This document shows, one piece after another, positions 1 through 32,988 of a DNA stretch of 32,988 nt (its first letter is position 1; every line of letters begins with the position of its first letter). The notes below the pieces were generated by a model. The model ran no database searches, was not told where the DNA came from, and saw nothing but the letters and a program-made list of their open reading frames with translations. The stretch is taken from positions 1-32,988 of the forward strand of contig CAJOOA010000023.1 in assembly GCA_905236055.1 (NCBI GenBank). The letters run 5' to 3'. Origin of the DNA: Candidatus Gastranaerophilales bacterium. Its GTDB lineage: Bacteria > Cyanobacteriota > Vampirovibrionia > Gastranaerophilales > Gastranaerophilaceae. A program made the position numbers and the translations under genes.

Positions 1-1
1 C

Positions 2-35
2 GAACCCTTACAAGACTTCGTCTTGTGGAGGGTTC
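2..35. repeat. Long imperfect hairpin at window edge
   Basis: GAACCCT (2-8) pairs with AGGGTTC (29-35), and an inner stem ACAAGAC (10-16) pairs with GTCTTGT (20-26) around a 3-nt loop. It lies just downstream of the minus-strand tRNA, so it could be a terminator or processing hairpin for that transcript, but no T-run directly follows on the visible side. The outer arm resembles a tRNA T-arm; I could not fit the rest to a tRNA. Because the window begins here, its role is undecided. Confidence 0.4.
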
Positions 36-71
36 TCGTCCTCCATTCATTTTTATTATTTACAGCAAAAA

Positions 72-143
72 AGCGGACGAAGGGACTCGAACCCTCGACG
101 TCAACCTTGGGAAGGTTGCATTCTACCACTGAATTACGTCCGC
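72..143 (-). tRNA. tRNA-Gly(CCC)
   Basis: The minus strand folds into a complete cloverleaf of 72 nt without an encoded CCA. The acceptor stem is GCGGACG/CGTCCGC, the D-stem ATTC/GAAT, the anticodon stem CAACC/GGTTG with loop TTCCCAA, and the T-arm GAGGG-TTCGAGT-CCCTT. The three bases after U33 are CCC, so it reads GGG glycine codons. The discriminator base is U. The 5' half of this gene is copied exactly at 1429-1470. Confidence 0.95.
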
Positions 144-153
144 ATATAATTAT

Positions 154-180
154 TGTATAACAAACATTTCAGACTGTTAA
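154..180 (-). promoter_or_regulatory. Promoter of tRNA-Gly
   Basis: On the minus strand there is an extended -10, TGT-TATACA (TATACA at 154-159), and a -35-like TTAACA at 175-180, separated by 15 nt. The expected start is about 4 nt before the tRNA 5' end, which fits a tRNA promoter. The short spacer is offset by the extended -10. This is a sequence match only. Confidence 0.5.
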
Positions 181-298
181 CATGTTTCTCTTTTTTTGAA
201 TTTTTATAACATTTTTATAACTTAATTCATAAAAATTATGTAAATATATTCAAGATATTTATTAGCAAAAATTTTTATTCACGGGTTTTTGAATTGAT

Positions 299-1225
299 AT
301 GAAAGTCATTCCTGTACAATTTAATACAAACAGAAACATATCTTTTTCACATTATGGTTTGGAAAAGAGTTTTGACAATGTCATAAAAAGTCGCGGATAT
401 AGTCCTGAAACCTACATTTGCCGTGATGATTTTAAATGGAAAGATTTTGTTAAATATATTGGTGAAAAGTATAGTACGGCTGATAAAGTTAATCTGGTGG
501 ATCATGCGTGCTCTGCAGGATACGAATCATATACAATATTATTACAATTAATTGAAACTTTAGGTCGCCGCAATAGTCAAAAATTTTTGCCAATATTTGC
601 AAGAGATATAGAAAAAGAGGTCATTGAATCTGCCAAACAAGGACGTTTAAAATTATGTAGAGAAGAACAACGGTGGATAGATGAACATTTTAAAAATGTA
701 TTTAATAACAATTTTAATATTGAAGATATTCAAAATATTCAGGATAGGGGTGTATACGGTATTAGTGAAAATAGTCATATTGCAACCTGCCGAACAAATT
801 TAAAAGATAATGTAATTTTTGAACAATCCGATATTTTTAATGATAAAGACTTAATAAATAAGGATAATACCATTTTGTTATTCAGAAATGTCTGGAAATA
901 TTTGGGAGAAAACAAAGTAACAGAACTTGCATTTTTTTTGGCAAATAACATGAAGCCATCTTCATTACTGGTTATTGGTAGGTATGATTTGTTGTATGGC
1001 ATTAATCTTTTGCTGGGAATATATGGATTTAAAGAAACTCCGATTAAATATGTATACGAACCGCCACGTGAGCCAGTCAATAGTACAATTGAAGAATTCC
1101 CTTTAATAAAATGTGATGGACGCTGGTTGACACCTGAACAGATGCGTGTATGTTGTATACGATTGAGTCCCTCACAACGACGTATTTATGCGGATTTAAT
1201 TAGAAAGGTAAATCCAGTATGTTGA
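299..1225 (+). CDS. CheR-like SAM-dependent methyltransferase, divergent
   Basis: The 308-residue protein has the layout of a CheR-type methyltransferase. A motif I region 'VDHACSAGYESY' (about 67-78) corresponds to the CheR 'WSAGCSTGEEPY' segment, 'IFARDIEKEVIESAKQGRL' (about 99-117) to the motif that binds the SAM ribose, and 'LFRNVWKYL' to the CheR 'CRNVLIYF' motif. CheR enzymes methylate glutamates of chemoreceptors; here the first motif is degenerate and no chemotaxis gene is nearby, so the substrate is unknown. The N-terminus (residues 1-20) is Asn-rich with Phe-Ser-His-Tyr-Gly, resembling leaders on other proteins in the window. No Shine-Dalgarno sequence is visible before the ATG. The TGA stop lies in a tRNA-like remnant at 1223-1237. 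The gene sits between full and partial copies of tRNA-Gly. Confidence 0.75.
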   Translation: MKVIPVQFNTNRNISFSHYGLEKSFDNVIKSRGYSPETYICRDDFKWKDFVKYIGEKYSTADKVNLVDHACSAGYESYTILLQLIETLGRRNSQKFLPIFARDIEKEVIESAKQGRLKLCREEQRWIDEHFKNVFNNNFNIEDIQNIQDRGVYGISENSHIATCRTNLKDNVIFEQSDIFNDKDLINKDNTILLFRNVWKYLGENKVTELAFFLANNMKPSSLLVIGRYDLLYGINLLLGIYGFKETPIKYVYEPPREPVNSTIEEFPLIKCDGRWLTPEQMRVCCIRLSPSQRRIYADLIRKVNPVC

Positions 1226-1237
1226 ATTACATCCGCA
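1223..1237. repeat. Short tRNA-Gly 5'-end remnant
   Basis: TGAATTACATCCGCA matches 130-144, the first 14 bases of tRNA-Gly plus one flanking base, with one mismatch. It overlaps the stop codon of the CheR-like gene. Its closeness to the tRNA and to the longer copy at 1429-1470 makes a chance match unlikely. Confidence 0.5.
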
Positions 1238-1293
1238 CAGAATTTTATATAGCAAAAAATTTTGCCTGTCATGGAATTTTTTAATTTTGTTTT

Positions 1294-1414
1294 TTTCCAA
1301 CATTTTCCAACATTTTTGCGTAAACAATATAAAAAATATAAAATTTGTAAAAAATATAAAACCGCTAAAATGCTCAATCCGTAAAGGATATAAAACCTAT
1401 AAAGTCTGTAAAAC
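1294..1414. repeat. AT-rich degenerate short tandem repeats in intergenic region
   Basis: The 331-bp stretch 1226-1556 holds no convincing gene. It contains two copies of a 10-bp unit TTTCCAACAT (about 1294-1313), then several imperfect copies of a unit like GTAAAAAATATAAAACCG (1321-1414). The open frame through these repeats encodes low-complexity Lys/Ile-rich sequence with no start signal. The stretch ends in the tRNA-Gly partial copy. Confidence 0.45.
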
Positions 1415-1428
1415 ACACTACTGGGATA

Positions 1429-1470
1429 CTTGGGAAGGTTGCATTCTACCACTGAATTACGTCCGCATAT
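1429..1470 (-). pseudogene. Partial tRNA-Gly copy (5' half)
   Basis: These 42 bases are identical to 106-147, covering tRNA nucleotides 1-38 (through the anticodon loop) and 4 bp upstream. The 3' half is absent, so it cannot form a tRNA. On its 5' side the minus strand has TATAAT (plus 1475-1480) placed as a -10 would be, unlike the flank of the intact tRNA. It may be the original tRNA promoter side left behind by insertion or duplication. Confidence 0.85.
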
Positions 1471-1556
1471 CCTCATTATACTACAAATATTCAATTAATC
1501 TACAAGCGATATTGTTTCCAGGCAATTTTCTATATCCCTAAATGCCAGCATAATAA

Positions 1557-2030
1557 TTAATTCACAAGTGCATCGACGACTTCACGTAAGGCACCCTCGC
1601 CGGAACGTGCAGTTGTAACTTGAATGTTCGGAATTTCCAGAATCTTTTTTGCTGCACACGGAACTGTTATCGCATACTTTGCTCTACATAGGGAATCATA
1701 GTCATTTACGTCATCACCAATGTACACAAATTCTTCATCAGTTAAACCGTGTTTTTTTATAATCGTTTCCAAAACTTCAAGTTTTTTCCTTATGCCTTGA
1801 TAGTTTTCAATCTGAAATTTTTCCGAAATTATGTCGATTGCTTTGTTTTTTTCACCGGAAATTATTCCGATTTTGTACCCGTTTTTAGAAAGAATTGAAA
1901 AACCCATAACATCTTTAAAGTTTATTTTACGGCTCATTTTACCGTCTTCATCGATGTAGACGCAGTTGTCAGTAACAATTCCGTCAAAATCGGTTATAAC
2001 CATTTTAATAGTACGGGGTAATTTTATCAC
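1557..2030 (-). CDS. KdsC-like HAD phosphatase
   Basis: The 157-residue protein belongs to the KdsC/8-phosphatase type of the HAD superfamily, which removes phosphate from nine- or eight-carbon sugar acids such as KDO-8-P or Neu5Ac-9-P. The catalytic loop is 'DFDGIVTDN' (about 14-22), followed by the motif II region 'IGIISGE' and motif III/IV 'FVYIGDDVNDYDSL'. Its length is typical of the capless family. It starts with GTG behind AGGAGG and overlaps the stop of the upstream synthase by 4 bp, so the two are translationally coupled. The partner suggests it acts on the product of the NeuB-type enzyme rather than on KDO-8-P. The exact substrate cannot be read from sequence. Confidence 0.82.
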   Translation of the reverse strand: MIKLPRTIKMVITDFDGIVTDNCVYIDEDGKMSRKINFKDVMGFSILSKNGYKIGIISGEKNKAIDIISEKFQIENYQGIRKKLEVLETIIKKHGLTDEEFVYIGDDVNDYDSLCRAKYAITVPCAAKKILEIPNIQVTTARSGEGALREVVDALVN

Positions 2031-2893
2031 TTAACCCTCCTGAGTTTTTCTATTATAGGTAATTCTCTTTCGTAAACGACTTTTTTGCCGTCACCCAATA
2101 AAACAGGGACTTGTCTTATATCTCTAACCATGTGATATAAGCCCGCAGTTTCTAAGCTGGCTGCCTGATCGGAACCCCAATTCGTCCTATCCGTTGTAAT
2201 ATGTCTTTCTACAGAACATGCTCCAAGAGAAGCCGCAATAATTGAAGGCGTGATTCCTCTTTCGTGGCCGGAATATCCTATCGGGCACTTGAATTCTTTT
2301 TTCAACGTTTTTATAACATTAAGATTCATTTCATCGGCATTTGAAGGATATGTTGAAGTACAGTGATAAATTATCAAATCTTTTTCGCCAAGAATTTTTA
2401 CGGCGTGTCGTATTTGTGCCATTGTGCTCATTCCTGTTGATAAAAATATCGGTTTACCTTTTGAACGTGTATATTTTAGTAATTCATCATCTGTCAAAGA
2501 TGCTGAAGCGATTTTATAACAAGGAACGTCAAATTTTTCCATAAAATCAACTGATTGCTTATCCCAACATGATGCGAACCATATAATTCCGTGTTTCTTA
2601 CAATATTTATCAATTTCCCTATATTCTTTTGTTCCGAACTCTAACCCGCGTTTCAAATCACCGTTAGTGGTTCCAAAAACGCTTTTACGTTCTTTTGCGA
2701 GTTCTTCTTTTGTATAAACAACATCTATCGTTCTTTTCTGAAATTTAACCGCATCGCATCCGGTAGTTATAGCAATATCAATCATTTTTTTTGCAAGTTC
2801 AACAGAACCGTTATGATTTATGCCTATTTCCGCTACTATAAAACATGGCTTACCATCGCCAATTATTCTATTTGCAATCTTGACAGTTGCCAA
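2027..2893 (-). CDS. NeuB-family nonulosonate (sialic acid-like) synthase, short form
   Basis: The 288-residue protein matches the catalytic TIM barrel of NeuB/SpsE enzymes, which condense phosphoenolpyruvate with an N-acetyl hexosamine derivative to make sialic, legionaminic or pseudaminic acid. Diagnostic stretches are 'FIVAEIGINHNGS' near the N-terminus, 'GCDAVKFQKR', 'YKIASASLTDDELL', 'PIFLSTGMST', 'YHCTSTYPS' and 'PIGYSGHERG'. Most NeuB proteins are about 340-350 residues with a C-terminal SAF (antifreeze-like) domain that closes the active site of the partner subunit; this one ends after the barrel and lacks it. The start is TTG, supported by GGAGGAG 5 nt upstream. It is coupled to a KdsC-like phosphatase. 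Confidence 0.88.
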   Translation of the reverse strand: MATVKIANRIIGDGKPCFIVAEIGINHNGSVELAKKMIDIAITTGCDAVKFQKRTIDVVYTKEELAKERKSVFGTTNGDLKRGLEFGTKEYREIDKYCKKHGIIWFASCWDKQSVDFMEKFDVPCYKIASASLTDDELLKYTRSKGKPIFLSTGMSTMAQIRHAVKILGEKDLIIYHCTSTYPSNADEMNLNVIKTLKKEFKCPIGYSGHERGITPSIIAASLGACSVERHITTDRTNWGSDQAASLETAGLYHMVRDIRQVPVLLGDGKKVVYERELPIIEKLRRVK

Positions 2894-2935
2894 TATCTCC
2901 TCCTATAAAACAAACAATCCTATTTATAACTTTTA

Positions 2936-3733
2936 TTAACCTAAATATTTTTTGTACAACGTATACTCATCCGGATCAACAACGTGTTCATTTTCTGCCT
3001 TTTCGGGCTCATTTTGTTCCGGTTCTGATTCCATGCTTGTAAACAATGTATCTATTATTCCTTCGTGATTTTCTTCCGTATTTTCGACAACCTCAATTTC
3101 CGGCTCTGAATCTTCCGGCTCAGTATTTTTTCCCAACTCTTTATGAATTTTGGTTGCCAGTTTTGAAAAGCCAATTGAAGGGATTTCAATCTTAGGAATC
3201 TCTATCTTAGGAATCTTAATAGTAGGAATTTCTATACTTGAAAATTCTTCTTCAACCCCTTCTTCTGACACTGTACCTAAATCCTTTATTAATTGAATAG
3301 CACCTGAAGTCGCACCAATTAGCATTCTTTTACCGTCAAGCTCTATTACATGAAGAGTTTTGTTATTACCCAGAGCTGTCGTAGAAACAACCGAAGCTTG
3401 TGATTTTGCAAGTATTCCTTGTTGCTTTTTAAGTGTCGTTGAGTTTAATTTATTAAGCTTTGCATACAAAATTCCTGTTAAATAAATCAACAAAATGACT
3501 ATAAACAATGAAATGACAACTGATAGTATACCGGGCTCATGCCCAACAGATGGGTTCCCAACAATAGACGAAAGCCCTGCCGAACCTGATACCGATGAAG
3601 CTTCTGCCGGCTGAGCGTATGCAGCAAGCGGATCAGGTAAATCTGGAAGTATTTCAAATTTTTCTGAAGCTAAACACACAGCCGCATTCAGCCAACAAAA
3701 AAAACCAAATCCATACTCCAAAATCTTCTTCAT
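2936..3733 (-). CDS. fliO: FliO-like flagellar export apparatus membrane protein
   Basis: The 265-residue protein has a likely signal peptide (1-22), a short periplasmic linker, one transmembrane segment (about 69-91), and a cytoplasmic FliO-type domain (about 113-152: 'VVSTTALGNNKTLHVIELDG' then 'KRMLIGATSGAIQLIKDL'). FliO helps assemble the FliP/Q/R export gate of the flagellar type III system. The tail (153-265) is acidic and carries an Ile-Pro repeat ('IPKIEIPKIEIPSI', about 174-187), encoded by imperfect 15-bp repeats; I know of no role for it. No other flagellar gene is in the window. It is encoded just upstream of the NeuB-type synthase on the same strand. FliO is poorly conserved, so the call rests on architecture and the motif. 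Confidence 0.68.
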   Translation of the reverse strand: MKKILEYGFGFFCWLNAAVCLASEKFEILPDLPDPLAAYAQPAEASSVSGSAGLSSIVGNPSVGHEPGILSVVISLFIVILLIYLTGILYAKLNKLNSTTLKKQQGILAKSQASVVSTTALGNNKTLHVIELDGKRMLIGATSGAIQLIKDLGTVSEEGVEEEFSSIEIPTIKIPKIEIPKIEIPSIGFSKLATKIHKELGKNTEPEDSEPEIEVVENTEENHEGIIDTLFTSMESEPEQNEPEKAENEHVVDPDEYTLYKKYLG

Positions 3734-3755
3734 TTATTTATACCCTAATTTTTGA

Positions 3756-3767
3756 TATAATTATACC
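3756..3767. promoter_or_regulatory. Overlapping divergent -10 elements, fliO-like gene / histidine kinase
   Basis: The 62-bp gap between the two divergent genes has TATAAT on the plus strand (3756-3761) and TATAAT on the minus strand (3760-3765), sharing bases. The minus promoter has a -35-like TAGACC 17 nt upstream; the plus -35 is weak. Another plus-strand option is TATACC at 3762-3767. The overlap implies the two directions compete for polymerase. Confidence 0.45.
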
Positions 3768-3795
3768 ATAAAAAACAATTTTGGGTCTATTTAAC

Positions 3796-5106
3796 ATGTT
3801 TATTGCCAGTTTAAAATCGATAATAATTGATTATATAGGTATTTGGGGGTTACTTCTCAATGTTATTTTACTGTTAATTTCCGTTAGATTATTTTTTTCG
3901 ATTAAAAATGAAAAAAAACGGTGGAACAAAATAAATGATTATCTTTTAGACATAACTAAGACCGTAAACTCTGTCCGTTATGGAGATTTGACAAAAAAAA
4001 TCAACAAATTGGACATGCCGGACTCTGAAAACTTAACCGAAAGCTTAAACCGTATGATTGAAACCCTGCATGACAGAGAAATTATGGTTAGCGAATACCA
4101 AATAGAGCTCGTCAAACAAAACAAGATTCTTGAAGCGATAATAAATTCTCTTTCAGACGGTCTAATAATTACGGATAACGAAGGAATCATTTTAAGAACT
4201 ACTGATATAATTACTCATTGGTTTGAAACTGACGGCAAAAAGCTTGTCGGAAAACATTTGTCAGAATATATAGAAGTTGTAAATAAACGTCCTCTCTCAT
4301 TGTGGAAAGATAATGAAGTTCTTTTACTCAATGACAAATCTTCAAATTTTACGGCAAGTACGGTTGAATTGAAACTCGAAGACAAAGAACCAAAGTATAT
4401 TGTTATTCTTAAAAACGTAACTGATCAAAAAGAACTTGAAAACTTAAAAGAAGACTTTGTCGCAACTCTTACACATGACCTAAAAGTACCGATCATTGCC
4501 GAAACGAACATGATAGAGCTTTTGCTTAATGAAAATTTCGGTAAAATAAGCGATAAGCAGAGATTTGCGCTTCAAAACATGCAGGCCTCAAACAAAGAGT
4601 TGCTAGATTTGGTTCAAACTGTTTTGGAAACCTACAAAGTCGGCAAACTGACTCTTTATAAAGAAAACATTATGCTAAAATCCTTTATTGAAGAAATTAT
4701 TACAGAAATGAAGCCGATAGCAAAAAAATCAAACAACACAATAGAGTTTGTGCTTGAGCGAAATATAAGAGTATTTGCGGACAGATTCCAACTCACAAGG
4801 GTTATAAAAAATTTAATTCAAAATGCTGTTTCTTACGGCTCACCTAAAACACCTATAGAAATAGCTATTGGCGAAATTCCAAAATTTGTAACCATAAAAA
4901 TTAAAGATCACGGTGCCGGAATTTCTAAAAACGATATAGACAGAATTTTCAACAAATACTATTCTGCAGCCAAAAAATTCAGAAAAATAGGCACTGGTTT
5001 GGGCTTATATTTGGCTTTTCAAATTATAAAAGCCCATAACGGAGAATTAACAGTTGAAAGCAAAGAAGGAGAGTTTACGGAATTTTGTATAAAAATTCCC
5101 GTTTAA
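3796..5106 (+). CDS. Membrane sensor histidine kinase (HAMP-PAS-HisKA-HATPase)
   Basis: This is a transmitter kinase of a two-component system. A hydrophobic N-terminal stretch (one or two membrane passes, no sizeable extracellular domain) leads to a HAMP-like linker ('VRYGDLTKKI'), a PAS domain ('AIINSLSDGLIITDNEGIIL'), a HisKA H-box 'FVATLTHDLKVPI' with the phospho-acceptor His at nt 4474-4476, an N-box 'NLIQNAVSYG', and G-boxes 'DHGAGI' and 'GTGLGLYLAFQI'. All catalytic motifs are intact. I chose ATG at 3796; a TTG at 3781 would add five residues (MGLFN), and neither has a clear Shine-Dalgarno. It begins a plus-strand run that includes a receiver-only regulator three genes later, its likely partner. 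The signal is probably intracellular or membrane-derived. Confidence 0.9.
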   Translation: MFIASLKSIIIDYIGIWGLLLNVILLLISVRLFFSIKNEKKRWNKINDYLLDITKTVNSVRYGDLTKKINKLDMPDSENLTESLNRMIETLHDREIMVSEYQIELVKQNKILEAIINSLSDGLIITDNEGIILRTTDIITHWFETDGKKLVGKHLSEYIEVVNKRPLSLWKDNEVLLLNDKSSNFTASTVELKLEDKEPKYIVILKNVTDQKELENLKEDFVATLTHDLKVPIIAETNMIELLLNENFGKISDKQRFALQNMQASNKELLDLVQTVLETYKVGKLTLYKENIMLKSFIEEIITEMKPIAKKSNNTIEFVLERNIRVFADRFQLTRVIKNLIQNAVSYGSPKTPIEIAIGEIPKFVTIKIKDHGAGISKNDIDRIFNKYYSAAKKFRKIGTGLGLYLAFQIIKAHNGELTVESKEGEFTEFCIKIPV

Positions 5107-5108
5107 TT

Positions 5109-5663
5109 ATGAATAAAGTTTTATATGATACGGAATATTTACAACTGAAAGGTACAGCCGCAAAAAGCGGGAATCAGTGGGTTTATGCACACAGACCGAA
5201 TGTAAGTAATGTCGTAGTGATTTTGCCGATATACAAGGATGAAATTTTATTTTTGATAGAAGAACGCCCGCCACTTACGGCAGAAAACAGGGGTAAATAT
5301 TGTATTGGACTTCCTGCAGGACTTGTAGGTGATGAAAGAAAAGGCGAGACCATTCAAGATGCCATTAAATCGGAATTGCTTGAAGAAGCCGGTCTTCATG
5401 CCGACAGAATAGAAATCAAAGTTGATAAGGCCGCGGGTTCGTCTGGTTGCATTTCGGAAACCTGTGTTCTTGCTATGGCTTATATTAAAGACAGGAATCT
5501 TATTTCTACCCCTGTTGACGATGGAGGAGTGATTGTCGACAGAGTTTGGGTCAAAAAAGAAAATGTTTTAAAATGGTTAGATAAAAAGAATGCTGAGGGC
5601 TGCGTTATTTCAAGCAGTACCTTGGGAATACTGTTTTATTTATTTGCGGAGGATAAAAAATGA
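5109..5663 (+). CDS. Nudix hydrolase (ADP-ribose pyrophosphatase-like)
   Basis: The 184-residue protein carries a Nudix box, reading G-x5-E-x7-S-E-L-L-E-E-A-G-L, within 'GLPAGLVGDERKGETIQDA' and 'IKSELLEEAGL'. The usual Arg before the first Glu of the REUxEE core is Ser here, while the metal-binding Glu residues remain. Residues before the box ('LLIEERPPLTAENRGKYCIG'-like region) resemble ADP-ribose pyrophosphatases, which hydrolyse ADP-ribose and similar nucleoside diphosphate sugars. The true substrate is not evident. The start ATG at 5109 follows the kinase stop by 2 bp; a longer in-frame TTG at 5085 would overlap the kinase. The stop overlaps the aroH start by 4 bp, indicating coupled translation. 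Confidence 0.85.
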   Translation: MNKVLYDTEYLQLKGTAAKSGNQWVYAHRPNVSNVVVILPIYKDEILFLIEERPPLTAENRGKYCIGLPAGLVGDERKGETIQDAIKSELLEEAGLHADRIEIKVDKAAGSSGCISETCVLAMAYIKDRNLISTPVDDGGVIVDRVWVKKENVLKWLDKKNAEGCVISSSTLGILFYLFAEDKK

Positions 5664-6010
5664 TTACAAAAGGAATCAGAGGTGCAATTACGGTTGAAGA
5701 AAATTCGCCTGAGGCAATAGGGAGTGCCGTTATTGAACTTTTACAGGAAATGGTAAGACGCAACAATATTGATATCGGCTTGGTATCCCATGCAATTTTT
5801 TCTGTTACACCGGACTTAAATGCGGATTTCCCCGCAAAATATGCAAGAATTAACCTAAAATGGAAAGATGTTCCGATGATGTGCTTTAACGAGCTTGATG
5901 TACCCGGTGCATTGAAAAAATGTTTGAGAGTACTAATAGTAGTCAATTGCAGTGAACTCTTTGAACCGGAATTTGTGTATCTTAAGGGAGCAGAAAGCTT
6001 AAGACAATGA
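5660..6010 (+). CDS. aroH: Chorismate mutase, AroH class
   Basis: The 116-residue protein matches the trimeric AroH-type chorismate mutase, which converts chorismate to prephenate for phenylalanine and tyrosine synthesis. Compared with the Bacillus subtilis enzyme, key active-site residues fall at the same positions: Arg7 ('IRGAIT'), Cys75 and Glu78 ('CFNELDVPG'), Arg90 ('KKCLRV') and Tyr108 ('FVYLKG'). The characteristic 'TPDLNADFPAKYAR' is present. It overlaps its neighbours by 4 bp on each side (ATGA junctions), so it is expressed together with the Nudix protein and the receiver protein. No other aromatic-pathway gene is nearby. Confidence 0.95.
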   Translation: MITKGIRGAITVEENSPEAIGSAVIELLQEMVRRNNIDIGLVSHAIFSVTPDLNADFPAKYARINLKWKDVPMMCFNELDVPGALKKCLRVLIVVNCSELFEPEFVYLKGAESLRQ

Positions 6011-6390
6011 AAAAAATCCTTATAGTTGATGATATAAATGGCTGGCGAAATTATCACGTGCAAGTTTTGACCGCACTTTTTAAAGGAGATTGCAAAATTA
6101 CAACCGCAGATTCTGCAAGAAATGGTTATGACAAACTTATGGAAAATAATAATGCGCCTTTTGATATCATAATAACAGATTTGCAGATGGAATCGGATTT
6201 TGAACCGGATTATGCTGGCGAATGGTTTGTTAAACAAATAAAAACGTTCAAAAATTACTATAAGACCAAAATTGTAATAATTTCTGCGACCTACAATATC
6301 AACGTAATTGCGGATAATCTCGGAGTTTCATATATAAGAAAATCGACCGCAAGAAATTTCCCTGATTCATACAAAGAGATTGTAGTATAA
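6007..6390 (+). CDS. Receiver-only response regulator
   Basis: The 127-residue protein is a single CheY-like receiver domain. It has the acidic pair Asp8-Asp9 ('ILIVDD'), the phospho-acceptor Asp58 ('IIITDLQM'), Ser93 in the Thr/Ser position ('IISAT') and Lys112 ('YIRKS'). There is no output domain, so it must act through protein contact or as a phosphate relay or sink. It overlaps aroH by 4 bp and shares the transcription unit with the histidine kinase, its probable donor. A loop after Asp58 ('MESDFEPDYAGEW') is somewhat longer than in CheY. Confidence 0.9.
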   Translation: MKKILIVDDINGWRNYHVQVLTALFKGDCKITTADSARNGYDKLMENNNAPFDIIITDLQMESDFEPDYAGEWFVKQIKTFKNYYKTKIVIISATYNINVIADNLGVSYIRKSTARNFPDSYKEIVV

Positions 6391-6409
6391 TGTAATCAAG
6401 GAGTATGAA

Positions 6410-6871
6410 ATGACTATAAAATCTTGGACTGATTATTTTTTAGATATGGCAAAAACCTGTTCTTCCCGCTCGAATTGTCTGAGGGCACAAGTTGGGGCAG
6501 TTATTGTCGGTCCTGATAAAAAAATAAAAGCTACCGGCTATAACGGGACACCCTCTAAGGTCGAATCTTGTTACGAAAGAGGGAGTTGCTTCAGAATAGA
6601 TAACAATATACAATCAGGAACCCGGTACGAAACATGCCGTTCAATCCATGCTGAGCAAAATGCAATTATTCAGGCAGGACAAGACAGATGTTTAGGCGCA
6701 ACCATGTACATTTACGGACACAATTTTATTTGCATATTGTGTAAAAGATTTATAGTCCAATCAGGAATTACTGAAGTTTACCTCAAAAAAGATGACAATT
6801 CCGAAATCATCCACGTATCGGTGGATGAAATAAGACGCGAACTTGAACACCCCGAAACAGTTATGGCATAA
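6410..6871 (+). CDS. dCMP deaminase
   Basis: The 153-residue protein is a zinc-dependent deoxycytidylate deaminase of the ComEB type, turning dCMP into dUMP for dTMP synthesis. The zinc and catalytic motif is 'HAEQNAI' (His80, Glu82), and the second zinc motif is Cys108-x2-Cys111 ('ICILCKRFI'), where the usual Pro before the first Cys is Ile. The N-terminal 'AQVGAVIVGPDKKIKATGYN' segment is typical. An AAGGAG Shine-Dalgarno precedes the ATG. It lies 19 bp after the receiver gene and closes the run that starts with the histidine kinase. Confidence 0.93.
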   Translation: MTIKSWTDYFLDMAKTCSSRSNCLRAQVGAVIVGPDKKIKATGYNGTPSKVESCYERGSCFRIDNNIQSGTRYETCRSIHAEQNAIIQAGQDRCLGATMYIYGHNFICILCKRFIVQSGITEVYLKKDDNSEIIHVSVDEIRRELEHPETVMA

Positions 6872-6941
6872 AAGTTTTCTTAATATTTTGTAATAAAACA
6901 CTGTTATTTAAGTGGTTTTTAGTGTAAAATGGGTTCGTCAC

Positions 6942-6955
6942 AAATTACGTAATTT
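6942..6955. promoter_or_regulatory. 14-bp palindrome upstream of prs
   Basis: AAATTACGTAATTT is a perfect palindrome 18 bp before the prs ATG and just upstream of its AAAGGA Shine-Dalgarno. A -10-like TAAAAT lies at 6925-6930, so the palindrome would fall near the start of the transcript. It could be an operator; no T-run follows, so it is not a terminator. Confidence 0.35.
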
Positions 6956-6973
6956 AGAGAAAGGATAGTTTCA

Positions 6974-7984
6974 ATGGTTTTGGAAGTGCCTTATCCACAG
7001 CTTGAGCGTGCAGTCAATCCAACTCATGACATACGCTTATTTTCCGGTCGTTCAAACCCTGCTCTTGCGCAGGAAATTGCAGATTACCTCGGAACAACAG
7101 TCGGTCCTATGGTTATTAAAAATTTTGCCGATGGCGAAATTTATGTTCAGGTAAAGGAAAGCATAAGGGGTGATGACGTTTTCATTATTCAACCGCTCTG
7201 CAATCCGGTTAATGAAAACCTTATGGAACTTCTTATAATGATTGATGCGTTCAAAAGAGCAAGCGCAAAAACCATCACAGCCGTAATTCCTTACTACGGT
7301 TATGCAAGACAAGACAGAAAAACTTCCGGAAGGGAAGCTATTACGGCAAAATTAGTAGCAGACCTTTTGACTACTGCAGGTGCAACAAGAGTTTTGGCTA
7401 TGGATTTGCACACAGGTCAGATACAAGGGTTCTTTAATATTCTTGTTGACCATATTTTTGCAGCACCGATTATTGTGGATTACATCAAAGGTTTGAACCT
7501 TAACCCAGAAGAAATGGTCGCTGTATCTCCGGATATGGGCGGCGCTAACAGAACAAGATATTTTGCTAAAAAACTAGATTGCCCGATGGCGATTATAGAT
7601 AAACGTCGTGATAAACATAACGAAGCAATCGCAGCTCACATAATCGGTGATGTTGAAGGCAAAATCTGTCTGATGTTCGATGATATGATTGACACAGCAG
7701 GAACTATTTGCGAGGCATCAAAACTCCTCAAGAGCAAAGGTGCAAAAGCTGTATACGTAGGTGCAACACATGCCGTATTCTCCGGTCCTGCAATAGAACG
7801 ACTTAAGGAATCACCTATTGAAGAATGTATCGTAACAAATACAATTCCGTGGAAACAGGAAGATTTGCCGTCAAATGTTAAACAACTGTCGGTTGCTTCA
7901 CTTTTGGGACAAGCTATTTCAAGAATCCACGATGACGAATCCGTAAGTTCGTTGTTCGGATTCGAAAAAGATATGAAGGTTTAA
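6974..7984 (+). CDS. prs: Ribose-phosphate pyrophosphokinase (PRPP synthetase)
   Basis: The 336-residue protein is a full-length class I PRPP synthetase, which makes phosphoribosyl pyrophosphate from ribose-5-phosphate and ATP for nucleotide, His and Trp synthesis. Recognisable segments are 'NFADGEIYVQVKESIRGDDV', 'PYYGYARQDRK', 'AMDLHTGQIQGFF', the flexible-loop 'DKRRDKHN' and the ribose-5-phosphate loop 'DDMIDTAGTI'. A short N-terminal extension ('MVLEVPYPQLERAVNPTH') precedes the usual start of the fold. AAAGGA lies 9 nt upstream of the ATG. Transcription ends at the perfect palindromic terminator shared with the convergent gap gene. Confidence 0.97.
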   Translation: MVLEVPYPQLERAVNPTHDIRLFSGRSNPALAQEIADYLGTTVGPMVIKNFADGEIYVQVKESIRGDDVFIIQPLCNPVNENLMELLIMIDAFKRASAKTITAVIPYYGYARQDRKTSGREAITAKLVADLLTTAGATRVLAMDLHTGQIQGFFNILVDHIFAAPIIVDYIKGLNLNPEEMVAVSPDMGGANRTRYFAKKLDCPMAIIDKRRDKHNEAIAAHIIGDVEGKICLMFDDMIDTAGTICEASKLLKSKGAKAVYVGATHAVFSGPAIERLKESPIEECIVTNTIPWKQEDLPSNVKQLSVASLLGQAISRIHDDESVSSLFGFEKDMKV

Positions 7985-8000
7985 AAACAATATTAATATT

Positions 8001-8036
8001 AAAAAAAGAGGTTCGGAATTCCGAACCTCTTTTTTT
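8001..8036. terminator. Bidirectional intrinsic terminator prs / gap
   Basis: A perfect 36-bp palindrome: seven A, then GAGGTTCGG, a central AATT, CCGAACCTC and seven T. Either strand gives a GC-rich stem followed by a U-run, so it serves both prs (plus) and the convergent gap gene (minus). Confidence 0.95.
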
Positions 8037-8067
8037 GTCTTCGGGCAATCTGCCCAAGTCCTTATGG

Positions 8068-9318
8068 TTATGCTTTTTCAGCAATAACGTCTTTTGCAAC
8101 TTCGTTTGCAAGAGTTAAGTAGCTTCTTGTGTAACCGAATTCGTTATCATAGTATGCTTTGATAACAGCCATGTTATCGCCAATCATCATGATACTTTCA
8201 GGAACAACAAGTGCACTTTCATGCCTGCCGATTACATCTCTTGAGCTTGAACCCTTAGGAGCCATAGCTATCAAGTTTTTGTATTCTTCACTTGCTGCTG
8301 CATCTTTGAATGCTTGTTTAAGTTCATCTGCAGTAGTTGCATTCTTAAGATTCAAAGTAATAACAGCCAATGAACCATCAGCGGTTGGAACACGAGTAGC
8401 TGTACCGTTTAATTTGCCCTTAAGTTCAGGAAGAACTAAACCAACTGCCTTAGCTGCACCTGTTGTGGTCGGAATCATTGAATCAAAAGAACCACGTTTT
8501 TTAGAGTCAGCTTCTTTGTTTGATTTGTCAGCTGTAAATTGAGTAGCTGTAGCTGCGTGAACTGTTTCAATATAACCGCTTGCAACGCCGAATTTATCAT
8601 TCATCAATTTGATAATTGGAGCAATACAAGTAGTTGTACAGCTTGCAGCAGAAGCGATTCTGCCTTCATTCTTAATATCAGCAATTCTTTCGCTGTTTAC
8701 ACCTGCAACAATTGTAGGCATTGGTGTAATTGATTTGTCTTTTTCCTTGCTAGGAGCTGAAAGAAGAGCATATTTAGCTGAAGGAGTTGTAGTTAACAAT
8801 TCACCCATAGCTGCTTTACTTGTTCTAGCGCCTGTTGCATCAAGCATGATTTCAGCATTATATTTTGAGAAATCAACGTCTGCTCTTGTAGCAACAAGAT
8901 TAATATCTTCTTCGCCACCTACAGCTGATTTAACATTCAAAAATACATCGCCATCTTCATTACGTTTGATAGATGTTGCAATGCATTCCGGCAATCTGCC
9001 CAAAACGCTGTCATTTCTGATTTGTGAAAGTAAGTCTTCATCACCTACATCTTTAATAGTTTTATCGCCTTTTAAACCCATTGAACCCATGTTGATTGCA
9101 ACAAGGTTTAATTTTGGCATAACTTCTTTTAATCTGTCCCAAGTGCTATAAACACCTTTTGGCGCATGATTTGCCAATAAATATTCACGGAGAACGTTTC
9201 TACCGATTCTTCCGCCGCCGCCTACTAAAGCAACATTGGCAACATGTTTGCTTGCCATTCTTTCAATACCATTAAAATTGGTATTACTACCATAAGGTCT
9301 AATTGATTGAATTTCCAT
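8068..9318 (-). CDS. gap: Glyceraldehyde-3-phosphate dehydrogenase, long divergent form
   Basis: The protein has the GAPDH landmarks: NAD-binding 'VGGGGRIGRNVLREYL' (about 32-47), catalytic Cys227 in 'SAASCTTTCIAP', His254 in 'ETVHAATATQ', substrate-binding 'TRVPTADGSLAV' and C-terminal 'YYDNEFGYTRSYL'. At 416 residues it is about 80 longer than the usual 335: there is an N-terminal extension of about 27 residues and extra sequence in the nucleotide-binding domain (about 48-95). The extension contains 'SNTNFNG', like leaders on other proteins in this window. It oxidises glyceraldehyde-3-phosphate in glycolysis; coenzyme preference cannot be judged. The start has a strong AGGAGG. The gene is monocistronic and ends at the shared terminator. 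Confidence 0.93.
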   Translation of the reverse strand: MEIQSIRPYGSNTNFNGIERMASKHVANVALVGGGGRIGRNVLREYLLANHAPKGVYSTWDRLKEVMPKLNLVAINMGSMGLKGDKTIKDVGDEDLLSQIRNDSVLGRLPECIATSIKRNEDGDVFLNVKSAVGGEEDINLVATRADVDFSKYNAEIMLDATGARTSKAAMGELLTTTPSAKYALLSAPSKEKDKSITPMPTIVAGVNSERIADIKNEGRIASAASCTTTCIAPIIKLMNDKFGVASGYIETVHAATATQFTADKSNKEADSKKRGSFDSMIPTTTGAAKAVGLVLPELKGKLNGTATRVPTADGSLAVITLNLKNATTADELKQAFKDAAASEEYKNLIAMAPKGSSSRDVIGRHESALVVPESIMMIGDNMAVIKAYYDNEFGYTRSYLTLANEVAKDVIAEKA

Positions 9319-9523
9319 TTTTTCCTCCTAAATCCAATATCTACTAACTAATATTGTAAAATATGTACCTATACATGCTATTTAAACACCCTGAAAATAT
9401 TTTTTGCTGATATATGAAAAAATATAAATTATTTGTTACAAAACTTAATAATCCATCTAAAAAAGGCAATTTTGAAAATGAATTTGCGTTCATGTATATA
9501 GATTACTAATAACGAGGTAAAAT

Positions 9524-10444
9524 ATGAGCGCATTTTGGAATGGTTTCGGACAGGGCTTTGGATTCGGTTTCGGATTCAACTTCATGAACTGGTGCTGCAA
9601 TCCGTTTTTCATGGGATATGGCATGGGAATGGGCATGAGCATGCCCATGTTTGGAGGTTGGGGCATGCCTATGTTCGGAGGTTGGGGCATGCCCTCAAAT
9701 AACTTCTATTATGTACCTAATTATAGCGGACAAAGTATATATGATTATAGCCCCGCAGGTGGTGGCGGCGTTAGCGGCAATTTTGATGAGCTAACACTGA
9801 CAAAAACCGAAAACGGTAACGTTAAAAAGGAAGAACCTAAATCTGAACAACCGAAGGTATCAGAAGAGGCACAAACGCTTTATAACAGATACCACAAATT
9901 AGATGGAGTTTCTTCCGATTTAACACCGGAATTCTGCGATAAAGTTATTGAAGTAGCAAATAATGTAAAGTGCAAACCGGAAGATTTGATGGCAATAATA
10001 TATGCAGAAAGCAGATTTGATCATACATTTACATCCAAATCCAATGACAAAAAGGATGTTTATGTAGGGTTAATAAGATTTAAACATAATGACAGATGCC
10101 CGATAGATCATGAAGGTCAACAAATACTCGGTTTGGACGTAACTGTTTCTGAACTTAAAGGAATGAGTGCAATCGAACAACTTGAATATGTAAAAGAATA
10201 TATCATGGCTCATAAATCTAATTCGGCTGCAGAATTAACATTAGAAGGTCTTGCAGCAATGATTTGTACGACAGAGGGTGAGTCAACTTATTATGCTAAA
10301 AAAGGAACTGCTGCATATAGTAATAATAAAAAATTTGATATACCTACAGGTGATGGTAACAAAAAGAAAGTCGATAAAGTAATTACTCAAGATGAACTTG
10401 TTAATGGACTTGAAAAATTAAAATGCAGCACTTGGGATAAATAA
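9524..10444 (+). CDS. Gly/Phe/Met-rich protein with lysozyme-like domain
   Basis: Residues 1-60 are a low-complexity tract of Gly, Phe, Met and Trp ('GFGFGFGFNF', 'GYGMGMGMSM', then 'MPMFGGWG' twice), with no normal signal peptide. A charged linker (about 85-115) leads to an alpha-helical domain (about 115-300) with a soluble lytic transglycosylase-like core: 'PEDLMAIIYAESRFD' places Glu162 as a candidate catalytic acid, followed by 'VGLIRFK' where transglycosylases have a Gly-Leu-x-Gln-like segment. That suggests peptidoglycan cleavage, but the second motif is altered and activity is not certain. A GAGG Shine-Dalgarno precedes the ATG. The gene stands alone between divergent gap and a convergent HNH-like gene. 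Confidence 0.65.
   Translation: MSAFWNGFGQGFGFGFGFNFMNWCCNPFFMGYGMGMGMSMPMFGGWGMPMFGGWGMPSNNFYYVPNYSGQSIYDYSPAGGGGVSGNFDELTLTKTENGNVKKEEPKSEQPKVSEEAQTLYNRYHKLDGVSSDLTPEFCDKVIEVANNVKCKPEDLMAIIYAESRFDHTFTSKSNDKKDVYVGLIRFKHNDRCPIDHEGQQILGLDVTVSELKGMSAIEQLEYVKEYIMAHKSNSAAELTLEGLAAMICTTEGESTYYAKKGTAAYSNNKKFDIPTGDGNKKKVDKVITQDELVNGLEKLKCSTWDK
9641..9688 (+). repeat. 24-bp tandem repeat, two units, in-frame
   Basis: Units 9641-9664 and 9665-9688 differ at two positions and each encode MPMFGGWG. A third unit begins but stops after six bases. Copy number could vary between strains without breaking the frame. Confidence 0.85.
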
Positions 10445-10453
10445 GATATTGTT

Positions 10454-11551
10454 TTAAACGTTACTTGATTTGTGGTCATCCCAGCGGTGTTCAAATTCGT
10501 CTACCGCTTTAGCGGCTTCTTCTTCCGTATATTTATACTTTGAAAGACTTATCATAATTCGTCCTTCGGATTCTTCCATGAGTTTTTTCTTTATCTTATA
10601 AGGATATGTTTCATTTCCTTTCATACCGCCATTATGGATTTCTTCAATAATGTCATCAACATATTTTTGCATATATTGAGGAATTTTCGGGAACCTTTTG
10701 ATGTATTCCGTTAAAGGCATGTTTTCTCTGTATCTGTTTCCGCTTGCGGAAGTAAGAAGAAAATTCCCTATCGTATTCATTCCGCCCAGCGAAGCAGGGG
10801 TTATATGTTCTATCGAACCGGTTGAAGCAATAAAAATACGCCGCACGATTTCTGTCTGACTACGTTTGGAATACTTTACTATAAATGCATTTCGACTGCT
10901 TTCAGAAGTCGGCAAAAACAATGCCTTATTTTTTATATCGCTAAAAATTTCCCGTTCATTTTCTTTCGGGATAATTTCCTCCAACGAATTCAAAAAAGTT
11001 TTACGTTTAAAAGTATCGTGTTTGCTGTTACTCAAAATTATTTGTCTGCATTTCGTTGTTTTTGTTCTGAGTTTTAATGCCGTTTGGGGAGACAATTTTC
11101 TGGAAAGCATATCAACATCATCCAAAACCTCCAACTCTTCTAATTTCAATTTTGTAAGTGCATTGGTTTTAATCATTTCCAAACAATTTTGTAAATCATC
11201 ATCAGGATTCAAAAGGGCAAAATCCTTAAAAATCGCATACATTGATTTTTCTACCGGAAGCATATTTTTTTTATATGCGGCCAAAAGCTTCACAGCATCT
11301 TCCGCTGTTTTACATTTGGCAAGATTTTTTTCGAACCCCTTAATCATTTCACTGGGAATAATTTTAATCCCTCTGTAAGGACAAGTTATATCTCTAAGCT
11401 TCCTTAATGGTTTTCCGGCAGACGTAGTGCCCTCATAAGGTATATCATAGTAATACCTGAGGTAACTTTCCGGAGTAAATTTGGGTGCAGGTTTGGGGTT
11501 AACTTTTGAATTAGCTTTAGGAGCAGTTTTTTTCGTATTTTTTTTGCTCAT
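10454..11551 (-). CDS. HNH-endonuclease-like protein
   Basis: The 365-residue protein starts with a Lys/Pro-rich basic stretch (1-25), then 'DITCPYRG' (about 54-61), which looks like a zinc-knuckle 'CPYC' that has lost its second Cys. A helical middle follows. Near the C-terminus 'SIEHITPASLGGMNTIGNFL' (His249) and 'ASGNRYREN' resemble an HNH nuclease core, in which His acts as the base and Asn/His bind metal. The reading as a DNA nuclease is tentative, since the zinc site is degraded. I start it at ATG 11551, which has an AAGG Shine-Dalgarno; an upstream ATG at 11590 would add 13 residues but has none. It faces no partner gene, so its role is unclear. Confidence 0.55.
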   Translation of the reverse strand: MSKKNTKKTAPKANSKVNPKPAPKFTPESYLRYYYDIPYEGTTSAGKPLRKLRDITCPYRGIKIIPSEMIKGFEKNLAKCKTAEDAVKLLAAYKKNMLPVEKSMYAIFKDFALLNPDDDLQNCLEMIKTNALTKLKLEELEVLDDVDMLSRKLSPQTALKLRTKTTKCRQIILSNSKHDTFKRKTFLNSLEEIIPKENEREIFSDIKNKALFLPTSESSRNAFIVKYSKRSQTEIVRRIFIASTGSIEHITPASLGGMNTIGNFLLTSASGNRYRENMPLTEYIKRFPKIPQYMQKYVDDIIEEIHNGGMKGNETYPYKIKKKLMEESEGRIMISLSKYKYTEEEAAKAVDEFEHRWDDHKSSNV

Positions 11552-11636
11552 ACTTGCCTTTAATCTATAGTTCCATACCCATGATATCAAATATTTCAGG
11601 CATATTCAAGATATATCGTGTTATTATAAAACAAAT

Positions 11637-12782
11637 TTATACCAAATGAGTTATATTATCTCTCGTAATTACAGCATCGTAATTTTTGTACCCGAGAGTT
11701 TGTACAATATTGTCAGAATGAGCCCCCGCTATTCTTCTGCACTCTTCAGAATCATAATTTACCATACCTCTGGCGAATTCCAAACCGCTCTCGTCACAAA
11801 TCGAAACAACTTCGCCCTGCTTGAAATCATTAACTATATCCAAAATACCTATCGGGAGCAAACTTTTGCATTGTTTCAAAATCGCATCCTTTGCCCCTTC
11901 GTTAACTATAATTTTGCCTAGAACATTTGTTGCATAACCAATCCAGCGTTTTTTACCTGACAGATTTTCATTCGTCGGAATAAACATTGTGCCCAAATCT
12001 TCGCCCTGAAAAATTCTGCTTATTACACTTGGAGATTTTCCGTTTGCAATAAGAACTTTTCCCCCGAATCTTGTAACAAGTTTCGCCGCCTCCAGCTTAG
12101 TCCTCATACCGCCTCTGCCACCCTCCGAAGCATCCGTTCCGAGCGCAAGAATTTCGTCAGTAACACCGTTTACCTCTTTTATCAATTCGGCATCAGGATT
12201 CTCTTTAGGATTAGAAGTATAAAGCCCATCTATATCAGACAACAAAATTAACAAATCTGCGTCAAGCTCGCTTGATACAAGGGCAGAAAGCTTGTCGTTA
12301 TCGGAAAAAGAAACTTTTATCCCCGCAAGTCGATCCGCAAGTTCTATGGTTGAAACTGTATCATTTTGATTAATTATTGGCACGACCCTCATTTCCAACA
12401 ATTTGTTAAGAGTTGTTCTCAAACTTAGATATCTGTGACGAAGTGAAAAATCATCTTCTGTCAAAAGGATTTGCGCGATCGGAATATCGTAAACCCCAAA
12501 TCCGTTTTCATAAAACGACATCAGACGACTTTGACCGACTGCGGCACATGCCTGCTTAACCCCATCACCATCCGTTGTTTCAAGATTAAGCTTCTTTTTG
12601 CCCAAACCGACTGCGCCGGAGGTTACGACAATAATTTCTTTACCTGATTTTACAAGTTTTGAAATATCTTCAATGAACGAATATATACGGGAAAGTGCGA
12701 CTTCACCCTCTTCGTTTCTGAGGATATTTGTTCCGAGTTTTATTACAATTCTGTTTGCGTTGATAAATTCATTGCGATTCAT
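11637..12782 (-). CDS. proB: Glutamate 5-kinase
   Basis: The 381-residue protein has an amino-acid-kinase domain (1 to about 260) and a C-terminal PUA domain (about 280-375), the full-length ProB layout. Motifs include 'RIVIKLGTNIL', 'VVTSGAVGLGKKKL', 'INQNDTVST' and 'GGRGGMRTKLEAAKL'. It phosphorylates glutamate in the first step of proline synthesis and is normally feedback-inhibited by proline. The ATG lies 1 bp after the thrC stop and its GGGG Shine-Dalgarno is inside thrC, so the two are co-transcribed. proA, the usual partner, is not in the window. Confidence 0.96.
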   Translation of the reverse strand: MNRNEFINANRIVIKLGTNILRNEEGEVALSRIYSFIEDISKLVKSGKEIIVVTSGAVGLGKKKLNLETTDGDGVKQACAAVGQSRLMSFYENGFGVYDIPIAQILLTEDDFSLRHRYLSLRTTLNKLLEMRVVPIINQNDTVSTIELADRLAGIKVSFSDNDKLSALVSSELDADLLILLSDIDGLYTSNPKENPDAELIKEVNGVTDEILALGTDASEGGRGGMRTKLEAAKLVTRFGGKVLIANGKSPSVISRIFQGEDLGTMFIPTNENLSGKKRWIGYATNVLGKIIVNEGAKDAILKQCKSLLPIGILDIVNDFKQGEVVSICDESGLEFARGMVNYDSEECRRIAGAHSDNIVQTLGYKNYDAVITRDNITHLV

Positions 12783-12783
12783 G

Positions 12784-13842
12784 TTATAACCCCATAACTT
12801 TCAAAACATCTTTAAGTTCTGCAGAACTCTTTTTAACGTCTGCATTTGAATATTTTATGGCATTGTCAGGATCTTTAAGCCCGTTGCCCGTCAGAATACA
12901 AACGATATCCGCACCTTGCTTAACAAGTCCTTGAGAATGTGCCTGAATTAACCCTGCAACAGATGCCGCACTTGCCGGTTCACAAAGAACGCCCTCTGTT
13001 GAAGCAAGCATCTTGTACGCTTCAACAATTTTTTCATCAGTTACACATCCTATTTTACCCCCGCTCTCATCGCGAGCTGCTTCTGCCTGTTTCCAGCTTG
13101 CCGGATTTCCTATTCTTATTGCAGTTGCCAAGGTTTCGGGTTTCATAATCCTTTCACCTCTTACAATTGCTGCAGCACCCTCGGCCTCAAATCCCATCAT
13201 TTGGGGTAAATTGTTGATAACCCCGGCTTGTTTATATTCCTTGTAACCCTTCCAATAAGCCGTAATATTTCCTGCATTCCCGACAGGAATAAAATGATAG
13301 TCCGGAGCTTTACCCAGAGCATCACAAATCTCAAAAGCACCTGTCTTTTGACCTTCTATTCTATATGGGTTAACAGAATTTACAAGTGTAATCGGATGTG
13401 TGTCAGAAATTGCCCTTACACATTCAAGCGCTTGGTCAAAATTACCTTGAATCGCAATAATTTCAGCCCCATACATCATTGCTTGAGAAAGTTTTCCAAG
13501 CGCAATATATCCATCCGGAATTAATACAAAGGTTTTTATTCCTGCTTTTGCACCATAAGCAGCAGCAGAAGCCGAAGTATTTCCCGTTGAAGCACAAATA
13601 ATTGCACCTGCACCTTCTTCTTTGGCTTTTGTTACAGCCATCGTCATACCGCGATCTTTAAAGCTTCCGGTAGGATTACAACCCTCGAATTTTAGATATA
13701 AATTGCACTCCAAGCCAATTGTTTTAGCCAAGTTATCAGCTTTGATTAACGGAGTGTTGCCCTCGTTCAGTGTAACAATTTCGGTAGTTTCCGACACCGG
13801 CAGATATTTTCTGTATTTATCTATTAAACCTTTGTAATACAT
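12784..13842 (-). CDS. thrC: Threonine synthase
   Basis: The 352-residue PLP enzyme converts O-phosphohomoserine to threonine. The PLP lysine is Lys62 in '[12 protein letters not shown]', and the phosphate-binding loop '[15 protein letters not shown]' is intact. Length matches the short threonine synthase class. The start ATG at 13842 is preceded by GGGAGAGAG. An upstream in-frame ATG at 13884 is excluded because the promoter -10 (13861-13866) lies downstream of it. proB follows with a 1-bp gap; hom is upstream on the same strand, separated by an opposite-strand gene. Confidence 0.96.
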
Positions 13843-13860
13843 ATTCTCTCTCCCTAGCTT

Positions 13861-13889
13861 ATTATAAATATAACACGATTTCACACCAA
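13861..13889 (-). promoter_or_regulatory. thrC-proB promoter
   Basis: On the minus strand TTGGTG (13884-13889) and TATAAT (13861-13866) are separated by 17 bp. The transcript would start about 12 nt before the thrC Shine-Dalgarno and ATG region. The match and spacing are close to the sigma-70 consensus. Confidence 0.65.
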
Positions 13890-13934
13890 TGTAAAAATAA
13901 ATAACTTTTTAATCTTTTAAAATAAAAATAATAA

Positions 13935-13963
13935 TTTACATTTAAGCACTTTTTATGTAATAT
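13935..13963 (+). promoter_or_regulatory. Promoter of the 141-residue small gene
   Basis: TTTACA (13935-13940) and TAATAT (13958-13963) are spaced by 17 bp. The predicted start near 13970 lies downstream of the ATG at 13962, so translation must begin at 14013, where AGGAG is present. Confidence 0.6.
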
Positions 13964-14012
13964 GTCGGTTGTATCAGAGTTTGAATGTGTATTAAACCAA
14001 AGGAGTTTAATT

Positions 14013-14438
14013 ATGAATGTGCTATCCGTGAACAACATAACAACAAGAAATGCATTTAAAGGTTTGTGGAAAGAAGGACCGGAACGTATAGTTGGTTCGG
14101 ATGTTCTGGGACTAAATATGGAACAAGATTATTATTACCATCCATTTGCAGACGAATCCGAAAATGTAATAACAATGGAGCTTAAACGTGAAGCAAGGGA
14201 AATAAGTTATCCTGGAGCCGCTGAATATAGCGTAAATACTTTGAAATTTGCACCTGTACTTAAAAAAGCATTATCTTTTACTAAATCAGAATACAATGCA
14301 TATAAAAACTTTTACGGAAAAGTATTACCCGAATCAATGAAGAATATTGAACTTGAACTAAAATCATTCGGATTAAATGAATATCTTAACAAAGGATTGC
14401 TCTATAAAATAAAACAGCTACTGCATTTTTACAAATAA
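14013..14438 (+). CDS. Unknown protein with N-terminal FxG-type leader
   Basis: The 141-residue protein is not recognised. It begins 'MNVLSVNNITTRNAFKG', an Asn-rich leader with Phe-x-Gly, followed by a Tyr-rich stretch ('EQDYYYHPF') and a Lys-rich helical C-terminus ending in 'KIKQLLHFYK'. No signal peptide or membrane segment is visible. The ATG has AGGAG 7 nt upstream and its own promoter. It lies between hom and thrC but on the opposite strand, convergent with hom, so it is not part of threonine synthesis by position alone. Confidence 0.75.
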   Translation: MNVLSVNNITTRNAFKGLWKEGPERIVGSDVLGLNMEQDYYYHPFADESENVITMELKREAREISYPGAAEYSVNTLKFAPVLKKALSFTKSEYNAYKNFYGKVLPESMKNIELELKSFGLNEYLNKGLLYKIKQLLHFYK

Positions 14439-14455
14439 ACTAATTCATTTATAAA

Positions 14456-15712
14456 TTATTCAGCAACTCTTATCAAGCTCATGACTTCACAGTCGGTAAG
14501 TTCTGATACAACTTCCTTTATGCTTTTTTCAAGGCATTTTTCCGTAATAACCGTGATTTCTGCCGTGTTATTTTCATTTACACCTTTTTGAAGTATGCTT
14601 GCAAGACTGATTTGCTTATTAGCACATATTGTACCAATTTTTGCGATAACACCGATAGCGTTTGGCGCTTTAATAGCCATATAATACTTGTTATAAGTAT
14701 CGTCGATGTTAACTGGAGTTGCAGTTGAATGATGATTACATCTCATCATCGGAAGAATATAATCTGTCGTTCCGAATTCTCTTGCTATTGCTAAAATATC
14801 TCCAACCACAGAGCTTGCTGTCGGGAATTCTCCAGCACCGGGACCGGATAAAACTATTTTCCCAATCGGATGTCCGCTCATCTCAACAGCATTTGTTACA
14901 TAATTTGTGTGAGCAAGCAACGTATTTTTGGGAACAAGCATCGGGTGAACCCTCACATCGGCATTATTATTTTCATCAATAGAAGCACTTGCAATAAGTT
15001 TAATTTTATATCCAAGCTCGTTAGCCACCTTCATATCATTTGCACGAACTTTTGTGATCCCTTCTCTGTATACATTTTCAAATTTAATTCTTGAATTAAA
15101 AGCAATCGTTGCGAGAGTTGTAATCTTATATGCCGCATCAAAGCCCTCAACATCACCTGTAGGATCAGTTTCTGCATAGCCAAGTTGCTGCGCTTCTCTT
15201 AAAACATCCTCATAAGAAGCTCCGTCTGTATCCATTTTTGTCAAAATATAATTTGTAGTCCCGTTGAGAATTGCTTGTATTTTACTTATTCTGTTACCCG
15301 CAAGAATCGTTTTAATCGGCATAATTATAGGTATACCACCGGCTATAGCAGCTTCGTAAAGGACTACACAATTATTTTCTTCAGAAAGATTAAATAATTC
15401 TTCGCCCTTTTTTGCCAAAAGTTCTTTGTTAGCGGTTACAATATGCTTTTTATTTTTAAGAGCCGTTTCAATATAACTCCAGGCCGGTTCAACCCCGCCA
15501 ATGAGCTCTACCACAACATCAATTTCCGGATTATTAACAACTTCATAAGGGTTGTCCGTGAGCATTTCCTTAGGAACATTGACCGACCGCGGTTTGTTTA
15601 TATTTCGCACAGCAATTTTTATAATTTCAACCTCATCAAATTGCTGCAAACTCTTATAAACACCTGAGCCAACCGTTCCTAAACCTATAATACCTATCTT
15701 TATTTTTGACAT
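14456..15712 (-). CDS. hom: Homoserine dehydrogenase
   Basis: The 418-residue monofunctional enzyme reduces aspartate semialdehyde to homoserine, feeding threonine and methionine. It has the N-terminal nucleotide-binding motif 'IGIIGLGTVGSGVYKSL', the central 'ATANKELLA'-like segment seen as 'HIVTANKELLAKKG', 'AAIAGGIPII' and 'ILNGTTNYILTKM', and a C-terminal ACT domain (about 345-415, 'IGVIAKIGTICANKQISLAS'), which usually binds threonine for feedback control. The ATG is preceded by GGGAG. It has its own promoter and sits upstream of thrC on the same strand. Confidence 0.96.
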   Translation of the reverse strand: MSKIKIGIIGLGTVGSGVYKSLQQFDEVEIIKIAVRNINKPRSVNVPKEMLTDNPYEVVNNPEIDVVVELIGGVEPAWSYIETALKNKKHIVTANKELLAKKGEELFNLSEENNCVVLYEAAIAGGIPIIMPIKTILAGNRISKIQAILNGTTNYILTKMDTDGASYEDVLREAQQLGYAETDPTGDVEGFDAAYKITTLATIAFNSRIKFENVYREGITKVRANDMKVANELGYKIKLIASASIDENNNADVRVHPMLVPKNTLLAHTNYVTNAVEMSGHPIGKIVLSGPGAGEFPTASSVVGDILAIAREFGTTDYILPMMRCNHHSTATPVNIDDTYNKYYMAIKAPNAIGVIAKIGTICANKQISLASILQKGVNENNTAEITVITEKCLEKSIKEVVSELTDCEVMSLIRVAE

Positions 15713-15735
15713 ATAAAACTCCCAATTCTTGAAAC

Positions 15736-15744
15736 ATTATAACA
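15736..15744 (-). promoter_or_regulatory. hom promoter (extended -10)
   Basis: The minus strand reads TGT-TATAAT, a consensus extended -10, about 24 bp before the hom ATG. The -35 is weak, as is common with extended -10 promoters. Confidence 0.6.
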
Positions 15745-15886
15745 TAAATGGATTACAAACACTGCTTTTCATGATTAAAAAAATGATGTAACAAATTGTA
15801 AATATTTTGTTAAAAAACCTAAAGTTTTCAAAAAAAATGCCGATATAAATATTACGACAGACATTATCAGGAAAGGATAGTTAGAT

Positions 15887-16042
15887 ATGCTAAAAAGAAT
15901 TAATAACCCCACTAACAATACGTTTAGCGGTGTTGAATTCATATTAAGAGGGGCTAAAAAGCGGCGTGCTATGGCCGTATCGAATGCGGTTTCAATAAAC
16001 TCGGAGACGGGCGTTCAGATGAAACTGCAAGCTGTGAAGTAA
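15887..16042 (+). CDS. 51-residue basic protein with FxG-type leader
   Basis: This short gene encodes 51 residues starting 'MLKRINNPTNNTFSGVEF', then a basic patch 'RGAKKRRAMA', with no cysteine, signal peptide or membrane segment. It is supported by an AGGAAAGGA Shine-Dalgarno about 10 nt upstream of the ATG, a -10-like TATAAA at about 15844, and an intrinsic terminator 45 bp after the stop. Codon use looks slightly richer in G and C than its neighbours. The leader resembles those of GAPDH and the 14013 gene. Function is unknown; the basic patch could bind nucleic acid, which is a guess. Confidence 0.65.
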   Translation: MLKRINNPTNNTFSGVEFILRGAKKRRAMAVSNAVSINSETGVQMKLQAVK

Positions 16043-16087
16043 TCGAAGACTAATGTCCGATAAGTAAGATTGGTTGAGAGTATGATT

Positions 16088-16117
16088 AGCGGTTGTTTAA
16101 AACGACCGCTTTTATAT
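16088..16117 (+). terminator. Terminator after the 51-residue gene
   Basis: AGCGGTTGT (16088-16096) pairs with ACGACCGCT (16102-16110), nine base pairs including one G-U, around a 5-nt loop, followed by TTTTATATTT. Confidence 0.75.
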
Positions 16118-16159
16118 TTGTAAAAAATATTTTTCATATTTTTCAGCAATATAAAATTA

Positions 16160-16193
16160 GTACTTGACATGAGTACAATTTGTATGCTATAAG
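16160..16193 (+). promoter_or_regulatory. Strong promoter with overlapping inverted repeat
   Basis: A perfect -35 TTGACA (16164-16169) is 18 bp from TATAAG (16188-16193), which has an extended TGC in front. An inverted repeat GTACT (16160-16164) and AGTAC (16172-16176), 7 bp apart, flanks and overlaps the -35, as an operator would. It is the best -35/-10 match I saw in the window. Confidence 0.7.
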
Positions 16194-16199
16194 ATATGT

Positions 16200-16252
16200 G
16201 GGGTAAATGTATATTTTTGAGTCTTGCACAATTTGCAAGACTTTCTTTTTTT
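16200..16252 (+). ncRNA. Candidate small RNA, about 53 nt
   Basis: Transcription from the promoter at 16164-16193 would start near 16200 and meet an intrinsic terminator after only about 20 nt of leader: AGTCTTGC (16220-16227), a 7-nt loop, GCAAGACT (16235-16242), then a T-rich run to 16252. No open frame with a ribosome site fits inside. The product would be a single hairpin RNA with a 5' single-stranded tail rich in G and U. An alternative is that the hairpin only blocks read-through into the convergent amidase gene. Confidence 0.5.
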
Positions 16253-16259
16253 GTAAAAA

Positions 16260-17606
16260 CTATTTACCCGAAGATACGTATTTCAAAATCCCATCCGCAA
16301 TTGATTCCGCTGTTTCGCGCGGGAATTCTTCATTCGTATAAAGCACCGAATCAATCGGGTTTGTCATATAAGCCGCTTCCACTAATATTCCCAAATAATC
16401 AGCCGGCCTTATTACCGCAAGACTCGCCGTTCGCAATCCATCATTTCTTGTTTTTATTCCCTTTGTTAATGAATGTAAAACCGATTCCGCAATGGCTTTC
16501 GAGCTTGAATTATAGTAATAAACGCTTGTCCCACGATTTTTGTGTATATCCATTTTGATGTCCGGTATCGAGTTTAAATGTATACTTACAAAAACATCCG
16601 CACAATTTTCTTTTGCCATATTAACTCTGTCTTCCAAAGAAACAAAACTGTCATCTTCTCTGCTCATATAGACATTTGCACCCATAAGACACAAAATTTC
16701 TCTAAGCTCTGCTGCGATTTTAAGATTTATATCTTTTTCGTTGTCTCCAAGACAACCAATAGCACCCAATTCCTTGCCACCATGACCAGCATCAACAAAA
16801 ATATTGATTCCGTTAAGTGCCGTTTCCGGATGTGGTAAAGAACTGACCTTAAATACGTAAACACCATTGGAAGAAATCGTTTTACAGGTATATTTTTCCG
16901 GTTTTTTTACTGTAATCGTGTAGACCGAATCTTCCGAAAACATCGGATTATACACCTTGAAAAATATGGAATTTTTTGTTTCTTCAACTGTATAAGGAAG
17001 TTTCTCAGTGAACTCAATTGTATGAACAGAAGCATTTTTATAAGTTTTGCTTCCAACCGTTATAAATTCCGGAGTTGTTTCCTTGGAAAGCACCGGTTTC
17101 ACATCGCTTTGCGCAATCCATCCCACCTTATCTTTTGATAAAAACACTCTGTAAAAATCACCCTTTTTGCCATTTATCACAATATTTGTATCCGCAAAAA
17201 GGTGCGACATTCTGTTCATGCCATAATCTTCAGGAGTACTCCTAAGAGGAGTATTATCTTTCAAGACGGTATAATACTGCGGTTCAAATTCTTCAAGAAC
17301 AGGAGCTGCTTTTTCGGCAGGTGTTTTTTTATAAATCTTATAAATGCGCATGCCAAAATTAGATTTTACCGCTATTCTGTTCTCACCCTCCATAAGCTTT
17401 ACCGAATGCGCAAAAGCACCATTTGATGCAACATATATTTTTTCGTCATTAATTGTAATAACTTCGTCATTTATAGCTTTACCTACGAAAAATGCATACT
17501 TCGTATCAGTATTAACCTTTTTGGTTTTAGGAAGTATTATTTCGTAAGCAAAAGCCGGACTTATCAAAAATGTTAGCAATAGAATAAAAGTAAATAATTT
17601 CCGCAT
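16260..17606 (-). CDS. Secreted N-acetylmuramoyl-L-alanine amidase
   Basis: The 448-residue protein cleaves the bond between muramic acid and the peptide in peptidoglycan. It has a signal peptide (1-20, 'MRKLFTFILLLTFLISPAFA'), an Ig-like or linker part, an SH3b-like domain (about 110-170, 'TPLRSTPEDYG' to 'VGWIAQSDVKPV'), and a C-terminal Amidase_3 domain (about 265-445). Zinc ligands are seen in 'VDAGHGG', 'DNEKDINL' and 'SIHLNS', and the catalytic Glu in 'ILVEAAYMTN'. I start at ATG 17606, where the signal peptide begins; a TTG at 17642 would add 12 residues. Neither has a Shine-Dalgarno; a -10-like TATTAT lies 7 nt before the ATG. It is divergent from dnaX. Confidence 0.92.
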   Translation of the reverse strand: MRKLFTFILLLTFLISPAFAYEIILPKTKKVNTDTKYAFFVGKAINDEVITINDEKIYVASNGAFAHSVKLMEGENRIAVKSNFGMRIYKIYKKTPAEKAAPVLEEFEPQYYTVLKDNTPLRSTPEDYGMNRMSHLFADTNIVINGKKGDFYRVFLSKDKVGWIAQSDVKPVLSKETTPEFITVGSKTYKNASVHTIEFTEKLPYTVEETKNSIFFKVYNPMFSEDSVYTITVKKPEKYTCKTISSNGVYVFKVSSLPHPETALNGINIFVDAGHGGKELGAIGCLGDNEKDINLKIAAELREILCLMGANVYMSREDDSFVSLEDRVNMAKENCADVFVSIHLNSIPDIKMDIHKNRGTSVYYYNSSSKAIAESVLHSLTKGIKTRNDGLRTASLAVIRPADYLGILVEAAYMTNPIDSVLYTNEEFPRETAESIADGILKYVSSGK

Positions 17607-17681
17607 AAAATTTATAATATTATAAATATTTGTCGCTTTCAATTAACAGGATTTGCTATTAAATCCCAAAATTTTATTTTA

Positions 17682-17690
17682 TGTTAGAAT
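17682..17690 (+). promoter_or_regulatory. dnaX promoter, leaderless spacing
   Basis: TGT-TAGAAT is an extended -10 ending 6 nt before the dnaX ATG, so transcription should begin at or within a base of the start codon. No Shine-Dalgarno is present. Confidence 0.55.
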
Positions 17691-17696
17691 AAATTT

Positions 17697-19460
17697 ATGA
17701 ACGGGAATTATGTACCATTATACAGAAAATATCGTCCTCAAACACTGGAAGCTCTTGTCGGTCAGGAACATATAAAAAAGACTTTGACAAGTGCAATAGA
17801 ACTTGGAAAAATTTCCCATGCATATTTGTTCACAGGTCCGAGAGGCACAGGTAAAACTTCTACTGCAAGAATTTTGGCAAAATCTTTGAATTGCAAAAAC
17901 GGACCTACTGTTCATCCTTGTGGAGAGTGCGAAAGTTGTAAAGATATTACAAATTCTATACCTATTGATGTTATAGAAATTGACGCAGCAAGCAACAGAA
18001 AAGTTGAAGACGCGCAAAATATCTTGGAAAAAATTCAGTATGTGCCTATTAACGGTAAATACAAAATTTACATCATAGACGAAGTTCACATGCTTTCCAC
18101 CCATGCTTTTAATGCTTTGTTAAAAACACTTGAAGAACCGCCTGAAAACGTAATTTTTATTCTTGCAACAACTGAAGTACATAAGGTTTTGGATACAATA
18201 AAAAGCCGCTGCCAAAGATATGATTTTAAGAGGATTACAACAAGCGATATAATCAAGCATCTGAGATATATTTCCGATCAGGAAAAAATCAAGATTTCTG
18301 ATGATGCACTTTCAGTAATAGCAAACAATTCCGCAGGAGGAATGAGAGATAGTATTTCTTTGTTGGATCAATTAAGTATTCTTGGGGAAACTAGAGAGAT
18401 ATCAGCAGAAGATGTTAATTCTATTTTGGGCCGAATTTCTTTTGATGTTTTATTTGAACTTACAAACAGTATAATTTCATCTAACCCCGGCGATGGAATA
18501 AAGATAATTAATGACATTTATAATTCGGGGAATGAACCATTACAAATACTTATTAACTTGAGTGAATATTTTAAAAATATGCTCGTAGCAAAAACTTGTT
18601 CAAGGAAACTTTTGCCCGATCTTACCGGATTAAATGAAACAAAAATTGACAAAATTTTAACTCAGGCAAAGGAATTGGAAACTCAACAAATAGTATTTTT
18701 AACCGAGCGAACTTCTTATTATATAAAAGAAGTTAAATTAGCCGTAAATCAACATTTATGGCTGGAAGTCGGTATAATTGATCTTTCGAACATGGCAGAA
18801 AATTCAACTCTTTTAGACTTACAAAACAGAATAAGTGCTTTGGAATCCGGAGAGGGAGTTTCAAAAGTTAATAGGCCACCGTCTGTTGTGACGCGTCCTG
18901 CTCCGACACAACCGGCTACTACAGAGAAAACCGTTAACAAACCCGAAATTGATAAAAGTCAATCGGATAATGAATTCACGCCACCGCCTATATCTAAAAA
19001 AGCTGACGGAAAAGATATATTATCATTATGGCAAGACTTACTTGCCAACATAAGCAGTACTCCTACACAAGCTATGCTTAAACTTGCAACCCCCGTTCAA
19101 ATATCAACGGAAGGAATTGTAATAACATTTAAAAATGAGCGATTTGTATCTCAAATTAATGATTCAAATAAAAAACAGATTATACAAAATGCTGCAAAAA
19201 AATTATTTGAAGGTGCTGAAGTTTCTGTTACTATTAAATCTTCCAGTGAAGCAGAATCTTTAACCACAACTCAACCGACTGCACCTGCGGATAAACAAAT
19301 TGAGGGAAAGCAAGAATCTGAAAAAATTGAAGAGCCCAAAACGACTGATGTTAAAATTAAAGAAACACACCCCAAAAAGCAATCTGATAACTTGAAAAAA
19401 AATGAAACAGACCAAGAAAAAATGATACTTGACCTATTTGACGGTAAATACGTTGAATAA
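17697..19460 (+). CDS. dnaX: DNA polymerase III subunit tau/gamma
   Basis: The 587-residue protein is the clamp-loader ATPase. It has Walker A 'GPRGTGKT' (47-54), a zinc module with Cys66, Cys75, Cys78 and Cys81, Walker B 'IIDEVHML' (126-133), sensor 1 'FILATTEV' and the SRC motif 'IKSRCQRYDF'. The AAA+ and collar domains end near 370; a Pro/Thr-rich linker (about 385-440) and a C-terminal domain with a Lys/Glu-rich tail follow, as in tau forms. The AAAAAAG run near 18995 is not in the phase of a programmed -1 slip, so I see no evidence for an E. coli-style gamma product. No Shine-Dalgarno precedes the ATG. Confidence 0.97.
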   Translation: MNGNYVPLYRKYRPQTLEALVGQEHIKKTLTSAIELGKISHAYLFTGPRGTGKTSTARILAKSLNCKNGPTVHPCGECESCKDITNSIPIDVIEIDAASNRKVEDAQNILEKIQYVPINGKYKIYIIDEVHMLSTHAFNALLKTLEEPPENVIFILATTEVHKVLDTIKSRCQRYDFKRITTSDIIKHLRYISDQEKIKISDDALSVIANNSAGGMRDSISLLDQLSILGETREISAEDVNSILGRISFDVLFELTNSIISSNPGDGIKIINDIYNSGNEPLQILINLSEYFKNMLVAKTCSRKLLPDLTGLNETKIDKILTQAKELETQQIVFLTERTSYYIKEVKLAVNQHLWLEVGIIDLSNMAENSTLLDLQNRISALESGEGVSKVNRPPSVVTRPAPTQPATTEKTVNKPEIDKSQSDNEFTPPPISKKADGKDILSLWQDLLANISSTPTQAMLKLATPVQISTEGIVITFKNERFVSQINDSNKKQIIQNAAKKLFEGAEVSVTIKSSSEAESLTTTQPTAPADKQIEGKQESEKIEEPKTTDVKIKETHPKKQSDNLKKNETDQEKMILDLFDGKYVE

Positions 19461-19461
19461 A

Positions 19462-20046
19462 TTATCTGTATTTAATGTAAGATTTTTCACCTTTATAATT
19501 GCTGATATAGTTTAAAGCATCCTCGGGTGATTGCGCAATATAATATACAGTTCTAAGTTCTTTGTCAGCAAATCCCTGATTTATAACATTTTCAAAAAAT
19601 TCTACCAAAGGATCATAAAGTCCGTTTGTGTTTAGAATTACTATTGGCTTATTACTGTATCCTAACTGTTTTTGAGTAATCATCTCGGAAATTTCTTCTA
19701 AGGTCCCAAAACCTCCTGCAATAGCTATAACCGCATCTGATAACTCATCTAATTTAGCTTTGCGCTCTCTCATTCCTTCGGTTACAAAAAATTCATCACA
19801 ATCTTCAGGATTCGCTAACCCTGATTCAGCAAGTTTTTCGGGCATTATACCATATACTTTCCCTCCTGCCTGCTTTGCAGCTCCGGCACAAGCATACATC
19901 AGACCTCTTCTGCTTCCTCCGTACACCAATCCGTAACCCGATTTTGCAATCAATCTCCCCAATTTTTGTGCATCCTGATAATAAATTTCTGCCAAATCGT
20001 TTGACGCCGAGGCAAAAACACAAATATTTTTTAAAACTTTAGTCAA
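19462..20046 (-). CDS. LOG-family nucleotide phosphoribohydrolase
   Basis: The 194-residue protein belongs to the LOG family (often annotated as lysine decarboxylase), which releases a base from nucleoside 5'-monophosphates, including cytokinin precursors. The Rossmann part has 'LVYGGSRRGLM' (40-50), and the active-site stretches are 'GMRERKAKL' (91-99) and 'AGGFGTLEEI' (110-119), where the usual first Pro of PGGxGTxxE is Ala. The start is TTG at 20046, with GGAGG 5 nt upstream inside the end of the pilin-like gene; the two overlap by 8 bp. It ends 1 bp from the convergent dnaX stop. Confidence 0.9.
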   Translation of the reverse strand: MTKVLKNICVFASASNDLAEIYYQDAQKLGRLIAKSGYGLVYGGSRRGLMYACAGAAKQAGGKVYGIMPEKLAESGLANPEDCDEFFVTEGMRERKAKLDELSDAVIAIAGGFGTLEEISEMITQKQLGYSNKPIVILNTNGLYDPLVEFFENVINQGFADKELRTVYYIAQSPEDALNYISNYKGEKSYIKYR

Positions 20047-20620
20047 AACTTCCTCCCATTAAATAATATCCGGAGCAACAAAGCCCAGTGCCGTTTTTTG
20101 AACAATCTTGCTTTTGACTGCTTATAGGTAAGTCTTTACAGAACGGTTCAAACCTGTCTTTATATATGTTCATACCAAATACATCTTTCCCCCATACATT
20201 AGGACCTGATTTTCCGTTAACGTCATACATAAGCATTCCATACAAATTTTCCTGTGGCGTATCAAATATCTTAATTGCAAGAGTTGCATTTGAATAAGTG
20301 TTTTTAAAATCTTTAAATCTGTATGTGTCATTCGGGTACGTTCCGTTCATGAAAGTAATACGATAGGTATTTATATCATTTTTTATATCGTCTTTCATAA
20401 CTTTCATGAAAGTCTCTTTAAAATCTGTTTTATTGGCTTCTCGCTCAGTGTTGACAGAATAAAAAATATTTGTAAAGTCGCTTTGTACACTTTTCCATCT
20501 GGAAGTGTTTTTTGCCTGCCTTGTATCATCCAGAGAAAGCGGTGCCACCAAAAAGGCCACAATTAAAAATATTACAAAAAGTATCGAAACTTCTATTATT
20601 GTAAATCCGTTTTTTTTCAT
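20039..20620 (-). CDS. Type IV pilin-like (prepilin) protein
   Basis: The 193-residue protein starts with a class III signal 'MKKNG|FTIIEVSIL', with cleavage expected after Gly and Glu at position +5, followed by a hydrophobic helix ('LFVIFLIVAFLVAPL'). The C-terminal part has 'YDVNGKSGPNVWGKDVFG', common in gut-bacterial pilin-like proteins, and a Cys-rich end ('CSKNGTGLCCSGY'). It is probably an exported pilus or pseudopilus subunit; no pilus assembly gene or prepilin peptidase is in the window. I start at ATG 20620; an adjacent TTG at 20623 is the only alternative. It is within the rny run and overlaps the LOG gene. Confidence 0.85.
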   Translation of the reverse strand: MKKNGFTIIEVSILFVIFLIVAFLVAPLSLDDTRQAKNTSRWKSVQSDFTNIFYSVNTEREANKTDFKETFMKVMKDDIKNDINTYRITFMNGTYPNDTYRFKDFKNTYSNATLAIKIFDTPQENLYGMLMYDVNGKSGPNVWGKDVFGMNIYKDRFEPFCKDLPISSQKQDCSKNGTGLCCSGYYLMGGSFD

Positions 20621-20657
20621 CAAATTTTCACTTTCATTATTTGAGCAATTACTGTTT

Positions 20658-21509
20658 CTATCCTGCCAAATCGCGTCGTCTTTTGGCTTCCATCAATTTA
20701 TCATATATCCATTCGGGCACAAAATTTTTGCCGAGAATAATTTGGCCGTTCATAATATTCGGCACATGGAAATCCGAACCGCCAGTTACTATCAAGCCCA
20801 AACTTTCTGCCATAGATGAAAAATATTCAACAATGGCCGGTGAGTGTTTTCTGTGATATGCTTCAATACCTACCAAACCATAATTCATGAGGTCTTTTAT
20901 CAAGTCTTCGGCTATATCTATATCGTAAGGATGTGCTATTACAGGTATTCCCCCTGCATCATAAATAACCTCTACCGCATCAAAAGGCGATACAGTTTTC
21001 CTTTCTATATAAACCGGTGAACCGACATGGATGTATTTTTTGTATGCCTCCATCACATTACTTGTTCCGCCCACATTTGTAATTGCTTTTGCAATATGCG
21101 GACGTCCGATTGAACCGCCTTCGGCAACCATACTTTTAACATCATCAAATTTTATTTTTATACCTTCTTTTTTGTTCAGAAGAGCCAAAATTTCCTTTGT
21201 TTGTTTAATACGCGCCTGCTGCTGAACTTTTAAAAGATTTTTAAAATCCTCGTTCTCAATATCAGGGAAATAGCCAAGTATATGAACCTCATATTCCTTA
21301 TATAAAGTGTTGACTTCTATCCCTTGTATAAGTTTTAGATTCAGCCCTTTTTCATCAATGTATTTTTGCGCGACTCCGTATGACAGCACATTGTCGTGGT
21401 CCGTAAGTGCAATTACCTCTAAACCTGCATCAGCAGCCAAATCTGCAATTTTTTCCGGCGCAAATACACCGTCTGAATAATAGGTGTGAATATGAAAATC
21501 TCCTTTCAT
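20658..21509 (-). CDS. PHP-domain phosphoesterase (RNase AM / YciV-like)
   Basis: The 283-residue protein is a PHP-fold metal phosphoesterase. Metal-binding motifs are 'GDFHIHTYYSDG' (near residue 6), 'ALTDHDN', 'GIEVNT', 'EVHILGYF', 'VIAHPYD' and 'GGSDFH'. The closest known role is that of the YciV/TrpH group, which hydrolyses nucleoside 3',5'-bisphosphates and trims short RNA ends from the 5' side. Its place directly downstream of rny and ymdB supports a part in RNA turnover. AAGGGGG lies 6 nt before the ATG and it is 15 bp after ymdB. Confidence 0.9.
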   Translation of the reverse strand: MKGDFHIHTYYSDGVFAPEKIADLAADAGLEVIALTDHDNVLSYGVAQKYIDEKGLNLKLIQGIEVNTLYKEYEVHILGYFPDIENEDFKNLLKVQQQARIKQTKEILALLNKKEGIKIKFDDVKSMVAEGGSIGRPHIAKAITNVGGTSNVMEAYKKYIHVGSPVYIERKTVSPFDAVEVIYDAGGIPVIAHPYDIDIAEDLIKDLMNYGLVGIEAYHRKHSPAIVEYFSSMAESLGLIVTGGSDFHVPNIMNGQIILGKNFVPEWIYDKLMEAKRRRDLAG

Positions 21510-21524
21510 TCCGCACCCCCTTTA

Positions 21525-22373
21525 TCAACCGCCTGTATCAAGGTTGACCTCCTTATTATTTTCATTATTATCAACTATAAAATTAATCCTTTTTATTTGT
21601 GTTGCTTGAGTTTTATCAATCAAAACTTCAACACCGTTAATTTGTAATAAGTTACCTTGTGCAACCTCATAGCGTTCCGGTAAACCGGTTATAAGTCGTT
21701 TTAGTGAAGTGGAAAATTCCATACCTATAACACCTTCCGGAGAACCGCAAAAACCTGCATCAGTAATATAAGCCATTCCGTTTATAATCTGTTCATCCGC
21801 GGTTTGTATATGCGTGTGAGTACCAAAAAATCCTTTTATTAAAGCATTTTCATCTGTATTAAATTCTTGCGCCAAATATTTTGAAAAACAAACCTTTTCA
21901 GCAGTTGCTTCTGCATGAAAATCTATAAAAATACTAGTAACTCCCTCATTCTTAAGGCGTTTAATCTCTTCCGCAACAATTTGCCACGGTGAATCGATAG
22001 TGGGCATAAATACTCTGCCAAGTGCATTTATAACAGCTACTTTCTCACCTTCAAAATCAAATATGTGAGAGCCGCTCCCAGGTGTTCCCGATGGATAATT
22101 AATAGGTCTTATAAGGTTCTCTGCTTCGTTAATATATTCGTAAATGTCCTTTTTATCCCAAATATGATTACCTGAAGTCATACAATCTGTAAATGCAGAA
22201 AGGTCCTCATAGTTTTTCTTTGTGAGTCCGAAACCATGAGATGCATTTTCAACATTTGCTATAACAAAAGTAGTTTGCCCCTCATTTTTAAGCGATTGAA
22301 TGTAAGACTTGACCGCATTACGACCATGTCTGCCCGTTATATCACCTAAAAATATTATCTTTTTTGTATCCAT
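21525..22373 (-). CDS. ymdB: YmdB-type metallophosphoesterase
   Basis: The 282-residue protein is a calcineurin-like phosphoesterase of the YmdB (TIGR00282) type; the Bacillus subtilis protein is a cyclic-nucleotide phosphodiesterase. Motifs are 'IIFLGDITGRHGR', 'NVENASHGFG', 'TSGNHIWD', 'DFHAEATAEK' and 'GFFGTHTHIQTADEQ'. It follows rny by 29 bp, an order also seen in B. subtilis. The gap holds an inverted repeat, and there is no Shine-Dalgarno at the usual distance, so its translation may depend on that hairpin or on read-through. Confidence 0.94.
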   Translation of the reverse strand: MDTKKIIFLGDITGRHGRNAVKSYIQSLKNEGQTTFVIANVENASHGFGLTKKNYEDLSAFTDCMTSGNHIWDKKDIYEYINEAENLIRPINYPSGTPGSGSHIFDFEGEKVAVINALGRVFMPTIDSPWQIVAEEIKRLKNEGVTSIFIDFHAEATAEKVCFSKYLAQEFNTDENALIKGFFGTHTHIQTADEQIINGMAYITDAGFCGSPEGVIGMEFSTSLKRLITGLPERYEVAQGNLLQINGVEVLIDKTQATQIKRINFIVDNNENNKEVNLDTGG

Positions 22374-22382
22374 TTTTTGTTT

Positions 22383-22398
22383 AAGGCACTGGTGCCTT
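22383..22398 (-). promoter_or_regulatory. Inverted repeat between rny and ymdB
   Basis: AAGGCACCAGTGCCTT on the minus strand forms a short stem of about 6-7 bp. It contains AAGG, the only Shine-Dalgarno-like bases before ymdB. No T-run follows (AAACAAAAA does), so it is unlikely to be a terminator. Confidence 0.4.
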
Positions 22399-22402
22399 TC
22401 GA

Positions 22403-23926
22403 TTATTTCGCTATTTCAGTTGCCCTGAATTCACGCACTACAGTTACTTTTATTTGTCCCGGATAATCAAGCTCATCCTCAATCTTCTTAGCAATATCTC
22501 TTGCAAGTTTTTGAGAAGCCAAATCATCAAATTTTTCGGCTTCAACTATTACACGCACCTCTCTGCCTGCCTGAACTGCAAAAGATTGCTTAATTCCCTC
22601 ATATCCGTTTACTATTTCTTCAATTTTTTGAAGACGTTTGATATAAATTTCTAACGTATCACGCCTTGCACCGGGCCGTCCTGCAGATATTGCATCAGCC
22701 AGCTTAACCAAAACCGCCTCGATTGTATTTGCCATAACATCATCGTGGTGTGCCTCTATAGCGTGCAGAATTTCCGGTTTTTCTCCATAACGTGCAGCAA
22801 GGTCAACACCCAATTGTATGTGCGTTCCCTCCTGAGTTTGGTCAACTGCTTTACCTATATCATGAAGAAGTCCCGCACGTTTAGCAACAGCGACATTCGC
22901 ACCGAGTTCTGCGGCAAGCATTCCGGCAATATGTCCAACTTCAAGTGAATGCATAAGAACATTTTGTCCGTAGCTTGTTCTGTAATACAAACGCCCGAGA
23001 TTTTTAATGAGTTCCTTATTTAAACCCATTACACCCATATCAAGAGCAGCGTTTTCGCCCTCTTTCATTATCTTTTGCTCAATTTCTTCTTTTGACTTTT
23101 CAACAGTTTCTTCAATTCTGACAGGATGGATTCGTCCGTCTTGTATAAGTTTTTCAAGTGAAACTTTTGCTATTTCACGTCTTACAGGGTCAAATGATGA
23201 AAGAACAACCGCTTCCGGTGTATCATCAATAATCAAATCAACTCCAGTTAAAGTTTCAAGGGTTCTTATATTTCTGCCTTCACGTCCTATTATACGACCT
23301 TTCATCTCATCGCTCGGAAGCGAAACAACAGAAACTGTTGATTCAACAACTTGATCCATCATACATCTTTGCATTGTTGCAGAAAGAATTTCTTTAGATT
23401 TTTCAAGAGCATTCTCACGAATTTTGGCCTCATTTTCACGAATCAATTGCATTTGTTCTTGTGAAAGCTCTGTCTTCAATTGTTCCAAAAGCATATTTTT
23501 AGCTTCTTCCGTAGACATTCCGGCAATTCGTTCAAGCTCTGTTGTTCTTTTTTGTGTAATTTCATCAAGCAAATCTTCTTTTTCGATAAGCTTGTCTTTC
23601 ATTTTATCAAGTTCTGTTTCTTTATCCGTAATTTCTTGTATCTTACCCTCGAGCATATCTTCACGTTTTGAAAGTTTATTTTCTATTTGTGCGAATTCTC
23701 TTCTGCGTTCTCTTTCATCTTCGTTTAATTGCTCTCTCTCATTTTGCAATGCTTCTTTTGCTTTAATCATTGCCTCTTTTTGAAGTATTGCTTCCTTTTC
23801 TTGTAAATCGTGCATACTCGCATCAGTTTGACGTACAAGGGCATTATATTTAACCCTTTGTATGACAATCACAGCAGCAAGCACTACCACGGTCACTATG
23901 GCAACAACCAATAATGCACTGTTCAT
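22403..23926 (-). CDS. rny: Ribonuclease Y
   Basis: The 507-residue protein is the membrane-anchored endoribonuclease that starts mRNA decay in many Gram-positive bacteria. It has an N-terminal transmembrane helix (about 4-24), a long coiled coil rich in Glu, Lys and Arg (about 30-190), a KH RNA-binding domain ('[20 protein letters not shown]') and an HD hydrolase domain ('[12 protein letters not shown]', '[12 protein letters not shown]', 'AIEAHHDD'). Length and layout are normal. AAAGGTG is 4 nt before the ATG. It heads a minus-strand run with ymdB, a PHP phosphoesterase, a pilin-like protein and a LOG protein. Confidence 0.97.
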
Positions 23927-24060
23927 ACTGCACCTTTAACTTTCTATTTTTTTATATATACACGACATTCCGGCACATATAACCTACCGGACAACTCTCA
24001 TATTAAACATTTAAGCCTTTTATCGCATATATCCTCAAAAATTTTTTTATGTATACTACT

Positions 24061-24102
24061 ATGATTTTATCATACCATACTAAGCATGTTTTGTATACAA
24101 AA
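24061..24102. promoter_or_regulatory. Two palindromes upstream of rny
   Basis: ATGAT-TTT-ATCAT (24061-24073) and the perfect TTTTGTATACAAAA (24089-24102) lie in the 231-bp gap between rny and recG, about 135-175 bp before rny. They may be operator sites; no clear promoter could be fixed next to them. Confidence 0.3.
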
Positions 24103-24157
24103 AATGTGAACATTTATTAAGTAAACGGATAAATGTATGCATAACAAATATTGATAA

Positions 24158-26530
24158 TTACGAATTGAAAATATCACTATCAAAATTCAAACTTTTTGCC
24201 TCTTTTAGAAGAGGAAATTCATCAATATTATAATTTTTTGCGAAATTAATTGCTTCGCTTCTTGCAAGTTCCAAAATTTTGGAATCATTAACAATATCCC
24301 CAATTATCATATCCGGAAGCCCACTTTGGCGAGTACCTAAAAATTCTCCGGGGCCCCTTATTTGCAAATCTTTTTCAGCAATAACAAACCCGTCATTTGT
24401 TTGAGTCATAATTTCGAGTCTTGCACGAGTTCCCTGAGATTTTGTTGTAGAAGATAGTATGCAATAAGACTGCCATTCGCTTCTTCCAACTCTACCCCTT
24501 AGTTGATGAAGCTGTGAAAGTCCAAATCGCTCGGCATTTTCTATAACAATAACCGTAGCATTAGGCACATCAACTCCGACTTCCACTACCGTTGTTGAAA
24601 CGAGAATATCATACTCTCCTTTTTTAAACCTTGTCATCACGTCTTCTTTTTCATTATTTTTAAGTTTCCCATGCAATAGTCCAACTTTAAATTCAGGAAA
24701 AATTTCATTTTGCCAAATTTCACGTTCTTTCGTTGCGGCCTTTGCAGAAAGTGTTTCACTTTCATCAATAAGGGGATAAACTATATAAGCTTGACGCCCT
24801 GCATTAACCTCGCGTCGAATCAAACTTGCAATCTGTTTTCTGGAATTTGCAATTGTGGTTAGAATCGGTTTTCTGCCTTCCGGCATTTCATCGATTACCG
24901 TTAGGTCTAAATCTCCGTTCATTGTAATTGCAAGAGTCCTTGGTATCGGAGTCGCCGTCATTGTTAAAATCTGAGGATTTTGGGATTTTTTTCTTAAAGC
25001 AAGCCGTTGTTTTACACCGAATCTGTGCTGTTCATCAATAACTATCGCACCCAAATTAGCAAAATCTATGTCCTCTTGAATCAAAGCGTGTGTCCCTATC
25101 GCAATATCAACCTGACCGTTTCTTAAATTCGTCTCCGAAACAAAACGCCTTTTCTTCCCAATGCTACCAAGATATAACTCAACTCTGATTCCCAACGGCT
25201 CAAGCCATTTTGTCATATTGTTATAATGCTGCTGCGCTAAAATTTCGGTCGGAGCCATTATTGCGGCTTGATATCCGTTCTCTACAGCTGCCAATAGCAT
25301 AATTGTCGCTACTACTGTTTTCCCACTTCCGACATCGCCTTGAAGTAATCTTTGCATCGGTTTTGTAGAATTTAAATCGTTGAGTATCTCATTGACAGCT
25401 CTCTGCTGCGCACCGGTTAATTTAAACGGCAATGAATTTATAAACTTCATAACTAGTCCGTCTTTTTTGATATTAAGAGGTATTGCCTGAAGATTTTTAT
25501 TGTTTTCTTCTCTCAGAAGAGCAAGACGCAACTGAATTAGGAAAAATTCTTCAAATACAAGAGAATACCTTGCAATATCAAGTTTTTCTTTATCATCAGG
25601 AAAATGAATTTGCCTTAAGGCCTCAGATTTATCCATAAGATTGTATTTTTTTATTAGATATTCCGGCAAAACTGTTTCGATTTCCGAGCCGTAAGTTTCA
25701 AGAACATTAAAAATGGCTTTGCGCAGAATTTTAATATTTAAGTTTTCACTGACAGTGTAAATTGGGACTATTCTTGCAAGATTCAAATTTGAAGGGGCAA
25801 GCGCTTCATCATCCATAATTGAATATGTCGGCTTATCGAGAGTCAAAATTCCGTCATAGGAATTGAGTTTGACCGTTCCGGAAACCATAATGCCGGAATT
25901 TTTAGGGAAATTTGATTTCATTCTTTCCATTACATATTTAGAAGATTTTGCAGAAAAGAAATTTAGGTAAATACTTCCGGAACCGTCTGCTATTCTTACT
26001 TTTATAACTCCTAAATTGCTTTTTGTCGTGAATGCTTCTACAGATTTTATTCTGCCAAAAATCGTTGTATCAACTCCCTCTTTTAAATCTCTTATTTTTG
26101 TTCTTGTTGAATAATCAACGTGTTTACGTGGGAAATAGTAAAGTAGGTCATTTGCGGTATAAATTCCGAGTTTATTGAGCATATAAGCAATTTTGGGGCC
26201 TACACCTTTTATGTACATAACATCCGTTTGGGAAATAGACCTTTTATCTTTTGAAGATGCTGACTCAATGGGTTTTTCGATATATTCATTCTTAACAACA
26301 GAAACAAATCTTTCTAAGGTTCTTTTCCTTGAAGGAGCTGTTTCCATAGGATAATGTTCAAAATGCTCCAAAAGAACTTTCCATTTCGGGTTTTCCGGAT
26401 GAAGCTTGATTTCTTTCCTCAAAACAGAGCAAATAAAAGAAGAAAACGTGCGTGTTTTACCGTTAATATTGATATAACGGTGTTTAACCTCTATTTCGAC
26501 GGCTTTTCTTACCTGCTCCAAATTATCCAT
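24158..26530 (-). CDS. recG: ATP-dependent DNA helicase RecG
   Basis: The 790-residue protein is a branch-migration helicase that reverses stalled forks. It has a wedge/OB domain (about 150-270), helicase motif I 'GDVGSGKTVVA', motif II 'VIDEQHRFGV', motif III 'TMTATPIPRT', and 'LHQLRGRVGR' in the C-terminal helicase half. It is about 100 residues longer than E. coli RecG; the additional part is an N-terminal extension (1 to about 105) before 'DVMYIKGVGPKIAYMLNKLG', as I recall for cyanobacterial RecG. The ATG has no Shine-Dalgarno and a TATAAT 6 nt upstream, so it is probably leaderless. It is divergent from the matrixin gene. Confidence 0.96.
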   Translation of the reverse strand: MDNLEQVRKAVEIEVKHRYININGKTRTFSSFICSVLRKEIKLHPENPKWKVLLEHFEHYPMETAPSRKRTLERFVSVVKNEYIEKPIESASSKDKRSISQTDVMYIKGVGPKIAYMLNKLGIYTANDLLYYFPRKHVDYSTRTKIRDLKEGVDTTIFGRIKSVEAFTTKSNLGVIKVRIADGSGSIYLNFFSAKSSKYVMERMKSNFPKNSGIMVSGTVKLNSYDGILTLDKPTYSIMDDEALAPSNLNLARIVPIYTVSENLNIKILRKAIFNVLETYGSEIETVLPEYLIKKYNLMDKSEALRQIHFPDDKEKLDIARYSLVFEEFFLIQLRLALLREENNKNLQAIPLNIKKDGLVMKFINSLPFKLTGAQQRAVNEILNDLNSTKPMQRLLQGDVGSGKTVVATIMLLAAVENGYQAAIMAPTEILAQQHYNNMTKWLEPLGIRVELYLGSIGKKRRFVSETNLRNGQVDIAIGTHALIQEDIDFANLGAIVIDEQHRFGVKQRLALRKKSQNPQILTMTATPIPRTLAITMNGDLDLTVIDEMPEGRKPILTTIANSRKQIASLIRREVNAGRQAYIVYPLIDESETLSAKAATKEREIWQNEIFPEFKVGLLHGKLKNNEKEDVMTRFKKGEYDILVSTTVVEVGVDVPNATVIVIENAERFGLSQLHQLRGRVGRSEWQSYCILSSTTKSQGTRARLEIMTQTNDGFVIAEKDLQIRGPGEFLGTRQSGLPDMIIGDIVNDSKILELARSEAINFAKNYNIDEFPLLKEAKSLNFDSDIFNS

Positions 26531-26536
26531 AGATTA

Positions 26537-26542
26537 ATTATA
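26537..26542 (-). promoter_or_regulatory. recG -10 element, leaderless spacing
   Basis: Minus-strand TATAAT ends 6 nt before the recG ATG. No Shine-Dalgarno is present between them. Confidence 0.55.
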
Positions 26543-26581
26543 CTATATTTTATTGCGGTTATTAAAAATTTCTGCGAAATA

Positions 26582-26590
26582 TGATATATT
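26582..26590 (+). promoter_or_regulatory. Matrixin gene promoter, leaderless spacing
   Basis: TGA-TATATT is an extended -10 ending 6 nt before the ATG at 26597, with no Shine-Dalgarno. It shares a 66-bp gap with the divergent recG promoter. Confidence 0.55.
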
Positions 26591-26596
26591 GTAACT

Positions 26597-27370
26597 ATGC
26601 CCAGAACTTATTTAAACGGAAGTGTAAAAAGCGGAAACATAATGCGATGGACAATCAACCCATTGGTTGTTTATATTGCTCCGATGAAATTTTACACAAA
26701 GGTGGGCGAAGACCATAAATACAGAAAAATGGTTATGGACGCATTCTCAACATGGTCGGCTGCAAGTGGCGGTAAATTACAATTTAGGGTAACAAATGTA
26801 CTATTAGAATCCAACATAAATATTGATTGGAAACGCGTTGAAAGAAAAGCACTTGGGCACTGTTATTTCAATTGGGATTCGCAAGGACGACTTTATGGAG
26901 CAGAAGTTTCAATAGGTCTAACCGATGGAAGAATTCATCAGGAATATGATAATGACGTTGAGGTCTACCATACAATTTTACACGAAGTGGGGCACGCTTT
27001 GGGACTAAATCACAGTCCTTATAAAGAAGATATTATGTATTCTCCGCACCAATACGGAAATGCTATGCTCTCTGCAAATGATAAGTACTCTATACAGTGG
27101 CTTTATCGCCTTCCAGCCGGAGCTCCGGTCAAAAAAATCGCAGAAAAATACTCGATAACTACTGATACTGATATTGATTCGGTTATCAGAAGAATAGACT
27201 CTAAGAGTGGTAAACAAGAAGAACAACACGAAAGGATGCAAATTCAAACAAGCAGAGATTTATTGGAAGAAGCTGCAAATATAGGCGATTTGAAACGATA
27301 TAACGTACTTTTACAGGATATTTCTCTGTCGGATAATGTAAAGAATTATCTCAAAAATAACAGAAAGTAA
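26597..27370 (+). CDS. Matrixin-type zinc metalloprotease
   Basis: The 257-residue protein has a metzincin active site 'HEVGHALGLNHS' (His129, Glu130, His133, His139) followed by a Met-turn 'EDIMYSP' (Met147), the signature of the M10 matrixin family. The front half ('AFSTWSAASGGKLQFR') also matches matrixins. The C-terminal 80 residues are charged and helical with no recognised domain. There is no visible signal peptide, although this family normally acts outside the cell; it may leave by another route or act inside. Transcription is probably leaderless. Confidence 0.88.
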   Translation: MPRTYLNGSVKSGNIMRWTINPLVVYIAPMKFYTKVGEDHKYRKMVMDAFSTWSAASGGKLQFRVTNVLLESNINIDWKRVERKALGHCYFNWDSQGRLYGAEVSIGLTDGRIHQEYDNDVEVYHTILHEVGHALGLNHSPYKEDIMYSPHQYGNAMLSANDKYSIQWLYRLPAGAPVKKIAEKYSITTDTDIDSVIRRIDSKSGKQEEQHERMQIQTSRDLLEEAANIGDLKRYNVLLQDISLSDNVKNYLKNNRK

Positions 27371-27440
27371 TAAAAATTAGGCAATTTTTTCTCAGAATTT
27401 GTTTTATATATAATATCAAGTATAAGGTTAAGGATTTTTC

Positions 27441-28205
27441 ATGGAAAAAGATAATAGTATAGATGTAAAAACATCAGAAGCTCAAATTATTAGCGGATTT
27501 GAACAAATATCAAACCCTCTGAGAGCTTATGCAGATACATCTAAAAAGGATTTGACTAACTACAGCCAAACTGTTCCTCGCCCTAAATATGATGGCGACA
27601 CTGTTAAAATACTTGAAATAGTAAGAATCCTTAATAACATGGTCCCTATCAAAATGCCCGAATACAATTTCAACATTGACGAAATTAATGGTGAAAGATT
27701 TTATAAACCTGATGGCACTCTTTTACTTGTAAGAGATTTTGACAGCGATGTAATCAGAGATTATTATTACAATCCCAACTATACAGATAAAAAATATTCC
27801 GTTTCCAGAATCCTTGAACACGACAAAAATACCGGACGTTTGAAAGTAAAAATTGAACCTATAACAAGAAAAGGAAGCAAATTAACAACCGGAATATCTA
27901 TATTTGACGAAAAAATTAATAACAAATATACAATTATCCAGCTTTCTGACGGCGGAGTAGTTAGCAATATGTCAGAATTTTCAGGTGAAGGGAAATCCTT
28001 TAAAACACTTTTCCGAAATATAAACAATTTTAAGCCCGTACGTTATCTTGAAGGAAAAGACAATAAAAACACCGGATTTGAAATGTTGGATTGTTTGTTT
28101 ACCGAAAGTGGTGATATCGCACGTATCAGACGCTATACCAACAACAAAGAAATCAACATCAACTATTCTGATACTCAAAAAAATATTACGGTTAAATCAA
28201 AGTAA
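27441..28205 (+). CDS. Unknown protein
   Basis: The 254-residue protein is not recognised. It has no signal peptide or membrane segment. The middle has 'GERFYKPDGTLLLVRDFDSD' and near the end 'FTESGDIARIRRYTNN', which look like the short beta-strand repeats ('Y..dG.l..v..yd') of wall-associated or RHS-like proteins, though too few to call a family. An AAGGA Shine-Dalgarno lies 9 nt before the ATG. It follows the matrixin gene by 70 bp on the same strand. Confidence 0.7.
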   Translation: MEKDNSIDVKTSEAQIISGFEQISNPLRAYADTSKKDLTNYSQTVPRPKYDGDTVKILEIVRILNNMVPIKMPEYNFNIDEINGERFYKPDGTLLLVRDFDSDVIRDYYYNPNYTDKKYSVSRILEHDKNTGRLKVKIEPITRKGSKLTTGISIFDEKINNKYTIIQLSDGGVVSNMSEFSGEGKSFKTLFRNINNFKPVRYLEGKDNKNTGFEMLDCLFTESGDIARIRRYTNNKEININYSDTQKNITVKSK

Positions 28206-28235
28206 CTGCTATTTCTTATTTTATTTTTTGATAAT

Positions 28236-28264
28236 AAAAAAAAGCTTGAGTGGGAAGCTCAAGC
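28236..28264 (-). terminator. Terminator for the proline-rich-linker gene
   Basis: On the minus strand GCTTGAG, a 7-nt loop and CTCAAGC are followed by eight T. It lies 195 bp past the stop of the gene ending at 28459, leaving a long 3' untranslated region. Confidence 0.8.
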
Positions 28265-28324
28265 GGAAAAAGGGAAAAGGGATTTATATTTGGAATTTTT
28301 TTGTATTCGAATTCTAAATTGTCT

Positions 28325-28389
28325 GCTCAAAATGAGCCGAACTGTTTTTCGGTAACCTAAACGATGACCAATATAGAAATCGTTAAAGG
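28325..28389 (-). other. Three adjacent hairpins in a 3' untranslated region
   Basis: In order on the plus strand: GCTCA-aaa-TGAGC (28325-28337), CCGAA-6 nt-TTCGG (28337-28352), and CCTAAACGAT paired imperfectly with ATCGTTAAAGG (28356-28365 with 28379-28389). They lie between the stop of the 28459 gene and its terminator. This could be a stable 3' UTR, an mRNA-derived small RNA or an unrecognised structured RNA; it does not match a riboswitch I know. Confidence 0.4.
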
Positions 28390-28458
28390 TTCCTGAGTCG
28401 TAAGCATATATACCAAACATGCATACAAATTACCTGTTTGCTATACTACTTACTTATC

Positions 28459-29799
28459 TTATGAGAATATACCGAAGGTTCTTTCAACGTTATCGCTGAT
28501 TATCTTCTTGACTGAATCATATTGTTTTGTAAGTGCGTTCCTTTCTGTTTCAAGTTTACTTAACGCTAAATCATATTGTTTATCTTTTCTGTTAATTTGT
28601 TTTAATGCATATTCATATTCTGCTTCTGCTTTTGCCAAAGCTACTTTATCAATTTGGCTTGTCGTAGTATATGCAATAGCAGATTCTGAACTTACACTTG
28701 CACCGGTCAAAATAGTATGACCGTCAGCATCTGTCGTAAATTTCTCAATAGTCCATCTTCCGCTCTGAAGCATAGAAGTTAAGAATTCTGTATCTGAAGC
28801 TGCATCTCCGCTTGGGCCATTGAAATCATCAATTGATATACATCCGCCATGCTGCTGTATTCCTGAGAACATACGTGCATAATAGTTAAATTTATCCAAG
28901 TTTTCTTCAGGAATTCGTTCATCATTAAATATTCTGTTTCCATATTTGTGGAAGAAATAGTCCAAAAATGCCTGTGCTTCCGGAGTGTTACCAAGGGCTA
29001 ACACATTAACAAGACTTACTTCATCAACCGGTATCGGTGGTACTGGTGGTGGTGTCGGTGGTGTCGGTGGTGTCGGTGGATCCGGAGGTGTTACAGGTTG
29101 AACTGGTTGTACTTGAATAGATACCTCTTGTCCAGATGGGCTTGCGGCTCTGTCATTTACAACTTTTACCTTCTCAGCGCTCGTATTTACATTATTTACA
29201 TTATGATTACCAGTACTGTATTCGGCACTGCCATTATATACTACTTCATCACCGCTAAGTTGCTCGTTCAGCTCATAATTTGACCCACTATGAGGAACCG
29301 CATCATTATAGAGATTAAGAAGAGTTTCATCACTTAAGTAGTTTTGCTGAAGAACTTCGTCCGCTACTTCAAGAAAATCTTCCCAATCCTGACCTTCAAA
29401 AGCATTGTTTTCATTGCCATACAACATATATAAAGCAAATGCATACGCATCTTGAGGCAATGCAGATGAAATGAATTCATAATATCCTTCATAAACATCA
29501 TCAGAAACAATCAACCTTCCTCTTGAATCTATCAATGCATAATTTGCGCTCGTAGCATTTGCTCCGTTTACAGAGAATAAATTATTAAATGTGGCAGCAA
29601 CAGTAGAAGCCACTCCGTTATCATATCTGGTAAACGTGAGTGTAGTAGCATCTAGTGCATTCTGATATTTTTCATATACCTCGTCTTCCTGAGTCGACAA
29701 CTGAATCTTCGCGTTCTGTATGCTTTGCGCTTCAAACTCAACGTCATGTATTCTAGCTGTCAACATTAGCAAGCGAGCTTGCGATGCCGCCATTCCCAT
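28459..29799 (-). CDS. Unknown coiled-coil protein with proline-rich linker
   Basis: The 446-residue protein begins 'MGMAASQARLLMLTARIHDV', a conserved-looking N-terminus I associate with an uncharacterised family in gut bacteria including Gastranaerophilales. A coiled-coil-like helix (about 15-55) is followed by a mixed domain, a Pro/Thr linker (about 231-257, 'PPTPPTPPTPPPVPP'), a second domain ('EAQAFLDYFFHKYGNRIFND'), and a C-terminal coiled coil (about 385-440). There is no signal peptide. A helix at each end recalls axial flagellar proteins, but I see no specific motif to call one. AAGGA lies 9 nt before the ATG. It is divergent from a TPR-protein gene across 312 bp. Confidence 0.72.
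   Translation of the reverse strand: MGMAASQARLLMLTARIHDVEFEAQSIQNAKIQLSTQEDEVYEKYQNALDATTLTFTRYDNGVASTVAATFNNLFSVNGANATSANYALIDSRGRLIVSDDVYEGYYEFISSALPQDAYAFALYMLYGNENNAFEGQDWEDFLEVADEVLQQNYLSDETLLNLYNDAVPHSGSNYELNEQLSGDEVVYNGSAEYSTGNHNVNNVNTSAEKVKVVNDRAASPSGQEVSIQVQPVQPVTPPDPPTPPTPPTPPPVPPIPVDEVSLVNVLALGNTPEAQAFLDYFFHKYGNRIFNDERIPEENLDKFNYYARMFSGIQQHGGCISIDDFNGPSGDAASDTEFLTSMLQSGRWTIEKFTTDADGHTILTGASVSSESAIAYTTTSQIDKVALAKAEAEYEYALKQINRKDKQYDLALSKLETERNALTKQYDSVKKIISDNVERTFGIFS
29051..29077. repeat. 9-bp tandem repeat in the proline-rich linker
   Basis: Three exact copies of GGTGTCGGT encode Pro-Pro-Thr repeats on the minus strand, with degenerate copies on both sides. Slippage here would change linker length in frame. 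Confidence 0.85.
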
Positions 29800-29936
29800 T
29801 GTAGTGATTCCTTAATTTGTCCCTTTGTGTCATGTATTACGGCACTTTTCGCCAAAACTTTAATGTTTTAAACCGTATTGTTACAAAACTTTACAATACA
29901 ATTTTGTGCAATTTCTTAAAATGCTTGTAAATATTG

Positions 29937-29993
29937 TGTTTTGAGGGTATGGACGCCCACAAAACATGCTCGTAGCATGAGTTTCCATGTTTT
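29937..29993. promoter_or_regulatory. Overlapping alternative hairpins between divergent genes
   Basis: The 312-bp gap 29800-30111 holds no gene. TGTTTTG (29937-29943) can pair with CAAAACA (29960-29966), with GGG/CCC inside. AAAACATG (29961-29968) can instead pair with CATGTTTT (29986-29993), with CTC/GAG inside. The two stems share 29961-29966 and exclude each other, as in an attenuator or a switch. No T-run follows either, and whether the region is transcribed is not known. Confidence 0.4.
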
Positions 29994-30027
29994 GCATGAC
30001 TTTAAAAAAAATATCATTAAAACTATG

Positions 30028-30055
30028 TCATACAAACGTATGAAATTTGTATAAA
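30028..30055 (+). promoter_or_regulatory. Putative promoter with operator-like repeat, TPR gene
   Basis: A -10-like TATAAA (30050-30055) lies about 56 bp before the TPR gene start. A perfect inverted repeat TCATAC-AAAC-GTATGA (30028-30043) occupies the spacer and -35 side, where a repressor could bind. The -35 is weak. Confidence 0.4.
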
Positions 30056-30111
30056 ATAACTAAAAAAACGCTTAAAAATACCGATAAAACGTTAAGGAAG
30101 GACAGCTAAAA

Positions 30112-31788
30112 TTGTTTAATACGATGAATCCAATACGTCCGCAGCCCTATCCGCAGAGGGGAAACGGAAATTATAACGCAGGTAGTGACGGAGCTGATAA
30201 AGACGGGCACAATAAAAACGAGCAAGAACAGCAGCGCCGCCAGAATTCTGTTGTGGCAAGAGGACGCGCAGAAGATATCCAACAAGGACAAACCCCTGTA
30301 AGACCTGCTATATACTCTCCTGCCGTAAATGCGTATGTGCAAAATTCCAATACATCAAGCTATCCGACACAGCTTCGTACTCCAAATTATCCGATTCAAA
30401 ATAATCAAATAAGTTTACAGCAATATCAAGCAATGGGTTCAGGATATCAACCGATACAAAGTCAACCGACTGCACCTACAGTGGTTCCAAATCCTACACA
30501 GAGAAGTAATAAAGTTAATATTGCTCAAATAATCAAAGACTTTCGGAATACAATGAAAGCAATAGCTACTCCGCCGGAATTGGAGGAAGAAGTTGAACAT
30601 TATCTTGCAATTGTGGGAGAAGAAGTTAAATCCCCACAACCGCAGGTACACATGGTTCAAAGCAACCTTAAAATAGCTGCTTCTATCCTTGATAAATATA
30701 TATCCGAAACATTGCATAAAGAATCGAAAGTAGTTCAAAATTGGCTCAACGCACTGTTTTTGCAGAGAATAAATTACAGCTATAACGAAGAAGAAATAAA
30801 TCCGAACTTCCTAGTTCAATTCCCTCATTCTTCAGAAGATGAAAAACCGCAAAATAACACAGAAACAGAACAATCTGCAGAAGCAGAAACGACTTCCTTA
30901 CAAAATAACCAATTAGTTCAAAATGAAGATATGGAAGTTGAAATTGAAGATTATGTTCCGGCGAATATAGAAGAAGAATATATTCAGGCAGAAAAAATAA
31001 TTTCGCAGAAGCCAAACATAACTATAATTCCTCAAGATACAAAATTAAAATCCTTGTTTATGGAGGCAAAAAAACAGGCCTTCTCAAACAACCCGCAAAA
31101 AGCAATGGCAATTTTTAAAGAAGCTTTTAACCGTGCGGAAGTGTTGAAAGATAGCGAAACTCAATCAAGAATCTGCCTTGAAGTCGGTAAAATATACGAC
31201 GACAATGATTTTCTTGCACAGGCATTAAACAGTTATAATAAATCATTACAATATACAACAGACACTAACGTAAAATCACGTGCGCATTTCTCAATTGCTC
31301 AAATATATGATGATGTGAATCAAGTTGCAGCAGCGCTTGATCATTACATCACTTCTATTTCTTATGCAGGCAAAACAGATGACTTAATCGGTCAATCCGA
31401 TTCTCTGACAAGAGTTGCAAATATATTTACCGACAAGTATGACGAAAGTGCTTTTGAATACTATGATGTCGCTCGCAAACTTGTTGAACAAACAGCAGAT
31501 GACAATATGAAAGGTTATGTCCTTTCAAATACTGCAGATGCTTGCGTACATTTCAGGAAAAATGATAAAGCTTTAAAATATTATGCAGAAGCCGTTAAAA
31601 ATTATGAAAAAACAAACGCGCTTGAAGAAATAGCCGAAAATTATAAATCTGCGGCAGAATTGATGATTGAATTCAATAGCCCAAATAAAGCAAGATCTTT
31701 GTTAAAAAAAGCTATAGTAAATGCAGTAAAAACGAAAAACGAAGACTTGATTTCAGAAATTAATCTTCTGCTTGCAAGCGTCAATTAA
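30112..31788 (+). CDS. TPR-repeat protein with disordered N-terminus
   Basis: The 558-residue protein has a Pro/Gln/Asn-rich disordered start (1 to about 140), a helical part (about 148-235), an acidic Gln/Glu linker (about 236-300), and at least five tetratricopeptide repeats (about 312-555; for example 'SRICLEVGKIYDDNDFLAQA', 'GYVLSNTADACVHF'). TPR arrays hold protein partners together; the partner is unknown. No signal peptide. The start is TTG at 30112, because GGAAGGA is 9 nt upstream of it; the next ATG (30124) would be too far. It converges on the EF-hand gene with a 2-bp gap. Confidence 0.82.
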   Translation: MFNTMNPIRPQPYPQRGNGNYNAGSDGADKDGHNKNEQEQQRRQNSVVARGRAEDIQQGQTPVRPAIYSPAVNAYVQNSNTSSYPTQLRTPNYPIQNNQISLQQYQAMGSGYQPIQSQPTAPTVVPNPTQRSNKVNIAQIIKDFRNTMKAIATPPELEEEVEHYLAIVGEEVKSPQPQVHMVQSNLKIAASILDKYISETLHKESKVVQNWLNALFLQRINYSYNEEEINPNFLVQFPHSSEDEKPQNNTETEQSAEAETTSLQNNQLVQNEDMEVEIEDYVPANIEEEYIQAEKIISQKPNITIIPQDTKLKSLFMEAKKQAFSNNPQKAMAIFKEAFNRAEVLKDSETQSRICLEVGKIYDDNDFLAQALNSYNKSLQYTTDTNVKSRAHFSIAQIYDDVNQVAAALDHYITSISYAGKTDDLIGQSDSLTRVANIFTDKYDESAFEYYDVARKLVEQTADDNMKGYVLSNTADACVHFRKNDKALKYYAEAVKNYEKTNALEEIAENYKSAAELMIEFNSPNKARSLLKKAIVNAVKTKNEDLISEINLLLASVN

Positions 31789-31790
31789 AT

Positions 31791-32237
31791 TTAGGCCTCG
31801 TCTTCTATTAAACTTGTCGGGAGTTGAACATAATTGTTAAAATAGCTTGTCATAATTTTTTTCATATTTGTTACTGAAAATTTTAACAAGCCGGTCTGTG
31901 AATCTTCACTCAAATTATACGTTATGGTATTATTTGCCGAATCAGTTAAATTATATTTTGACAGACGTGATCCCGTAATATATTTTACATATTCATTGTA
32001 AGTTATAATTCCGTCTTCATTGGAATCAATTGCTTTGTCGTATTTTGAATCACCTTCAACAGCATAAGCCAGTTTGCCCAAACTATTTGTAACAGTGAAA
32101 TTCGAAATATTGTTAGTAGTATTTTTGTTTTGAGAATTGCTGATGTTGGAAATGGTCCCGAATGTACCCTGCATAATTTGAGAATTCATTTCCCAATTGC
32201 TCATCATCAATTGCTGCGCAAATGAAATATCAGTCAT
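31791..32237 (-). CDS. Small protein with one EF-hand loop
   Basis: The 148-residue protein has a canonical 12-residue calcium loop at 71-82, 'DSNEDGIITYNE', with Asp1, Asn3, Asp5, Gly6, Ile8 and Glu12 all in place. The N-terminus is Met/Gln-rich ('FAQQLMMSNWEMNSQIMQG') and the rest is Asn/Thr/Ser-rich, without a signal peptide or membrane helix. Calcium binding is likely; the biological role is unknown. An AGGGA sits 10 nt upstream of the ATG. It is convergent with the TPR gene and downstream of another unknown minus-strand gene. Confidence 0.75.
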   Translation of the reverse strand: MTDISFAQQLMMSNWEMNSQIMQGTFGTISNISNSQNKNTTNNISNFTVTNSLGKLAYAVEGDSKYDKAIDSNEDGIITYNEYVKYITGSRLSKYNLTDSANNTITYNLSEDSQTGLLKFSVTNMKKIMTSYFNNYVQLPTSLIEDEA

Positions 32238-32328
32238 GTACTTATAATCCCTAATATCTATGTGCTTATTATATACCTAACTTTGTAATTTTACAAATTG
32301 AGAAATACTTTACGCGAAAGACCTACTC

Positions 32329-32868
32329 TTACGGTTTTTCAACTTGCAAGCGGCGTTCTTCTACATGGTGGAAATCTCTCAATTTAGTATCACCCCGCCT
32401 AAGCATATCTTCTTTTGTATCATTACCCAGCATTTTGATAAGACGCAAGGTATCCTCTATGCATTCTTCCCAAGTTGTTTTTGCATTGGGTTTTGTTCCC
32501 GCATTCATCCATACCGGTTTTCTGAACAAGTTTCTGAATGCAAAAGCCCTGCTATATGAACAGTCTATTTTAATCGTCGGAACTTGCTTTTCCAATTCAA
32601 ATTGATCACAAGGCAACGCATAAGGTGTTGACGGTACTTTTCTTAACACACGCGGATAATCGTAGCGTACCTTTACCGGAACTTGTTCTGAAGTTACGGT
32701 AATTTTACCTCTATGGTTGCTGAAAAATCTCTTAATTCCGTCATTATTTAATATTTCATCACGAATAAGTTGAATATCTTTCTGATGTTTTTCAAACTCA
32801 GCACCCTTAATTTTGATTCTTAAACTATTAAAATTTAAATTGTTATTGTCCATTTTAGCTATGTACAT
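32329..32868 (-). CDS. Unknown basic protein
   Basis: The 179-residue protein is not recognised. It starts 'MYIAKMDNNNLNFNSLRIKI', an Asn-rich leader close to the FxG-type leaders elsewhere in the window, and is rich in Lys and Arg. It has no signal peptide or membrane segment. Conserved-looking patches include 'SYSRAFAFRNLFRKPVW' and 'TTWEECIEDTLRLIKML'. GGAG lies 9 nt before the ATG at 32868. The next ATG (MDNNN) would remove five residues and has no Shine-Dalgarno. The downstream neighbour on the same strand is the EF-hand gene, 91 bp away. The last 120 bp of the window hold no gene I can see. Confidence 0.7.
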   Translation of the reverse strand: MYIAKMDNNNLNFNSLRIKIKGAEFEKHQKDIQLIRDEILNNDGIKRFFSNHRGKITVTSEQVPVKVRYDYPRVLRKVPSTPYALPCDQFELEKQVPTIKIDCSYSRAFAFRNLFRKPVWMNAGTKPNAKTTWEECIEDTLRLIKMLGNDTKEDMLRRGDTKLRDFHHVEERRLQVEKP

Positions 32869-32988
32869 ATAATATATCTCCTGCCTTTAATCAGATAAAA
32901 GCTCGTAAAAATATTTTTTGCTAGTTGTTTTGAAATTTATTTCTAAAAACGCACATGAAATTTATCAGTAGAAAGATTGCTTATCGGC

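What the first reader, a model, noticed from the sequence alone, without database searches (positions are those of the whole stretch)
15887..16042. Recurrent Asn-rich leader ending in Phe-x-Gly on unrelated proteins
Several unrelated proteins here begin with 10-18 residues rich in Asn followed by Phe-x-Gly or close to it: GAPDH ('SNTNFNG'), the 141-residue protein ('TTRNAFKG'), this 51-residue protein ('TNNTFSG'), the 179-residue protein ('NLNFNS') and the CheR-like protein ('RNISFSHYG'). On GAPDH it precedes the conserved fold. It could be a sorting tag, a docking peptide, or a conserved translation-start context specific to the lineage.
Basis: partly seen in the sequence, partly recalled or inferred. 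Interest (0 to 1): 0.62.

Follow-up and report, generated by a model that had tools for sequence, protein, structure and literature searches.

The report
N-terminal address tag in gut Melainabacteria
About one protein in 35 of this gut bacterium, most of them unrelated to each other, begins with the same short two-part peptide that looks like an address label and appears to be undescribed; the best guess, not proven, is that it marks proteins for export by a type III secretion machine that lacks flagellin.

Summary
It is a bipartite N-terminal tag, M-[KQNR]-[IV]-x-[PS]-[IV]-[NQ], then an Asn-rich, acid-free linker, then [N]-x-[NS]-F-[KGN]-[GAS], with F at residue 8-34. In a held-out test, 16 of 22 proteins chosen by the first half alone also carried the strict second half, against 8% of other proteins (p=2e-12). 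I curated 42 tagged proteins and estimate about 50 per genome. The tag is encoded at protein level, predicted disordered, ends where the fold begins, and rarely accompanies a Sec signal. It occurs across Gastranaerophilales, with no head excess elsewhere in the class. Tagged proteins are fast-turnover accessories: a second GAPDH, an extra sigma factor, phosphatases, Sec-less 5'-nucleotidases, and a cysteine-hydrolase family whose closest solved fold is the Legionella effector Ceg10. Tag-like N-termini also occur in genera that lack flagellin but keep a divergent type III export gate and an order-specific soluble FlhA_C-like protein. My best explanation is an export signal for that gate (about 0.4); a cytoplasmic docking tag is the main rival. 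The flagged 51-residue protein is a borderline member: it lacks the canonical head, and its homologue lacks F-x-G. I found no published description.

The parts
299..358 (+). Tag of the CheR-like methyltransferase (MKVIPVQFNTNRNISFSHYG); gene 299-1225
   Evidence: canonical head, tail variant F-S-H
9268..9318 (-). Tag of the second, divergent GAPDH (MEIQSIRPYGSNTNFNG); gene 8068-9318
   Evidence: residues 1-23 predicted disordered, fold begins at 27
14013..14063 (+). Tag of the 141-residue protein (MNVLSVNNITTRNAFKG); gene 14013-14438, paralogue at L183:11823 also tagged
15887..15931 (+). Borderline leader of the 51-residue protein (MLKRINNPTNNTFSG); gene 15887-16042
   Evidence: homologue in L100 lacks F-x-G
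32824..32868 (-). Borderline leader of the 179-residue protein (MYIAKMDNNNLNFNS); gene 32329-32868
   Evidence: below the PWM cut-off used

Best explanation
Shown: a bipartite, disordered, N-terminal peptide tag is shared by dozens of unrelated, fast-turnover proteins of Gastranaerophilales. Inferred: it is a targeting signal read as a linear peptide. Most likely mechanism (inferred, not shown): it is the recruitment/export signal for the order's second, divergent flagellar-type type III export gate (FlhA2, FliPQR2), perhaps through the order-specific soluble FlhA_C-like protein. The hydrophobic pair I/V3-I/V6 and the F-[KG]-G element would be two contacts joined by a flexible acid-free linker, and tagged proteins would leave the cell unfolded as effectors.
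For: Held-out bipartite test. The linker is 23% Asn and 1.9% Asp+Glu against 6.5% and 10% in other N-termini, and composition returns to normal right after F-x-G. Of the three published N-terminal patterns of type III substrates, aliphatic at position 3/4 (42/42) and no acidic residue in the first 12 (37/42 against 181/495) are met (PMC3338616), although the head motif itself fixes the first. N-terminal hydrophobic segments are rare (2/41 tagged against 103/496 untagged). 5'-nucleotidases, normally exported, carry the tag and no Sec signal. A tagged cysteine-hydrolase family best matches the Legionella effector Ceg10 (Z 10.6, next unrelated protein 6.5). Tagged proteins turn over fast (4/42 against 270/535 with homologues elsewhere). 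All sampled order members keep FlhA, nearly all two copies or the divergent one, plus the soluble FlhA_C-like protein. Genera without flagellin (g18-g29) keep only the divergent gate, and several of them show bipartite tag hits.
Against: No secretion was observed. The visible rod/basal-body genes of system 2 lack the tag. The >10% Ser pattern is not met (6/42). Known early flagellar substrates need at least 19-30 residues between their two signals (PMC8983047); here F is at residue 8-34. A sigma-70 paralogue, a GAPDH with intact Cys/His, polytopic membrane proteins and one lipoprotein-like protein carry the tag. Other families of the class have the two FlhA copies without a tag excess, so the co-occurrence amounts to one clade.
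Confidence: 0.4

Rival explanations
1. Cytoplasmic docking tag: the peptide tethers soluble enzymes and N-in membrane proteins to a lineage-specific scaffold, pole or compartment, without leaving the cell.
For: Tag on a sigma-70 paralogue, on a catalytically intact-looking GAPDH and on polytopic membrane families; the short bipartite motif with a flexible linker is typical of peptide-receptor docking (inference).
Against: No candidate scaffold found; does not explain Sec-less 5'-nucleotidases or the effector-like fold.
Confidence: 0.33
2. N-terminal degradation or regulated-stability signal read by an AAA+ protease or adaptor.
For: N-terminal position, disorder and presence on soluble and membrane proteins alike.
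Against: Sequence differs from N-degrons I know of (from memory, not tested); fast-turnover, effector-like protein content is not predicted.
Confidence: 0.1
3. Translation-start or mRNA-level context (nucleotide element).
For: It begins at the start codon.
Against: Conserved residues use many codons; variable distance to F-x-G; conserved residues are chemically meaningful (I/V, F, G/A/S).
Confidence: 0.04
4. Chance or AT-driven Asn richness plus selective reading.
Against: Shuffle, internal-Met, reversed-pattern, GTA and held-out controls all exclude it; no excess in equally AT-rich families f11 and f12.
Confidence: 0.02

Closest known systems
N-terminal signals of type III secretion substrates (P. 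syringae-type patterns, PMC3338616)
   Same: Extreme N-terminus, disordered, polar, aliphatic at position 3/4, almost no acidic residue in the first 12; shuffled onto unrelated proteins
   Different: Here there is a real sequence consensus with a second F-[KG]-G element, Asn instead of Ser enrichment, and secretion is unproven
Bipartite export signal of early flagellar subunits (hydrophobic N-terminus plus gate recognition motif, PMC8983047)
   Same: Two elements with a flexible spacer, hydrophobic residues at positions 3-7
   Different: Spacer too short; the second element is F-x-G; rod genes of these genomes lack it
Terminal reassortment of type III effectors (literature concept)
   Same: One N-terminal signal on many unrelated, lineage-specific proteins, including extra copies of housekeeping genes
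   Different: Recombination at the 5' ends was not demonstrated; DNA similarity between tags is short and explicable by protein constraint
Sec, Tat and lipoprotein signal peptides
   Same: N-terminal address
   Different: No hydrophobic core in the tag

Membership tests
Type III secretion N-terminal signal | Aliphatic residue or Pro at position 3 or 4 | tested here: met
   42/42 tagged against 270/495 untagged; partly circular because the head motif fixes position 3
Type III secretion N-terminal signal | No acidic residue in first 12 | tested here: met
   37/42 against 181/495
Type III secretion N-terminal signal | More than 10% Ser in first 50 | tested here: not met
   6/42 against 55/495
Type III secretion N-terminal signal | Genome encodes a type III export gate | tested here: met
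Type III secretion N-terminal signal | Directs secretion | not testable with these tools
   needs experiment
Early flagellar substrate signal (N-terminal hydrophobic plus GRM) | At least 19-30 residues between the two elements | tested here: not met
   F at residue 8-34, median 15, against PMC8983047
Early flagellar substrate signal (N-terminal hydrophobic plus GRM) | Present on rod/hook subunits | tested here: not met
   FlgB/C/F/G and FliE of system 2 lack the tag
Sec or lipoprotein signal peptide | Hydrophobic core near the N-terminus | tested here: not met
   2/41 tagged proteins have a TM-like segment within the first 80 residues; one (L180:3411) has a lipobox-like segment after the tag
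Microcompartment encapsulation peptide | Amphipathic N-terminal helix plus shell genes | tested here: inconclusive
   Tag predicted non-helical and disordered in two models; shell genes not searched

The most novel reading that the evidence does not exclude
Gastranaerophilales of animal and human guts run a divergent, flagellin-free type III secretion system with an extra soluble FlhA_C sorting protein, and this tag is its export signal, so the tag reads out a whole, fast-evolving effector repertoire in a non-photosynthetic cyanobacterial lineage.
Probability: 0.3. Interest if true: 0.92.

Novelty: new variant of a known kind. Interest (0 to 1): 0.72.

Why it matters
An apparently undescribed protein address signal on about 3% of the proteins of a common, mostly uncultured gut lineage gives a handle on hundreds of orphan proteins. 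If it marks type III export, it would expose a previously unrecognised secretion system and effector set in gut cyanobacteria-relatives and explain why genera without flagellin keep a flagellar export gate. If it is a docking tag, it points to an unknown intracellular structure.

Tried and rejected
Loose regexes (M.[IV] with F.[GS]) gave weak signal (31 against 20.6 expected) and were replaced by the bipartite definition. Internal copies of the tail: not enriched overall, though a few membrane proteins have one. Hypothesis that the tag is the canonical flagellar export signal: rejected, since tag-like N-termini occur in flagellin-less genera and structural flagellar subunits lack it. FliW (L016, L083), L003:3318 and L022:9802 were judged chance head matches and left out of most counts. 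Homologues of the GAPDH in viral contigs: none. Papers on such a motif: none found. The family search for related loci returned only two named genomes. Nucleotide-level element: rejected on codon variation.

Full report
What was checked. The ORF at 15887-16042 exists, with a Shine-Dalgarno-like site. I sampled the window's own genome (G000, 1.76 Mb; the window is contig 23) in stretches and called genes with a simple script. Its limits are that starts are chosen by SD and ATG, and no trained model was used.

The tag. Reading N-termini of unrelated genes side by side shows not only F-x-G but a constant beginning: M-[KQNR]-[IV]-x-[PS]-[IV]-[NQ]. An iterated position matrix gave 32 proteins well separated from the rest (lowest 14.9, next 9.3); this separation is partly circular, since the matrix was trained on them. 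Independent tests follow. (a) Head plus tail: 13 against 0.3 in shuffles, and 1 of 2,485 internal Met segments. In the small held-out half of that first sample alone, the head-tail association was not significant (p 0.06-0.30). (b) Head-only DNA pattern over the whole genome: 31 hits, against 2 for the reversed and 4 for the GTA pattern. (c) Of 26 head-selected places outside the discovery stretches, 22 encode at least 45 residues, and 16 of those carry the strict tail against 8% of other proteins (Fisher p=2e-12; within-protein shuffles mean 2.4, max 8). The test is held out because the tail played no part in choosing these proteins.

Anatomy. Residue 3 is I or V (38/38 of the aligned set), residue 6 I or V (37/38), residue 5 P or S (29/38), residue 7 N or Q (29/38). 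F lies at residue 8-34 (median 15), preceded by S or N (27/38), followed by K, G or N (36/38) and then G, A or S (29/38). The linker is 23% Asn and 1.9% Asp+Glu, against 6.5% and 10% for residues 8-20 of untagged proteins; right after the tag the acidic content is 13%. Codons at conserved residues vary. In two AlphaFold models the tag is disordered (GAPDH residues 1-23, cysteine-hydrolase residues 1-10) and the fold starts directly after. The motif is enriched at N-termini (12 against 1.9 expected) but not internally (13 against 12.4).

Who carries it. I curated 42 proteins in the G000 sequence read. About 20 of them come from some 700 kb not chosen for heads, which extrapolates to about 50 per genome, near 3% of proteins. 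Of some 30 own-genome tagged proteins scanned with Pfam, including the window members, most have no convincing family. The others: CheR-like methyltransferase, GAPDH, sigma-70, 5'-nucleotidase/metallophosphatase, DSP phosphatase, a second methyltransferase and weak transglutaminase. GAPDH and sigma are extra divergent copies beside untagged relatives. The GAPDH tag sits before the residue where housekeeping GAPDHs begin, and an orthologue in another family of the order (44% identity) has its own version, ending KISFKG. In a seven-member cysteine-hydrolase family the tag F is invariant together with Cys, His and Asp; its model matches Legionella Ceg10 with Z 10.6 over 168 residues, rmsd 4.2, next different protein 6.5. 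A membrane family keeps the tag across families at 39% identity, and in two named genomes, Candidatus Adamsella avium and a Gastranaerophilales MAG. Tagged proteins rarely have homologues in 1.86 Mb of other-genome sequence (4/42 against 270/535, p=7e-8).

Distribution. Head pattern against GTA control (sums by hand): G000 31 against 4; 37 genomes of other genera in the family 285 against 154; 43 genomes of families f9-f15 136 against 138. The same genus averages about 11, against about 2 for the reversed pattern. Bipartite DNA hits in flagellin-less genera translate as clear tags, e.g. MKINSINSTNFKG and MKIYPVNQVQKNTFKG (my translation). Genomes are related, so these counts are not independent.

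Candidate machinery. Nearly all sampled order members have a second, divergent FlhA or only that one, plus a soluble FlhA_C-like protein of about 495 residues. In G000, FlhA1 passes the curated FlhA cut-off, while FlhA2 (706 against 772 bits), FliF2 and FliR2 do not. FlhA2 lies with FliE, FliF and FliH, and a FliPQR-like set lies at L040. Genera g18-g29 have no flagellin, mostly one FliR and the divergent FlhA. Published work notes partial flagellar gene sets in this order (PMC5877343). A flagellin-free type III system is therefore a plausible reader of the tag; that step is inference. The co-occurrence is one clade and the receptor is a guess.

Against export. The system's own rod genes lack the tag, a sigma factor and membrane proteins carry it, Ser enrichment is absent, and spacing does not fit the flagellar rule. 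So I hold the export reading at about 0.4 and docking at about 0.33.

The flagged 51-residue protein. Its leader MLKRINNPTNNTFSG is Asn-rich and acid-free with F-S-G, but lacks the head, and its homologue in L100 reads MIRNYSNNSNTSNANR-FILR without F-x-G. It led to the finding but is its weakest example.

No description of such a motif was found in the library searched; subscription papers and preprints are not in it.

Noticed in passing
L074:13538-15019 (-); L116:8224-9690 (+); L100:4264-5745 (+); G000 contig 91:9999-11030: Soluble protein of about 495 aa with a FlhA cytoplasmic domain, in Gastranaerophilales genomes throughout the samples and almost nowhere else in the class; in Candidatus Adamsella it sits with FliJ, FliK, FlgD and FlgE genes.
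   Followed up: partly
L112:4405-6495, L040:975-3328 (own genome): A second, divergent type III export gate (FlhA2, FliPQR-like) whose FlhA2 and FliR2 fall below curated FlhA/SctV and FliR/SctT cut-offs; genera without flagellin keep only this one.
   Followed up: partly
window 28459-29799 (-) and L013:3517-4755 (-): Family of 412-446 aa proteins beginning MGMAASQA-LL-LT-R-HD without Pfam match (the window copy was scanned).
   Followed up: no
window 9524-10444 (+): 306-aa protein with a Gly/Met/Phe/Pro-rich N-terminus and no Pfam match.
   Followed up: no
L180:3411-4178 (+): Tag followed by a lipoprotein-like signal (LPMFTSC) at about residue 60: an N-terminal extension in front of a signal peptide.
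   Followed up: no
G115 contig 193:36103-36158 (-), family f9: Single tag-like start outside the order (MSISPIQPNFSGSKTKFSG); may be chance or an early form of the tag.
   Followed up: no
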